Shown: one piece after another, positions 1 to 63,575 of the stretch
How positions within the stretch are numbered: position 1 is the stretch's first letter
How the letters are laid out: each line of letters begins with the position of its first letter
NCBI GenBank assembly: GCA_021462625.1
Contig: JAJNAU010000002.1
Location: forward strand, 1-63,575
Length of the DNA: 63,575 nt
Direction: 5' to 3'
From: Shewanella sp.
GTDB lineage: Bacteria > Pseudomonadota > Gammaproteobacteria > Enterobacterales > Shewanellaceae
The notes under the pieces: generated by a model
Database searches by the model: none
What the model was told of the DNA's origin: nothing
Seen by the model: the letters and a program-made list of their open reading frames with translations, nothing else
Position numbers and translations under genes: made by a program

Positions 1-566
1 CCACCAACTCTCTGTCCAGAGTTGCGGACGACTGCATGGACACAGAGGAGGTAGAACGAAGCAGGATGCTAAAGTCGACGGGAATGGATGCAATAGTGGA
101 TGTCATCATGACCGTTCTCGAACATCCTATCCTTTACGGCATTATACACCCTGTGTATCAGATGATGTCATAGGCGATGCAGAACCATGGGCGAGTATTG
201 CGAAGTGATAAGCTCACGAGCGCGAGGCAGGAAAGCCGAGCGGGGAGAGAAGTACAGGATGTACTTCGGTGAGTCGCCGCTGGTCATGACAATTGCATGC
301 AATGCACGATGGGTTACAACTTCGGTTGGGGCGGCAAGGGAGATGCAGGAGGGAATTGCTGTTGATCCCCTCTTGCCCGGGTGAAGCCTTGGGTGAGTAT
401 GACGCCAGTCATGTGCTCACGAACGAGAGCTATGGATGGCGAACTGGCATTGTGCATGGATGCACATGGCTTCGATTTATTGCCAAACGAAGTTTGGCTT
501 CTCAAGTTCACCGGAAGATGTAGATTCACGCTGAAAATATTGATTCAGCATCTTTGTGAATGAGCG

Positions 567-1328
567 TCACTGATAAAAATCTCTTATCCCCTGCAGTAAA
601 TTGTTGACGGCGACAGCGGCGAGAATTAACCCCATGACTCGACTGATGATGGCGGCGCCTACGTTGCCAATCACTTTCTGGATTTTGGTGGCACCCAGTA
701 ATAGCAGTAGGGTTATCACCATGACCAGCAGCATCAATCCGGCGGTAATGGCTTGATCGGCCACAGCGTAGTGGGAGTTGTCGGTGAGCATCACAATCGC
801 CATCATGGCACCAGGAGAGGCGATAGAGGGGATCGCCAGCGGGTACACAGCAAGGTCGGCCAGATCGGAATGGCTGACTTGTTCGCTCAATTTGGTTTCC
901 AGCTCCGGCTTGCTTTCACCAAAGATCATGGACAGGGCAAACAGCAGCAACACTAGTCCGCCAGCGGCCTGAAAGGCAGGCAGGGGGATCTTCATGGCTT
1001 CCAGCAGTAACTGTCCGGCAATTAAAAAGAACAGCAGTACACCCGTGGCTATACTCACGGCTTTCAAGGCAACCAAATGACGTTGTTTGGCTGACAGATT
1101 CTGGGTTTGATATAGATAGACAGGTACCGAGCCAACAGGGTCGATCACCGCCCACAGAACCACGAACTGGGTGATAAGGATGCTGAGCAAGGTTTGCTCC
1201 CAATAGGTTAGTTGTTTTAACCTATCTAATGTTGGCTGTACTAAACTTGACTGACTCCAACAAAGGCCCGTAATTTCGAGGCCTTCTTGCAGTTGATTAC
1301 AGTGAATGACGCAGGCTGCAGCTGACAA
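567..1328 (-). CDS. MarC family integral membrane protein (start uncertain; the true start is probably inside the listed ORF)
   Basis: Multi-pass hydrophobic protein with a MarC-like core (LITQFVVLWAVIDPVGSVPVYL). The listed ORF start overlaps yfcE, and a terminator-like hairpin (AAGGCC..GGCCTTT) lies inside its N-terminal extension, so the start is probably mis-set. Confidence 0.8.
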   Translation of the reverse strand: MSAAACVIHCNQLQEGLEITGLCWSQSSLVQPTLDRLKQLTYWEQTLLSILITQFVVLWAVIDPVGSVPVYLYQTQNLSAKQRHLVALKAVSIATGVLLFFLIAGQLLLEAMKIPLPAFQAAGGLVLLLFALSMIFGESKPELETKLSEQVSHSDLADLAVYPLAIPSIASPGAMMAIVMLTDNSHYAVADQAITAGLMLLVMVITLLLLLGATKIQKVIGNVGAAIISRVMGLILAAVAVNNLLQGIRDFYQ

Positions 1329-1854
1329 TCACTTCATCTGTGTGCAGATCTTTCACCTGACACTCGGTATCAGACAGCATACCATAGGAAGCGCGACCAC
1401 TATTGCGTGGAATGGTGGTGGAGCCTGGATTAAAGTGCAATATGCCGCCTTTATATTCGGCTACTGGAATATGGGTGTGACCATAGAAAAATCCGTCCCC
1501 CTGCAGCAGCTTCGGCAGTTTGTCAGGCCCATAAACATGGCCATGGGTCAGGAACAGCCGCATCTGCGGCAGGATCACCTGTTGGTAGGCTGCCATAATA
1601 GGGAAGTCCAGCAGCATCTGATCCACTTCACTATCACAGTTACCGCGTACTGCAATGATGCGTTCGGCATATTGATTAAGGCGCTTTGCCAGCTCTGCCG
1701 GGGCGTAGCCTTCAGGAATGGCATTACGGGGACCGTGATTGAGAATATCACCCAGTAAAACCAGATAACGGGCGCCGGACTGCTCAAATTTTTCAAGCAT
1801 GGCTTCGGTGGCAGTGAGGGAACCATGTAGATCGGAGGCAAAAAACAGTGTCAT
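1297..1854 (-). CDS. yfcE: YfcE-like phosphodiesterase (calcineurin-like metallophosphoesterase)
   Basis: Metallophosphoesterase motifs FASDLHG, LGDILNHGPRN, RGNCDSEVD, THGHVYG, GHTHIP. Confidence 0.9.
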   Translation of the reverse strand: MTLFFASDLHGSLTATEAMLEKFEQSGARYLVLLGDILNHGPRNAIPEGYAPAELAKRLNQYAERIIAVRGNCDSEVDQMLLDFPIMAAYQQVILPQMRLFLTHGHVYGPDKLPKLLQGDGFFYGHTHIPVAEYKGGILHFNPGSTTIPRNSGRASYGMLSDTECQVKDLHTDEVIVSCSLRHSL

Positions 1855-2060
1855 GGTGAGATGCCTTTGCGAAAAAACTCAGGGCGCCAATATAGCGCTG
1901 GTGTCGGGCATTGCAAGTGTCATCGCTGTTTACTTTGGGATTGCGTTTGGATCAGATGCCGTGAATTTGCTTCAGATAGTCCACACTGTGGCAAACCGCG
2001 CACGACTCAACCGCCAGTTTACCCGCCGGCACTCCGAAGCGGCCCCTGTACTGCTGTCAA

Positions 2061-2100
2061 AGCCAAAGCGGTGCGAGGACTTGTTCCCGCCTTCCTTAAC
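2061..2100 (+). repeat. Short copy of the dispersed AGCCARAGCGGTGCGAGGAYTTRTTC..CCTTCC element
   Basis: agccaaagcggtgcgaggacttgttcccgccttccttaac closely matches sequence at 20232-20270 (+) and 46774-46812 (-). Confidence 0.7.
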
Positions 2101-2254
2101 ACGTTGGCGTTCGTCCCGGATGATGCTGAGGTGTTGTTTAAAGTATTCATATCCATCTTATGCCCTTAAAAAGCGAGCATAAGGTTACAGAGCGATAGGC
2201 GAGTCAATCATCAGTTGGCATTGGGCAAGACATGTTCATGTGTGCTGGTAATCA

Positions 2255-3274
2255 TTACACTTTCAGCAAGTTCAGCAGGCGTGAAGCCATTTTGTTCAGC
2301 GGCTGCTGCTCTTTTGCTGCCCCTATATCCACTGCTGCGCCGGGCATCCCCCAAACCACTGAACTGGTTTCATCCTGGGCGATAGTATAGGCCCCCTGAT
2401 TCATCATGTTCAGCATGCCTTCGGCCCCATCCTTACCCATACCGGTCAACATTACGCCTATGGTGGTTTTGGCTGCGCAGTCGGCAATTGAGTTAAACAA
2501 AACTTCTACAGAGGGCTTGTGGCGGTTAACCGGTTCCGAGTCCTGTAACATGGTATAGAGATGCGCACCACGGCGTACGACTGTCAGATGCTTATCGCCG
2601 GGAGCGACATAGACATTGCCCTGTTTGATCATTTCGTTGCCACAGGCTTCCTGAACTGTCATGGCCGATTTGGAGTCCAGCCTGCGGGCGAAAGAGGTAC
2701 TGAACGCTGCTGGGATATGTTGTGCAATCACAATCGGCGGAAAATTTTCCGGCAATTGGGAAACCACCTGTGCGATCGCTTCGGTGCCCCCGGTCGATGC
2801 TCCTATCGCAATCAGCCGGTTTTTAAGCTTGAGCCCTTGCTCCACAGCAGGTTTGACCGCCAACGGCGTGGCTCTTACTCGACTGCGCGCCGCCAGGCGA
2901 ATTTTTTCTAGCAGTTCGTCCTGATATTCCGTCAGTTTGTTGCTCAGATCATTTTTGGGCTTGGCAATATAATCAATGGCTCCCAGGCTCAGCGCTTCCA
3001 GCGTTATAGTCGCCCCTTTTTCTGTCAGCGTGGAAACCATAATTACCGGCATAGGCCGCAGTTTCATGAGGTTACGCAGAAAGGCAATGCCATCCATCTT
3101 GGGCATTTCCACATCCAGTGTCAGAACATCGGGATTGAGTAACTTTATTTTATCTCTGGCTTCATAGGGATCTTCTGCAGTACCCACAACTTCGATGTCC
3201 GTTGCCTGAGACAGCATATGAGTCAGCAGCTGTCTGACCAGGGCTGAGTCATCGACCACCAATACTTTGATCAT
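2255..3274 (-). CDS. cheB: Protein-glutamate methylesterase CheB (receiver plus methylesterase)
   Basis: N-terminal receiver (VLVVDDSALVRQLL, TLDVEMPKMDG) and CheB catalytic motifs (IGASTGGTEA, AQHIPAAFS, LTGMGKDGAEGM). Confidence 0.97.
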   Translation of the reverse strand: MIKVLVVDDSALVRQLLTHMLSQATDIEVVGTAEDPYEARDKIKLLNPDVLTLDVEMPKMDGIAFLRNLMKLRPMPVIMVSTLTEKGATITLEALSLGAIDYIAKPKNDLSNKLTEYQDELLEKIRLAARSRVRATPLAVKPAVEQGLKLKNRLIAIGASTGGTEAIAQVVSQLPENFPPIVIAQHIPAAFSTSFARRLDSKSAMTVQEACGNEMIKQGNVYVAPGDKHLTVVRRGAHLYTMLQDSEPVNRHKPSVEVLFNSIADCAAKTTIGVMLTGMGKDGAEGMLNMMNQGAYTIAQDETSSVVWGMPGAAVDIGAAKEQQPLNKMASRLLNLLKV

Positions 3275-3299
3275 ATCCCTTCCTTATTTTTCCACGCCG

Positions 3300-4115
3300 T
3301 TATCTGGGTTTATAAATGGTATGTCCCAGAAGTGTGAACTCATCAGAGATTTGGTGCAGTGTCTCTGAGTGGCCGATAAACAGCACTCCATCATCAGCTA
3401 GCAATCTACGGAATTTTTGGATAATTTTTTGCTTGGTTTCACTGTCAAAGTAAATCAGTACATTGCGGCAAAAAATCACATCGAACGGCCCCTGCATAGG
3501 CCAATCATTTAGCAGGTTGAGTTGCTTGAAATGTATGTACTTTTGCAACTTCTCTTTGATCTTTATCTGGTCGGCAGAGCGCATCAGAAACTTCTCATGA
3601 TATTCGACCGGTATATTCTCCAGTGCATCCGAGCTGTAAATCCCGCTCTGTGCTTTCTGCAGCACATTGGTATCTAAATCGGTCGCCAATATCTTGATGT
3701 CGTATCCAGCATTAGCGAACATACCTGCGACCGACATGGCGATGCTGTATGGCTCTTCTCCGGTAGAGCAAGCGGATGACCAGATGCGAATGCGGCGTTT
3801 GTGTTGTTTCATCCAGTCATTCACTACTTTGTCTTTCAGATAGTCAAAGTGATGCTCCTCCCGGAAGAAGGCTGTCAGATTTGTCGTCAACGCATTGATG
3901 AACTGACCAAGCTCAGCTGGGGTTTCCGACAGATACTGGCAATAGTTCTTAAAGTTCGGTAGCCTGAGCGCTCTCAGACGGCGGCACAGCCGGGAATACA
4001 CCATGTGCTGTTTGCGCTCCGGTAATACAATCCCGGTTTGCCGGTAGGCGAGTTCCCGGATAAACTCGAAATCCGCCGCCGTCATCAGGAATTCCTTATC
4101 CTCACTTAGTTCCAA
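3300..4115 (-). CDS. cheR: Chemotaxis methyltransferase CheR
   Basis: RIWSSACSTGEEPYSIAM, ILATDLDTNVLQKA, FDVIFCRNVLIYFD motifs. Confidence 0.97.
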   Translation of the reverse strand: MELSEDKEFLMTAADFEFIRELAYRQTGIVLPERKQHMVYSRLCRRLRALRLPNFKNYCQYLSETPAELGQFINALTTNLTAFFREEHHFDYLKDKVVNDWMKQHKRRIRIWSSACSTGEEPYSIAMSVAGMFANAGYDIKILATDLDTNVLQKAQSGIYSSDALENIPVEYHEKFLMRSADQIKIKEKLQKYIHFKQLNLLNDWPMQGPFDVIFCRNVLIYFDSETKQKIIQKFRRLLADDGVLFIGHSETLHQISDEFTLLGHTIYKPR

Positions 4116-4126
4116 TTGTCCTGCTC

Positions 4127-6643
4127 CTAGAACTCATTCCACTCATCGTTGGCAATGTTGGGTTTTATGGCTGACTCGCCGGAAACCAGAGCCAGGGTGG
4201 CGGAAGAGGCAAATTCCGTTTGGTCGCTGTCGGCATTTTTCTCCATCTTAAAGAATCCCAGCTGGCGCCTCATGTTCCGGGCCTGCTCAGCCATGGCATC
4301 ACCTGCAGCGGATACCTGCTCAACCAATGCGGCATTCTGTTGGGTCATTTCATCCATTTGTGAAACCGCTTTATTGACTTCGCTGATACCGGATGATTGT
4401 TGCGCCGAGGCGACACTGATCTGATTGATCATCTCTGCGACTTTAGATACTGCATTGACGATTTCTTGCAGGTTTTCGCCGGACTGATTCACCAGTGCTG
4501 TACCGTCGGTAACTTTGTTTACACTGTCACGGATAAGATCTTTGATCTCTTTGGCGGCGCCGGCGCTGCGTTGTGCCAGATTGCGAACCTCGCCAGCTAC
4601 TACAGCAAAGCCTCGTCCCTGTTCACCTGCGCGAGCTGCTTCAACGGCTGCGTTGAGTGCCAGCAGATTGGTCTGGAAAGCGATTTCATCAATCACGCCA
4701 ATAATGTCGGAGATCCGCTTACTGGAATCATTGATGGCTTCCATGGCGCTGACTGCCTGTTTCACCACTTTGCCGCCATGGTTGGCTTTGCTGTTTGCCT
4801 CTTTGGCAAGATTATCAGCTAGGTTAGCGTTGTCGGCGCTCTGGCGTACAGTCGTGGTCATCTCTTCCATGCTGGATGCGGTTTCTTCCAGCGACGCAGC
4901 CTGCTCTTCGGTACGTTGGCTGAGATCTGCATTGCCTTTGGCAATCTCTTCGGCCCCAGCGGTTACTGTGCTGGCAGACTGCAGAATGTCATTCAGCACT
5001 TCAGTCAGACGGATTACAGTGGCGTTGGCATCGGTTTTCAGCTTGCCGAATTGGCCCTGATAGTCGCCTTGGATATGGCGAGTTAAATCACCTTTTGCGA
5101 GCCCGTCAAACATATCTACGACATCTGAGATGACATCATCAGCGATGCTAACCAGCTTATTCAGACCGTTGGACAGGTTCAGGAAGAAGCCTTCTTTGTC
5201 ATGGGTAGTGATACGGCAACTCAGGTCACCGGCATTGGCTGCCGATATGATGTCATCGATCTCATGTTCGATCGCAACTTCTGCTGTGCGGTCGGCCCAC
5301 TCTACTACGGTACCGATACGCTTGCCTTCTTCGTCTTTGATGGGATTGGCGATGATGTTGAATGTACGGCCACCGACATTCAGTTGACTGGTAAAGGTGC
5401 TGTCCAGATCTGCCAGCATATTGCGCTGGTGAGCCAGATTTTTGTGGAACATATCGATGTTGCTGCCGAGCAGTGTGGCACTGTCAAACTTGGGCAGTTC
5501 TTTAACTATGTCGTTCTGAGCGGCACGGAACATGTTCAGCACTGACTTATTCAGATAGATGATGTTGCAGTCGACATCGGCCACCATGGTATTGGCTGTT
5601 ACATTGTCCAACGCCTGTTTGATACGGGCATTTTCCGCCGCCATCAGACGTTCTTCTTCCTCTTTTTGCAGACATTCGGTGACGTCGGCCCACTCAACAA
5701 CTGTGCCGGTACGGATACCTTTGTCGAAAATAGGCGTCGCGGTCAGATTGAATTTCAGGCCAGCAACCTTAATACGCGTTTTGTAGCTACTGGTCAGATT
5801 CGCCAACATCCCGCGCTGATGGGCCGGATTCTGGTGGAATGTATCGATATTGGTGCCAACCAGTTGCTTGGCATTGAACTGAGGCAGCGCCTGCTTCAGC
5901 TTGGCTTCATTGGAAGACAGCATTTCATTCAAGGAGTCATTGAGGTAAATGATATTCAGATCAGCGTCTGCCACCATGACATTGGCCTGACAAACATCCA
6001 GTGCCTGCTTGATGCGACTGGTTTCGCGTTGCACATTCTCACTTTCCTGCTTACTGGCTTTTTCAGCGGTGAGATCTTTCCATTCCACCACTGTGGCAAT
6101 ACGCTGATGGTGATCATCAAACACCGGTGAAGCGTTCAGGCTGAAGGTGCGGCTGCCCACTTCAATTTCACTGATATGAGCACTGCGCAAACCGGCTATC
6201 AGGCCGCGCTGGTGTTCAGGATTGCGGTAAAACATGTCCATATGGGCGCCTTTAAGACGTTTGCTGTCAAAATCCGGTAGCACTGAGCGAATGTCGGCTT
6301 CTGCAGAGTGAAGGGTGTTTTGCAGTGACTCGTTCAGGTACAGGATCTCTCCATCGGGACTGGCCAGCATCACATTGGCCTGGCAGATATCCAGGGCCCG
6401 GTTGGTGATGATGCCAAACTCCCGATCAACCTGGCGTTCAAACCGATTAACTCTGGCGTATGCCAGTGCAAACAGCACAATGGTAACAGCCTGTGTGGCA
6501 GCGACCCAAATAGAGGGAACATTGGTTAAACTGAGCACCAGGCCCAGCAGACTGACCCCGATACCCGCGCCGGCGAGAGGAGTCACCCCCGGTGTTGTCG
6601 AAGTATGTGCAGTGGGCGCTGCAGTCATTTTGCTTGCTTCCAT
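4127..6643 (-). CDS. Aer2-like methyl-accepting chemotaxis protein with three tandem PAS domains, a HAMP-like region, and a C-terminal EWNEF pentapeptide
   Basis: MCP hairpin [42 protein letters not shown]. Three homologous PAS blocks ([11 protein letters not shown].., [11 protein letters not shown].., [11 protein letters not shown]..), each with an NP/NLxHQR motif and VVEW. Two adjacent N-terminal hydrophobic segments with almost no periplasmic domain. Ends ..NDEWNEF. Confidence 0.93.
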
Positions 6644-6667
6644 TCGTCCATCCTCTTCAAGACCCTG

Positions 6668-7222
6668 TTACGCAATTTCCCCAGTGGGTTGTGTTTTATC
6701 ATGTGTTTCAGTCAGTTGAGAAAGCCTTGCTGCATCTGGCAGCACTTCTGTTCCCAGCAATAAGTTAATATCCAGCAGGATAACCATCTTGTTGTTAACG
6801 CTGGTCAATCCTTTGATAAATTTGAGATCCGCTTCGTGGCCAAAGTCCGGTGCCGAGCGAATGTTACTGTGGCTGGTACTGAAGACGTCTGATACTGCAT
6901 CAACGACTATACCGATGATCTTTTGGCTGGACTCGACCCTGACTTTCACCACAATGACGACTGTGGTGGGGCCATACTCCAGCGATGCGATGCGAAATCT
7001 TTGCCTTAAGTCTATGATGGGAACAATGGTGCCCCGCAGGTTGATGACACCTTTGACATGGTCAGGCGCATTGGGAATGGCTGTTGTCGGCTCCCAACCA
7101 CGGATCTCCTGCACGGAGAGAATATCGACGCCATATTCCTCATTGGCCATGATGAAACTCAGGAACTGTTGTCCTTCATGTTCTGTACCGGTCATAACTT
7201 CTTCTTTGGCTTGATTTTCCAT
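6668..7222 (-). CDS. cheW: Chemotaxis coupling protein CheW
   Basis: QFLSFIMANEEYGVDILSVQEIRGWEPTTAIPNAPDHVKGVINLRGTIVPIIDLR is a classic CheW sequence. Confidence 0.95.
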   Translation of the reverse strand: MENQAKEEVMTGTEHEGQQFLSFIMANEEYGVDILSVQEIRGWEPTTAIPNAPDHVKGVINLRGTIVPIIDLRQRFRIASLEYGPTTVVIVVKVRVESSQKIIGIVVDAVSDVFSTSHSNIRSAPDFGHEADLKFIKGLTSVNNKMVILLDINLLLGTEVLPDAARLSQLTETHDKTQPTGEIA

Positions 7223-7233
7223 TGTCAGCTTCC

Positions 7234-9252
7234 TTACGCCACATGCTCTTTGCTGTGGCCTACTCCTGCAAGCTCGACCAGACCAGCGACATCGATAATG
7301 AGCGCCACAGTACCGTTGCCAAGAATGGTGGCACCGGAAACACCGGGGATACGGGTATAGTTGTCTTCCAGGTTTTTAATCACTACCTGTTGCTGTGCCA
7401 GTAATTCATCTACCAGCAGCCCTACTTTTTCATTACTGTTGTCTACTACCATGATCAGGCCATTTTTGATTTCACTGGCTTCTGCTTGATGACCAAACTC
7501 CTGGTAAACCTTGACCACAGGCACATATTCATCGCGCAACCGGATTAACTCATGTTCATCGCTGAGACGGTTTATCCTATCTTCCGAAACCTGCAGGGAT
7601 TCATAGATAGATACCAAAGGCACTACGTAAGTATGTTCGCCGATGCGCACCAGTTGACCATCCAGAATCGCCAGTGTCAGCGGTAATCTGATGGTGAAGC
7701 GACTGCCCTCATCTTTACGGGAGCGCAAGTCTATAGTGCCGTTCAGCTCGTGGATGTTGCGCTTCACCACATCCATACCAACACCGCGGCCAGACAGATC
7801 AGAGACTGCATCTGCAGTGGAGAAGCCGGGTTTGAATATCAGCTGATGGATGGCATCATCGGGCAGTTCTTCATCAGGGCTGACAAGGTCTTTTTCGATC
7901 GCTTTGCGAAGAATTTTTTCGGTGTTCAAACCGGCGCCATCGTCAATAATTTCAATTACGATATTGCCACCCTGATGATAGGCGTTGAGTGTGATTGAAC
8001 CAGTTTCTGGCTTGCCTTTGGCTACTCGTTCGGCAGGCGACTCCAAACCGTGATCCAGAGAGTTGCGCACCAAATGAACCATAGGATCAACGATTTTTTC
8101 CATCACGGTTTTATCCAGCTCGGTTTCCTCTCCCTTCAGGATCAGTTCTACTTTTTTACCCAGTTGCTGGCTGGTATCGCGCACCAATCTGGGAAAACGG
8201 TTAAAGGCAAAGCTGATTGGGATCATGCGTATCTGCATCACGCTTTCCTGCAGATCCCGGGTGTGGGAGGCCAGCTGTTCCAGCCCCTGCTGCAGCATCA
8301 GCATCGATTCTTGGGAGATCGCTTCCTGCTGCCCTATCTGACCCAACATGGCCTGGGTAATCACCAGTTCACCAACCATATTGATCAGCATGTCAATTTT
8401 GTCGGTACTGACCCGAATAGAGCCACTTTCATTGCTTTTGGCCTTGGCGCTGGACGAGGCCTGGGATTGAGCGGTTAACGGCTTAGCCGCTTCCAACTGA
8501 GGCGATGGCGCTACAGACGACTGTGGCTGGGCGTCCGGTATCAGTTGCTCGTAGCTGATCTGGCACTCGTCCTCGACCCATTCGAAGGCTTCTTTGATTT
8601 TTTCCTGAGGATGTTCAGTCTGTAGCTCGAGATCCCAGCTGAGATAACAGGCTTCCGGATCATAGGTATCCAAAGAGGGCAAGCTGCAGGGGCAAAGCGT
8701 TACCTTCAACTCACCGATTTCCCTCAGCTCGTTGAACATCAGCATGGGGTCGTTGCCGCAGCGCATGATGTGTTCGCCTGCAACAAAATGGATTTTCCAG
8801 GTAATTTTCTGCTGAATATTCTCGGTTTCGACAGCCTCTTGCGGCATCTCTGTTGCCGGTTGTTCATTACCCAATGCTTGCGTCAGACGACCTTCCAGTT
8901 CCTGTAACTTGGGGTCGCTGTATTCGCTTTCGGCCATCAGGGCATCCAGCATACCTCTGAGCACATCGACCGAGTGCAACAGGATATCGACATGTTCAGG
9001 CAGCATCTTGCGTCTGCCGTCACGGATTTCATCCAGCAGGGTTTCCAGTAGGTGGGTGAAGTTGGCAACTGCAGTAAAACCAAAGGTACCGCTGCCGCCT
9101 TTGATTGAGTGGGCTGCTCTGAAAATGGTGTTGATGGATTCATCATCCGGATTGTTTACATCTAGAATCAGCAGCTCTGCCTCCATCACCGCCAACCCTT
9201 CGATACTTTCTTCGAAGAATACCTGGCTGAATTGACTGAGATCGATATCCAT
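7234..9252 (-). CDS. cheA: Chemotaxis histidine kinase CheA
   Basis: Hpt motif HSIKGGSGTFGF, dimerisation/kinase motifs (HLVRNSLDHGLE, GRGVGMDVVKRNI), C-terminal CheW-like domain. Confidence 0.96.
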   Translation of the reverse strand: MDIDLSQFSQVFFEESIEGLAVMEAELLILDVNNPDDESINTIFRAAHSIKGGSGTFGFTAVANFTHLLETLLDEIRDGRRKMLPEHVDILLHSVDVLRGMLDALMAESEYSDPKLQELEGRLTQALGNEQPATEMPQEAVETENIQQKITWKIHFVAGEHIMRCGNDPMLMFNELREIGELKVTLCPCSLPSLDTYDPEACYLSWDLELQTEHPQEKIKEAFEWVEDECQISYEQLIPDAQPQSSVAPSPQLEAAKPLTAQSQASSSAKAKSNESGSIRVSTDKIDMLINMVGELVITQAMLGQIGQQEAISQESMLMLQQGLEQLASHTRDLQESVMQIRMIPISFAFNRFPRLVRDTSQQLGKKVELILKGEETELDKTVMEKIVDPMVHLVRNSLDHGLESPAERVAKGKPETGSITLNAYHQGGNIVIEIIDDGAGLNTEKILRKAIEKDLVSPDEELPDDAIHQLIFKPGFSTADAVSDLSGRGVGMDVVKRNIHELNGTIDLRSRKDEGSRFTIRLPLTLAILDGQLVRIGEHTYVVPLVSIYESLQVSEDRINRLSDEHELIRLRDEYVPVVKVYQEFGHQAEASEIKNGLIMVVDNSNEKVGLLVDELLAQQQVVIKNLEDNYTRIPGVSGATILGNGTVALIIDVAGLVELAGVGHSKEHVA

Positions 9253-9279
9253 AAGCCTCTGAGCTCCGTGATCCGATGA

Positions 9280-9642
9280 TTAGCCCAGCACTTTCCGTAC
9301 AGTTGACAACAATTGATCCGGATTGAAGGGTTTCACAATCCAGCCGGTAGCCCCAGCTGCACGGCCTTCTTGCTTTTTTTCTCCACCGGATTCAGTGGTC
9401 AACATCAGCAAAGGTGTGAACTTGTAGGCAGGTAAATTCCGTAGGTTCTTGATCAGGGTAATGCCATCCATCACCGGCATGTTAACGTCTGATATGACCA
9501 GATCATATTGGTCCTGCTGGGCTATTTTGAGTGCTTCATCGCCGTTGCAGGCTTCAGTGACATCAAAGCCGGCCGTCTTCAGGGTAAAGCCCACCATTTG
9601 ACGCATTGATGCTGAATCATCAACCGCAAGTATTTTCTTCAT
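9280..9642 (-). CDS. cheY: CheY-type response regulator
   Basis: KKILAVDDSASMRQMVGFTL, VISDVNMPVMDG, GWIVKPFNPDQL. Confidence 0.95.
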   Translation of the reverse strand: MKKILAVDDSASMRQMVGFTLKTAGFDVTEACNGDEALKIAQQDQYDLVISDVNMPVMDGITLIKNLRNLPAYKFTPLLMLTTESGGEKKQEGRAAGATGWIVKPFNPDQLLSTVRKVLG

Positions 9643-9656
9643 ATGCTGTGTTCCTT

Positions 9657-9938
9657 TCAGATGTCTGAAAATAGCGCCGGGATTTCAATTCCCAAGCTTT
9701 GAAGTTGTGCCTGCAACTCAGCAGAGCCATTTTTCCAGGTTAATTTGTGAGTTCCGCTGTCATCCAGTCGAGCCAGCAAATACAGCATCTGTGCCCCTGC
9801 AGTGTCGACCTGGATAAGTTTGCCGGTATCCAGGATCAGGGCATTACCCTGCACCAGTTGATCATGCAATTTGGTATATACACCCTGTACCGATCTGATG
9901 GTGAGTTCTGTCTCGAACGTTTCTGTGTGTTCTGACAT
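9657..9938 (-). CDS. STAS-domain protein (anti-sigma-factor antagonist-like)
   Basis: 93 aa with the STAS pattern GNALILDTGKLIQVDTAGAQMLYLLARL; first gene of the che operon. Confidence 0.85.
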   Translation of the reverse strand: MSEHTETFETELTIRSVQGVYTKLHDQLVQGNALILDTGKLIQVDTAGAQMLYLLARLDDSGTHKLTWKNGSAELQAQLQSLGIEIPALFSDI

Positions 9939-10282
9939 TGGCCATCCCCTAAATTAGACCTGTCGCCTTCCTCTATCATCAAAAGATAGTCGTCAATTCA
10001 GAGTATTGCCTGTGATACAAAAATTTTTTAAGGGTGTACGTCAGGCGCACGGTATCGGGCCAGACAAAGGTTGCAGGGACGAAAAATAGGCTGAAGAGTC
10101 GATAAGAGTTGTTGAATTGCTCAAATATTGGAGACCATTTCTGAAAATGCGGAGTTGCGGCAGCGACTGACCACTCTGGGCATCAACTTCATCGTTACTT
10201 CCATATGCCCTGCAGGGCATGAAAGAAGATCAGGGCAGAGAGAAAAATGGTTGGCTCTTTGAAAGGAGTCTGGAAAGAAGAA

Positions 10283-10783
10283 CTATTCTCGAAAATCAGT
10301 GAAAGCTCTGTGATTTTTCGAATTAACCAAACGGTGCAGATGTCTGGAATGTAAGTGAGCGTTTACACCCTCAATCAGCCATCCTATTGCTCTGGCGCTT
10401 TTGGCAACCAGTTGCAGACGGCGTTGATCCCTGTCATCCAGAGGATAACTCCAGACTATCACAGCACTGGAAGAGCCACTTGTCAGTGCTTTTTCCATTG
10501 CCTTGAGGGTTTGGACTTCGTCTTTGCCACGAACCAGCAGGATCCGGTCCATACGCACTCCAGCCTGAGCTAAAAGTTGGCAATACCCAAATTTGGGAGC
10601 GTTGATAAGAACAATCCAGCGGCACAGCTGACTCAGTTGCGGCAATTGAGGCGCCCAGCTATGCAACTAGTTCAGTCCGTGGTTTTCACTTTGCAGTGCC
10701 AGGATCCATCCCGCTTGGCATTCATTAGAGCGAGAGCGCCACATACCCGGGTGACGGGGGGCTGTGCTGACAAGTTTATTCAT
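10283..10783 (-). pseudogene. sulA: SulA-like cell division inhibitor interrupted by an in-frame TAG at codon 39
   Basis: An ATG at 10783-10781 overlaps the lexA stop (ATGA). Reading gives [83 protein letters not shown].... The TAG is at 10669-10667. The ORF caller's 10283..10666 begins with TTG immediately after that stop, in the same frame. Confidence 0.75.
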
Positions 10784-11400
10784 AGCCAGTGTCCGTTGCG
10801 AATGACTCCAACAGCCAAACCTTCAATGGTTAAATGTTGGCAGGTCAGATCTACCTTAATCGGACTGTAGGCCGGGTTTTCAGCATGCAGATAAACAACA
10901 TTGCCTTTCTTTTCGAAGCGTTTGACTGTGACATCGTCTTCAACTCTGGCAACCACAACCTGCCCGTTATGGGCATCCTGCACTTTATGTACCGCAAGCA
11001 AATCGCCTTCCAGAATGCCAATATCCTTCATACTGTCACCGCGTACCCGTAGCAGGAAATCCGCATGGGGACGGAACATAGTAGGGTCAACCTGATAGTA
11101 ATTTTCAACATGTTGTTGAGCCAGGATAGGCTCGCCGGCGGCGACTTGACCGATCAAAGGTAGACCCAGATCGTCATTTTGCGCTTCTTCCTGTGGCAGA
11201 CGGATCCCTCTGGACGTGCCTGGCATGATTTCGATATAGCCCTTTTTCGCCAGTGCCTTGAGATGTTCTTCAGCCGCATTGGCGCTGCGGAAGCCCAATG
11301 TAGAAGCGATTTCTGCTCTGGTAGGAGGCATGCCGGTATCGGCAATATTGTGTTTAATCAGCTCAAGAATTTCGGCTTGGCGTGGCGTCAGCGGTCTCAT
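10780..11400 (-). CDS. lexA: LexA SOS repressor
   Basis: [37 protein letters not shown], cleavage-site region QVAAGEPI, S24 serine protease motif [10 protein letters not shown]. Confidence 0.98.
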
Positions 11401-11408
11401 GTCAATCC

Positions 11409-11424
11409 CTGTCTTTTCATACAG
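11409..11424. promoter_or_regulatory. LexA (SOS) box 1: CTGTCTTTTCATACAG
   Basis: CTGT-N8-ACAG, just upstream of the lexA start (11400). Confidence 0.8.
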
Positions 11425-11427
11425 TAA

Positions 11428-11443
11428 CTGTCAGTATATACAG
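11428..11443. promoter_or_regulatory. LexA (SOS) box 2: CTGTCAGTATATACAG
   Basis: CTGT-N8-ACAG, 19 bp from box 1; tandem autoregulatory boxes as in E. coli lexA. Confidence 0.85.
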
Positions 11444-11558
11444 TAATTGTTGCAGCGCAAGTATTGTTCAATGCTGTAGTTTTAGAGTGCGTGGCGCTGG
11501 GCGGGTTATGTCTGATATTCTATGTCACAATTCAACGTGATGTAGATTGCAGCAAGTA

Positions 11559-13988
11559 ATGTCCAAACAAGACTCTTTTTGGTTGAAATCCCTCCGGTGG
11601 ATCCAGGATAAGCTGGTGCTCACTATTACCGTGCCACAGCGCCCGTTCGATGATCTCAATCTGGATCCACAGCGACCCCTGATTTATGTCCTTAAGACAT
11701 TTTCAATCAGTGACTTGAATGTGCTGCTGAATATCAGCCGGCAGCTGGGGCTGCCCAGCCCAAATGAACCTCTGATGCTCAAAGGGCAGGTGATCCCAAG
11801 AGTGGTATGCCTGGAGGGCGCCAAGACTTTATTTGGCCGCCGGGTTGGCAACGAGCCTTTTCTTGAGGCCTTTACTCAATTGCTGGAATTACACCGTCAG
11901 GACAGTGACCTGGATGTGCAGCTGGTTCCTGTGAGTCTGTTTTGGGGACGTACTCCGGGTAAAGATGATGACACTATGAAGGCAGCAGTGCTTGAGCGTG
12001 AAGACCCGAGCTGGTTGCGTAAGGCTTTGATGATTCTGTTCCTTGGACGTCACAACTTTATTCAGTTTTCCAATGCGGTGTCCCTGCGCTATATGGCAGA
12101 CGAGCATGGTACGGATCAGTCAATTGCCCATAAGTTGGCCAGAGTAGCCAGAGTGCACTTCCGTCGCCAGCGTAAGGTGATGACCGGGCCAGCGCTACCC
12201 AATCGTCAGACATTGTTCCATTCGCTGCTGAATGCCGAGAATATCAAGCGGGCTATCGAAGAAGAGGCAGCTTCCAGGCAGATTTCTGAGGCAGAGGCTA
12301 AAGCCCGTGCCATTGAATATATGGATGAAATCGCTGCTGACTATTCTGATTCGCTGATACGAATCGCAGAGCGTATTTTGACCTGGCTGTGGAATAAACT
12401 GTACAAGGGCATCAATATCAGAGGTGCTGAGCACGTGCGGCAGTTGCATCATGACGGGCATGAAATCGTATACGTGCCTTGCCATCGCAGCCATATGGAT
12501 TATCTACTGTTGTCTTACATTTTGTATTTTCAGGGCATGGTGCCACCACACATTGCTGCCGGTATTAATCTGAATTTCTGGCCAGCCGGTCCGATGTTCC
12601 GTCGTGGCGGCGCGTTCTTTATTCGCCGCAGTTTCAACGGCAACAAGCTTTATACTGCAGTGTTCCGAGAGTATCTGGATCAGCTGTTTGCCAAAGGCTA
12701 TTCGGTTGAATACTTCACCGAGGGTGGACGCTCCCGCACCGGTCGGTTGCAGGTACCTAAAACCGGGATGCTGGCGATGACAGTCAACAGTGTATTGCGT
12801 GGGATTGAACGTCCTGTGACTTTGGTGCCTGTGTACCTGGGGTACGACCATGTGATGGAAGTGGCTACTTATCACAAGGAGCTAAGTGGTAAGAAGAAGG
12901 AAAAAGAGTCCGTATGGCAGGTGGTGAGTGCTATTCGCAAGCTCAGTAACTTCGGTCAGGGCTATGTGAATTTTGGTCAGCCGATTAATTTGCAGAATTT
13001 TCTTACTGAGAATGTGGCAGACTGGCGTGAGCAGTTGGCAAATGAACCAGAAAGCAAGCCAAGCTGGCTGACGCCTTTGGTGAATCAACTGGCCACTAGA
13101 GTGATGACCAATATCAATGATGCAGCGGCGGTCAGCGCAGTTACGCTGAACAGTGCTGTATTGCTGACGGCAGAGCAGAATGCGCTTGAGCGAAGCCAGC
13201 TGGAGAAGCAGCTGGATCTCTACCTGAAGTTGCTTAATGATGTGCCATACACAAAGTATATGTCAGTAGTTGAGGGTGATGGTCAATTGCTGGTTAGCCA
13301 AGGGCTGGAGTTGAAAAAATTGGTGCAGGAGTCTGATGGACTGGGAGATATTGTCAAAATTGACCCTGTGCATACTCTGTCGATGACCTACTATCGCAAT
13401 AACATTATCCACCTGCTGATTGTGCCAGCGTTGATAGCCAACTGCCTGACTTGTCATAAGGCCTGCTCCCGAGACTCGGTGCAGGACACTGTGAAGGAAT
13501 TCTATCCTCTGCTTGAGGCCGAACTCTTCATGGGCATCAAAGAGCTGACTGATTATGTCGACAGGTTGTTGAACAAGTTTGTCGACGAAGGATTGATCTC
13601 GGGGGAACCGGTTTATCAGGTCAAACAGCACAAATTTAATATGCTGCTGTTGCTCAGTGGTCTCATCAGCGAAACCATGCAGCGTTACGCTATCGTCTTC
13701 AACCTGCTTGCATCTCGTCCGGCTATTGAGCGGGCTGAACTGGAGGCCGAAAGTTATCTGTTGGCGCAGCGTCTGGGAGCCTTGCACGGGGTAACCGCGC
13801 CGGAGTTTTATGATAAAAAACTGTACAGCACTCTGAGTATTCGACTCAAGGATCTTGGATATCTGGGCAAGTCTAAAGCTGAAGTCATTGAGCGGATCCG
13901 CAACCATTCAAACAGTCTGTTGCGGTCGTCGGTCAGGCAGACTATTGTCGAAGCGGTTGCTGCCGAACACTTGGGCCTCAGACCCTAA
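11559..13988 (+). CDS. plsB: Glycerol-3-phosphate 1-O-acyltransferase
   Basis: Acyltransferase blocks [44 protein letters not shown] at 11559 preferred over the listed TTG at 11547. Confidence 0.97.
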
Positions 13989-14026
13989 CAAGCCTGCCAT
14001 GGACTTGGTATGGCCCATGAATCATG

Positions 14027-14053
14027 AAAACGCCTGCCCAGCAGGCGTTTTTT
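14027..14053 (+). terminator. Rho-independent terminator after plsB
   Basis: aaaacgcctgcccagcaggcgtttttt. Confidence 0.85.
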
Positions 14054-14082
14054 ATCGCTGAATAGAATAACGGTAGATAACT

Positions 14083-15330
14083 ATGGCCACTCATATGAAT
14101 GCAGCCCCCGGGGGCAAGTCTTTGTTGGGCGGCGCGATGATCATTGCCGGAACGACCGTAGGCGCGGGGATGTTTTCCCTGCCGGTGGTCAGTGCCGGCA
14201 TGTGGTTTGGCTATGGGGTGGCGTTGCTTATCGGGATCTGGTTCATCATGTTGATGTCAGGTTTGCTGTTACTGGAGGCCAATCTGCACTTCGAACCCGG
14301 TGCTAGTTTCGATACTTTGACCCGAGAAACTCTGGGACGATTCTGGAGGATCGTCAGTGGAGTGTCGATTGCGTTCGTGTTGTACATCCTGACTTACGCA
14401 TATATCAGTGGCGGTTCATCTATCGTTAACCACAGCCTGAAAAATATAGGCATTCATCTTCCACAGAGTGTGGCCGGGCTTATCTTTGCCGGAGTGCTGG
14501 CATCTATCGTGTTGATCAGCACCAAAGCGGTGGACCGTATTACCACCCTGATGCTGGGAGGCATGATTATCACCTTCTTCTTGGCCATAGGTAACTTATT
14601 GATAGAGATAGAGCCGACAAAGTTGCTGCAGCCGGATGGAGAGGCTATTTACGCACCTTACATTCTTGCTGCCCTGCCATTTGGATTGGCCAGCTTTGGT
14701 TATCATGGGAATGTGCCCAGTCTGGTCAAATACTATGGTCATGCTGCATCGACCATCATCAAAGCGATTTTTGCCGGTACTTTCCTTGGGTTAGTGATTT
14801 ATATCTGTTGGTTGATTGCGACCATGGGCAATATCAGTCGTACCGGTTTCGTTGAGATCATTGCTCAGGGCGGCAATATGGGGGTGCTGGTTGGAGCGCT
14901 GCAGCAAGTGATGGCCCAGCAATGGCTCAGCAGTATGTTGACTCTGTTTGCCAATCTTGCCGTGGCGTCGTCATTTCTGGGGGTAACGCTGGGGCTGTTT
15001 GACTATCTGGCAGACTTGTTTGGCTTTGACGACAGCATGATTGGACGCAGTAAAACTGCAATGGTTACCTTTATTCCACCAACTTTAATGGGGCTACTGT
15101 TTCCGAATGGATTTTTGGTTGCAATCGGTTTTGCTGCTCTGGCAGCCTGCATTTGGGCGGTGATTGTGCCGGGGCTGATGGCCTACCAAACCCGAAAAAT
15201 GTTCCCGCAGAGCAAGAGCTTCAGAGTGCCCGGAGGCACAGCTGTGGTCACCCTGGTGGTTGCCTTTGGTTTGCTGACGGCAACCTGTCATTTATTGGCA
15301 ATGGCTGAGCTGTTACCAGTGTACGGCTGA
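14083..15330 (+). CDS. mtr: Aromatic amino acid (tryptophan) permease, Mtr-like
   Basis: SLLGGAMIIAGTTVGAGMFSLPVV, ASSFLGVTLGLFDYLADLFGFDDS, LASFGYHGNVPSLVKYYG closely resemble remembered E. coli Mtr. Confidence 0.88.
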   Translation: MATHMNAAPGGKSLLGGAMIIAGTTVGAGMFSLPVVSAGMWFGYGVALLIGIWFIMLMSGLLLLEANLHFEPGASFDTLTRETLGRFWRIVSGVSIAFVLYILTYAYISGGSSIVNHSLKNIGIHLPQSVAGLIFAGVLASIVLISTKAVDRITTLMLGGMIITFFLAIGNLLIEIEPTKLLQPDGEAIYAPYILAALPFGLASFGYHGNVPSLVKYYGHAASTIIKAIFAGTFLGLVIYICWLIATMGNISRTGFVEIIAQGGNMGVLVGALQQVMAQQWLSSMLTLFANLAVASSFLGVTLGLFDYLADLFGFDDSMIGRSKTAMVTFIPPTLMGLLFPNGFLVAIGFAALAACIWAVIVPGLMAYQTRKMFPQSKSFRVPGGTAVVTLVVAFGLLTATCHLLAMAELLPVYG

Positions 15331-15387
15331 AATCTTTTTCGTACCATATTGACATCGAATTAAACATCAGTAGCTTATGATAAGATT

Positions 15388-15461
15388 GCGGGTGTAGTTC
15401 AATGGTAGAACGGAAGCTTCCCAAGCTTTTAATGTGGGTTCGATTCCCATCACCCGCTCCA
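15388..15461 (+). tRNA. tRNA-Gly (CCC anticodon)
   Basis: gcgggtgtagttcaatggtagaacggaagcttcccaagcttttaatgtgggttcgattcccatcacccgctcca: acceptor stem gcgggtg/cacccgc, anticodon loop ttCCCaa, encoded CCA. Confidence 0.96.
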
Positions 15462-15470
15462 GTCATTAAC

Positions 15471-15492
15471 AAGGGTGCCAGTTGGCACCCTT
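15471..15492. terminator. Hairpin between tRNA-Gly and potE (convergent)
   Basis: aagggtgccagttggcaccctt. Confidence 0.6.
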
Positions 15493-15504
15493 GCTAATGT
15501 TAAC

Positions 15505-16842
15505 TTACTTGCCGTGACTTATACTTTTACTAGGGGTTTGATTGACGTCCCGCGCCGCAATAAAGCCATAGAATATATAGCCAAACAACGTCAAGATGGC
15601 GCCGTAGAACACAGCTTCTTTACCACAGGCATATACGCCGTAGATGCTGTAGACTACCGCAAGCGTGCCTATGACTGAGCCAATTAGGTACTCCCTATTG
15701 CTGACATTATTGTTGCGCAATATGACTTCAAGACCCGTCAATGACAGGATGTAAGGCACCATGTTGATAAATACGGCCAGGTTGACCAATACGTTGAACT
15801 GTTTTACCAGAGTTGGCGAAATCGTCATTACTGCCAGGCCCAGTTCAAGCACAAGCATAATCAACATGCCCTTGATCGGGGCATTGTCTTTGCTGACATC
15901 ACCGAAGATTTTTGGAAACAGTTTGATATCAGCAGCGGCTCTGGATACCTGAGCGTTGGTAAACTGCCAACCCAACAGCGAGCCGATACAGGCAATCACC
16001 GCCAGCGCAGTAATGATCAACCCGACTTCCTTGCTGAACATATAGGCATAAACCAAACCAAATGGTGCATCTGACTTGGCCAATTCGGCATTGGGAACAA
16101 TACCCTGAATTACCGCAGTTGAAGCGATATACACAATAGCGGTGAAAATGGTCGCCAACATACAGGCCAGTGGCACGTTTTTTTGCGGATTTTCCACTGC
16201 GCCTGAGTTGGCACCAGCTGATTCAATACCCAAAAATGCCCACAATGTCAGCGCAATACCTGAGGAAATAGCTTCTACGGAGGTCATATGGTGAGGGTTC
16301 CACGCTTGTACGAACAACTTGGGGTCGAACCAGAACCAGCCAATAACCGACAGTCCCACTACAGGAATGATGATCCCCCAGACGGTAAAGGCCGATATCT
16401 GACCGGTTATTTTGGGGCCTTTGAAGTTGGCTACCATAGTTACCACCAAGATAGCGACAATGCCGACAAAGCCATTAACCGGACTTTCCTTCAACCAGGG
16501 GATGAACTCTTGCAGATAGCCTTCCGCTGACACCGCGATAGCCACAGCACTGATCACCAGGCAAACATAATAGGTATAGGAGGCGATAAAAAAGGAGGAT
16601 TCGCCGTGAGCTTCGGCTGAGTATGCTGACATTCCACCGTCTTTTGTGCAGTACATACCGCATTTGGCGAAGGCATAAGCGATGCACATGGCGCCTGCCG
16701 CAGTTACCAGCCAACTCAGCAGTGAGATGGCGCCGGTTTGTGCCAAACTGGCTGGCAACATAATAATACCTGACCCCATCATGTTGACGGTTACGATAGT
16801 CGTTAACCCAATCAACCCCATTTTATTGGATTCAGATGCCAT
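15505..16842 (-). CDS. potE: Putrescine/ornithine antiporter PotE
   Basis: MGLIGLTTIVTVNMMGSGIIMLPASLAQTGAISLLSW; APC superfamily; divergent from speF. Confidence 0.95.
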   Translation of the reverse strand: MASESNKMGLIGLTTIVTVNMMGSGIIMLPASLAQTGAISLLSWLVTAAGAMCIAYAFAKCGMYCTKDGGMSAYSAEAHGESSFFIASYTYYVCLVISAVAIAVSAEGYLQEFIPWLKESPVNGFVGIVAILVVTMVANFKGPKITGQISAFTVWGIIIPVVGLSVIGWFWFDPKLFVQAWNPHHMTSVEAISSGIALTLWAFLGIESAGANSGAVENPQKNVPLACMLATIFTAIVYIASTAVIQGIVPNAELAKSDAPFGLVYAYMFSKEVGLIITALAVIACIGSLLGWQFTNAQVSRAAADIKLFPKIFGDVSKDNAPIKGMLIMLVLELGLAVMTISPTLVKQFNVLVNLAVFINMVPYILSLTGLEVILRNNNVSNREYLIGSVIGTLAVVYSIYGVYACGKEAVFYGAILTLFGYIFYGFIAARDVNQTPSKSISHGK

Positions 16843-17092
16843 TTGATGTACTCCCTGGTTATTGGGAAGTCGTCAACTGGGCAGAGGCCTGGCTGATCCA
16901 GCCAGGCGCATAGCTGCACGGAGTCACAACTCCCTGGATCAATTACGTTCCACTAACAGGGCAAGGTCAAACGGCGGCATTGCCAACTATTAATCGAAAT
17001 ATTCATATTTGTTTCAGTAGATTAAAAACATCAGTAACGTGCCTTAAAAAACAGTAGCAGGCGCCTATGACATTTTCACTCAGGAGATGTTG

Positions 17093-17191
17093 ATGAAATA
17101 TTATCTGAGTGATTTTAGAGATTGGTCAAGTGATTATAAATATTTTTTTGGATATAAGCCGGATATAAGCCGGAGTGGTGAAATTTATTAG
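17093..17191 (+). CDS. Candidate 32-aa leader peptide upstream of speF: MKYYLSDFRDWSSDYKYFFGYKPDISRSGEIY
   Basis: Shine-Dalgarno-like caggag at 17081-17086, 6 nt before an ATG at 17087 and 12 nt before the in-frame ATG at 17093; complete ORF in the leader of the ornithine decarboxylase gene. Confidence 0.4.
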   Translation: MKYYLSDFRDWSSDYKYFFGYKPDISRSGEIY

Positions 17192-17245
17192 TGGCATATG
17201 GTGAGATTTATTAGTGGCATATGGTGAAATTTATTAGTGGCATAT
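17150..17245 (+). repeat. Compound tandem repeat: 2 x 11 bp (ggatataagcc) followed by 3 x 23 bp (ggtgaaatttattagtggcatat)
   Basis: 11-mers at 17150-17160 and 17161-17171; 23-mers at 17177-17199, 17200-17222 and 17223-17245 (one A/G difference in unit 2). Confidence 0.95.
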
Positions 17246-17555
17246 CAATGACTAAGTAGAGCATAGCCATAGTCGCTGGAGACAGTATTTTATTTGTAAC
17301 GCATTGAAATACAATAAAAATAAATTAATGTTTTGTTAAGGTTATGATACTTGGGAAAATAATAATAGTTGTCAAATAGCCACTATTTCTTCTAAGTTAA
17401 GATATTACACTCAATTCTAGCTCTAGTGATGATAAAGCGAATTATACCTTATTTGCTGTATCGGTCCCTGTTGTTGTTCCTGATAGCTGGTCGTCGCTTA
17501 TTGCTGAATAGGTGAGTATATCCCTTTAATATATGAAATTGTTGGAGTATGGCCA

Positions 17556-19847
17556 ATGAGAAGTTATGGTAAAAGGTTCACAGTCCTAATTCTGGAAGAG
17601 TCACCCAAAGAAGGGGTAGTAGGCAGTGCCATAAACCGCCTGGTCGAAGAGTTGTCAGATGCCGGAGCTAAGGTCACAGTGGCAACTTCTTTCGATGATT
17701 GTTATTCCATTCTGAATGCCAACAGCGCTATTGACTGTCTGATGCTGACGTCCACGATGAGTGGCTCGCAGAATGACGAAAATGAAAACTTTTTCTTACT
17801 GATTGCCAAGTTAAACAAGCGTCAGGAAAATGTTCCCGTATTCTTGTTGGCAAAGCGTAAAAAGATAACTTTGACAGTCAGTCGTGAGCTGATGGCAAAT
17901 ATTGATGAGTTCGCCTGGATTCTTGAAGACACGCCGGAGTTTATTGCAGGTCGTGCTTTTGCCGCTATGCAAAGATACCGCGAGCGACTGCTGCCACCTT
18001 TGATGTCAGCGTTCATGAAATACGATGATATCCATGAGTATTCTTGGGCAGCGCCTGGTCACCAAGGGGGGGTAGGCTTTACCAAGACACCGGCAGGCCA
18101 GCGTTTCTACAGCTACTATGGCGAAGGTTTGTTCCGCACGGATATGGGGATTGAGCGGGGAAATCTTGGTTCTATGCTGGATCACACAGGTGCGTTTGGC
18201 GAGAGTGAAAGATATGCTGCCAAGGTTTTTGGGGCTGATTGTTCTTACTCACTGGTGACAGGTACATCCGGTTCCAACCGTACCATCATGCAAATCTGTA
18301 TGAAGGAAAATACGTTGGCGATCTGCGATCGCAACTGTCACAAGTCGATCGAGCAGGGATTAATACTATCCGGATCGTTGCCGGTTTATATGATACCAAC
18401 TCGCAACCGTTATGGCATTATCGGCCCTATCTATCCGGAGCAAATGACCAAAGCTGCGCTGGATGCCACTGCCAAGGCCAATAAGATGACCAAAGGGGAA
18501 GCCGGGAAGCTGGCACCCTATGCCGTGCTGACCAACTGTACCTATGATGGTCTGTGCTATAACGCCAAGCGGGCTCAGGACATTTTGTCACAAAGCAGTA
18601 ACCGTATCCATTTCGACGAAGCCTGGTATGGATATGCCAGATTTAACCCTATCTATAAAGACCATTATGCAATGCGTGGTCAGCCGGATCCGGATTATGA
18701 CGGCCCGACTATCTTCGCGACACACTCTACCCACAAGCTGTTGAATGCATTGTCTCAGGCATCTTGGCTGCACATTCGCCATGGTAAAGATGCCATTGAT
18801 TTTCAGCGTTTCAACCAGGCTTATATGATGCATGCCACAACATCGCCCCTGTATGCCATTGCTGCTTCAAATGACATTGCTGTGTCGCAGATGGATGGTA
18901 ATCGAGGTTTGTCCCTGACAACGGAAGTGATCCGTGAGGCGGTGGATTTCCGTCAGGCGATGGGTAAGTTGTACAAGGAATATCAGCAGGACGGCGACTG
19001 GTTCTTCAAACCATGGAATGCGGAAACCGCTAAAGACCCGACCACTGGACAAAGCTATGCGTTCGAAGAGGCTCCGCCAGAATTGTTGGTTACCAATCAG
19101 GATTGCTGGAAGATGCACCCGGGTGACAGTTGGCATGGTTTCAAGGATATGCCCGCCGACTGGTGCATGCTTGATCCGATCAAAGTCAGTATCCTTGCAC
19201 CGGGCATGGGCAATGATGGCAAGCTGCTTAAATCCGGTGTGCCTGCCGCGTTGGTGACTCAGTATCTGGGGCGTTATGGCATTATTCCGACCCGTACTAC
19301 CGATTTTCAGGTGATGTTCCTGTTCTCTATGGGGATAACTAAAGGGAAGTGGGCGACACTGGTCAATACCTTGCTGTCGTTCAAGAAACACTATGATGTC
19401 AATACACCACTTGAAGATGTTCTGCCGAATTTGACCGACAGCTATCCAGAGACATACGGGGGAATGGGATTGAAGGACTTGGGCGACAAGATGTTTGGTT
19501 ATCTGCGTACCCATAATCCATCAGAGAAACTGAATGCTGCATATTCAATTTTGCCCCATGCCGACATTACACCAAGAGCGGCATTTCAGGCCATTGTAGA
19601 AAACAATGTGGAAATGGTGTCAAGCCACAAATTGGCGGGACGGGTGGCGGCCAACGCCGTTATTCCATACCCACCAGGTATTCCGATGCTGATGTCAGGT
19701 GAGAATTTCGGGGATGATTCCAGTCCTCAGATTGGCTACCTTAAGAGCCTGGAAGTCTGGGATAAGGAGTTCCCCGGTTTTGAGCATGAAACCGAAGGAA
19801 CAGAAGTGGAAGACGGTGTCTATCATGTCATGTGCTTAAAGCAGTAA
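17556..19847 (+). CDS. speF: Ornithine decarboxylase, inducible type (fold type I Orn/Lys/Arg decarboxylase with N-terminal wing domain)
   Basis: PLP-lysine motif IFATHSTHKLLNALSQASWLH; 763 aa with N-terminal wing domain; next to potE. Confidence 0.94.
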   Translation: MRSYGKRFTVLILEESPKEGVVGSAINRLVEELSDAGAKVTVATSFDDCYSILNANSAIDCLMLTSTMSGSQNDENENFFLLIAKLNKRQENVPVFLLAKRKKITLTVSRELMANIDEFAWILEDTPEFIAGRAFAAMQRYRERLLPPLMSAFMKYDDIHEYSWAAPGHQGGVGFTKTPAGQRFYSYYGEGLFRTDMGIERGNLGSMLDHTGAFGESERYAAKVFGADCSYSLVTGTSGSNRTIMQICMKENTLAICDRNCHKSIEQGLILSGSLPVYMIPTRNRYGIIGPIYPEQMTKAALDATAKANKMTKGEAGKLAPYAVLTNCTYDGLCYNAKRAQDILSQSSNRIHFDEAWYGYARFNPIYKDHYAMRGQPDPDYDGPTIFATHSTHKLLNALSQASWLHIRHGKDAIDFQRFNQAYMMHATTSPLYAIAASNDIAVSQMDGNRGLSLTTEVIREAVDFRQAMGKLYKEYQQDGDWFFKPWNAETAKDPTTGQSYAFEEAPPELLVTNQDCWKMHPGDSWHGFKDMPADWCMLDPIKVSILAPGMGNDGKLLKSGVPAALVTQYLGRYGIIPTRTTDFQVMFLFSMGITKGKWATLVNTLLSFKKHYDVNTPLEDVLPNLTDSYPETYGGMGLKDLGDKMFGYLRTHNPSEKLNAAYSILPHADITPRAAFQAIVENNVEMVSSHKLAGRVAANAVIPYPPGIPMLMSGENFGDDSSPQIGYLKSLEVWDKEFPGFEHETEGTEVEDGVYHVMCLKQ

Positions 19848-20037
19848 CCTAAGGCGTTGAAAAGCTCGAAGGCCCGTTTAAGCAGCGGGCCTCATTGCTT
19901 GTTTCATGGTGCTCGACACCAGTCTAAGGACTGCGATCCAGGCTTCTTTAACCTCTAACTAGCTGTTCCTAAATATAGGTCACTGGCCTCATCAGCTATC
20001 GTTGTGCTTAGTTTAACTTCGCACATCGAGGAGCCTT

Positions 20038-20270
20038 GTGATGACAGCCCCGAGATCCGCGACGCAGCTCGACGTTAATGGCCTGAGTCGTTAGCGAGTG
20101 CTGTAACAAAGCAGATAGGGCTGTCAGCCTCGCCCTTTGGGGATTTCGGGCAAACACGATTGCTGTGGTATTGCGCTTTGAAAGGCAACCCACCTTGCTG
20201 CAGTTGAATACCTTGAACGGAATTTGCCTATCAGCCAGAGCGGTGCGAGGATTTATTCGCACCTTCCCAA
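20038..20270 (+). repeat. Dispersed repeat of about 230 bp, copy A
   Basis: tgatgacagccccgag...gcagctcgacgttaatggcctgagtc...agccagagcggtgcgaggatttattcgcaccttcc is near-identical to the reverse complement of 46774-47008. Confidence 0.85.
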
Positions 20271-20420
20271 GTCCACAACCGCTGTCACTCTTGTCAGCGG
20301 CTTTTTTCCGGGCTACAGACAAAGTCTGTCCATACAAGGCAATAGATGAAAAATCATTCACTCGATCTGCTGCTGTCTGCACGGCACACTGACAGCGCAA
20401 CAATAAAAGAGGAGTCCCTG

Positions 20421-20741
20421 ATGTATCGAGCCCAATTTACTCAACTGACTGGCATCCAAAGATTTATTACAGCATTGGTGGCAGTATCCATGCTGTATGT
20501 CGGCTTGCTTGCCTTGCCGGTACTGCTGGCGGTAGGCGCCGTCGCGCTGCTGGGTACGATGATTGCTGGGCGGATCGCGCTGGCGAGAATTAGACGCCGC
20601 TATTACGAAGATGAGTCGCAGACTGAAAAAACGGTTAATTGGGAAGCATCCCGCGACTATGAAGCGAAAGGATTTGTGGAAAGAGATAGCTTTAAACCCC
20701 GACCTCATATAGGGCAAACCTACGAAAACGGCCAGTACTGA
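20421..20741 (+). CDS. Small membrane-anchored hypothetical protein
   Basis: SD ggag upstream of ATG 20421; MYRAQFTQLTGIQRFITALVAVSMLYVGLLALPVLLAVGAVALLG..., with hydrophobic segments and a charged tail. Confidence 0.7.
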   Translation: MYRAQFTQLTGIQRFITALVAVSMLYVGLLALPVLLAVGAVALLGTMIAGRIALARIRRRYYEDESQTEKTVNWEASRDYEAKGFVERDSFKPRPHIGQTYENGQY

Positions 20742-20771
20742 GCCCTCAGCCAGAGCCCTTGACTTATTAGA

Positions 20772-22175
20772 TCAGGCCAGTAATTCTCTGGCCCGTTTCA
20801 GCGCCTTGGTTTGTTCCTTATCCACTGTCAGTGGCAATACCGTATCAACTTGCGCCCGCAATGAATCAGCTAGCGCATGCACTATGGCGGCCTCCTGTGG
20901 GTCCGCTCGGCTGCGGGCCAGTGATAGTAAAGCAGCTGCTCCCACAACATCGATCCGACCCAGCACCCCGTCAGCCAGCGCGGTGCTGAGTTCCAGCATA
21001 GCCGGCACACTGTGTCCATAACGGATAGCCTGGCGCAGATAAGCTTCCGCTTTGGATAAATCACTGCCAAAAGCGCTGTCATCATTGAGCATATGCCTGG
21101 CACGCTCCACCATCGCATCAAGGTTTCCATGCTCTGCGGCTTCTGCCAGCCAGTATTCGCTGGACTCCAAATCTTGCTGACACCCTTCTCCCCGCGCCAG
21201 CATCAATGCCAGATGATACTGGGCATTGGCAAAACCTTCCCGGGCGGCACGACAAATCCAGTAGTGGGCTTTGGGCAACTCGCCCCGTTGATACCAAAGC
21301 ACCCCAAGGTTCGACATGGCTTCAATATTCCCGGCATCAGCGGCCTGCTGCAGTAAGGTTTGCGCCTTGCTCTCATCTTTGCCATGGCACTCACTGCCCA
21401 CCAGATAGAAATACCCCAGCAGTGCCTGGGCATCCTTCACCCCTTTAGCTGCTGCATCGGCGATGGCCTGCTCTCCGGCACAGGGATCCGGCGTGGCGCT
21501 GTAACCATGCAACAGCGCCACGCCGGATTCAAACAAGGCTTCTGGAATTTGCGAGGCGCAGAGTGAAAACCAATAGGCCGCCTTGGCAAAACTCTTGTCA
21601 GACCGGGGCAGCGGCACCACATCGGCGCTGTCTGCCAGTGCCTGCTCCTGCTCCTGCTCTATCAGGGCGTTGGATTTTAAAGACATTGCCAGCAGATACT
21701 GGGCATCGGCATCGTCTTCCATCACAGCCCGATAGCACAGCTCTTTGGCTGATAAAGTTGCAGTGGCATCAAACTGGTATTCCGGTGCCGGTTTGCGATG
21801 CCACTTGTAATTCAGGTGTTCAAACAGCGACAGACAATCACGCACCGCCCTGGCCGCCAGAGTCTGCAACTGTTCACGGGTCAGGTGATATTTTTCCGGA
21901 TGGGCTCCCCGGTTACCATGGCCCCGCAGTTTATGCAGCGCCCGGGCAGTTGGCACGTCAATCAAACGGGCCTGATTGAGTTGCTCGATGCGGTCGTACA
22001 GATTGGGACTGTCAAAACTGAGTTTATTCCCGGCCAAACGTCCGGTCAGCTTGTGAGCCAAAGCACGAATATGCAGCAGCGCCTGAGTCGGAACATCGCC
22101 CACATACCCTTTGGCCTGTTCATAATCCTGTGCCAACTCAGGCACCAGCTGGCGGACAAACTCAGCATCCTTCAT
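20772..22175 (-). CDS. DUF4145-like N-terminal domain plus Sel1-repeat protein
   Basis: C-terminal Sel1-like repeats (AGNIEAMSNLGVLWYQRGELPKAHYWICRAAREGFANAQYHLALMLARGEG); N-terminus resembles DUF4145. Confidence 0.8.
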   Translation of the reverse strand: MKDAEFVRQLVPELAQDYEQAKGYVGDVPTQALLHIRALAHKLTGRLAGNKLSFDSPNLYDRIEQLNQARLIDVPTARALHKLRGHGNRGAHPEKYHLTREQLQTLAARAVRDCLSLFEHLNYKWHRKPAPEYQFDATATLSAKELCYRAVMEDDADAQYLLAMSLKSNALIEQEQEQALADSADVVPLPRSDKSFAKAAYWFSLCASQIPEALFESGVALLHGYSATPDPCAGEQAIADAAAKGVKDAQALLGYFYLVGSECHGKDESKAQTLLQQAADAGNIEAMSNLGVLWYQRGELPKAHYWICRAAREGFANAQYHLALMLARGEGCQQDLESSEYWLAEAAEHGNLDAMVERARHMLNDDSAFGSDLSKAEAYLRQAIRYGHSVPAMLELSTALADGVLGRIDVVGAAALLSLARSRADPQEAAIVHALADSLRAQVDTVLPLTVDKEQTKALKRARELLA

Positions 22176-22186
22176 GCCCGACTTCC

Positions 22187-22897
22187 TCAGTTCGCAGCAG
22201 GTGGGTTACGGGTCACCATATACAGGCGAAACAGAGCGATATTGACAAACAGCCCGAAAAAAGCCGTCAGGGTTTCAATGACGATCTGCGCCGGCAGTCC
22301 CAGCACCCCGGCCAGTTGGCTCAGGCTGCCCCCAATCAAAGAAATAGGTACATACATAAGCAACACCAGCATGGTCTTCATCACAATCGGACTACTGAAG
22401 CTGAAGCTGGACTTAATGGCCGCCAACGGTGTCAGTTTTTCCGTGACCACCATAAAATTGACATAAGCCAGTCTGGCGAATAAATAGACACTGAATCCAA
22501 GGCCGATAATCCACAATGGCCCGAATGCCGCAGCCAGCATGGTCGGCGCAATGATTGCCATACCGGAAAACACTCCGGCCAACAGCAAAGTCGGTACAAA
22601 TTGCAGGCTGCCAAACAACACCTGATTATTGGTCGGCTCATGTCCGGCAGAACGCCAGTCCAGATACGCTGTCAGTGCGGCTATCAACCAGGAGAATATC
22701 AGTAGCAGAACCATCATGGCCGCCATGTGACTGAAACCGAACTCAGGGTTTTCAACATCCATTTGCTGTAATTGCATCCCCAGCCACAGCTGGATCCCTA
22801 CCTGCAGCAACAGCAGAGGACCGGTCAAAATCGCCAACTGACGCAGATGATTGCGGAAAAAATAAAGGGCTTCACTGAAAATGGCAGACAACGACAT
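22187..22897 (-). CDS. Multi-pass membrane protein of unknown function
   Basis: Start at MSLSAIFSEALYFFRNHL (22897) rather than the listed 22978; several TM segments; possibly YciC-like. Confidence 0.7.
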   Translation of the reverse strand: MSLSAIFSEALYFFRNHLRQLAILTGPLLLLQVGIQLWLGMQLQQMDVENPEFGFSHMAAMMVLLLIFSWLIAALTAYLDWRSAGHEPTNNQVLFGSLQFVPTLLLAGVFSGMAIIAPTMLAAAFGPLWIIGLGFSVYLFARLAYVNFMVVTEKLTPLAAIKSSFSFSSPIVMKTMLVLLMYVPISLIGGSLSQLAGVLGLPAQIVIETLTAFFGLFVNIALFRLYMVTRNPPAAN

Positions 22898-23105
22898 GGC
22901 CTTCCTAAGATATTGTTGTATATTGACAAAACCGCGAAAAGGTTGCCTCAAAAAAGCAAACCAAAACGCCGAACTCACATGATTCAGCGGCTAAGAATAC
23001 CCAAAATCCCGCGCCCTTGCACCGTCTGTAAACAATTCTCCCCGGATAGTCGGGAGGCAGCGGGCGCAATAAACAGAAGATCATGAACCAGAATATAAAA
23101 GAGGC

Positions 23106-23240
23106 TAGGGTCTGTTGACCTTTTGTGGCCAAATTTTGTTCTGGCGAAAAGTGTTTTAGGCGCCCCGAGCTGTGTGCCGCTATTGTTATTCTAAGCAAAG
23201 ACACCTAACAAAGCATAAAACGCTTTTCGCCGAATCCTAT
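23106..23240 (+). mobile_element. Partial, diverged MITE-like element end
   Basis: agggtctgttgacctttt terminus shared with 36951-37214 and 63467-63575. Contains an internal inverted repeat ggcgaaaagtgtttta / taaaacgcttttcgcc. The second terminus was not found. Confidence 0.5.
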
Positions 23241-23468
23241 GGGCAGCAGCCAATCACAGCCAGAAATCAGCAAAGCTGCTAACACAGAGGCTGAGCAGTT
23301 TCCTGTAATCTTTGTCAGGGGCGACTCCATCGCCCCTGTTGAGCAATCAAATTTTACTGACTCCCATTAAACTGACTTCATATCGGCAGTATGAACAAAC
23401 TGCAGATGCTGTGTTGCACAACAAGATTTGCTAATATTATACCAATATGCCTTTAATTCTGGTTACCT

Positions 23469-23918
23469 ATGATCGCTAAGCTGAAACAATACCTGACCAC
23501 CCATCTGCATGCTCAGACCCCTGAAGAAAAACAGCGCAACCTGGATCTGGCGGCCGCCAGTATGCTGCTAGAAGTGGCCTATGCCGATGACGCTCTGTCA
23601 GCTAAGGAAGCAACACTGCTGCCCAATGTGATGCAGCAGACGCTGGGGCTCAGCGCAGAAGAGGTCAGTGACTTAATTGCAGAGGCCAAAGGGCGTCAGC
23701 AACAGGCGACCTCGTTGTACGAGTTCACCAATGAGATTAACGATGCTTTCACCCTGGAGCAAAAACAGAAACTGGTTCTGGCCATGTGGCAACTGGCCTA
23801 TGCCGATGGCAAATTGTGCCAGTATGAGGATCAGATCATCCGCCGCATGGCAGATCTGCTTTACCTGAAACATTCAGAGCTGATCCAACTGAGAAACCGC
23901 GCCATGTCGATGGACTGA
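23469..23918 (+). CDS. TerB family (tellurite resistance-like) protein
   Basis: LDLAAASMLLEVAYADDALSAKEATLL and LAMWQLAYADGKLCQYEDQIIRRMADLL are TerB signatures. Confidence 0.88.
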   Translation: MIAKLKQYLTTHLHAQTPEEKQRNLDLAAASMLLEVAYADDALSAKEATLLPNVMQQTLGLSAEEVSDLIAEAKGRQQQATSLYEFTNEINDAFTLEQKQKLVLAMWQLAYADGKLCQYEDQIIRRMADLLYLKHSELIQLRNRAMSMD

Positions 23919-24301
23919 TCCCGTGACAACCCCAGCATCAATAAACAAGCCGGCTTGTTTATGGGAATACCTGTCAATCAGAACAGTATCTTAACAATTT
24001 CATATCCCTGTCCACTGATGGTTTCCAGCGAATTGACTTGAGGGCAAGGCGCGGATATTCATCCAGGTCAGAGGCGGGTTGATGTCTCAAAAACAGGCCG
24101 AAGACACGGCAGCAACAGCGCTTCACTGATCAAATGCCCGGCCTTGCAATAGCAGAGGGTCCATATAAGGTAATTCATGCCTTACCGGGAGTTGGGTGAC
24201 ACAACCTTCTAAGCCGATAAGTATTGCGTTAGAATCCGAGCCATTCAATTTACTGCCGGCATGTACAGTCACCGGCAGGTCGATAGACAGGGTACTGACA
24301 G

Positions 24302-26014
24302 ATGCAAACCCATCAAATCGCTGAGCTGAATCTGCTCTGGGGCGCCTTGATCCTGGAAGAGCTGGCCCGCCTGGGCGTTCAACATGTGTGTATGGCCCCC
24401 GGGTCGCGTTCTACGCCCCTGACACTGGCAGCGGCCAGACAAACCAAGCTCAAGCAGCACCTGCATTTTGATGAGCGAGGACTGGGCTTTCTGGCGCTGG
24501 GTCTGGCCAAAGCCAGCAAAGCACCTGTGGCCATTATCACCACTTCGGGCACGGCGGTTGCCAATTTGTATCCTGCGATAGTGGAAGCCTGGTTGACCCA
24601 TGTGCCTGTGATTGTGCTGTCCGGCGATAGACCACCTGAGTTGCTGGACTGTGGTGCCAATCAGGCCATAGTACAGCCGGGAATTTTTGCCGGTTATGCC
24701 CGCCAGATGAACCTGCCCACTCCGGAGCTGTCCATTGCGCCTCAGGCGCTGCTCAGTGCCATTGATGATGCTGTCAGCAATCAATATCAGCCACTGCATA
24801 TCAACTGCATGTACCGTGAACCCCTGTATCCTTCAGCCGAGGCCGGTGACCAGTTTGCCGACTATCTGTGCCCGGTTGTACAGTGGCAACAGGGTACTCA
24901 GCCCTGGCTCCAGGTGGCGCTCGGTCGCCCCTGCGCCCTGCCAAGCGCTGAGCAACAAAGCACTTTTGCCGCCGCCAAAGGGGTGATTGTGGCAGGTACC
25001 ATGCCACCTGAGGAAAATCCTGAATCCCTGATCGAGTTGGCCGATAAGCTGGGCTGGCCGGTGCTGACTGATGCCCAATGTCAGCTGCGCCAACATGCCA
25101 GTGTAATTGGTCATATCGACCAATTGCTGCAGGAGCCACAGGCCCGGGCTCTGCTGGAACAGGCAGAGCATGTACTGGTTGTCGGTGGGCGTCTGCTGTC
25201 CAAACGGCTTATCAGCTTCCTGGCGGGACACCCATGGCAGGCTTACTGGCAACTCCTGTCACGACAGGAGCGCCTTGACCCTAGCCACAACGCCAAGCAA
25301 CTGTTTATGGCGCCGGTCAGCGCATTCACGGCACTGGACTTCCCGCAATCGTCTCAGGCGGGCTGGGCTCAGAAACTGACTGCACACAACAGCCGATTTG
25401 AGCAGTTGTTATGTGATGAGATAGACCAGGGCGAATTTGGCGAAGCCCAGGTTATCCGTACAATCGCCAGCGCTCCGGCGCATCAATTGTTTATCGGAAA
25501 CAGCCTGCCCATCAGGATGTTCGACATGTTTGCACCGCCACGCAGCGATAACACCAGCGTCACCTATACCAACCGTGGCGCTTCCGGCATCGATGGTTTG
25601 CTGGCAACCGCCTGTGGCATTGCCGCCCATGCCGATAAGCCGACCACCCTGGTGATAGGTGACCTCAGCCAGCTGCACGATCTCAATTCAATGGCCATTG
25701 CGCGCACTGCCCAAGGCTCGCTGATACTGGTGATCCTCAACAACGACGGCGGTAATATCTTCAACTTGCTGCCGGTTCCCAATGAGGCGCTGCGCAGCCA
25801 GTATTACCGGCTCAGTCACGGTTTGAGCTTCGAGGGTGCTGCCAGTATGTTCGGCCTGCCTTATCAGCGCCCGGCGAGCATTGATGCCTTCAGGCAAGCA
25901 TATAAACAAGCCCTGAGTCATTGCGGCGCCAGTGTAATTGAAGTATGTGTGACCCCGAATCAGGCCAGCGACCAGATTGCCACCATAGGTAAACTGGTAA
26001 GGCAGGGCCTCTGA
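24302..26014 (+). CDS. menD: 2-succinyl-5-enolpyruvyl-6-hydroxy-3-cyclohexene-1-carboxylate synthase
   Basis: [50 protein letters not shown]; ThDP motif [35 protein letters not shown]. Confidence 0.97.
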
Positions 26015-27906
26015 TGTCCCCTGAGGCTGAGCCCAACATCCTCGCAAGCCACTGTTGGGGGGACAGCAACCAGCCGGCGCTGGTGCTGCTGCATGGCTTT
26101 CTTGGCAGCAAGGATGACTGGCAGCCGATCTTGCCCTATCTGAACGGGCATTTTTACTGTATTGTGCTGGATCTGCCCGGTCACGGCGGCAGCGAGGCCA
26201 TTCCGTTACCAACGCCGGGATTTGAAGCCTGCGCCGGGTTGATTCTCAACACGCTGGACTGTCTGGGCATAGATGAATTTACCCTGATGGGCTATTCCCT
26301 TGGCGGGCGGATTGCCCTGCATCTGGCCAGACAGCTGGATCAGCGCTCGCCAACAAGGCTGCAGGCGCTGCTACTGGAGTCCTGCCATCCCGGCCTACAG
26401 CAAGACAGTGAACGGCAAGCCAGAGCCCGCAACGATGCTCTCTGGGCTGAGCGCCTGACACGAGAGTCGCTGTCCTCTGTGCTGACCGATTGGTACCAGC
26501 AGGCGGTATTTGCCGATCTCAGTGAGACGCAGAAACAGGCGCTTGTAGCCAAACGCTGCCACGCCAATGCCACGGCACTGGTCAATTGCTATCGGGCCAC
26601 CTCGCTGGCGCTGCAGCAGGATCTCTGGCAACTGCCCAATCAGCTCAGCTGTCCTGTGTATTTCTTTGCCGCTGAGCGCGATGCCAAATTCTGCGCACTG
26701 GCCACGCGCTGGAGCGCCCAAAGCCCGCTAATTAACCTGACCATCAAGGATGCTGGACACAATATCCATATCGAGCAGCCAAGGCGGCTCGCCCACGCCA
26801 TCATGGAGCAACTTCACATGACGCAGGATGCCGGGAAAACGACTGAAGTTGCGGGGACAATTAATTCCGTTCACCTCTATCGATACCGGATCCCGCTGCA
26901 GCCGACACTGCCAGTGGGTGCAGCCCGGATTGATGTGCGTGAAGGACTGGTGCTGGCCATCAAATGCGGTAATGGCCAGCAGGCATTGGCTGAGATCGCA
27001 CCGCTGTCAGGCCGCGATACCTTAGGCACTCCGCTAACCGGATTCAGCCGGGAAACACTGGATCAAGTCATTGCTGAGCTGCAAACCAAACTGGCCACGT
27101 TGCCGGGACAAACCACTGAAGCCCTGCTGCAACTGGCGGCACAAATGCCTTTCCCCAGTGCCGCGCTGGGGCTGAGTCTGGCGGCGGCCAAACTGACTGG
27201 CACACTGTCTGAGATCAGGCTCCCCCAGAGGGCGATACCTTTGGTGTATGCGCCGGATGTCAGCGCCGGCATTTCGGTCATGGAACAGCAAATCCGTGCC
27301 CGCGTCAGCACCTTACCTGCAGATGTGCTGCAGGTGAAAGTGAAGATAGGTCAGTTACCCATGGAGCAGGAGATCGCCCTCATTCATCAGATCCTGGCGG
27401 CCAATCCCAAACTAAAGCTGCGACTGGATGCCAACCGCGCCTTTACCCTGGAACAAGCGCTGGATTTTTGCGCCTGCCTACCTTTGGATGCCATCGAGTA
27501 CATAGAGGAGCCCTGCCGGGATCCGGCGGACAACCTTAAGCTGTACCAGGCACTGGGTGTTCACTATGCACTGGATGAATCCCTGAATGATCCGGATTAC
27601 CGCTTCGAGCCTGCAGCCGGCCTCTGTGCGCTGGTGCTTAAGCCTATGCTTATCGGTAGCCTGTATCGCCTGAGTGAGTTGATAGTCACCGCCGATGCCC
27701 ACGGGGTGAGCACTGTGCTGAGTTCGGCACTGGAAAGCTCGTTGGGGATAGCCGACATCCGCCGACTTGCCGCTTGGCTGACGCCTGAGCAGTCGCCGGG
27801 AATCGATACCCTCAGCGCCTTCACTGAAGCGCTGATTGAGCCTTTGACAGGTAAGCCCTGCCTGCAACTGCAGGATCTGGCACTGATTGAAGAGTGCCGG
27901 CTATGA
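26014..27906 (+). CDS. Predicted MenH (SHCHC synthase) - MenC (o-succinylbenzoate synthase) fusion
   Basis: One 630-aa ORF: alpha/beta hydrolase (LLHGFLGSKDDW, LMGYSLGGRIALH, AGHNIHIEQP), then MenC (VKVKIGQ, LRLDANRAFTLEQAL, EYIEEPCRDP, ALDESLND). No stop between the two. Confidence 0.92.
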   Translation: MSPEAEPNILASHCWGDSNQPALVLLHGFLGSKDDWQPILPYLNGHFYCIVLDLPGHGGSEAIPLPTPGFEACAGLILNTLDCLGIDEFTLMGYSLGGRIALHLARQLDQRSPTRLQALLLESCHPGLQQDSERQARARNDALWAERLTRESLSSVLTDWYQQAVFADLSETQKQALVAKRCHANATALVNCYRATSLALQQDLWQLPNQLSCPVYFFAAERDAKFCALATRWSAQSPLINLTIKDAGHNIHIEQPRRLAHAIMEQLHMTQDAGKTTEVAGTINSVHLYRYRIPLQPTLPVGAARIDVREGLVLAIKCGNGQQALAEIAPLSGRDTLGTPLTGFSRETLDQVIAELQTKLATLPGQTTEALLQLAAQMPFPSAALGLSLAAAKLTGTLSEIRLPQRAIPLVYAPDVSAGISVMEQQIRARVSTLPADVLQVKVKIGQLPMEQEIALIHQILAANPKLKLRLDANRAFTLEQALDFCACLPLDAIEYIEEPCRDPADNLKLYQALGVHYALDESLNDPDYRFEPAAGLCALVLKPMLIGSLYRLSELIVTADAHGVSTVLSSALESSLGIADIRRLAAWLTPEQSPGIDTLSAFTEALIEPLTGKPCLQLQDLALIEECRL

Positions 27907-29312
27907 CAGGCTTGTCCCTCTCACCGTTACATCAGGCGGCAGTCGAAGCGCCGAATGCCTTGGCGGTCTGCACCCCCGACCGGCAAATCAGCTATGCCGA
28001 GCTCAGCCGCAGGATATCGGCATTGGCTGCAAGCCTGACTGAGCAGGGCATAAAACCCGGCGAGGTGGTGGGCGTTATCAGCAGCAACCGGCTGGAAATG
28101 CTGATGCTGTACTGGGCCTGTGTGGATACAGGCGCGCTGTTCTGCCCTGTATCCCCGAAATTTCCTGCTGCCCAAATCGATGCCCTGCTAAACAGCTGTG
28201 GTGCGGTACGTTACTGGTCAAGTTGTAAGCAAGAACTCACAAACTACCCGCTCACTCTGAACTTTGACGCGCACACTGAGCAGCCCCCGGCGACTGTGGA
28301 TTTCATCCGCCCGGCCAATATCATCTTTACCTCGGGCTCCAGCGGAACGCCCAAGGCTGTGGTGCACAATCTGGCGCAGCATGTGGCCAGCGCCACCGGA
28401 TCGGCCAGCCTGATTGCGCTACATCAGGGAGACCGCTGGCTGGCGTCACTGCCACTGTTTCATATTGGCGGGTTGGCAATCCTGAATCGCTGTGCCCTGG
28501 CCCGCGCCAGCGTGGTGTTTGCCGATACGAGCCAGCCCCTGGCACAGCAATTGCTGACTCACCACATTTCACACCTGTCATTGGTGGCGACTCAGTTGCA
28601 GCGTTTGCTTAATCAAGCACCGGATAGCCTTAAATACATTAAAGCCTTGCTGCTTGGCGGCGGTGCCATAGCTCAGCCACTGCTGGACAGGCTCGATGAG
28701 TCAGGCATTGCGGCCTTCACCAGCTATGGCATGACTGAGATGGCCTCACAGATCACTACGGGCAAAGCCCTGGGGAATGGCAGCAGTGGCAACCTGCTTC
28801 CCGGACGGGAGCTGACGCTGCGCGACGGCGTTATCTGGGTGCGCGGTGACACTTTGTTTATGGGTTATTTGAGCAACGTTGGTCTTAACAGAGAAACCGA
28901 TGAAGAAGGTTGGTTCTGCACCAAAGACAGAGGTTATTGGGACGATGCCGGGCATCTGCACATCTGCGGGCGCAGCGACAATATGTTCGTTTGCGGCGGC
29001 GAGAATCTGCAGCCTGAAGAGCTGGAAGTCGTGTTGAAACAACTACCGGATGTGGAAGATGCGCTGGTGTTTGCCCTGACGGATGAGGAGTTCGGATGTT
29101 TGCCGGCGGCAATAATCAAAGGCCGTATGCCGGTGCAGGCTGATGCCGATGAGTTTGTGTGCCGCCATATTGCCAGATTCAAGCGCCCCAGAGCCTATTT
29201 CCCCTGGCCGGAAGAGGTGACACAAACTGGCCTCAAGACAAACCGTAACCAGGTAGTGGATGCGGTGCGTCAGCGCGAGGGGCTGGCAAAACCGTTCGGA
29301 ATTGTCTCCTGA
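27903..29312 (+). CDS. menE: o-succinylbenzoate-CoA ligase
   Basis: ANL superfamily motif FTSGSSGTPKAVVH, TSYGMTEMASQ; ATGA overlap with the menHC stop. Confidence 0.95.
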   Translation: MTGLSLSPLHQAAVEAPNALAVCTPDRQISYAELSRRISALAASLTEQGIKPGEVVGVISSNRLEMLMLYWACVDTGALFCPVSPKFPAAQIDALLNSCGAVRYWSSCKQELTNYPLTLNFDAHTEQPPATVDFIRPANIIFTSGSSGTPKAVVHNLAQHVASATGSASLIALHQGDRWLASLPLFHIGGLAILNRCALARASVVFADTSQPLAQQLLTHHISHLSLVATQLQRLLNQAPDSLKYIKALLLGGGAIAQPLLDRLDESGIAAFTSYGMTEMASQITTGKALGNGSSGNLLPGRELTLRDGVIWVRGDTLFMGYLSNVGLNRETDEEGWFCTKDRGYWDDAGHLHICGRSDNMFVCGGENLQPEELEVVLKQLPDVEDALVFALTDEEFGCLPAAIIKGRMPVQADADEFVCRHIARFKRPRAYFPWPEEVTQTGLKTNRNQVVDAVRQREGLAKPFGIVS

Positions 29313-29373
29313 ACCCAAAAACAACAATGCCCGCAGATGCGCAATACCGTTCAGTTAAGGCGAATATAAAAAG

Positions 29374-29400
29374 AGCTCTGCTAAAGCAGGGCTGTTTTTG
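29374..29400 (+). terminator. Terminator after menE
   Basis: agctctgctaaagcagggctgtttttg. Confidence 0.75.
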
Positions 29401-29414
29401 TTTTTGAAAAGCAG

Positions 29415-29503
29415 TTCACCACGAAGCGCTCACTTCGCTCGCTACACAGAGGACACGAAGGGATAGCAAAGAAAAGCTTTTCTTCGTGGTCTTCGTGGTT
29501 CAA
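29415..29503. repeat. Palindromic ttcaccacgaag...cttcgtggttcaa element
   Basis: ttcaccacgaagcgctcacttcgctcgctacacagaggacacgaaggg...cttttcttcgtggtcttcgtggttcaa, with terminal inverted repeats. Confidence 0.6.
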
Positions 29504-29587
29504 TCTTTCTCTTTCAAACGTAACGGAAACATATTAAGTGAACAGCATTGCCGCAGATGCGGGCTTTATGTTGACAGGAAGTCGATA

Positions 29588-30457
29588 TCAAATGGATTCC
29601 AGACACAGCTGCTGTTTCAGCTTGTTCATGGCATTCTTTTCCAGCTGACGGATACGCTCCGCCGATACCTGATACTTATCTGCCAGTTCCTGCAAAGTGG
29701 CTTTGTCATCGTCCAGCCAACGGGTCTGCAGAATGTACTGGCTACGCTCATCCAGAGTTTTGATGGCCGACAGCAGACGCACCTGAGTATTGTTTTCCCA
29801 GTTATCGTTTTCAACCTGCTCCGCGATATCGGAAGAGTGATCTTCCAGATACAGAGCCGGCGCGAAATCATGGGAGTCATCCTCATGATCACTGGCCAGA
29901 TCGAAGGCCGGATCCTGCGCGGCCATGCGCGACTCCATCTCCAGCACATCGCCTTTGGATACCCCAAGATTATCCGCCACCATTTCCACTTCGGCATCGG
30001 TAAACCAACCCAAGCGCTTCTTGGCTTTACGCAGATTGAAGAACAACTTACGCTGCGCCTTGGTGGTCGCCACCTTAACGATACGCCAGTTCTTCAATAC
30101 ATATTCATGAATTTCGGCTTTGATCCAGTGCACGGCAAAAGACACCAGGCGTACACCTACATCGGGGTCAAAACGCTTAACGGCTTTCATCAGACCGATA
30201 TTGCCTTCCTGGATCAGATCTGCCTGGGGCAAGCCATAGCCTGAATACCCTTTGGCCACATGCACAACGAATCTCAGGTGGGACATAATCAGCATCTTCG
30301 CCGCCTGCAGGTCACCTGTTTCCTGCAAACGCTTGGCAAAACGATACTCTTCCTCGCTATCCAGAACAGGAATACTGTTCACCGATTGGATATAAGCATC
30401 GAGACTGGCGCTTCCCTGAGGAACCATCAGTGCCATAGATTGCGTTTGTTCAGTCAT
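29588..30457 (-). CDS. rpoH: RNA polymerase sigma-32 factor
   Basis: [66 protein letters not shown], a sigma-32 signature. Confidence 0.98.
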
Positions 30458-30677
30458 TCACGCTCCTGTAATAAAAATCGTTGTTCCGGTTTAAGTTAGC
30501 TGAATTAATGGGCTGCCAACCGGAATGATTGATGCTTTTTGCAACAATTCTTGCTGCAGAACTATCGTTTAATTCATGCAGACTGTCAACCAAGCTCTGG
30601 GATTACACCCCATTTCTGAATTAAAGTTCATGCTCAAGGCCGACTGTGACAGGTCGCCGCCAATTGCTAAGCGGATG

Positions 30678-31640
30678 TTACTCTGGCTCAATGGCCCGCA
30701 GGTGCTGACGCACCGACAGGTAAGAGCCCAGCCAACCCAGGAATGAAGCTATGCCCACCAGCTGCAGTAGCTCGGTGAAGGTCAATCCCTGCATGTTGAT
30801 CTGGCTGCCATAAAGCCCCAGCAGTTCAACCAGAGCCCCATCTAGATACCAGACGAGCAGGTTGATGATCACCCAGGCTAACACCCCGCCAATCACTCCA
30901 TACCAGATACCAGTATACAGAAATGGCCGCTGAATAAAGCTCTCGGTGGCTCCCACCAGTTTCATCACTTCAATTTCGCTTCGGCGACTCATGATCGCCA
31001 GCCGTATGGTATTTCCAATGATCAGCACCACCGCCAGAATAAGCAGTGCCGCCACCATAGAAACAGTGCGCTGCAGCAGCTTCACGCCGGCCTGCAGGCG
31101 CTCAAGCCATTCAATATCCAGACGACCGAAGCTGACTTCCGGTTGTCGCTGCAATTTTTGCAGCAGCTCTCGAGCGCCCTGGGGGCTGGAGTAACGGCTG
31201 GTCGGGGTCACCATCACCACGGCAGGCAGGGGATTGGTATCCAGATACGACAGGGCATCACCAAAGCCTGACAGTGCCTGAAACTCCTGCAGCGCCTGCT
31301 CACGGTTGATATAGCTGACTTCGGCCACTTCCGGGAACACCTTGATACGGGTGATCAGGCTCTGAATCGAGTGCTCTGAGCGGCCTTCATCGATAAACAG
31401 GGAAATCTGCGCGGCGCTGTCCCAGCTCTGGGTAATGGACTCGGCATTCTTTACCAGCACCTGCAGCGCCGCCGGCAAGCTCAGGCTTACGCCCAGCATT
31501 GCCATGGTCATCAGTGACGAAATCGGGTTGCGCCACAGCTCCCCCACGCTGCCCATGGCCTGCTGAATATGGCGGATGAAGAACATCACAACGCGACCGG
31601 TAAGAGGCAACTTGCTGCGATTAAGTGGTGCCTTAGTCAT
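30678..31640 (-). CDS. ftsX: Cell division ABC transporter permease FtsX
   Basis: FtsX architecture; directly downstream of ftsE; IMSRRSEIEVMKLVGATESFIQRPF. Confidence 0.96.
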   Translation of the reverse strand: MTKAPLNRSKLPLTGRVVMFFIRHIQQAMGSVGELWRNPISSLMTMAMLGVSLSLPAALQVLVKNAESITQSWDSAAQISLFIDEGRSEHSIQSLITRIKVFPEVAEVSYINREQALQEFQALSGFGDALSYLDTNPLPAVVMVTPTSRYSSPQGARELLQKLQRQPEVSFGRLDIEWLERLQAGVKLLQRTVSMVAALLILAVVLIIGNTIRLAIMSRRSEIEVMKLVGATESFIQRPFLYTGIWYGVIGGVLAWVIINLLVWYLDGALVELLGLYGSQINMQGLTFTELLQLVGIASFLGWLGSYLSVRQHLRAIEPE

Positions 31641-31650
31641 CCCTGTATCC

Positions 31651-32334
31651 TCAACAATTCAGGCCAACGGCCAGTTCATCGGATCCCAACATGCGTCCCT
31701 GTTTGAGGGTCAGGGTGCGGTATTTCATGCGGGCAATGAGTCCCAGATCGTGGGTGGCGATTAATACGCTGGTACCGGCGTCGTTGAAGGTTTCAAACAG
31801 ACGCAGAATATCCATCGATAGCTTGGGGTCCAGGTTACCTGTGGGCTCATCCGCCAGCAGCAAAGGCGGCTTGTTGACGATGGCCCGGGCAATGCCCACC
31901 CGCTGCTGCTCACCGCCGGACAGCATCAAAGGCAAGTGCTTGTCTTTGCCATACAGATCCACCATATCCAGCGCGCCATCAACCCGCTTGCGGATTTCGC
32001 CCAGTGAAAATCCTTCGATCACCAGTGGCAGTGCCACGTTGTCGAATACACTTTTGTCCATCAGCAGATGGTGGTTCTGAAAAATCATACCTATATGGCG
32101 GCGCAGGTAAGGCACCTGAGCGCGGCTGATGTCGGCAATATTATGGCCGTTAATGGACACCTTGCCGGCACTGGCCCGCTCAATCACTGTGATAAGCTTA
32201 AGCAGGGTACTCTTGCCTGCCCCGGAATGACCAGTCAAAAACGCCATTTCACCCTGTTTAAGATGAAAACTGACATCCGTCAGCGCCTTCTGGCCCCCCG
32301 GGTAGACCTTGCTTACCTGCTCGAAGTGAATCAT
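31651..32334 (-). CDS. ftsE: Cell division ATP-binding protein FtsE
   Basis: MIHFEQVSKVYPGGQKALTDVSF, Walker A GHSGAGKST, LSGGEQQRVGIARA. Start placed at 32334 rather than the listed 32427. Confidence 0.96.
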   Translation of the reverse strand: MIHFEQVSKVYPGGQKALTDVSFHLKQGEMAFLTGHSGAGKSTLLKLITVIERASAGKVSINGHNIADISRAQVPYLRRHIGMIFQNHHLLMDKSVFDNVALPLVIEGFSLGEIRKRVDGALDMVDLYGKDKHLPLMLSGGEQQRVGIARAIVNKPPLLLADEPTGNLDPKLSMDILRLFETFNDAGTSVLIATHDLGLIARMKYRTLTLKQGRMLGSDELAVGLNC

Positions 32335-32341
32335 ATCTCTG

Positions 32342-33997
32342 TTATTGCTCCTTGTCGTGACTGAATAGCGCGTCAATGAACTCCTTAGCGTTGAACTGAC
32401 GCAGATCATCAATCTGCTCGCCCACACCTATGTAACGGATGGGAATACCAAACTTATCGGCGATCGCAAAGATCACCCCACCTTTTGCTGTGCCATCCAG
32501 CTTGGTAATATTGATACCCGTTACCCCCACGGCTTCCTGGAAAAGTTGCGCCTGGTTAATGGCGTTCTGGCCGGTGCTGGCATCCAGCGTCAGCATCACC
32601 TCATGTGGTGCATCGGGATCCAGCTTCTTCATCACCCGCACCACTTTCTTGAGTTCTTCCATCAGGTGACTCTTGTTCTGCAGACGACCGGCAGTGTCGG
32701 CAATCAGCACGTCTATGCCACGGGCCTTGGCGGCCTGCAGGGCATCAAACAGCACAGAGGCACTGTCAGCACCGGTATGCTGGGCGATCACAGGGATATT
32801 GTTGCGCTGCCCCCATACCTGCAGCTGCTCAACCGCAGCGGCGCGGAAAGTATCACCAGCAGCCAGCATCACTGACTTGCCCTCACGCTGATACTGTTTG
32901 GCCAACTTGCCGATAGTGGTGGTCTTACCGACACCGTTTACCCCCACCATGAGGATCACGAAGGGACCCTTGGCATTTTCCGGCACCAGAGGCATGCTTA
33001 CAGGTTCAAGCATGTTATGCATCTCTTGGCGCAGCAGCTCATACAGGGCTTCGGCATCCTTCAGCTGCTTGCGGCTGGCATCATCTGTCAGTTTATTGAT
33101 GAGCTTGGTGGTGGTTTCCACTCCCACATCGGCGATCAGCAACTGCTCTTCCAGCTCTTCAAACAGGTCATCATCAATTTTCTTGTCACGGAACAGGCTG
33201 ATAAAACCGCTGCCAATGTTCTCGCTGGTGCGCATCAGGCCACGCTTGAGACGGGCAAAGAAACCTTCTTTAACCGGTTTTTCCTGGGGTTCAGGCTGAC
33301 GCTCCGCTAGGTCAGCCAGACATTGAGCTTCCTCTTCGGCAGCAAAACGAGCGGCGTCTTCAGCCTGACGTTGAGCTTCCGCTTCAGCCATTTCACGGGC
33401 CTGAGCTTCAAGGCGCTGCTGCTCGATGCGGGCGGCTTCTTCAGCCAATTGCTGTTGACGTTCAGCTTCAATGCGAGCCAGCTCTTCAGCTTGCAGACGC
33501 TCCTGCTCAACCGCCATTTCAGCAGCCAGTTTGGCTTCCTCTTCTGCCGCCAAACGTGCCGCTTCTTCAGCCTTGCGCTGAGCTTCCGCTTCTGCGGTTA
33601 TACGTGCCGCTTCTTCAGCCTGACGCTGAGCTTCGGCTTCTGCCGCCAAACGTGCCGCTTCTTCAGCCTTGCGCTGAGCTTCAGCTTCTGCGGCTATACG
33701 TGCCGCTTGTTCTGCCTGACGCTGAGCCTCCGCTTCTGCCGCCAAACGTGCCGCTTGCTCTGCCTGACGCTGAGCTTCAGCTTCTGCCGCCAAACGTGCC
33801 GCTTCTTCAGCCTGCCGCTGAGCTTCAGCCTCTGTGGCTATAGGTGCTGCCTCTTCGGCCTGTAAACGGGCATCCTCTTCTTCTGCCTGCAGGCGCGCAG
33901 CTTCTTCAGCGGCCAGTTGAGCATCCAGCTCCGCAGCTTTGTCTTCTTCTTTTAACTTATCTCTGCGGAACCAGGAAAAAAAACCTTTCTTTGCCAT
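32342..33997 (-). CDS. ftsY: Signal recognition particle receptor FtsY
   Basis: GVNGVGKTTTIGKLA, DTFRAAAVEQL, DTAGRLQNKSHLMEEL, TKLDGTAKGG; start MAKKGFFSWF at 33997. Confidence 0.97.
   Translation of the reverse strand: MAKKGFFSWFRRDKLKEEDKAAELDAQLAAEEAARLQAEEEDARLQAEEAAPIATEAEAQRQAEEAARLAAEAEAQRQAEQAARLAAEAEAQRQAEQAARIAAEAEAQRKAEEAARLAAEAEAQRQAEEAARITAEAEAQRKAEEAARLAAEEEAKLAAEMAVEQERLQAEELARIEAERQQQLAEEAARIEQQRLEAQAREMAEAEAQRQAEDAARFAAEEEAQCLADLAERQPEPQEKPVKEGFFARLKRGLMRTSENIGSGFISLFRDKKIDDDLFEELEEQLLIADVGVETTTKLINKLTDDASRKQLKDAEALYELLRQEMHNMLEPVSMPLVPENAKGPFVILMVGVNGVGKTTTIGKLAKQYQREGKSVMLAAGDTFRAAAVEQLQVWGQRNNIPVIAQHTGADSASVLFDALQAAKARGIDVLIADTAGRLQNKSHLMEELKKVVRVMKKLDPDAPHEVMLTLDASTGQNAINQAQLFQEAVGVTGINITKLDGTAKGGVIFAIADKFGIPIRYIGVGEQIDDLRQFNAKEFIDALFSHDKEQ
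33518..33853 (-). repeat. In-frame 48-bp tandem repeat (16-aa unit EAARLAAEAEAQRQAE, about 7 copies) in the ftsY acidic domain
   Basis: Translation aa 53-164 of the listed ORF: EAAPIATEAEAQRQAE/EAARLAAEAEAQRQAE/QAARLAAEAEAQRQAE/QAARIAAEAEAQRKAE/EAARLAAEAEAQRQAE/EAARITAEAEAQRKAE/EAARLAAEEEAKLAAE. Confidence 0.95.
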
Positions 33998-34251
33998 GTA
34001 TGCTACCAATTTTCTTGGGTGGAAATTCTGTCGTTGGGCGTTGTAGTCACGTCTGCCGGGAGCTGATTATCCTGATACCGATGAAAACAGCCCAAACTGA
34101 CCTGGGATGAGCGCTCCCCCAACTGGGCCAGTTCATGTAAAATAGCCCCCCCATACCAGCCGCCAATGCCGTATCAGCTTGAATATCCGGCGGGCTGAAC
34201 ACGAGGCAGCATAGTCTACCACTTTCTTTCTTCAGGCAAAATCACGGGGGC

Positions 34252-34884
34252 ATGATGGCCAGAAATAGACCGGGCAGCGGCCAGGTAAGAATCATTGCAG
34301 GGCTGTGGCGCTCACGTAAGCTACCCATTCAGGATCTTGAAGGGCTGCGCCCTACCACGGACAGGGTCAGAGAGACCCTGTTCAACTGGCTCAGCGGCGA
34401 ACTTCCCGGCGCCCGGGTGCTGGATTGCTTTGGCGGCAGTGGTGCGCTGGCGATGGAAGCTCTGTCACGCTATGCAAGTTACGCCCGGGTATTTGAGCTG
34501 CAAAAAAATGCCGTCATGCAACTGCAAAACAATCTGAAGACACTCAAATGTGAGCAGGCCGATGTGATCGCAGGCGACAGTCTGCAGTTATTGGCGCAGG
34601 GGCCGGCAGGGCAACGCTCGGTTAAAGACACGCAGTCAACCAAAGGCTTTGACATAGTGTTTATCGACCCACCTTTTCGTAAAGGACTGGCCGAAAACAG
34701 CATCAGCGCCTTGGTCACCCATCAGTGGCTGAATCCTGACGCCCATATCTATGTGGAAACGGAGTCCGAACTGCAGGCCTTGCCGGTACCTGCTGATTGG
34801 ACTCAACTGAAACAAAAGACCGCCGGTCAGGTGTGTTATCGCCTGTACCGCTATGAACCCGACACGACTGAAGAACAAGAGTAA
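34252..34884 (+). CDS. rsmD: 16S rRNA (guanine(966)-N(2))-methyltransferase RsmD
   Basis: GQVRIIAGLWRSRKLPI, RPTTDRVRETLFNWL, VLDCFGGSGALAMEALSR, FIDPPFRKGL. Confidence 0.96.
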   Translation: MMARNRPGSGQVRIIAGLWRSRKLPIQDLEGLRPTTDRVRETLFNWLSGELPGARVLDCFGGSGALAMEALSRYASYARVFELQKNAVMQLQNNLKTLKCEQADVIAGDSLQLLAQGPAGQRSVKDTQSTKGFDIVFIDPPFRKGLAENSISALVTHQWLNPDAHIYVETESELQALPVPADWTQLKQKTAGQVCYRLYRYEPDTTEEQE

Positions 34885-34887
34885 ATC

Positions 34888-35169
34888 ATGAAATATGTGT
34901 TATTGACCGGAAAAACAATGACCCTGTTTGCCTGGGGGGTGATGATTTTCAACCTGTTTATGCCCTTCCCAGGTAACACCGGACTAGCACTGAATATTCT
35001 GCTGCTGGTTACAGCCTTTATGCACGCCATGCAAGTGCTGATGTTTTACAGTATGTTCAGTCAGCAGATGAAGCTCACTAAAAAGGACTTCCTGACTGTC
35101 TTTGGCTTCGGGGTATTTGCGCTGTTGGAATACCGCAAGAAACTGATGCTGCAGCTACAACATACCTGA
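34888..35169 (+). CDS. DUF1145 family membrane protein (YhhL-like)
   Basis: 93 aa, 2-3 TM; position after rsmD is typical. Confidence 0.8.
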   Translation: MKYVLLTGKTMTLFAWGVMIFNLFMPFPGNTGLALNILLLVTAFMHAMQVLMFYSMFSQQMKLTKKDFLTVFGFGVFALLEYRKKLMLQLQHT

Positions 35170-35355
35170 TCCTCATCTGTCACAGATAGCGGCAGCCAGC
35201 AGCTACCTGTGATATCGCCTTATATCCCGCCGCTCCAATTTCTTTGCTGTACAAACCCCCTGTCGTGGAGCTTGTCGCTTTTCCCGAGCCGCAAAACAAA
35301 GACCCCCGCCAATTGGCAGGGGTCTATATCATCAAGTGGTTACCCTGATATCCAA

Positions 35356-35922
35356 TCAGTTCTTTGGATATGGGTGAGCAACGCCTTTGTGACAGTCAAT
35401 ACAAGTTTTTCTGTCTTCAGGGGCTTTCTTGAAGTTCATCGCGTGCATTCTGACAGCCATCTTCTTCATTTTCGGAGATGGATTCTCATAAATACGGTTG
35501 TGACAGTTCTGACAGGTAGAAGAATCAATGGAACGCAGGTAATCACGGGCCAGTTCAGCCTGCTGCTTACGGTTGGTTTCCAGCCAATCCTGAGTTTCAA
35601 AATCATCGATGGTCAGGTAACCAATGATGTCCTTGGACACAACGATCTTCTTAACCAGATAGTTGAATGGCTCCTGGGCAATGTGACACTGCTGGCACTG
35701 CACCACGATACCAGCACGATTGGCGCCGTGTGGAGATTCCAGTACTTCATCCTGTAGTGAGTGACCCGCGTGACAAGTCATACAGAAGGCATCTGTACTG
35801 GTTGCATGCAGGGTAGTTTGTGTTGCAAAAAAGCCAACCGCACCGATCACTACACCTACAATCAGCAGAGCCAGTATTGAGTATTTTGCGCTGGGTTTAA
35901 AAAGTGCACGCCAGTTCATCAC
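35356..35922 (-). CDS. cymA: CymA-type tetraheme c-type quinol dehydrogenase (NapC/NirT family)
   Basis: N-terminal membrane anchor and four CxxCH motifs (CMTCH, CQQCH, CQNCH, CIDCH); 187-188 aa. Confidence 0.96.
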   Translation of the reverse strand: MMNWRALFKPSAKYSILALLIVGVVIGAVGFFATQTTLHATSTDAFCMTCHAGHSLQDEVLESPHGANRAGIVVQCQQCHIAQEPFNYLVKKIVVSKDIIGYLTIDDFETQDWLETNRKQQAELARDYLRSIDSSTCQNCHNRIYENPSPKMKKMAVRMHAMNFKKAPEDRKTCIDCHKGVAHPYPKN

Positions 35923-36174
35923 TCTCTCCGATTTTTTAGTAATTTAGAAAACTATAGAATTCTTCTTTCAGTGTATGCGTTTTATATTTTCAGAAAATTG
36001 ACTCGAGACAACTAAACGAAAAATCACATAAACTTCACATAAAAATGCGATCCAGATCTTGCTCAGCCTGTTGAGTGGAAGCTCAATCGGTTAACAGACA
36101 ACAAAATGCAGATGCCATATTGCTTGCGTTGCTGCTATTTTATCATCAGCGATTTGACTAATATTCCCCAAGGA

Positions 36175-36190
36175 TGTGATCATGCGCACA
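36175..36190. promoter_or_regulatory. Candidate CRP site TGTGATCATGCGCACA
   Basis: Matches TGTGA-N6-TCACA at 9/10 positions; about 250 bp upstream of the cymA start. Confidence 0.55.
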
Positions 36191-36501
36191 TTTTGCCATT
36201 GCCGGTAAAAACCTTTCTGATCCCGGCAAGCAACTTATTACGGGAAACTTGGCCAACCTATGATTCAGATGCCCTTCAATAAGGGGCAAACAACTCACCT
36301 TCCTTATACCCGTAATTTGCGCTTACTGTTAGAGGTATCGCGATTTTTAATAATTGAAAAACAAAAAGCACAAAGTGGCTGAACATAAATTACTGTTAAT
36401 GCGCACAAAAATAACTATAATGCAACATGCTATCAAGCAAAAACAGGCCTTCCGGCCCGTTTCCCAATCGCTCGTTAGTTACCCTCAAATGGAGAATAAT
36501 A

Positions 36502-36927
36502 ATGAAATCAACAATCCGTTTTATATCTGCAATCACATTCTCTCTGGCTGCGCTGAGCGCCCAGGCCGCTACCCTGACCGTTGGCGACAACCTGATGATC
36601 GAGTCCATTAATGGCCTGCCAGTTTCCGGCGAGCCGGTGCAGCTCGTAGCCGGCAAACACATGGTTGAACTAAGATTCAGTGACCGTTATTACACCAACG
36701 CCAAGAGCAGCGGTAACTGGGTGACATCTGCACCACTCTTTACTCAAATCAGTCTGACTGAGCATGAGACTTTGTCACTGCACACACCAAAGCTCAGCAC
36801 CAAGGCCCAGGCGCAAGAATATATTCGTCAACCCGTGGTAACACTGACCTCTGAAAATGGACGCAATGAAAATTTGTCACTGCAAACTCAGGCACAATTG
36901 ATGAGTCAGTTGCTGGCAGGAATGTAA
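36502..36927 (+). CDS. Secreted DUF2057 (YccT-like) protein
   Basis: Signal peptide MKSTIRFISAITFSLAALSAQAA, then TLTVGDNLMIESINGLPV..VAGKHMVELRFSDRY; SD ggag upstream. Confidence 0.75.
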   Translation: MKSTIRFISAITFSLAALSAQAATLTVGDNLMIESINGLPVSGEPVQLVAGKHMVELRFSDRYYTNAKSSGNWVTSAPLFTQISLTEHETLSLHTPKLSTKAQAQEYIRQPVVTLTSENGRNENLSLQTQAQLMSQLLAGM

Positions 36928-36950
36928 TCTGAAACTTACATTTATCACTA

Positions 36951-37214
36951 GTGTCTGTTGACCTTTGAAGATGGTTTTTGCAGCTTTTTGTCGTTGTTTT
37001 ATACAAAGCAACGCGATTGTGGTGTAGTTGTTCTACATGAATGAGCGTTAATGCAGTACAAAGCGATGACAAACGCTGGCAGAAGGGCTCGGCTATACGC
37101 GCTTTACTCTTTGTTGCAAGGTATTTGCTTAGGCTCACTAGGCGGCGTACCTTGCGTCGCGATTAAAGCGCGTCTAGAGCGAGCAAAATTCAACCATGAA
37201 AGGTCAACAGACCC
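36951..37214. mobile_element. MITE-like element of about 264 bp with terminal inverted repeats GTCTGTTGACCTTT..AAAGGTCAACAGAC
   Basis: gtgtctgttgacctttgaag...catgaaaggtcaacagacccc. No transposase ORF. A second copy of the left half is at 63467-63575. Confidence 0.85.
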
Positions 37215-37287
37215 CAGTGTCTGAACAGGAGCAACTCCAGCTGTTGTTCCTGTGATACATTCAGGCCATCCATTATCTGGCATCATT

Positions 37288-37671
37288 ATGATTAACCGAT
37301 TCAAGTCGCCACTGCTGACACTGCTTACCATGCTTGCACTTCTGGTGCAGAGCGTGGCTTTTGGTGCGCAATCCGTGGCCCCGGTTTCAGTTAATATGCA
37401 TCAAACCATGATGATGGATGGTAATCACTGTGCATCTGAAATGGCAAATTGTTGTGATAGTGCTGCCCAGACCTCCGTCAATTCCTGCTGTGATGGTCAG
37501 GGCAGCTGCAGCGACGACTGCATCCATTGTCTGAGTATCTCAGTGACAGGCTCGCTGCTAAGCGATAGCCGTTGGCCGGATGCTTTGCCTTTTGGCGCAC
37601 TCCTGGTTGCCTGTCTACCTCAGTTCCACTCCATAGCCTTACCAACGTCGCTCAGGCCTCCAATCGCCTGA
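37288..37671 (+). CDS. Small exported Cys/Met/His-rich protein upstream of the copper efflux genes (CopL/DUF2946-like)
   Basis: Signal-like N-terminus, then MHQTMMMDGNHCASEMANCCDSAAQTSVNSCCDGQGSCSDDCIHC. Confidence 0.65.
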   Translation: MINRFKSPLLTLLTMLALLVQSVAFGAQSVAPVSVNMHQTMMMDGNHCASEMANCCDSAAQTSVNSCCDGQGSCSDDCIHCLSISVTGSLLSDSRWPDALPFGALLVACLPQFHSIALPTSLRPPIA

Positions 37672-37824
37672 TCCCGCTTGCCCTCACCGGTTTATTGGCC
37701 GGGCTGTTTTACCGGTGCCTCACCGGATTTTAATTATTGGTAATTTGTAGCCGTTTTCTCAGGCCAGCTTTCATATAGCTGATGCCATGCAGTACACGGC
37801 CATCAACTCGATGGAGTGATAATA

Positions 37825-39516
37825 ATGAAGACCCTGTTCAAGCTGGTTTTAGCCACTTTTCTACTGTTTTGTGCCGCGCCCGCAATGGCGATGGATCATC
37901 ATACTGCTCACCATAGCCACGAGTGCCCAATGCATACCGAGGTAACGGGTGAGCAAGGCGATACCTGTCCTAAATGCGGTATGGATCTTGAGCTAGCAAC
38001 CAACCAAAGCCAGTCAGCAACGGCCCGAACCGGTCACTACTACTGCCCCATGCATCCTCAGGAAACCAGTGACCAACCCGGCCGCTGCTCAATCTGTAAG
38101 ATGTTCCTGGTTAAAGACGAGGCCGATTCCAACGCAGATACAGCCAAAACCGCAGAGCATTACTACTGCCCTATGCACCCGGAAGAAACCAGCCACGAGC
38201 CGGGTCGCTGCTCTATCTGCAAGATGTTTCTGGTAAAGGATGAAGAGCAGGAAGAGGAGACTCATTCGGCTCAGCAGCACGCAGGCCATGACCATGCCAC
38301 TCACCAAAATCAGCGTGCCAACCCTGCCGCTGACAAGGTATTCAATAATCCTCAGCCTGAGCCACTGGTCAAAAACAGCGTTGCACCTCAGGGTGAGGGC
38401 AAAATCAAATATGTGTGTCCCATGCACCCGCAAATAGTGAGTGATGAACCGGCTTCATGCCCTATCTGCGGCATGGATCTGGAGCCAGTCACCATGGTCG
38501 CGGATGCGCAGGAGATAGAGATCAATGTTTCCGGCGGCATGCAGCAGGCACTGGCGCTTCGTACCGAGCCGGTTAAACGCGGCACCATGTGGAAAACTGT
38601 CCGCACTGTGGGCCAGGTGGACTATGACGAAAGCCAGATCGAGCATCTACACGCCAGGGTAACCGGCTGGATAGAAAAGCTGCAGGTCAGCGCCGCCGGT
38701 GATGAGGTGAAAAAGGGCGAGTTACTCTATGAGCTTTACTCTCCTGAGCTGGTGAATGCTCAGGATGATTATCTGTTGGCTATGGAGACATTGAATCAAT
38801 CCAAGAACAGCAGGAACTATCAGGAGTTGGTGCGTAAAGCCGGCCTGCGACTGGAGCTCCTGGGTATGAGCAAAGCACAGATAGAGCGACTGGCCAAATC
38901 CGGCAAGAGCCAGTACAGAGTGCCTTTCTACGCCAAATCCAACGGCGTGGTGAAGAAGCTCAATGTTCGTGACGGCATGTATATACAACCTCAGACAGAG
39001 ATACTTTCCATGGTTGATCTGTCAAGGGTGTGGGTGATTGCCGATGTGTTTGAAAACGAGCAGAGCTGGCTTGAGATTGGCCAGGAGACTGAAGTGTCAG
39101 TACCGGCCATGGGACTGCAGGATATCAAAGGCCGGGTTGATTACATCTACCCCGAACTGGATCCGGTTACCCGCAGCCTGAGAGTTCGTATAGTGCTGGA
39201 CAACCCCGGCGCCGATCTGCGCCCCAAGACCCTGGCCAAGATTGCCGTGTTCGGCGGCGCCAAACGCAAAGCCCTGACCATACCTCAGGAAGCACTTATT
39301 CAAACGGGTAAAGAGAACCGGGTTATCGTCAAGCAATCCGACCACAGCTTTATTGCCCGCAAGGTCGATGTGGGCATGCAAAGCAAAGGCAAGGCCGAGA
39401 TCCTCAAAGGTCTTGAAGAGGGTGATCTGGTGGTGACATCCGGTCAGTTCCTGCTGGATTCAGAAGCCAGCCTCAAAGGCAGCCAGATGCGTTTGAGCTC
39501 AGGCCACCAGCACTAA
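37825..39516 (+). CDS. cusB: Efflux RND transporter periplasmic adaptor, CusB-like, with four N-terminal heavy-metal-binding modules
   Basis: HECPMHTEV..CPKCGMDLE, HYYCPMHPQET..CSICKMFLV, HYYCPMHPEET..CSICKMFLV, YVCPMHPQI..CPICGMDLEP, then a membrane-fusion-protein core. Confidence 0.92.
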   Translation: MKTLFKLVLATFLLFCAAPAMAMDHHTAHHSHECPMHTEVTGEQGDTCPKCGMDLELATNQSQSATARTGHYYCPMHPQETSDQPGRCSICKMFLVKDEADSNADTAKTAEHYYCPMHPEETSHEPGRCSICKMFLVKDEEQEEETHSAQQHAGHDHATHQNQRANPAADKVFNNPQPEPLVKNSVAPQGEGKIKYVCPMHPQIVSDEPASCPICGMDLEPVTMVADAQEIEINVSGGMQQALALRTEPVKRGTMWKTVRTVGQVDYDESQIEHLHARVTGWIEKLQVSAAGDEVKKGELLYELYSPELVNAQDDYLLAMETLNQSKNSRNYQELVRKAGLRLELLGMSKAQIERLAKSGKSQYRVPFYAKSNGVVKKLNVRDGMYIQPQTEILSMVDLSRVWVIADVFENEQSWLEIGQETEVSVPAMGLQDIKGRVDYIYPELDPVTRSLRVRIVLDNPGADLRPKTLAKIAVFGGAKRKALTIPQEALIQTGKENRVIVKQSDHSFIARKVDVGMQSKGKAEILKGLEEGDLVVTSGQFLLDSEASLKGSQMRLSSGHQH

Positions 39517-39532
39517 TCGGGCGGAACTCATT

Positions 39533-42500
39533 ATGCTGAAACGAATTATTGAAGCATCACTGCAGCAGCGCTTTATGGTGCTGATCCTGGCCGTGATGAT
39601 CGCCGCCTGGGGCTTGTTGGAACTGCGTAAAACCCCCCTGGATGCGCTGCCGGATCTGTCTGATGTACAGGTAATTATCAAAACCAGTTATCCCGGTCAG
39701 GCTCCGCAATTGGTAGAAGAGCAGGTGACCTATCCGCTGTCCACCGGCATGCTGGCGGTACCGGGCGCGAAAACCGTCAGAGGCTACTCCTTCTTCGGTG
39801 ACTCCTATGTGTATGTGATATTTGAAGATGGCACAGACATCTACTGGGCCCGCTCACGGGTGATTGAGTATCTCAGTCAGGTCGCCAGCCGCTTGCCAGA
39901 GGGCGTACAGCCGGCATTGGGGCCGGACGCGTCCGGTGTTGGCTGGGTATACCAATACGCCCTGGTGGATCGCAGCGGCAAGCTGGATCTGTCTCAGCTC
40001 AAGAGTCTGCAGGACTGGTACCTGAAGCTGGAACTTCAGAGTGTGGCCGGGGTATCCGAAGTGGCCTCAGTTGGCGGCATGGAACTGACCTACCAGATAG
40101 TGCTGGATCCGGACAAACTGGCGCTGTACAAGCTGGATATCGCCTCGGTCAAAAACGCGATCGGCAAAGCCAACAGTGAAGCCGGTGGCTCTGTGGTTGA
40201 AATGGCCGAAGCCGAATATATGGTGCGGGCAAAGGGCTATCGTCAGACACTGGCCGACTTTGATCATATCCCGCTTGGAGTGACTAGCCCGTCCGGTACG
40301 CCCTTGATGCTGAAAGATATCGCTACGGTACGCAAAGGCCCAGCGGCCCGACGCGGCATTGCCGAGCTTGATGGTGAAGGCGAAGTAGTAGGTGGCATTG
40401 TGGTGATGCGATATGGCGAAAATGCCCTGAGCACAATTGATGCAGTTAAAGCCAAGCTGGAAGAGCTGAAAGCCGGTCTGCCTGAAGGAGTGGAGATAGT
40501 CACTACCTATGACAGATCCCAACTGATCCTGGCCTCGGTCGACAACCTGTTTAACAAGGTGGTTGAAGAGATGCTGGTTGTGGGTCTGGTGTGTTTGCTG
40601 TTTTTGCTGCACGCCCGCTCGACCCTGGTGGCCGTGGTGACACTGCCGCTGTCGATTCTGATCGCCTTTATCGTGATGAATCAGATGGGCGTTAACGCCA
40701 ACATCATGAGCCTAGGCGGTATCGCCATTGCCATCGGTGCCGTGGTGGATGGCGCCATCGTGATGATCGAAAACCTGCACAAACATCTGGAACATTTTAA
40801 GGACGAACACGGCCGGCAGCCGGATACCAAAGAGCACTGGAAGATAGTGTCCCAAGCCTCGGTTGAGGTGGGGCCTGCGCTGTTTTTCTCATTGCTGATT
40901 ATTACCCTGAGCTTTATTCCCGTTTTTACCCTGGAAGCTCAGGAAGGACGCCTGTTCACTCCGTTGGCCTATACCAAAACCTTTGCCATGGCAGCCGCGG
41001 CTGTACTGTCCATCACTTTGGTACCTGTGCTGATGGGCTATTTTATTCGCGGTAACATCCCGTCAGAGCAAAGCAACCCTATCAGCCGGGTACTGATCGC
41101 CCTGTACAAACCCGTACTCAAGCTGGTTCTGCGCTTTCCCAAATTTACCGTAGTGCTGGCACTGGCAGTATTGTTCAGTGCCTGGTATCCCTACTCCCAG
41201 ATGGGCCGCGAATTTATGCCTGAGCTGGAAGAGGGTGACCTGCTGTATATGCCGACCACACTCCCGGGGATCAGCGCGGGCAAAGCTGCGGAAATTCTGC
41301 AGCAGACAGATCGCCTGATTAAAACCGTGCCTGAGGTAGAGCGGGTATTCGGTAAAGTCGGTCGGGCAGAAACAGCAACCGACCCGGCACCACTGACTAT
41401 GCTGGAAACCACTATCATGCTCAAGCCAAGGGATGAGTGGCGGGAAGGTATGACGCTGGAAGGGATTATCGACCAGCTGCAGGCCACTGTGAAGGTTCCC
41501 GGTATGACCAATGCCTGGGTACAGCCGATCAAGACCCGTATCGATATGCTGTCGACCGGTATCAAAACCCCTGTGGGTATCAAGATTACTGGCGCCGATG
41601 TAGATGAACTGCAGCAGATAGGCGCCAAGATTGAAGCGATTCTGGCCCCTCTGCCCGGCACTCAATCAGCCTATGCCGAACGGGTGGGCGGTGGCCGCTA
41701 TATTGATGTTACCCCTAAGCTGGATGTCGCCTCGCGCTATGGCATGACACTGACGGATATTCAGGATGTGGTGCGCTATGCCGTAGGTGGTATGAAGATT
41801 GGTGAGTCGATTCAGGGCGCCGAGCGTTATCCCATCAACCTGCGTTATCCGCGGGAAATGCGGGACAATCTGAAAAAGCTCAAAGAACTGCCGGTGATCA
41901 CCAAAACCGGGCATTATCTGCCACTGGCCAATCTGGCTGACATAGAGCTCACCGATGGTGCGCCTATGCTCAAAAGCGAGAACGGCCGCCTGATCTCCTG
42001 GGTGTTTGTCGATATCAAGGGGATGTCTGTGGGTGAGTATATTGATCAGGCTAAAGCGGCACTCAATGCCGAGCTGAAACTGCCGCCAAGATACAGCTAC
42101 AGCTTCGCCGGTCAGTATGAGTATATGCAGCGAGTTGAAGCAAAGCTCAAAACTGTGGTGCCCATGATGCTGGCGGTGATCTTTATACTGCTGATGATGA
42201 CCTTTGGCTCCGCTGTTCAGGCCAGTGTGATTATGCTGAGTCTGCCATTTGCACTGGTTGGCTCAACCTGGCTGCTTTATCTGCTGGATTACAACCTGTC
42301 GGTGGCGGTCGCTGTGGGTATGATTGCCCTGGCTGGCGTAGCTGCCGAGTTTGGGGTGGTGATGTTGGTCTATCTCAACAATGCCATCAAGCAACACAAG
42401 GCTGAGGGCAGATTCAATACCAGAACCGATCTCAAGGATGCACTGATCGAAGGGGCAGTAATGCGAATTCGTCCCAAGGCGATGACAGTGGCCACCATCT

Positions 42501-42670
42501 TCTTCGGCCTTCTGCCCATTATGTGGGGCTCAGGCAGTGGTAATGAGGTGATGCAGAAGATTGCTGCGCCTATGGTTGGCGGTATGGTCACGGCACCTAT
42601 CTTGTCCCTGTTCGTACTACCAGCCCTGTACCTGCTGATATACGGTAAAAAGTTGGATAATCATAAGTAA
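39533..42670 (+). CDS. cusA: Copper/silver efflux RND transporter, CusA-like
   Basis: 1045 aa; LRKTPLDALPDLSDVQVIIKTSYPGQAPQLVEEQVTYPLSTGMLAVPGAKTVRGYSFFGDSYVYVIFEDGTDIYWARSRVIEYL, an HME-RND signature. Confidence 0.96.
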   Translation: MLKRIIEASLQQRFMVLILAVMIAAWGLLELRKTPLDALPDLSDVQVIIKTSYPGQAPQLVEEQVTYPLSTGMLAVPGAKTVRGYSFFGDSYVYVIFEDGTDIYWARSRVIEYLSQVASRLPEGVQPALGPDASGVGWVYQYALVDRSGKLDLSQLKSLQDWYLKLELQSVAGVSEVASVGGMELTYQIVLDPDKLALYKLDIASVKNAIGKANSEAGGSVVEMAEAEYMVRAKGYRQTLADFDHIPLGVTSPSGTPLMLKDIATVRKGPAARRGIAELDGEGEVVGGIVVMRYGENALSTIDAVKAKLEELKAGLPEGVEIVTTYDRSQLILASVDNLFNKVVEEMLVVGLVCLLFLLHARSTLVAVVTLPLSILIAFIVMNQMGVNANIMSLGGIAIAIGAVVDGAIVMIENLHKHLEHFKDEHGRQPDTKEHWKIVSQASVEVGPALFFSLLIITLSFIPVFTLEAQEGRLFTPLAYTKTFAMAAAAVLSITLVPVLMGYFIRGNIPSEQSNPISRVLIALYKPVLKLVLRFPKFTVVLALAVLFSAWYPYSQMGREFMPELEEGDLLYMPTTLPGISAGKAAEILQQTDRLIKTVPEVERVFGKVGRAETATDPAPLTMLETTIMLKPRDEWREGMTLEGIIDQLQATVKVPGMTNAWVQPIKTRIDMLSTGIKTPVGIKITGADVDELQQIGAKIEAILAPLPGTQSAYAERVGGGRYIDVTPKLDVASRYGMTLTDIQDVVRYAVGGMKIGESIQGAERYPINLRYPREMRDNLKKLKELPVITKTGHYLPLANLADIELTDGAPMLKSENGRLISWVFVDIKGMSVGEYIDQAKAALNAELKLPPRYSYSFAGQYEYMQRVEAKLKTVVPMMLAVIFILLMMTFGSAVQASVIMLSLPFALVGSTWLLYLLDYNLSVAVAVGMIALAGVAAEFGVVMLVYLNNAIKQHKAEGRFNTRTDLKDALIEGAVMRIRPKAMTVATIFFGLLPIMWGSGSGNEVMQKIAAPMVGGMVTAPILSLFVLPALYLLIYGKKLDNHK

Positions 42671-42674
42671 CTGT

Positions 42675-42703
42675 AAGGCCACCTGACATCAGGTGGCCTT
42701 TTT
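42675..42703 (+). terminator. Terminator after cusA
   Basis: aaggccacctgacatcaggtggccttttt. Confidence 0.9.
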
Positions 42704-42942
42704 GTTTTTATCAGCCTAAAGACTGATTTCACTTGTGGCGCGTCAGTTTTGACTGAAATTGAAATATAACTGAAACAGTACAGGCCCATACTGGTTCCAT
42801 CTCGCAAGCGTACTTGATAGTCCACTTATCAACTTTATTGCTGAGCTCCACTCCAGAGTTCAGCTTTTTTTTGCCTGAGCATACCTGACAGTCAGGCAGC
42901 ATTATTTTGCTATAATCCGCCCACTGTTCCCTACTCAACTCC

Positions 42943-43947
42943 ATGATGAAACGCTTAATTTCCCTATTGCTGCTGTGTTGCAGCTTGCCCGCTCTGGCCG
43001 CTCCGGCTAGCGGTGAGTTTGTGGCCGACAAAGCCTGCCCTCTGTATCAGTCAAAAAATAAGAAAACCAACCCGGGCAACGAGAGGACAACGCCGGGACA
43101 GCACTATGAGATAAGAGAGTATCTGGGTTCGGCTCAGATGCCCGAATGGGTCAGAGTGAACACCAGTGCCAGCAGCTCGCCCGCACGTTGGCTGTCGACC
43201 CGCTGCGGACGACTGCAGGGGTTCGCTGCAAAAGGACAAAACGGCAAGGCTGGCAGCGGAGCCAAAACCCACGAAAGTGGGAGCTGCAGCGCCCCGGATC
43301 AACATGACAGTTTTGTACTGGCGCTGAGCTGGCAACCGGCATGCTGCGCCATGGGAGGCAAGAGTAAAAGAGAGTGCCGGGCCTTGACGCTTAACCCGCT
43401 GGCAGACGCCCGCAGTGAGTTTACCCTGCATGGCCTGTGGCCCAACAAAGCCTCATGTGGCACCAAATATGGCTATTGTGGTCAGATCAGTCGCAAACCC
43501 AAATTTTTCTGCGATTATCCGAAATTAGCTCTGTCCGGAGAGGTAAGAGATGCGCTGGAAGAGGTGATGCCAAGTGCCGAGTATGGCACCTGCCTGCAGC
43601 GCCATGAATATTGGAAACACGGTACCTGCATGACAGACAGCGCCGACGAATACTTTGCAGTATCGATTACCCTGCTCAACCAACTGAATCAATCTGAGTT
43701 TGTTCAGCAATTTATCGATAAAAATATTGGCACCAAGGTGACCCGTAAAGCCTGGCAGCAGGCATTTGATGCCAGTTTTGGTCAGGGGGCACACCGCAAG
43801 CTTAAGCTGCAATGCCGTAAGGGACTTTTGACCGAGGTTCAGATGCAACTGCCGCTCAACCTGGATGCTCCTTTAACTGAGCTGCTTACCCGGGCGGAGC
43901 AGATCCACAAAGGCTCCTGCCCGAGTAAATTCAAACTGGCGGATTAG
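42943..43947 (+). CDS. Secreted ribonuclease T2 family protein
   Basis: Signal peptide; CAS1 FTLHGLWPN and CAS2 HEYWKHGTC. Confidence 0.95.
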   Translation: MMKRLISLLLLCCSLPALAAPASGEFVADKACPLYQSKNKKTNPGNERTTPGQHYEIREYLGSAQMPEWVRVNTSASSSPARWLSTRCGRLQGFAAKGQNGKAGSGAKTHESGSCSAPDQHDSFVLALSWQPACCAMGGKSKRECRALTLNPLADARSEFTLHGLWPNKASCGTKYGYCGQISRKPKFFCDYPKLALSGEVRDALEEVMPSAEYGTCLQRHEYWKHGTCMTDSADEYFAVSITLLNQLNQSEFVQQFIDKNIGTKVTRKAWQQAFDASFGQGAHRKLKLQCRKGLLTEVQMQLPLNLDAPLTELLTRAEQIHKGSCPSKFKLAD

Positions 43948-44714
43948 TTGTTCAGGGAAATCACCGAAAACGCCGCGCCCTGAGGATCATTCAATACCGC
44001 AAATCGGCCCACGCCACCAATTTCAGTCGTGGGCATGCATATCTCACCACCGAGTTCCTGTGCCCGGGCCACCGTCAGATCCACATCCTCTACGCGAAAA
44101 TAAGGCATCCAATGACTGTTGATATCATCCCACTCATCGGTCATCTGCAGCATTCCACCAAAGGCTAGCGAATCCTTTTCCAATTCAGTATAAACATGTC
44201 CCTCTACTTCCAGCCGCCGACTCTGCCATCCCAAGGACTGCTGATAAAATTCCAATGCCTGAACTGGATTGCGACAGGCCAATTCGACCCAACAAAGAGT
44301 GTTTAATTCGCCGAAGCTGGCTGCTCCGCTATGGTTACCAGCCTGCCACAAGCAAAAGGATGCCCCTTCAACGTCTGAGACCATCGCCATATGGCCAGCG
44401 ACCCCCAGCTGATGTGGACCGGTGCGAACCAAACCGCCGGCTTTACGGATCTGTTGCAGCGTCTTATTAATATCAGTCACGGCAAAGTAGATATTCCACC
44501 CGGGAACAACGAAGTCCATCTGCTCCGTGACTGCATAAATCGCCCCCTGATTCTGAGCATCAACGCTGTACATGGTGTAGGCACCTTCCGGCAGAGGGAT
44601 ATCCGTGAGCGTCCACCCAAACAATGAGGTGTAAAAAGCCTTTGCCTGTCTGGCATCTGTTGCGGCCAGCTCGATCCAGCATGGAAATCCCTGAAGATAC
44701 TGAGTAACTTGCAT
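43944..44714 (-). CDS. Two-domain VOC (glyoxalase-like) family protein
   Basis: GFPCWIELAATDARQAKAFYTSLFGWTLTD and NTLCWVELACRNPVQALEFYQQSLGW; start MQVTQYL at 44714. Confidence 0.88.
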   Translation of the reverse strand: MQVTQYLQGFPCWIELAATDARQAKAFYTSLFGWTLTDIPLPEGAYTMYSVDAQNQGAIYAVTEQMDFVVPGWNIYFAVTDINKTLQQIRKAGGLVRTGPHQLGVAGHMAMVSDVEGASFCLWQAGNHSGAASFGELNTLCWVELACRNPVQALEFYQQSLGWQSRRLEVEGHVYTELEKDSLAFGGMLQMTDEWDDINSHWMPYFRVEDVDLTVARAQELGGEICMPTTEIGGVGRFAVLNDPQGAAFSVISLNN

Positions 44715-45024
44715 CCTTTGCTCCTTGTGAATGTGGTTCATATGAAGGACCGCTCCTGCCAACGCAAACATGCCGCGACGATAAGACTTCACTTCATCAA
44801 CCTAACTTAGCGGTTTTACGTGACTTTTTCCACTCACCACAAAGAAGCTAGTCTCACACAGTGGGGTGAGTTCTTGGCAAATAGACTAGGGTTGAATAGA
44901 TAACGCACCGCAAGGCGAGGAAATACCGCGAGCATTTCAGCACATCAGATCAGATTGGTTCAGGAATCCTTTATGATGGCAGCACCGCATGCCGACCAAT
45001 TGGCAGCCCACTTTTAACAAACGC

Positions 45025-45372
45025 TCATAGCCTGAGCCTTAAGCATTTAAATGCTCCCATACTGCCCCAAAACAGCTTGATTTCTTGCTTGTCTTCGCGC
45101 TCTTGCTGTTTAGCTTCAGCTTCTCTTTCTTTGCTGCTCTGGAAGCTCTGGAAGCTCTGGAAGCTCTGGAAGCTCTGGAAGCTCTGGAAGCCCTGCAAGC
45201 ACTCACTACGCCAGGTTTTGATCCGATTGGGATAGAGCCCTTTTTCGCGGCAATATTGGCTCAGCTCATGCTCTGCCATGGCGTAAGTTTCGGCGACAAC
45301 GGCCAATTTGGTTTGAGTCGTCCATTGTTTTGATGAGGTGTGGCTATTGTGAAGGACAGATAGAGCAATCAC
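45025..45372 (-). pseudogene. Decayed IS3-family-like OrfA transposase fragment
   Basis: TTQTKLAVVAETYAMAEHELSQYCREKGLYPNRIKTWRSECLQGF resembles IS3-type orfA. The rest is lost and an FQS tract is inserted. Confidence 0.65.
45136..45198 (-). repeat. 9-bp tandem repeat (gctctggaa, 6 perfect units plus 1 degenerate), encoding (FQS)n on the minus strand
   Basis: Direct reading of gctctggaa x6 followed by gccctgcaa. Confidence 0.97.
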
Positions 45373-45544
45373 TGCGCTTTGTGCTTGCAGGTCAATAGAC
45401 TGACAGGCAAGAACTAAATACTTTCAGTAGCGCTAACAGCCACAATCGTCAATTCGCGAATTTCTTGTGCCGCACATTGACCTGTCTATGGCTTCATAGT
45501 TTATCTTTGGTCATATCTTAGCATTTGACTATCAAGGCCTGGCT

Positions 45545-46720
45545 TTGACCCATTACCGCATCAGCGAGCTGGCAGACACAGTTGGCCTGTCCCGCTCCAC
45601 CCTGCTGTATTACGAGAAACAGGGATTGCTCAAGGGCAAACGCCAGAGCAACGGCTACCGGGTTTACTCAGATAAAGACCTGCAGCGTCTGAGACTGTTG
45701 CTGAAACTGCAGGCCGGTGGCCTGACTTTAAAGGAGTGTCAGGCCTGTATCGAGGCCAAGGTAGACAAGGCCTTGCTGAGCCAACGTCTCACAGCATTGG
45801 ATGCAGAGATCGCCCAAAAGCAAGCCTCGCGCGAGCTGCTGGCAGCCCTGCTGGGACAGGGAAAACTCACAGACTGGCACACCTCTGTGGATGAAATCGC
45901 CCCCGATGCTCATCTGGATTGGTTAATAAAACAGGGCCTTAGCAAAAAAGACGCCCTGAGACTTAAGTGGATATCAAAAGACATGAACGAACACGAACAG
46001 TATATGGCTGATTTTATGAAAGTTTTTGAGGCGTTGGACCGCTGGGGACCAGGCAGCGAAGCCGATACGATAAAGGCGCTGAGCTCAGTGCCATTTGCGC
46101 CACAAAAACTACTGGAAATCGGCAGCGGAAAAGGCTTAGCCACCATGGTGCTGGCCACCAAAACTCAGGCAAGTATCACCGCTCTGGACAACGAAGACAC
46201 AGCGCTAGCAAGGCTGAAACAGCTGGCTATTGATGCTGGCTTTAATGAGCGTATTGAGATCATCAACGCCGATATGACAGAAATTCCTTTCGCGGCCGAA
46301 AGCTTCGATCTGCTTTGGGCCGAGGGCAGCGCTTATATTATGGGGGTGGAGAAAGCCCTGCACAGTTGGAAACCTCTGCTAAAGGATAACGGCGTACTGG
46401 TGCTGAGCGATCTGGTGTGGCTAACCGAGTCACCGAGCCAGGAAACCATCGAGTTCTGGAAGCAGGACTATCCGGACATGCGAGATGTGGCTACCCGTAT
46501 CGAACAGGCTGAAGCTGCCGGTTACCGGGTACTTAACAGCTTCACCCTGAGTGACGATTCATGGCGTAGCTACTTTGAGCCACTGAATGTCAGAGTGCAG
46601 CAGTTGCTGCCGCAACTGCCAGACTCAGCCGCGCTGCAGGCCATTGCCAAAGAGATCAGACTGTATCAACGCAAGCTCAATGAATTTGGCTATCAGTTCT
46701 TTATTCTGCAAAAAGTCTGA
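45545..46720 (+). CDS. MerR-family DNA-binding domain fused to a class I SAM-dependent methyltransferase domain
   Basis: N-terminus YRISELADTVGLSRSTLLYYEKQGLLKGKRQSNGYRVYSDKDLQRLRLL (MerR HTH); C-terminus LLEIGSGKGLATMVLATK, ITALDNE, EIINADMTEIPFAAESFDLLWAEG (methyltransferase). TTG start. Confidence 0.92.
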   Translation: MTHYRISELADTVGLSRSTLLYYEKQGLLKGKRQSNGYRVYSDKDLQRLRLLLKLQAGGLTLKECQACIEAKVDKALLSQRLTALDAEIAQKQASRELLAALLGQGKLTDWHTSVDEIAPDAHLDWLIKQGLSKKDALRLKWISKDMNEHEQYMADFMKVFEALDRWGPGSEADTIKALSSVPFAPQKLLEIGSGKGLATMVLATKTQASITALDNEDTALARLKQLAIDAGFNERIEIINADMTEIPFAAESFDLLWAEGSAYIMGVEKALHSWKPLLKDNGVLVLSDLVWLTESPSQETIEFWKQDYPDMRDVATRIEQAEAAGYRVLNSFTLSDDSWRSYFEPLNVRVQQLLPQLPDSAALQAIAKEIRLYQRKLNEFGYQFFILQKV

Positions 46721-46773
46721 GTCTGAATATTATTAAGAGGATCATAGGTCCCATTCAGACTACTGACTAATAC

Positions 46774-47008
46774 TAAGGAAGGTGCGAACAAGTCCTCGCA
46801 CCGCTCTGGCTTACGGGCAAATTCGAGTTCAAAGTATTCAGGTGCAGCAAGGCGGGTTGCCTTTCAAAGCACAATACCACTAACATCGTGTTTGCCCGAA
46901 AGTCCCGAAGGGTGTGGCTGACAGTCCTATCTTCTTGGTTGCCGCTCTCGCTAATGACTCAGGCCATTAACGTCGAGCTGCGTCGCGCATCTAGGGGCTG
47001 TCATCACT
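46774..47008 (-). repeat. Dispersed repeat of about 230 bp, copy B (inverted relative to copy A at 20038)
   Basis: The reverse complement shares gtgatgacagcccc, gcgacgcagctcgacgttaatggcctgagtc, gggcaaacacgat, ctttgaaaggcaaccc, agccagagcggtgcgagga with copy A. Confidence 0.85.
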
Positions 47009-47371
47009 CGCAGAGCTCGCACGGAACTGGAACTTATTTCCACCCTCCAGCCTCTTCAGAGCGATACCAGCCGTTCAAGTAGGAGCTAAATGGGTGACGA
47101 CGTTGTGGTGCTGCGGCCAGACGATTTGGTGAAGTAATATGTGGCTGACACGCACCCATAGAGCGAGTGTACAAGGCGCAAATGCTGCCCAGCATGATGT
47201 TGATTTATCCCGATAGATCTTCAATGGCTTTGATTGTCTTCAAGCCTTTTCTCTCTTGCGCAGTGAGTTAACTTATATGCGGATTGGGATAAATCTCTCA
47301 ACTGGGGTAAACAGCCCTGCCGGGAATGGCAAAAGACCCAGTCTCAGAGGTGGTTATACGAAGGATAGGGC

Positions 47372-48352
47372 CTAATTATTTGTACCGTCAACGCAGTGGC
47401 GTTCAAAAAATGCCAGTACAGCTTGCAGTGCCTGATTACGGCGCTCATCGGTTTCGATAAAAATTTCGTGACGGGCGCCGGGGATCACCAATTTCTGGCA
47501 CAGGCCGCCGAGCGCGTCATTCTGACCAGAGTTGTCCACTATGGTGTCGTTCTCTGCCTGCAAGATCAGTAGTGGCACCCGGGTGCTTCGGGCTGCCTCA
47601 ATGGCGCGTTCACAGGCATCCAGTGCCTGCACCAGCCAGTGGTTGGTGGGCGAGCCCAGCTGGATTTGTGGTTTGGATTGATACAGTGCGCGATACACAC
47701 CGTATCTGGCCTGGCTGTGGGTCAGGTCGTTATCGGCAAAGGGCTGACATTTGTAATCTGTGCCGCCAAGTACATACCAGGGCTCATTGGCAGACAGCTT
47801 GTCCAGCAGCTTGGCCAATATGCGGATAATGGCTTTGGGCGCAGGCAGGCGGATGCCGTACATAGGGGCGGAAAACGCCGCGGCCTTGAAAGTGTCCGGA
47901 TGCTTTTGCAGGTACAGGGTACCAATACAGCCGCCCATAGAGTGGCCCAGCAGAAAAAGCTGTTTGTGTCTGGCGGGGAAGACGATTTCCTGGATGAGGC
48001 TGTGCAGATCATCCACATAGTCATCAAACTGGCCCACATGGCCCTTGCAGGGATTGACTGTCATTCTGCCGGACAGTCCCTGTCCTCTGTGATCCAGCGC
48101 GTAGACGCTGTAGCCCTGCTGGTACAGATCGAATATCAGTTCCTGATATTTGAGGAAGGACTCGACCCGACCATTACTGATCACGATGGCTTTGTTGCTG
48201 TGCGGATGCCGGATACTGCACCAAGCGATATTGCAGCCTTTGCTGCCTGAGATGAAACCTGTACCGACCTGCTCCCAGAAGGCCGCCAGCTGTTGTTGGC
48301 CAGCTTTGCTGCCGGTGAATATTTCTTCTGAAAATACATGAGGTTTGCTCAT
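47372..48352 (-). CDS. Alpha/beta hydrolase, lysophospholipase (PldB-like)
   Basis: YALDHRGQGLSGRM, LLGHSMGGCIGTLYL. Confidence 0.9.
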   Translation of the reverse strand: MSKPHVFSEEIFTGSKAGQQQLAAFWEQVGTGFISGSKGCNIAWCSIRHPHSNKAIVISNGRVESFLKYQELIFDLYQQGYSVYALDHRGQGLSGRMTVNPCKGHVGQFDDYVDDLHSLIQEIVFPARHKQLFLLGHSMGGCIGTLYLQKHPDTFKAAAFSAPMYGIRLPAPKAIIRILAKLLDKLSANEPWYVLGGTDYKCQPFADNDLTHSQARYGVYRALYQSKPQIQLGSPTNHWLVQALDACERAIEAARSTRVPLLILQAENDTIVDNSGQNDALGGLCQKLVIPGARHEIFIETDERRNQALQAVLAFFERHCVDGTNN

Positions 48353-48448
48353 TATCGCGGTTTCCTGACGGTCATAACAGGCGACAGTGTAGCGGGGATC
48401 TGCAGCAGCAGGAAGCTATGTCGGTGCCCATAGTATCTTTCTTAGGTA

Positions 48449-50248
48449 TCAGCTGCTTTGCTGACGCTGGATATAATCAGCCACCTGTTGCTCCAGCACC
48501 CGCAGCGGTACAGAGCCATTTTCCAGTATTGCATCGTGGAAGCTGCGGATATCAAACTTCTCACCCAAAGCCTCTTCAGCTTGTTTGCGCAGGCGTTTGA
48601 TGGTCAGCTCACCGATTTTGTAAGACACAGCCTGTCCTGGCCAGGTGATATAGCGGTCGATCTCAGTGGTGATATTGTGCAGCGAAAGGGCGGTATTGGC
48701 CGCCATATAGTCGATGGCCTGCTGACGGCTCCAACCTTTGGCATGCAGGCCGGTGTCTACCACCAAACGGCAGGCACGCCACATCTCATAGGTCAGCCGC
48801 CCAAAATTGCTGTAAGGATCCTGGTAGAAGCCAGCTTCCAGCCCCAGATACTCGGCGTACAGTCCCCAGCCTTCGCCGAAAGCGGATATGTAGCTGTGGC
48901 GGCGAAAGTCGGGCAGGGATTTCTGCTCCTGATTCAGGGCAATCTGCAGATGGTGTCCGGGGACGGCTTCGTGCAGGGTCAGGGCTTCCATCTCATACAG
49001 AGGGCGCTTGTCCAGGGCGTAGGTGTTAACCCAGTAGTAACCGGCTTCACGCTCATTGCTGGCACCTGAATAGCGCCCTGTGGTGTACTTGGGAGCGATT
49101 TCTGCCGGAACCTCTTTGATCCCGTACGGTGTGCGGGGCAGGGTGGCAAAATATTTAGGCAACATGGCATCTGCCCTCTTGGCGATGTAGGCCGCTTCTT
49201 TCAGCAATTGCTGTTTGTTCTTGGGATAAAACTGCGGATCGGTGCGCAGGAAATGCAGGAAGTCGGCAAAGCTGCCTTCGAACTTGAGCTCTTCAATAAT
49301 CTGCTGCATTTCGCCACGGATGCGAGCCACCTCTTTGAGGCCCAGCTGATGCACCTCTTCGGCGCTCATATCCAAAGTCGTGTAGTGACGCACCCGGTTC
49401 TCGTAGAAGTCCCGGCCTAAAGGTAAATCCGCTGCGGCAATGGATCCCCGTGCGCCAGGCAGATACTCCTGAGTCATAAAGTCATAGAAGTCGTCATACA
49501 GGGGCAGTACCTGCTGCTCAACCACTTTACGGCCCTCGGTCTGCAGTCTTTGCTGATCGGTCTGACTGATATGTTTGGGGAAGCTGGTAAAGGGCTTATA
49601 GTAGCCACTCTCTTCTACATCAACCTGATAGGCACTGATGCTGTCTTCAAACCCTTTCAATGTGGCTTTAGGAGGTGTGATGTCCTGTGCCAGTCCCAGC
49701 TTCAGCCAATGGGTTTGCTGGGCAAAATAGGTGGGCAGGGCGCTGAGTTTAGTCAGGTAGTTGTCATAGTCTTCAACCCTGTTGAAGCGACCCTGACTGA
49801 TGCTGGTGATATAGGCATGAAAACCGCTTTCGGAGGAGATGGGGATATAGTGATCTTTGAAGCGGTACAAGTCTGTGCTGTTTGCCAGCTGATATTCCAG
49901 AATTAGCGCATTGATTCGCTCAGCTTTGGTGAGCTTATCCGGATTGAGGGCTCTGAGCTGCGCAAGCAGTGCTATTTCTGCCTGATACTGCTGCTCCAGA
50001 GCCTGTGGCGACATATCCGTTAGCTTGCCAGCGGCGCTGTTTTCGCCCTTGGAGGCTGCCAGCAATGGGTTGCGATCAAGTTTAAGCTGCCAATCTTTGG
50101 TAATGATATCTGCCAGCACCTGTTGGTCCGCGTTTCGAACCTGAACCTGTTGATTGATTTGCGCAACCTCAGAGGATGTAGGGGCGTTGCTGAGTTGACA
50201 TCCAGTCAGCGCCAAACTGGTGGCGACACCAAGGGCGAGTTTATGCAT
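48449..50248 (-). CDS. DUF885 family lipoprotein (putative metallopeptidase-like)
   Basis: Lipobox LALTGCQ; EALTLHEAVPGHHLQIAL motif. Confidence 0.9.
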   Translation of the reverse strand: MHKLALGVATSLALTGCQLSNAPTSSEVAQINQQVQVRNADQQVLADIITKDWQLKLDRNPLLAASKGENSAAGKLTDMSPQALEQQYQAEIALLAQLRALNPDKLTKAERINALILEYQLANSTDLYRFKDHYIPISSESGFHAYITSISQGRFNRVEDYDNYLTKLSALPTYFAQQTHWLKLGLAQDITPPKATLKGFEDSISAYQVDVEESGYYKPFTSFPKHISQTDQQRLQTEGRKVVEQQVLPLYDDFYDFMTQEYLPGARGSIAAADLPLGRDFYENRVRHYTTLDMSAEEVHQLGLKEVARIRGEMQQIIEELKFEGSFADFLHFLRTDPQFYPKNKQQLLKEAAYIAKRADAMLPKYFATLPRTPYGIKEVPAEIAPKYTTGRYSGASNEREAGYYWVNTYALDKRPLYEMEALTLHEAVPGHHLQIALNQEQKSLPDFRRHSYISAFGEGWGLYAEYLGLEAGFYQDPYSNFGRLTYEMWRACRLVVDTGLHAKGWSRQQAIDYMAANTALSLHNITTEIDRYITWPGQAVSYKIGELTIKRLRKQAEEALGEKFDIRSFHDAILENGSVPLRVLEQQVADYIQRQQSS

Positions 50249-50663
50249 CTTCTATCCTTGTGATTATTGTTCGTCGCCATGACACTCAGAGGCACAATGT
50301 CAGGACTTTGATTATTGTTGCAGGATTATGCCCGATTTTTATCCAAGTCAGCAAAAGTTGCCACCCATGGTGGCTTGCGGGATCCCGGCTGGAGTTATCA
50401 AGGCATTGTTTGCCGTGATAGGCTGTTTGTGTACAAAATAAAACAATAATCAACCTCAGCTTTGGATAAGAAACAGCGTAAGCATTTGATTAAAACAAAG
50501 TCTTTCTTTTACTCTCTTTCCAGTCGGAGGTTTTTGTTGATAGCAATGCGAATTTACGCGTCAATAGCGGGTCTATTGCAAGTAAATTCAACGCAGTTAG
50601 AGGCAGAAACAGCCACGGGAAAGGCGTTCTGTTATCCAGGGCTGAGGTCAACATGGGGGTTGT

Positions 50664-51671
50664 ATGATTAATAAATCTATTCCATTGGTGGATTTGCACC
50701 GGCATCTGGACGGTAATGTCAGGGTGAACACCATTTGGGAACTGGGTCAGCAGCATGGAATCGCTCTGCCTGCAGAGTCTCCTGAACTGCTGGCACCCTA
50801 TGTGCAAATTCAGGGGAAAGAGGCCAGCCTGGTGGATTTCCTCAAGAAGCTGGACTGGATGGTGGCCGTGCTGGCGGACCTAGATGCGGTCAAGCGAGTC
50901 GCCTATGAGAACGTGCTGGACGCCCACGCATCAGGCCTGGATTACACTGAGCTGAGATTCAGTCCTTACTATATGGCCATGACCCACAAGTTGCCGATGG
51001 AAGGTGTGGTTGAAGCCGTGATTGATGGTGTTGCCGAAGGGGTGAAAGAGACTCAGGTGAAGACCAATCTTATCGGTATTATGTCCCGTTCATTCGGCGT
51101 TAAAGCCTGTAAAGCTGAGCTGGATGCCATTATGTCCCTGCGCCCCAGAATCGTTGCCGTGGATCTGGCCGGCGATGAAATGGGTTTTCCCGGCGACCTG
51201 TTTGAAAGTCACTTTAAGCGGGTACGGGATGCCGACCTGGGGATTACGGTGCATGCCGGTGAGGCCAAGGGGCCGGAAAGTGTCTGGCATGCAATCCGCG
51301 AGCTGGGAGCGACCCGAATTGGCCATGGCGTAAATGCCATTAAAGATCCTGAGTTGATGGAGTACCTGGGCAAGCACAATATCGGCATTGAGTCCTGCCC
51401 AACCAGCAATGTTCATACCTCTACGGTCGCCAGCTATGCTGAGCAGCCGCTGAATACCTTCCTGCAAGCAGGAGTACCTGTTAGCCTGAATACCGACGAC
51501 CCGGGTGTCAGCGATATCGATATCAATCACGAGTATATGATTGCCAAATCTGAGTTGGGTCTGACAGATTCTGAACTGGAACAGGTTCAGCGCTATGGCG
51601 TGGAGATGGCCTTCCTGTCGGACAGTGAGCGCAAGGCGCTGTACTTTGCCAAGCAGGATTATCTGCCTTAA
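50664..51671 (+). CDS. add: Adenosine deaminase
   Basis: [50 protein letters not shown]. Confidence 0.96.
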
Positions 51672-51689
51672 CCCGTCAGATCCATGTAC

Positions 51690-51719
51690 AAAAAAGCCGC
51701 TCAATGAGCGGCTTTTTTT
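51690..51719. terminator. Bidirectional terminator aaaaaagccgctcaatgagcggcttttttt
   Basis: Perfect hairpin with flanking A and T tracts; nearly identical to 52785-52813. Confidence 0.93.
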
Positions 51720-52662
51720 AAATCAGTCTGTTGATAGCTCGCCTTATCCTGTCAAACATCGTGTAGGGCTTTCCCTGAATTTTACGTAATCTTTTCAATC
51801 CAGTTGAGCGCGCTATTTCTGCTTGGCTGTATTCAAATTTTGCCAGCATTTCTCTATAGGCTTTTCTCAGTTCTTCTGAGTCCTGATACCAAGCGAAGCT
51901 GTTGGCTGCAAAGTTAAGGAAGTCTCTCCGGCCTCTATTAGCATCATGCTCATACAAGGTTGTATAGACTTGGGCTTGATAGGTACTTATATCGTGCGTA
52001 TTAACTTTGAGCTTAGAGATACTCCCAGCTCTTTGGCGCCATAACACGCATACAGTGTCACAAACCGCTAAGATTGAAGCTCCGCACTGCCCTTTGAAAA
52101 AAGGGAATGTATCTTCATACCAAACGCCCTCAGGAAAACTTCCGATAACATCCTTAAAGAAGTTGGTTCTATAGAGTCTCCCCCAAGCGACGATATGGGC
52201 CTTTCCAAGGATAATTTGCCTATTTGATTTATAGCTATAAATGCCATTTACGCCTTTTAGAAAGTAGCTCACCGGAGCAGAACCTTTCTCATCGAAGGTT
52301 TGTAGTTGTCCTGAGGTAATATCAGCGCCCGTGGTAATTGCTAAATCCAGCAGGCTTTGCAGGCTTTTCTCGGTGATCAAATCATCACTATCCAGAAAGA
52401 ACAAAAACTCCCCTCTAGCCTGTTCTATCCCGGTATTTCTGGCCGCTCCAAGTCCTTTGTTGCACTGGTGCTCAATGAGTTTCACTCGCTTATCGTTAAG
52501 GAAAGCCCGTAACACCTCTGGCGTTGCATCTGTTGATTTGTCGTTTATGCACAGAATTTCTAAGTTGGAATACTCCTGAGCTAAAACCGAGCGAATACAA
52601 TCCCCAACATAGGACTCTACGTTGAAGCAGGGGACGATTACAGAGATTAGAGGTGAAGACAT
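51718..52662 (-). CDS. Family 2 glycosyltransferase
   Basis: PLISVIVPCFNVESYVGDCIRSVLAQEYSNLEILCINDKSTD, LGAARNTGIEQARGEFLFFLDSDD. Confidence 0.93.
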   Translation of the reverse strand: MSSPLISVIVPCFNVESYVGDCIRSVLAQEYSNLEILCINDKSTDATPEVLRAFLNDKRVKLIEHQCNKGLGAARNTGIEQARGEFLFFLDSDDLITEKSLQSLLDLAITTGADITSGQLQTFDEKGSAPVSYFLKGVNGIYSYKSNRQIILGKAHIVAWGRLYRTNFFKDVIGSFPEGVWYEDTFPFFKGQCGASILAVCDTVCVLWRQRAGSISKLKVNTHDISTYQAQVYTTLYEHDANRGRRDFLNFAANSFAWYQDSEELRKAYREMLAKFEYSQAEIARSTGLKRLRKIQGKPYTMFDRIRRAINRLI

Positions 52663-52784
52663 CTTGCTGACCGATTTATGTGCAAAAAGGGGGGCTATTC
52701 TATTGTTGCTGCGGCTGGAGATACAGTTAATTTCATACCATCTGTGAGATGTATCAATAGTGACTCTAATGTAACTGAACGCAC

Positions 52785-52813
52785 AAAAAAGCCGCTCATT
52801 GAGCGGCTTTTTG
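52785..52813. terminator. Bidirectional terminator aaaaaagccgctcattgagcggctttttt
   Basis: Hairpin with A and T tracts; near-duplicate of 51690-51719. Confidence 0.92.
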
Positions 52814-52828
52814 CTGTTTGAACTCCGG

Positions 52829-54205
52829 TTAAATCACGCGGGAGAACTGCTGCTGACGGGCCTTTTCACGGAAGTACACGTCAAAGCACATGCAGATGTT
52901 ACGGATCAGCAGGCGGCCGGTTGGGCTGACGGTGATCTTGCGGTCTGTGATATCAACCAGCTTGTCGTCGATAAAGGTCTGCATTAGTTTCATATCTTCT
53001 GCGAAGTACTCTTCGAACTTGATACCCAGCTTCTCATCCATTTGCGCCATATCCAGGTCGAAGTGGCAGATCAGCTGCTTGATCACGGCGCGGCGGATTT
53101 CGTCGTCATGGTTCAGGCTGCAACCTTTCCACAGGGCATGGCCCAGCTCGTCCAAGGACTCATAGTAAGGGCGGATATCCTTTTGGTTCTGGGCATAACA
53201 GTCACCAATCATGGAGATGGAGGATACACCCAGACCCAGCAGATCACACTCTTCCTGGGTGGTATAACCCTGGAAGTTACGGTGCAGACGGCCTTCGTTC
53301 TGCAACTTTGCCAGTTCATCGTCCGGCTTGGCGAAGTGGTCCATACCGATAAACTGGTAACCATCGCCGGTCAGGGTTTCGATGGTCTGCTGCAGCATGT
53401 CCAGCTTCTGCTGTGGTGATGGCAGATCTTCATCCTTAATCTTGCGCTGAGCGGCAAAACGGGATGGCAGGTGCGCATAGTTGAACACAGACAGGCGGTC
53501 CGGAGACAAATCCAGAATGCGGGCAATTGTCTGGGCAAAGGTTTTCGGAGTCTGGTGTGGCAGACCGTAGATCAGATCCACGTTGGTAGACTGGAAGCCC
53601 ATGGCTTTGGCCTTGGCCATCAGAGCGAAGATAAAGTCTTCATCCTGCTCGCGGTTCACTGCAACCTGAACTTCTTTGTTGAAGTCCTGCACGCCGATGG
53701 AGATACGGTTGAAACCGGCCTCTTTCAGGGTATCCAGCATAGTCAGCTCAATCTCACGAGGATCCACTTCAATGGAGAATTCACCTTCATCGGCGAAGTT
53801 GAAGTGCTGTTTCAGCAGCTTGCTCAGGCGCAGAATTTGTTCTTCGCTCAGGAAAGTAGGAGTACCACCGCCCCAGTGCATCTGGGTCACAGTGTACTTC
53901 TTAAACAGAGGGGCACGGTTGGCAATTTCCCGGGCCAGATACTCAATATATTGATCCGCCTTGTGCTGGTGGCGGGTTACTATTTTGTTGCAACCGCAGT
54001 AGTAGCAGAGCTTGGCACAGAAAGGAACATGTATGTAGAGTGACAGCTTGTTACTCTTGCTGTGCTCGATCGCCCTGAGCAAATCCGTTTCAGTGAATTG
54101 ATCGTTAAACTCCAGCGCCGTCGGGTATGAGGTGTAACGGGGACCGCTGTAGTTATATTTTTCGATCATCGACTGATCCCAGCTGATTTTAGTGGGCTGA
54201 TTCAA
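52829..54205 (-). CDS. hemN: Oxygen-independent coproporphyrinogen III oxidase
   Basis: Radical SAM motif PFCAKLCYYCGCN; YNYSGPRYTSYPTALEF N-terminus. Confidence 0.97.
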   Translation of the reverse strand: MNQPTKISWDQSMIEKYNYSGPRYTSYPTALEFNDQFTETDLLRAIEHSKSNKLSLYIHVPFCAKLCYYCGCNKIVTRHQHKADQYIEYLAREIANRAPLFKKYTVTQMHWGGGTPTFLSEEQILRLSKLLKQHFNFADEGEFSIEVDPREIELTMLDTLKEAGFNRISIGVQDFNKEVQVAVNREQDEDFIFALMAKAKAMGFQSTNVDLIYGLPHQTPKTFAQTIARILDLSPDRLSVFNYAHLPSRFAAQRKIKDEDLPSPQQKLDMLQQTIETLTGDGYQFIGMDHFAKPDDELAKLQNEGRLHRNFQGYTTQEECDLLGLGVSSISMIGDCYAQNQKDIRPYYESLDELGHALWKGCSLNHDDEIRRAVIKQLICHFDLDMAQMDEKLGIKFEEYFAEDMKLMQTFIDDKLVDITDRKITVSPTGRLLIRNICMCFDVYFREKARQQQFSRVI

Positions 54206-54378
54206 GGCGTGTCCTCCGAGGGTAATTTAGTATTGGGCGAAGTATGCCGCTTTTACGATCAAATAACATTGATCCAAGTAGAAAAAACAACCACCGCTAA
54301 CACAGGTATCAAACTGGGTGTGGGGCAGTTTTGCCCGTTTGCACAGTGATCCATGTGATGATTGGATAGGGACTATCT

Positions 54379-54462
54379 ATGAAAAGTTTATGCTTGTCTG
54401 TGGTTTTATTGACAATTTGTGCACCGACTCACGGCCATAGCTTCTCTATGTCGGGCGCCTGA
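54379..54462 (+). CDS. Possible 27-aa signal-peptide-like ORF: MKSLCLSVVLLTICAPTHGHSFSMSGA
   Basis: ATG ORF with a hydrophobic N-terminus between hemN and DUF2489. Could be a remnant of a secreted protein. Confidence 0.25.
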   Translation: MKSLCLSVVLLTICAPTHGHSFSMSGA

Positions 54463-54648
54463 ACGATAGTCTGGATGACTAAGGGCATACGCTGTGAACT
54501 GCGCCTTGCATATGATAGTCGTAAGCCTATGCAGGGCGCGCACGGGACTTATTCGTCCCTTCCATAACCCAGAAAGGCCATCACTGTGGTGGTGGATAGC
54601 GCAAGATGGTGGGCACTTTTATTGTGCCACTACAGAGTAAGAGACATT

Positions 54649-54684
54649 AAAAAAGCGCTGTTTACTGGGTCGCAGCGCTTTTTT
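54649..54684. terminator. Terminator downstream of the DUF2489 gene
   Basis: aaaaaagcgctg..cagcgctttttt. Confidence 0.85.
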
Positions 54685-54703
54685 ATAAGCCATTGGAGAG
54701 ATT

Positions 54704-55171
54704 TCAGTGTGCCGGTTTCAGACTGAACTGTGCAAGCAGCCTGGCTTCGGCCAGAATTGCCTGCTCATGCTCCGCTTCAGATTTCATCCGCTGCAGATCC
54801 AGCTTCATCCGCTCCTGTTTGGGCAGTGCTTTACGGGCGTCCATAATGGGATGATCTTTAATCACCGCAAAATGGGTGAATAACTGAGGATAGTCAGGTG
54901 CCACTCGCTCGGATAAAGACAGTAGCTCAAACAACCTGGCGATACGCACAACCCCCTCAGAGAGTTCACACCTGTCGTCGACCATGGCCTTCGCGATATA
55001 GCGGATATCGTCCAAAATAGCTTCTCGCTTGGCATTCGCCTCGGCCTGCTTTTCGGCTTTGGCTTTGGCGATTTTTTCCCGTTGCTTTTTCAACTTGAAT
55101 AACAGGTAAGCCGCATAGCTGGCCAGCACCAATATGATGGCCGTGCCCAAGATTATCCAGGGTGTATACAC
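54704..55171 (-). CDS. DUF2489 family protein
   Basis: Single N-terminal TM and a basic coiled coil; position next to yihI is typical. Confidence 0.75.
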   Translation of the reverse strand: MYTPWIILGTAIILVLASYAAYLLFKLKKQREKIAKAKAEKQAEANAKREAILDDIRYIAKAMVDDRCELSEGVVRIARLFELLSLSERVAPDYPQLFTHFAVIKDHPIMDARKALPKQERMKLDLQRMKSEAEHEQAILAEARLLAQFSLKPAH

Positions 55172-55201
55172 AGTGTCTCCTTACAGCTTACAAGTCGAAC
55201 T

Positions 55202-55753
55202 TCAGTCTTTATCCTGATACTGCTTGAGGACGTCCAGGCCGGACTCAAATTTGTCCAGCAGATCATCGTCAGAAGCCGATTTGGTTGGCGTAAAATCCTC
55301 TTCTTCGGACAGCCCCAGTATTTCCATCAGCTTCTCGATTTCTGCCAGCTGTTTGTCCAGCCACTTCTGATCCGTTGCAGGCAAATCACGACCTTCTTCC
55401 AGCATATCCAGCAGCTCGTTCAGACGTGGGTTTTCTTCCAGCATCAGCAAACGCTGTTCATCAGTCATCCTGGGTTGTTTTGGTTTTTGCGCTTTCTCTG
55501 CCGCAGGTTGCTGGCTCTGATCTGGAAGCACTAGGGCCACAGGGCGTTTGCTGCCATGACGTGGGTCTTTGGCCTGGCTGCCACTTTTGCCATTGGCGGA
55601 AACCTGTTGCAGGGTACCTTCATTGGATCGGCTACCGGACTTGTTGCCAGTATCCCGCTTCTTGATGGCAATTTTACGGTCTGCCTTTTTGCTTCTTGGC
55701 GTGAATTTTGCGCCATTCTCATTGATTTTGCGTGTTTTTCTGCTGCGAGACAT
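55202..55753 (-). CDS. yihI: Der GTPase-activating protein YihI
   Basis: MSRSRKTRKINENGAKFTPRSKKADRKIAIKKRDTGNKSGSR; acidic tail RLNELLDMLEEG. Confidence 0.92.
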   Translation of the reverse strand: MSRSRKTRKINENGAKFTPRSKKADRKIAIKKRDTGNKSGSRSNEGTLQQVSANGKSGSQAKDPRHGSKRPVALVLPDQSQQPAAEKAQKPKQPRMTDEQRLLMLEENPRLNELLDMLEEGRDLPATDQKWLDKQLAEIEKLMEILGLSEEEDFTPTKSASDDDLLDKFESGLDVLKQYQDKD

Positions 55754-55821
55754 AGGATTCTCTACTAAAAATTCGTGTCCTTATCCCATACGCCTGCGAA
55801 GTCTTTCTGGCAGGGGGATAA

Positions 55822-56481
55822 TCAGGGGGTGCGTTTTATATCAGATCCCGCTGCTTTTTGCATCAGAATGAGGTCATTTGCTGCAAATAATAACGTAAAG
55901 CCGTGGTGCACGGCCAGATAGTCAAAGGTCTTCTGACAATAGAAGCTGACATGGGCCGGATTGTTTTTATAGTGCCATTTGGCAAATTGTCGCGGATCTG
56001 TGAGCAGTCGGGTGCTGATAGCCAGAAAGCCGCCGGGTTTCAGTGTGCGACATAATAACCCCCATTCCCGCAACGGATAGTTAAAGTGCTCGAATACCCG
56101 GTAGCTGCAAACAAAGTCGTAGCTTTGTCGCAAGGCAGCAAGGTCCGGTGCCAGGAAAGGATCATATTGGTTCAGCGTGTGGCCCTGTTGTTGTAACAGG
56201 GTCAACACCGAGCTTGGCAGGAACCCGCCAAAATTGAGACCGATTAAGGGTTCGCTGGTTATACCTGCCAGTTGCTCTGTTAGTACATTGATAAACAAAG
56301 ACAGTTGTTTTTGTTTAGTCGGGTTGAGTTTGTTGAAGCGCTGCTTTTGCACCTGAGGAGGGAGTTGACTGTGTAGATCGGCAAATACCAGTTGGCATCC
56401 TGGGCAACGAAAGTAGCTGCGTTTCTTGTCGGTGAAGAAACGGGATGGGTAACGGTTTTGGCACAGGGGGCATCTTGGCAT
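55822..56481 (-). CDS. Zinc-ribbon class I SAM-dependent methyltransferase
   Basis: CPLCQNRY..YFRCPGCQLVF; SYRVFEHFNYPLREWGLLCRTLKPGGFLAISTRL. Confidence 0.8.
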   Translation of the reverse strand: MPRCPLCQNRYPSRFFTDKKRSYFRCPGCQLVFADLHSQLPPQVQKQRFNKLNPTKQKQLSLFINVLTEQLAGITSEPLIGLNFGGFLPSSVLTLLQQQGHTLNQYDPFLAPDLAALRQSYDFVCSYRVFEHFNYPLREWGLLCRTLKPGGFLAISTRLLTDPRQFAKWHYKNNPAHVSFYCQKTFDYLAVHHGFTLLFAANDLILMQKAAGSDIKRTP

Positions 56482-56587
56482 TGGAGATCAAGAACTTACA
56501 ACTTTGGCGAGATTATATACCCAAAGCTGTGCGTGGGACATTGATATCAGCAGATTTGTCCTTCAGATTCAGGTGAGAGTTAAGCAG

Positions 56588-56614
56588 AAAAAAAGCGGCA
56601 GTTCTCACCGCCGC
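56588..56614 (-). terminator. Strong Rho-independent terminator (minus strand)
   Basis: Minus strand GCGGCGGT-GAGA-ACTGCCGC-TTTTTTT: 8-bp stem (one G-T) with a GNRA-type loop. Confidence 0.85.
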
Positions 56615-56930
56615 CTGAATATTGTGTCTTAGACACCTACTCTGACATCCCAGTTTCCATACTGGCTATGTGACTTTCCCGATCTAATCTAATCCTATTG
56701 TTGTTGTTTGCTTTCCATGCAGTTTGTTTTTCGTTTTTGTCTTCCTGACGTTTTCGTCCTGATCTGAGTCCTTCAGATCATTTCCGTAGATGGTCTCAAT
56801 AACCACCTTCATCAAGCCGCCTTCAATGACGAAATGCAACCATCCATGTTGTCCACATCCAGCTACACCGGCATCTCGCCGTTGCATCTAAGGCTATGCT
56901 TCCATTGCACTGTTCGCAAACTGCGATTAA
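56588..56930 (-). ncRNA. Candidate CsrB/CsrC-family regulatory RNA (5' end not defined)
   Basis: Minus strand has about 13 GGA in roughly 270 nt (about 4 expected). Several sit in hairpin loops: CAAC-ATGGATG-GTTG, TGATCTGA-AGGAC-TCAGATCA, TGC-ATGGAAA-GCA, CCAGT-ATGGAA-ACTGG. Ends at a strong terminator. Confidence 0.55.
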
Positions 56931-57249
56931 CCTTAGTTTGGAGTGTTTTTATCGACATTTGGGAGCGCTTTTACAGCTTAAGGCCATCCCGATCGTCTCT
57001 GACCTGAATCTCAAGTTGAGATTTCTACTCGTTATTATTATTTGGCGAGTGGTCTTAATTTTTATAGTTGTTATTCGACTTAGTTATTCTTGTATCTTGA
57101 ATGTTCACGCCCCGGACTCTGATCGTTGTTATTATAAGTTATTGAACAACCAGTTGGGTTCGTTCCGGTGCGAGGTTCATTAGACTTGAATGTGTGACTT
57201 GTGTCAAGGTCAAATGTCAAAGCGGTGACGTTAACGTAAACTAGACCAA

Positions 57250-57279
57250 CAAAAAGGCACCAACTGGTGCCTTTTTTGT
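57250..57279. terminator. Terminator after cytochrome c4
   Basis: caaaaaggcaccaactggtgccttttttgt. Confidence 0.9.
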
Positions 57280-57289
57280 TGATGGCAGG

Positions 57290-57913
57290 TTATTGATTTA
57301 ACGTGGAAATATAAATTGAAAGAGCCTGAATATCCTGGTCGCTAAGCTTCTTGGCAACATCGCCCATCATACCATTGAGATCATTATTACGAGTGCCATC
57401 GCGGAACTTGTTTAGCTGTATTTTAATATGGTTTGCATGCTGACCAGACACCATGGGGAAGCCCGCCAGCTCCACGCCGACACCATTAGGGCCGTGACAG
57501 GCGGCACAGGCGGTGATGCCGCGGGACATATCTCCGCCCTTGTACAGTTTTTCGCCCAAATCTGGTGCCTGAGCAGCTGGCGCCGGTGCCTGAGTTTGTG
57601 AGGCGTAGAATGCCGCCAGATCTGCTATATCCTGCTCAGTTAGTGTAGCGACCATGCCGATCATGATAGGATCCATCCGACCTTTGGTTCCACCAGAGGC
57701 CATGGCATCTTTGAAATCATGCAACTGCTTTTCTATATAAGTAGCATGCTGTCCGGCAATCTTGGGATACATATCAATCATGCTGTTGCCGTCAACACCG
57801 TGGCAGGCAGCACAAACAGCAGACTTGTTTTTTCCAGCTTCAGCGTCCCCTTGGGCACTAACAGGCAGCGAGATGGCGGCGACGGCTGACAACGCGAGGG
57901 CTAACTTTTTCAT
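57290..57913 (-). CDS. Diheme cytochrome c4
   Basis: Signal peptide and two CAACHG motifs (CAACHGVDG, CAACHGPNG); 207 aa. Confidence 0.94.
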   Translation of the reverse strand: MKKLALALSAVAAISLPVSAQGDAEAGKNKSAVCAACHGVDGNSMIDMYPKIAGQHATYIEKQLHDFKDAMASGGTKGRMDPIMIGMVATLTEQDIADLAAFYASQTQAPAPAAQAPDLGEKLYKGGDMSRGITACAACHGPNGVGVELAGFPMVSGQHANHIKIQLNKFRDGTRNNDLNGMMGDVAKKLSDQDIQALSIYISTLNQ

Positions 57914-58081
57914 GGCGTTCCAACTTCTTGGTTGTTTATTGTCCTGAGCTTACAAGGAAGACCCGCAAGCATGATAAGATACGAAAACTGTGATCCGCCC
58001 TGTATTTTACATGAAAACGTAAAAATGTAAGCAACTCTTCAATATTCATGACAAAAGTTGATCCTTTTTTTGGAGTAATAA

Positions 58082-58732
58082 GTGACACATCCCCAAATCG
58101 ACTTTCGCCGGGCAAAATTTCTGATCAGTGCCCCGGATATTGCCCATCTTGATAAGCATTTGCCCGGTGACACCGGAGTGGAGATTGCCTTTGCGGGTCG
58201 CTCCAATGCGGGTAAGTCTAGTGCGCTGAATGCGCTGACAGAGCAAAAGAACCTGGCCCGTACCAGTAAGACCCCAGGTCGTACCCAACTGATTAATATA
58301 TTTGCTCTGGACGAGCAGCGCCGTCTGGTGGACCTGCCCGGTTACGGTTTTGCTCAGGTGCCTATGGCCATGAAGATAAAGTGGCAAAATGCGCTTGGAG
58401 AATATTTGCAGGAACGCCGTTGCCTCAGCGGCGTGGTGGTACTGATGGATATTCGTCATCCATTGAAAGATCTCGATATGCAGATGATTGAATGGGCGGT
58501 TGCCAGTGAGATCCCTGTGGTTGCGCTATTGACTAAGTGTGACAAGTTGGCACAAAGCGCCAGAATGAAAACTGTTAACGAAGTGCGTAAGGCTTTGGCT
58601 GACTTTGGTGATTGGGTGCAGATTGAGCCTTTCTCATCCCTTAAGGGAACCGGTAAGGCCAAGGTGCTGAGTATCCTGAATGAGTGGTGCCATCCGGATT
58701 GGCTGGAGAATATTGAAGAAGCTGCGGAGTAA
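58082..58732 (+). CDS. engB: Ribosome biogenesis GTPase EngB (YihA/YsxC)
   Basis: [45 protein letters not shown] start. Confidence 0.96.
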
Positions 58733-58751
58733 CTGCCGCTCAGTAGCTGTT

Positions 58752-58779
58752 AAAAGGCGTCCGCTGGACGCCTTTTTTA
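58752..58779. terminator. Terminator after engB
   Basis: aaaaggcgtccgctggacgcctttttta. Confidence 0.9.
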
Positions 58780-59042
58780 CGCCTGGAGTTTGTCGACTTA
58801 CTTCCCGGGTCACCTGTTTCGCGATATGTCAGTTCCCGGGCGATTGGATAAAAAAAGGCCGGAGACTGGGTCGCCGGCCAAAATGCGTAGCTCTTTTGGG
58901 GAGAAGCTAAAAATATTCAACAAGACTCAAGTTCCATCAAGACTTCGAATTGGGGCCGAAGACTATATTTGGCTCTCAATGCAGACAGCATACAGCGAAA
59001 AAATGAAATTTTAAAGTAATTACTCTAATCTTTCTTTCAGGC

Positions 59043-59148
59043 AAAAAAAAGCCCCAGCAAATAAATTGCTGGGGCGCCAGAATTTGGCAATCACTAAAAA
59101 GCGAAATAAAGGTCTGAAAGATAGAACATCTTAACCTCTGTACCCTAC
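59043..59148 (-). ncRNA. spf: Spot 42 RNA
   Basis: Minus strand begins GTAGGGTACAGAGGTTAAGATGTTCTATCTTTCAGACCTTTATTTCGC.. and ends GCCCCAGCAATTTATTTGCTGGGGCTTTTTTTT. Located between polA and engB as in enterics; -10-like TAATAT upstream. Confidence 0.95.
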
Positions 59149-59581
59149 GCCAAGAATATTACCTTAGTTATCGGAAGCTGAAAAACAGTTTTCTAAAAAA
59201 CTAACGAATAATGCGATTCAGATCTCTATTCCTCATAGTTTAAGCTGTTACTGTTGTTGCTTTATTACGTTAATGTTGGTTTGGTGACGGATTTTTTGGG
59301 GCTGGGTCGGCAAGTAGACCAATTGCATGGCCCTGACTGAGCCTCTCTCAATTGAGGATAGTCCCGGCTGAGCAGGTTACCTTCAGCTTCGAATTGGCGT
59401 GTGACTGTGCATCACCTCGTGGCTGCATCCATACAGTCGTGCGTTAATGATATTCGCCACATCCATGTGGCTTGCAGATCGGCTAAGCCACAGCGGCCCT
59501 GTGACGAGTCGGTTCAATCCTGTTTCACGTGGTTTGAACTTTGCGCCACGTGAGCGTGCTGGGGATCAGTTTCTCGGGCGA

Positions 59582-62338
59582 TTAGTGCGCCTGCTGCCAG
59601 TTGTCTCCTATGCCGGCTTCCGCCAGCAGTTCAACATCCAGGCTGGCGGCCGCTGCCATCAGTTCACACACTTTGGTTTTCAGCCCGTCGGCTTTGTCGG
59701 TATCCACCTCAAACACCAGTTCATCGTGCACCTGCATAATCATGCGGATTTCGCCGGATGTGTCTTCGTCTATCCATTGCTGGATACTTATCATGGCTTT
59801 TTTAATGATATCTGCTGCAGTGCCCTGCATAGGTGCGTTAATGGCTGCGCGCTCAGCAGCCTGCCGACGCATGGCATTACGGGCTTTGATTTCAGACAGA
59901 TACAGGCGACGGCCAAACAGGGTCGATACATAGCCCTGCTCAGCAGCCGAAGCGCGGGTATCTTCCATATACTTGAGCACACCCGGATAGCGTTTGAAGT
60001 AGGTATCGATATAGTTTTGGGCTTCGGCCCGCGGAATATCCAGTTGGCGGGCCAGACCAAAGGCTGACATGCCATAGATCAAACCGAAGTTCACCGCCTT
60101 GGCACGGCGACGCTGCTCTGAGGTGACAGTTTCGAAGGCGACATCGAATACTTCGGCTGCCGTGGCGCGGTGAATGTCTTTGCCTTCTGCGAAGGCTTTC
60201 AATAAACCAGCATCCCGCGACAGGTGAGCCATGATCCTCAGTTCAATCTGCGAATAGTCCGCAGCCAGAATCTTTTTGCCTTCAGGTGCGATGAAAGCCT
60301 GACGAATGCGGCGTCCTTCCTCAGTACGGATAGGAATATTCTGCAGGTTGGGGTCACTGGATGACAGACGCCCGGTTGCGGCATTGGCCTGATGGTAGCT
60401 GGTATGCACTCTGCCGGTTCTGACATTGACCATCAAAGGCAGCTTATCTGTGTAGGTGCTTTTGAGTTTGCTGAGCGAGCGATGCTCCAGAATGATCTTG
60501 GGCAGCGGGTAATCCAGTGCCAGCTCAACAAGCACTTCTTCTGCAGTGGAAGGGGCACCTTTGGGAGTCTTCTTAATGATGGGGTACCCCAGCTTGTCGA
60601 AGAACAGTTCCTGCAGCTGCTTGGTGGAGCTTAAGTTGAACGGCTCACCGGCAATCTCGTGCGCTTTGCTTTCCAGCTCATCTATCTTGCGTGCCAGTTC
60701 ATCGCTTTGCTGGGCCAGCAACATGGTATCGATCAGCACACCGCCGCGCTCCATGCGGGACAGTACGTTGACCAAAGGCATTTCCAGTTCAGTAAAGACA
60801 TTCGCCAGTTGCTGCTCGCGCTCGAGCCTTGGCCACAGGTGCTGATGCAGACGCAGGGTAATATCGGCATCTTCGGCGGCATAGTGGGCGGCCTGTTCCA
60901 GTGGGATTTGGTTAAAAGTCAGCTGCTTGGCGCCTTTACCGGCAATTTCCTCAAAATTGACAGTCTTGTGTCTAAGGTATTTCAGTGCCATGCCATCCAT
61001 ATCATGGCGTGATGCCACCGAATTGAGAACATAGGATTCCAGCATGGTATCGAAGGCGATGCCTTTGAGTTCAATGCCAGCGTTGGCGAAAATAGCAATA
61101 TCATACTTGAGGTTCTGACCGACTTTCTTCAACTGTGGATTTTCCAGCAGCGGTTTGAGTTGGGTCAGGGTTGAAGCCATGTCCAATTGCTCAGGTGCAC
61201 CCGGGTAGTCGTGAGCCAGTGGTAAATAGGCGGCTTTACCGGCTTCGATGGCAAAAGAGATGCCGACCAGTTTGGCTTCCATGTAGTCCAGACTGGTGGT
61301 TTCGGTATCCACCGCGATAAGGTCTGCCTTGGCAAGTTTGTCGCACCAGGCATCCAATTGCGACTGGGTCAGAATGGTTTCATATTCGATCTCTACCGCG
61401 ACGGGTACTTCAATGGATTTTTCGGTGTTCACCTGGAGTGACGCGACAGACTCTCCACTGTCCAGCAGTTTTGCCAGCCAGCGCTTGAACTCCATTTCAC
61501 CAAACCACTTAATCAGTTCATCTTTATCTTCGGTTTTCCGTTCCAGCTGTTGCCAACTCAGTGTCAGCTCGACATCCGTCTTGATGGTTGCCAGGTCATA
61601 GGAGAGTTTCAGCATCTCAGTGTTGTCACGAATTTTGGCCGGCATGGTTTTAGAACCACGAAAGCCCAGTGCAACCACAGCATCAGGGTCGGCGAGCAGT
61701 TTGTCCACGCCGCCCACGCCAGTTAGCATGGCCAGAGCCGTCTTCTCCCCCACGCCAGGTAAGCCGGGAATGTTGTCGGACTTATCTCCCATCATTGCCA
61801 GCAAATCGATAATCAGCTCAGGGCCGACACCAAACTTACCGGTAACTTCGGCCGGGCCCATGATGGTATCCGTCATGGTGTTGATCAGGGTGATATTGTT
61901 ATCCACCAACTGGGCCATGTCTTTATCGCCTGTGGATATCAAGCAGGCGCGACCGTCTTTACTGGCCTGCAGTGCCAGCGTGCCGATTACATCATCCGCT
62001 TCGACACCGGGAATGGAGATCAGTGGCAACCCCATGGCGTTAATGATGCGGTGCAAAGGTTCAACCTGGGCGCGCAAATCATCAGGCATAGACGGGCGAT
62101 GGGCTTTGTACTCTGCATACATGTCGTTGCGGAAGGTTTTTCCCTTGGCATCAAACACAACGGCAATATGACTGGGATTGCATTGCTTTAGGATACTGCG
62201 CAGCATGTTCACCACGCCATATACTGCACCCGTTGGTTCCCCTTTGGAGTTGGTCAAATGTGGTGGAGCATAAAAGGCGCGATAAAGGTAGGAAGAACCA
62301 TCCACAAGGACGAGAGGGTTGTTGGGGATATTTGGCAT
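59582..62338 (-). CDS. polA: DNA polymerase I
   Basis: 5'-3' exo, 3'-5' exo and pol motifs ([41 protein letters not shown]); start [24 protein letters not shown] at 62338. Confidence 0.98.
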
Positions 62339-62723
62339 AAATCTGGGTTCAGTAGTCTTTAATCTGAGATGGGAGTAGCATGCCACAGAGCGGGAAAATC
62401 AGCCACGGCAAATTATCCAACAGCCTGTGGATAAGTCTGTGAGTGAAAAAAGTCAACAGGCTGAGAGCATTTTTGAACAGCAAAATGCGATAACGGTAAG
62501 TGGCTGATAAATAATGAAATTAAAAAGTGTGTGTGATCGGTAAAATTTCTGGTAACTCATCCTGATTTGTGGATTTTTTAATTCTCTGTGGTAATTTGCT
62601 GTTGCTTATGGTGTATTTTTATACACCCTGCAGTTGCGCTGATTTAAATTAGCACGAATAGCAACCAGATCAACCAATTTGTACTTATTTTGTTAAAATT
62701 GTGTGACATGAGAGGCCGTTTTT

Positions 62724-63377
62724 ATGAAAAAAGTAGCGATACTCCTCAGCGGTTGTGGCGTGTTCGATGGTGCAGAAATTCACGAATCCGTGCTGACCCT
62801 GTTGACTCTTACTAAAGCGGGTGCCACTTACCAGTGTTTTGCACCGGATATTCCGCAATTAGATGTGGTGAACCATCTCACCGGCGAAGTGGAAGAGGGC
62901 GCCAGCCGAAATGTCTTGGCTGAGGCTGCCCGTATCGCCAGAGGGGAAATAAAGGCAACTTCCGAGTTGGATATCAGTGAGTTCGATGCGCTTATTATCC
63001 CTGGTGGTTTTGGTGCTGCCAAAAATCTCTGCAATTTTGCCATTAAGGGCGCCGACTGTGAAATCAACCCTCAGGTAAAAGCCTTTGTCAGTCAGTTTGT
63101 AGACGCGAACAAGCCTGTGGGCTTTATCTGTATCTCCCCTGTTATGATCCCACACTTCTATGGCGCCGGTGCCAAAGGCACTATAGGGACAGATGAAGGC
63201 ACGGCCGCCGCCTTCAATACCATGGGTGGCGCACATCAGGAGGCGGCAGTTCATGAAATCGTGGTAGATGAAGAGCGCAAACTGGTAAGTACCCCGGCAT
63301 ACATGCTGGCAGGTAATATTGTGGAAGCCGCTTCAGGGATTGAAAAGCTGGTGCATAAAGTTCTTGAGCTGGCTTAA
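62724..63377 (+). CDS. elbB: ElbB family (DJ-1/PfpI superfamily, glyoxalase-like) protein
   Basis: KKVAILLSGCGVFDGAEIHESVLTLL, IIPGGFGAAKNLC, FICISPVMIP. Confidence 0.95.
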   Translation: MKKVAILLSGCGVFDGAEIHESVLTLLTLTKAGATYQCFAPDIPQLDVVNHLTGEVEEGASRNVLAEAARIARGEIKATSELDISEFDALIIPGGFGAAKNLCNFAIKGADCEINPQVKAFVSQFVDANKPVGFICISPVMIPHFYGAGAKGTIGTDEGTAAAFNTMGGAHQEAAVHEIVVDEERKLVSTPAYMLAGNIVEAASGIEKLVHKVLELA

Positions 63378-63466
63378 CTGCCAGAGTTAAAACGTAAGCC
63401 CCACACAAGATGGGGGCTTACTACTCTAGGGAGCCGTGCTGTGATACTTAGGGTCAACAGACACTA

Positions 63467-63575
63467 GGGTCTGTTGACCTTTGGAGATGGTTTTTGCAGC
63501 ACTTTGTCGTTGTTTTATACAAAGCAACGCGATTGTGCTGTAGTTGTTCTACATAAATGAGCGTTAATGCAGTAG
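63467..63575. mobile_element. MITE-like element, left part (runs off the window end)
   Basis: gggtctgttgacctttggagatggtttttgcagcactttgtcgttgttttatacaaagcaacgcgattgtgctgtagttgttctacataaatgagcgttaatgcagta nearly matches 36951-37058. Confidence 0.85.

Follow-up and report, generated by a model that had tools for sequence, protein, structure and literature searches.

Background

Gene order in E. coli K-12 is spf, yihA, csrC, yihI, hemN, with csrC on the spf strand; the 246-nt CsrC RNA (RF00084) carries GGA loops and ends at an intrinsic terminator. In E. coli and Salmonella, csrC is regulated by CRP-cAMP (PMC7591399). In S. oneidensis, the CsrB1 and CsrB2 RNAs depend on UvrY and counteract CsrA (PMC3171408, PMC11045786). 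A predicted "CsrC" of the same species, located between mutM and SO_4727, is reported to be transcribed and UvrY-independent, as far as it is cited in PMC3171408. LiuR regulates the breakdown of branched-chain amino acids and has been described as a repressor; its published Shewanella regulon comprises ldh, liu, ivd, bkd, gltBD, thrABC, and aceBA, and LiuR also controls tyrR (PMC3223726).

Here, we analyzed a 63,575-nucleotide stretch of Shewanella sp. DNA (the window; contig JAJNAU010000002.1, positions 1 to 63,575). An earlier note made from these letters had inferred a Csr/Rsm sponge RNA between a cytochrome c4 gene and a methyltransferase gene. Comparison with other genomes supports that inference through the CsrC signal, covariation, lack of an encoded protein, and csrC gene order and orientation. 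We conclude that the minus strand of 56588-57172 very probably encodes the positional orthologue of csrC in Shewanella, a noncoding GGA-loop RNA that would titrate CsrA and be made from a LiuR-target promoter.

The csrC Locus in Shewanella

The locus is defined by the following features.

56482-57289: gap between the cytochrome c4 and methyltransferase genes, with the RNA on the minus strand
56588-57172, minus strand: CsrC-type RNA, ~585 nt, predicted start set by the promoter and end by the terminator
59043-59158, minus strand: Spot 42 RNA (spf), passing the Rfam cut-off with 104.6 bits and belonging to the common spf-engB-csrC-yihI order

The window reads spf-engB-(cytochrome c4)-RNA-(methyltransferase)-yihI, where engB is yihA and the products of the two bracketed genes are called "-like". 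The RNA therefore lies between yihA/engB and yihI and, as in E. coli, on the spf strand. The cytochrome c4 and methyltransferase genes are inserted at the csrC locus, and the same insertion is seen in other families; the methyltransferase gene, downstream of the RNA, is on the same strand. A csrA gene was found in the genome. Among the named genomes scanned, 69 Shewanella loci were found; counting the window, 66 loci have both flanking genes, and the gap is present in every one of them. In S. gelidimarina (L130) the gap is 1530 bp long, with ~700 bp of extra sequence beyond the csrC terminator.

As the earlier note held, no convincing protein is encoded here. A 67-aa ORF (56684-56887) was rejected as coding: it is interrupted by in-frame stops in each of 24 orthologues, lengths among the orthologues mostly differ by non-multiples of three, and no conserved reading frame was found in the RNA among the orthologues compared.

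The mutM/SO_4727 "CsrC", to the extent that it is described in the citing source, shares with our RNA the name and the notion that a third Csr RNA exists. It appears to occupy another place, judged in strain ANA-3, where mutM is ~30 kb away from the locus and the gap 3' of mutM measures ~60 bp; on this ground we rejected mutM/SO_4727 as the site of the same csrC.

Covariance-Model Searches

An Rfam scan at gathering cut-offs returned nothing in the gap. The CsrC model (RF00084), a check proposed in the earlier note, gave only a sub-threshold signal of 15.0 bits in the window (cut-off, 61), yet the signal recurs: whole-genome searches placed full-length sub-threshold matches in the orthologous gap, on the RNA strand, in 18 of 36 Shewanella genomes. 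A gap of ~800 bp that draws matches in half of the genomes, each of 4-6 Mb, does not do so by chance. One genome of another family has no cytochrome gene there, and its CsrC match falls between engB and yihI. The RNA has a CsrC-like predicted function and occupies the csrC position, but because of its low score it does not belong to RF00084 in its curated form. Away from the locus, sub-threshold CsrC matches of up to 29.8 bits occur in single genomes (L004, L005, L023, and L029) with no shared neighbors; these are possibly further GGA-rich RNAs.

The only matches of the CsrB model (RF00018) in the same genome were two tandem csrB genes (G000:C1:37205-38192; L001 and L002), with 65.8 and 55.2 bits, both under the Rfam cut-off of 71. 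Their products, CsrB1 and CsrB2, are also GGA-rich presumed CsrA sponges; in contrast to the RNA studied here, they are encoded in tandem at another locus, with a UvrY box (11/12) upstream of each gene. In another family of the order, five tandem CsrB matches, all above the cut-off, lie within ~3 kb (G043:C1:4533806-4536939, L067).

We also built a covariance model, R1, of the 3' domain of the RNA without its terminator (193 positions). In its own genome R1 has one clear match (135.9 bits; the next scores 13.1). It found neither the two csrB genes of that genome nor E. coli csrC; hence sequence homology to CsrC proper is weak. Across 59 genomes of the order, R1 scored 67.9 bits in a sister genus of the same family and gave weaker matches of ~20-37 bits. 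Eight of the nine best R1 matches outside Shewanella fall in the same gap, beside cytochrome c4 and the methyltransferase gene or yihI; they come from the sister genus and families f6, f15, f20, and f21, and the ninth (L188) lies elsewhere. Because the R1 search is blind to gene position, the same-gap matches provide an independent check.

Promoter, Terminator, and Extent of the RNA

The earlier note had assigned the RNA to 56588-56930 (~340 nt). Its 3' end holds; its upstream limit has to be moved, as conservation in an alignment of the whole gap runs far past 56930 and, with the promoter, takes the RNA to about 57172.

57202-57207, minus strand: -35 element TTGACA, kept in 66/66 loci
57179-57184, minus strand: -10 element TCTAAT (TTTAAT in most relatives), 17-bp spacer
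56588-56614, minus strand: intrinsic terminator GCGGCGGT-GAGA-ACTGCCGC-T7, 11-pair stem, 6 of its pairs showing double changes among relatives

A sigma70-like promoter, TTGACA-17/18-TTTAAT (variants of the -10 element occur), is found behind the cytochrome c4 terminator in 66/66 gaps. The RNA's own terminator, located exactly where the earlier note had drawn it, is present in all 65 relatives and in the window. Judged from sequence, the RNA thus has the Csr/Rsm traits of being noncoding, with its own promoter and an intrinsic terminator.

The predicted length in relatives is 544-632 nt, apart from three species, S. electrica, S. fodinae, and S. mangrovi, in which a 290-317 nt RNA without the 5' domain is predicted. 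In these species the same LiuR box (see below) and promoter run directly into the GGA domain, and the same terminator closes it. This arrangement argues for assigning the promoter to the GGA RNA and for viewing the 5' domain, ~290 nt long, as an addition that most of the genus carries. The clear distinction between GGA-poor and GGA-rich parts, and the loss of the former in three species, could also be accommodated by two RNAs, a GGA-poor structured one (~57172 to 56930) with its own function and a separate ~340-nt CsrC, as in the earlier note, with its own start near 56930 or generated by cleavage. We consider two RNAs unlikely, since the alignments revealed no further conserved promoter or terminator between the two parts and since, in the short-RNA species, it is the same LiuR box and promoter that lead into the GGA domain. 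A single RNA of ~585 nt is the reading that we prefer.

Conserved Structure of the RNA

The RNA consists of a GGA-poor structured 5' domain and a GGA-rich 3' domain. The 5' domain contains the following elements.

57112-57168, minus strand: first hairpin (helices 1-2), 11/13 pairs changed on both sides
57083-57105, minus strand: near-invariant block ACATTYAAGATAYAAGAATAA, predicted to be unpaired
57001-57054, minus strand: three-helix junction closed by GACC/GGTC (helices 3-5)
56957-56993, minus strand: third structured element, GGGA...TCCC (helices 6-8); GUAAGG...CCUUAC in most relatives

A structure of 94 pairs was drawn by eye, aided by RNAalifold, on a set of 25 sequences with <88% identity to each other. 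In this alignment 93.2% of cells are paired, compared with 29%-39% when partners are slid by 1-3 columns, a percentage biased upward by fitting the structure to the same 25 sequences. Double changes are the stronger measure: 48 of the 94 pairs change on both sides, versus 15.7 in shuffles, and none of 500 shuffles reached 48. The covariation score is 0.202 (0.115 in shuffles). Hence the covarying GGA-loop stems across Shewanella that the earlier note had named as a check were indeed found, the 48 double-changed pairs being counted over the whole structure. For the GGTC arm, RNAalifold gives a long-range pairing; we prefer the local junction, both being possible. The block at 57083-57105 is a candidate seed or protein site, and AAUAAYAAUAAUA runs in the 5' domain resemble Hfq distal-face sites.

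Conserved GGA Motifs in the 3' Domain

Six GGA hairpins were recognized in the 3' domain.

56837-56851, minus strand: CAAC-ATGGATG-GTTG, GGA in 25/25 sequences
56760-56780, minus strand: TGATCTGA-AGGAC-TCAGATCA, GGA in 24/25, stem in another register in most relatives
56739-56749, minus strand: GTC-AGGAA-GAC, stem in 25/25, GGA in 19/25
56709-56721, minus strand: TGC-ATGGAAA-GCA, GGA in 25/25
56672-56684, minus strand: GAT-CGGGAAA-GTC, GGA in 25/25
56650-56665, minus strand: CCAGT-ATGGAA-ACTGG, stem and GGA in 25/25, one pair changed on both sides

The first, second, fourth, and last of these had been described in the earlier note and were found in place, and its GACG-AAAA-CGTC hairpin (56747-56758), said to be flanked by GGA, is not conserved. 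Its count of 13 GGA trinucleotides on the minus strand of 56588-56930 is correct (15 in the whole ~585-nt RNA); the ~4 that it expected by chance is the window average (3.8 per 300 nt), and shuffles that keep composition give 8-9. Indeed, the last 300 nt of the window copy contain 12 GGAs, an excess that is not significant (p = 0.07 with mononucleotide and 0.13 with dinucleotide shuffles). We therefore discarded the GGA excess of the window copy as evidence, most of it being explained by the composition of a purine-rich strand, and judged the finding on orthologues.

GGA counts exceed those of shuffles in several species (p about 0.001-0.04). In the 66 gaps the RNA strand has 9-22 GGAs and the opposite strand 0-7, with the exception of L130, where 17 GGAs occur on the opposite strand of a gap enlarged by a long additional stretch. 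Among common trinucleotides, GGA shows the strongest conservation: 9 of the 15 are kept in at least 19 of 25 sequences, compared with 19% of all trinucleotides (hypergeometric p = 5e-4). The GGAs at 56843, 56714, 56677, and 56656 are present in 25/25 sequences, and those at 56693, 56757, 56852, and 57164 are not conserved. The RNA thus carries multiple conserved GGA motifs in hairpin loops, as a Csr/Rsm sponge does.

A conserved structured RNA that is not a sponge, such as an sRNA acting by base pairing or a leader belonging to the methyltransferase gene, would be in keeping with scores below the Rfam cut-offs, the large 5' domain without GGA, and the downstream gene on the same strand; however, the GGA loops are the best conserved part, the intrinsic terminator closes the RNA ahead of the gene, and csrC synteny is kept, which makes this reading quite improbable. 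That the region is intergenic DNA rich in GGA by chance, or a gene for a small protein, has a negligible probability despite a GGA count of the window copy within composition shuffles and the existence of the 67-aa ORF, given that promoter, terminator, structure, and GGAs are conserved across 66 loci, that covariation refutes it in practice, and that the ORF is broken in all 24 orthologues.

Control Region of the Proposed Shewanella csrC

Two further elements lie at the promoter of the proposed csrC.

57224-57241, minus strand: LiuR-type operator GTTTACGTTAACGTCACC, 14-18/18 matches in 66/66 gaps
57193-57208, minus strand: CRP/FNR-like dyad CTTGACACAAGTCACA, overlapping the -35 element, matching the CRP consensus at 8/10 and FNR equally well in 50/66

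A genus-wide palindrome, GTTTACGTWWACGTAAAC, is matched at 14-18 of its 18 positions in 66/66 loci, compared with mostly 8-12 in shuffles, and it lies 15-17 bases upstream of the -35 element in 62 loci (9-14 in the other four). In the window's genome, other boxes with at most 3 mismatches precede etfB, a MerR-family gene, a thiolase gene, bkdA1, and the malate synthase gene aceB. In three further genomes, the boxes listed include those at csrC, a liuR-like MerR gene, bkdA1, etfB, aceB, gltB, thrA, and tyrR (gltB, thrA, and tyrR were named by reading protein starts); in two of the three, the csrC box is the only perfect match. The number of LiuR-like boxes in the window's genome (6) is not above that of the reversed pattern (7), and the case for LiuR hence rests on which genes carry boxes and on conservation. 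Since the box sites match genes of the published LiuR regulon, with the same box at liuR, bkd, aceBA, gltBD, thrABC, and tyrR as at the RNA (PMC3223726), the promoter palindrome is, with high probability, a LiuR operator. The published regulon lists protein genes, whereas the RNA is a noncoding candidate member, whose promoter has the conserved operator expected of the regulon; we found no mention of LiuR together with csrC in the literature searched.

The dyad CTTGACA-N4-TCACA over the -35 element is near-invariant, and TCAC inside the promoter spacer is nearly invariant. Activation by UvrY/GacA is a usual, though not universal, property of Csr/Rsm RNAs. Upstream of the RNA, the best matches to the UvrY box TGTAAG-N6-CTTACA reach 6-10/12, close to shuffles. 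A GacA/UvrY-like half-palindrome at 56958-56975, regarded as a weak upstream element in the earlier note, turns out to be part of the third structured element of the predicted transcript (56957-56993) and hence does not belong to the promoter. As a UvrY box it was rejected: in relatives it is an RNA stem with compensatory change from GUAAGG/CCUUAC to GCAAGG/CCUUGC.

Compared with E. coli CsrC, the Shewanella RNA is alike in place (spf-yihA-csrC-yihI), strand, GGA loops, and intrinsic terminator, and it has a weak full-length model match that recurs in the genus. It differs in length (~585 versus 246 nt, with an extra 5' domain), in having a LiuR-type operator and no UvrY box, and in a score below the Rfam cut-off. 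At the csrC locus of other families the LiuR box is absent, the 5' domain was not found by Blast, and such a promoter was not found by a promoter scan; LiuR input and the 5' domain therefore both look specific to Shewanella, as far as these sequence searches tell. In family f6 (L182, genome G148), a UvrY-like palindrome, TGTGAGATATGTCTCACA, is located upstream of the csrC match at the same locus. The G148 palindrome suggests that UvrY control is older and that LiuR control is a Shewanella change.

Discussion

In the mechanism that we propose, transcription of the RNA would start at a sigma70-type promoter of its own and stop at its intrinsic terminator. About eight conserved GGA motifs in the 3' ~300 nt, most of them in loops, would bind CsrA dimers, and titration of CsrA by the RNA would relieve CsrA control of mRNAs. 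The MerR-family protein LiuR probably represses the promoter, and relief would come during branched-chain amino-acid catabolism. Under this scheme, output from the tandem csrB genes would reflect the BarA/UvrY signal, and that from csrC would reflect the amino-acid state; the 5' domain may have a further role, e.g., in stability or Hfq-dependent pairing. Gene order, promoter, terminator, covarying structure, conserved GGAs, and the LiuR-type operator can be read from the sequences compared, whereas transcription, binding of CsrA and of LiuR, the direction of LiuR control, and the part played by the 5' domain are inferred.

A wider proposal, which we put forward tentatively and hold to be somewhat less probable than its opposite, is that csrC left UvrY control, joined the LiuR regulon, and gained a ~290-nt 5' domain with a function of its own, making it a two-function RNA. 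If this is true, the supply of branched-chain amino acids sets CsrA activity, and the function of the 5' domain could be, e.g., Hfq-dependent pairing via the invariant block at 57083-57105.

The case illustrates why threshold-based annotation misses such an RNA. The finding would bring the number of Csr RNAs in this model genus of metal-respiring bacteria to three, the new one being unannotated, and would give a direct wire from amino-acid catabolism, through LiuR, to the global post-transcriptional regulator CsrA. It would mean that the transcriptional input of a sponge RNA can change, and a domain be added, with the RNA's location and GGA loops retained.
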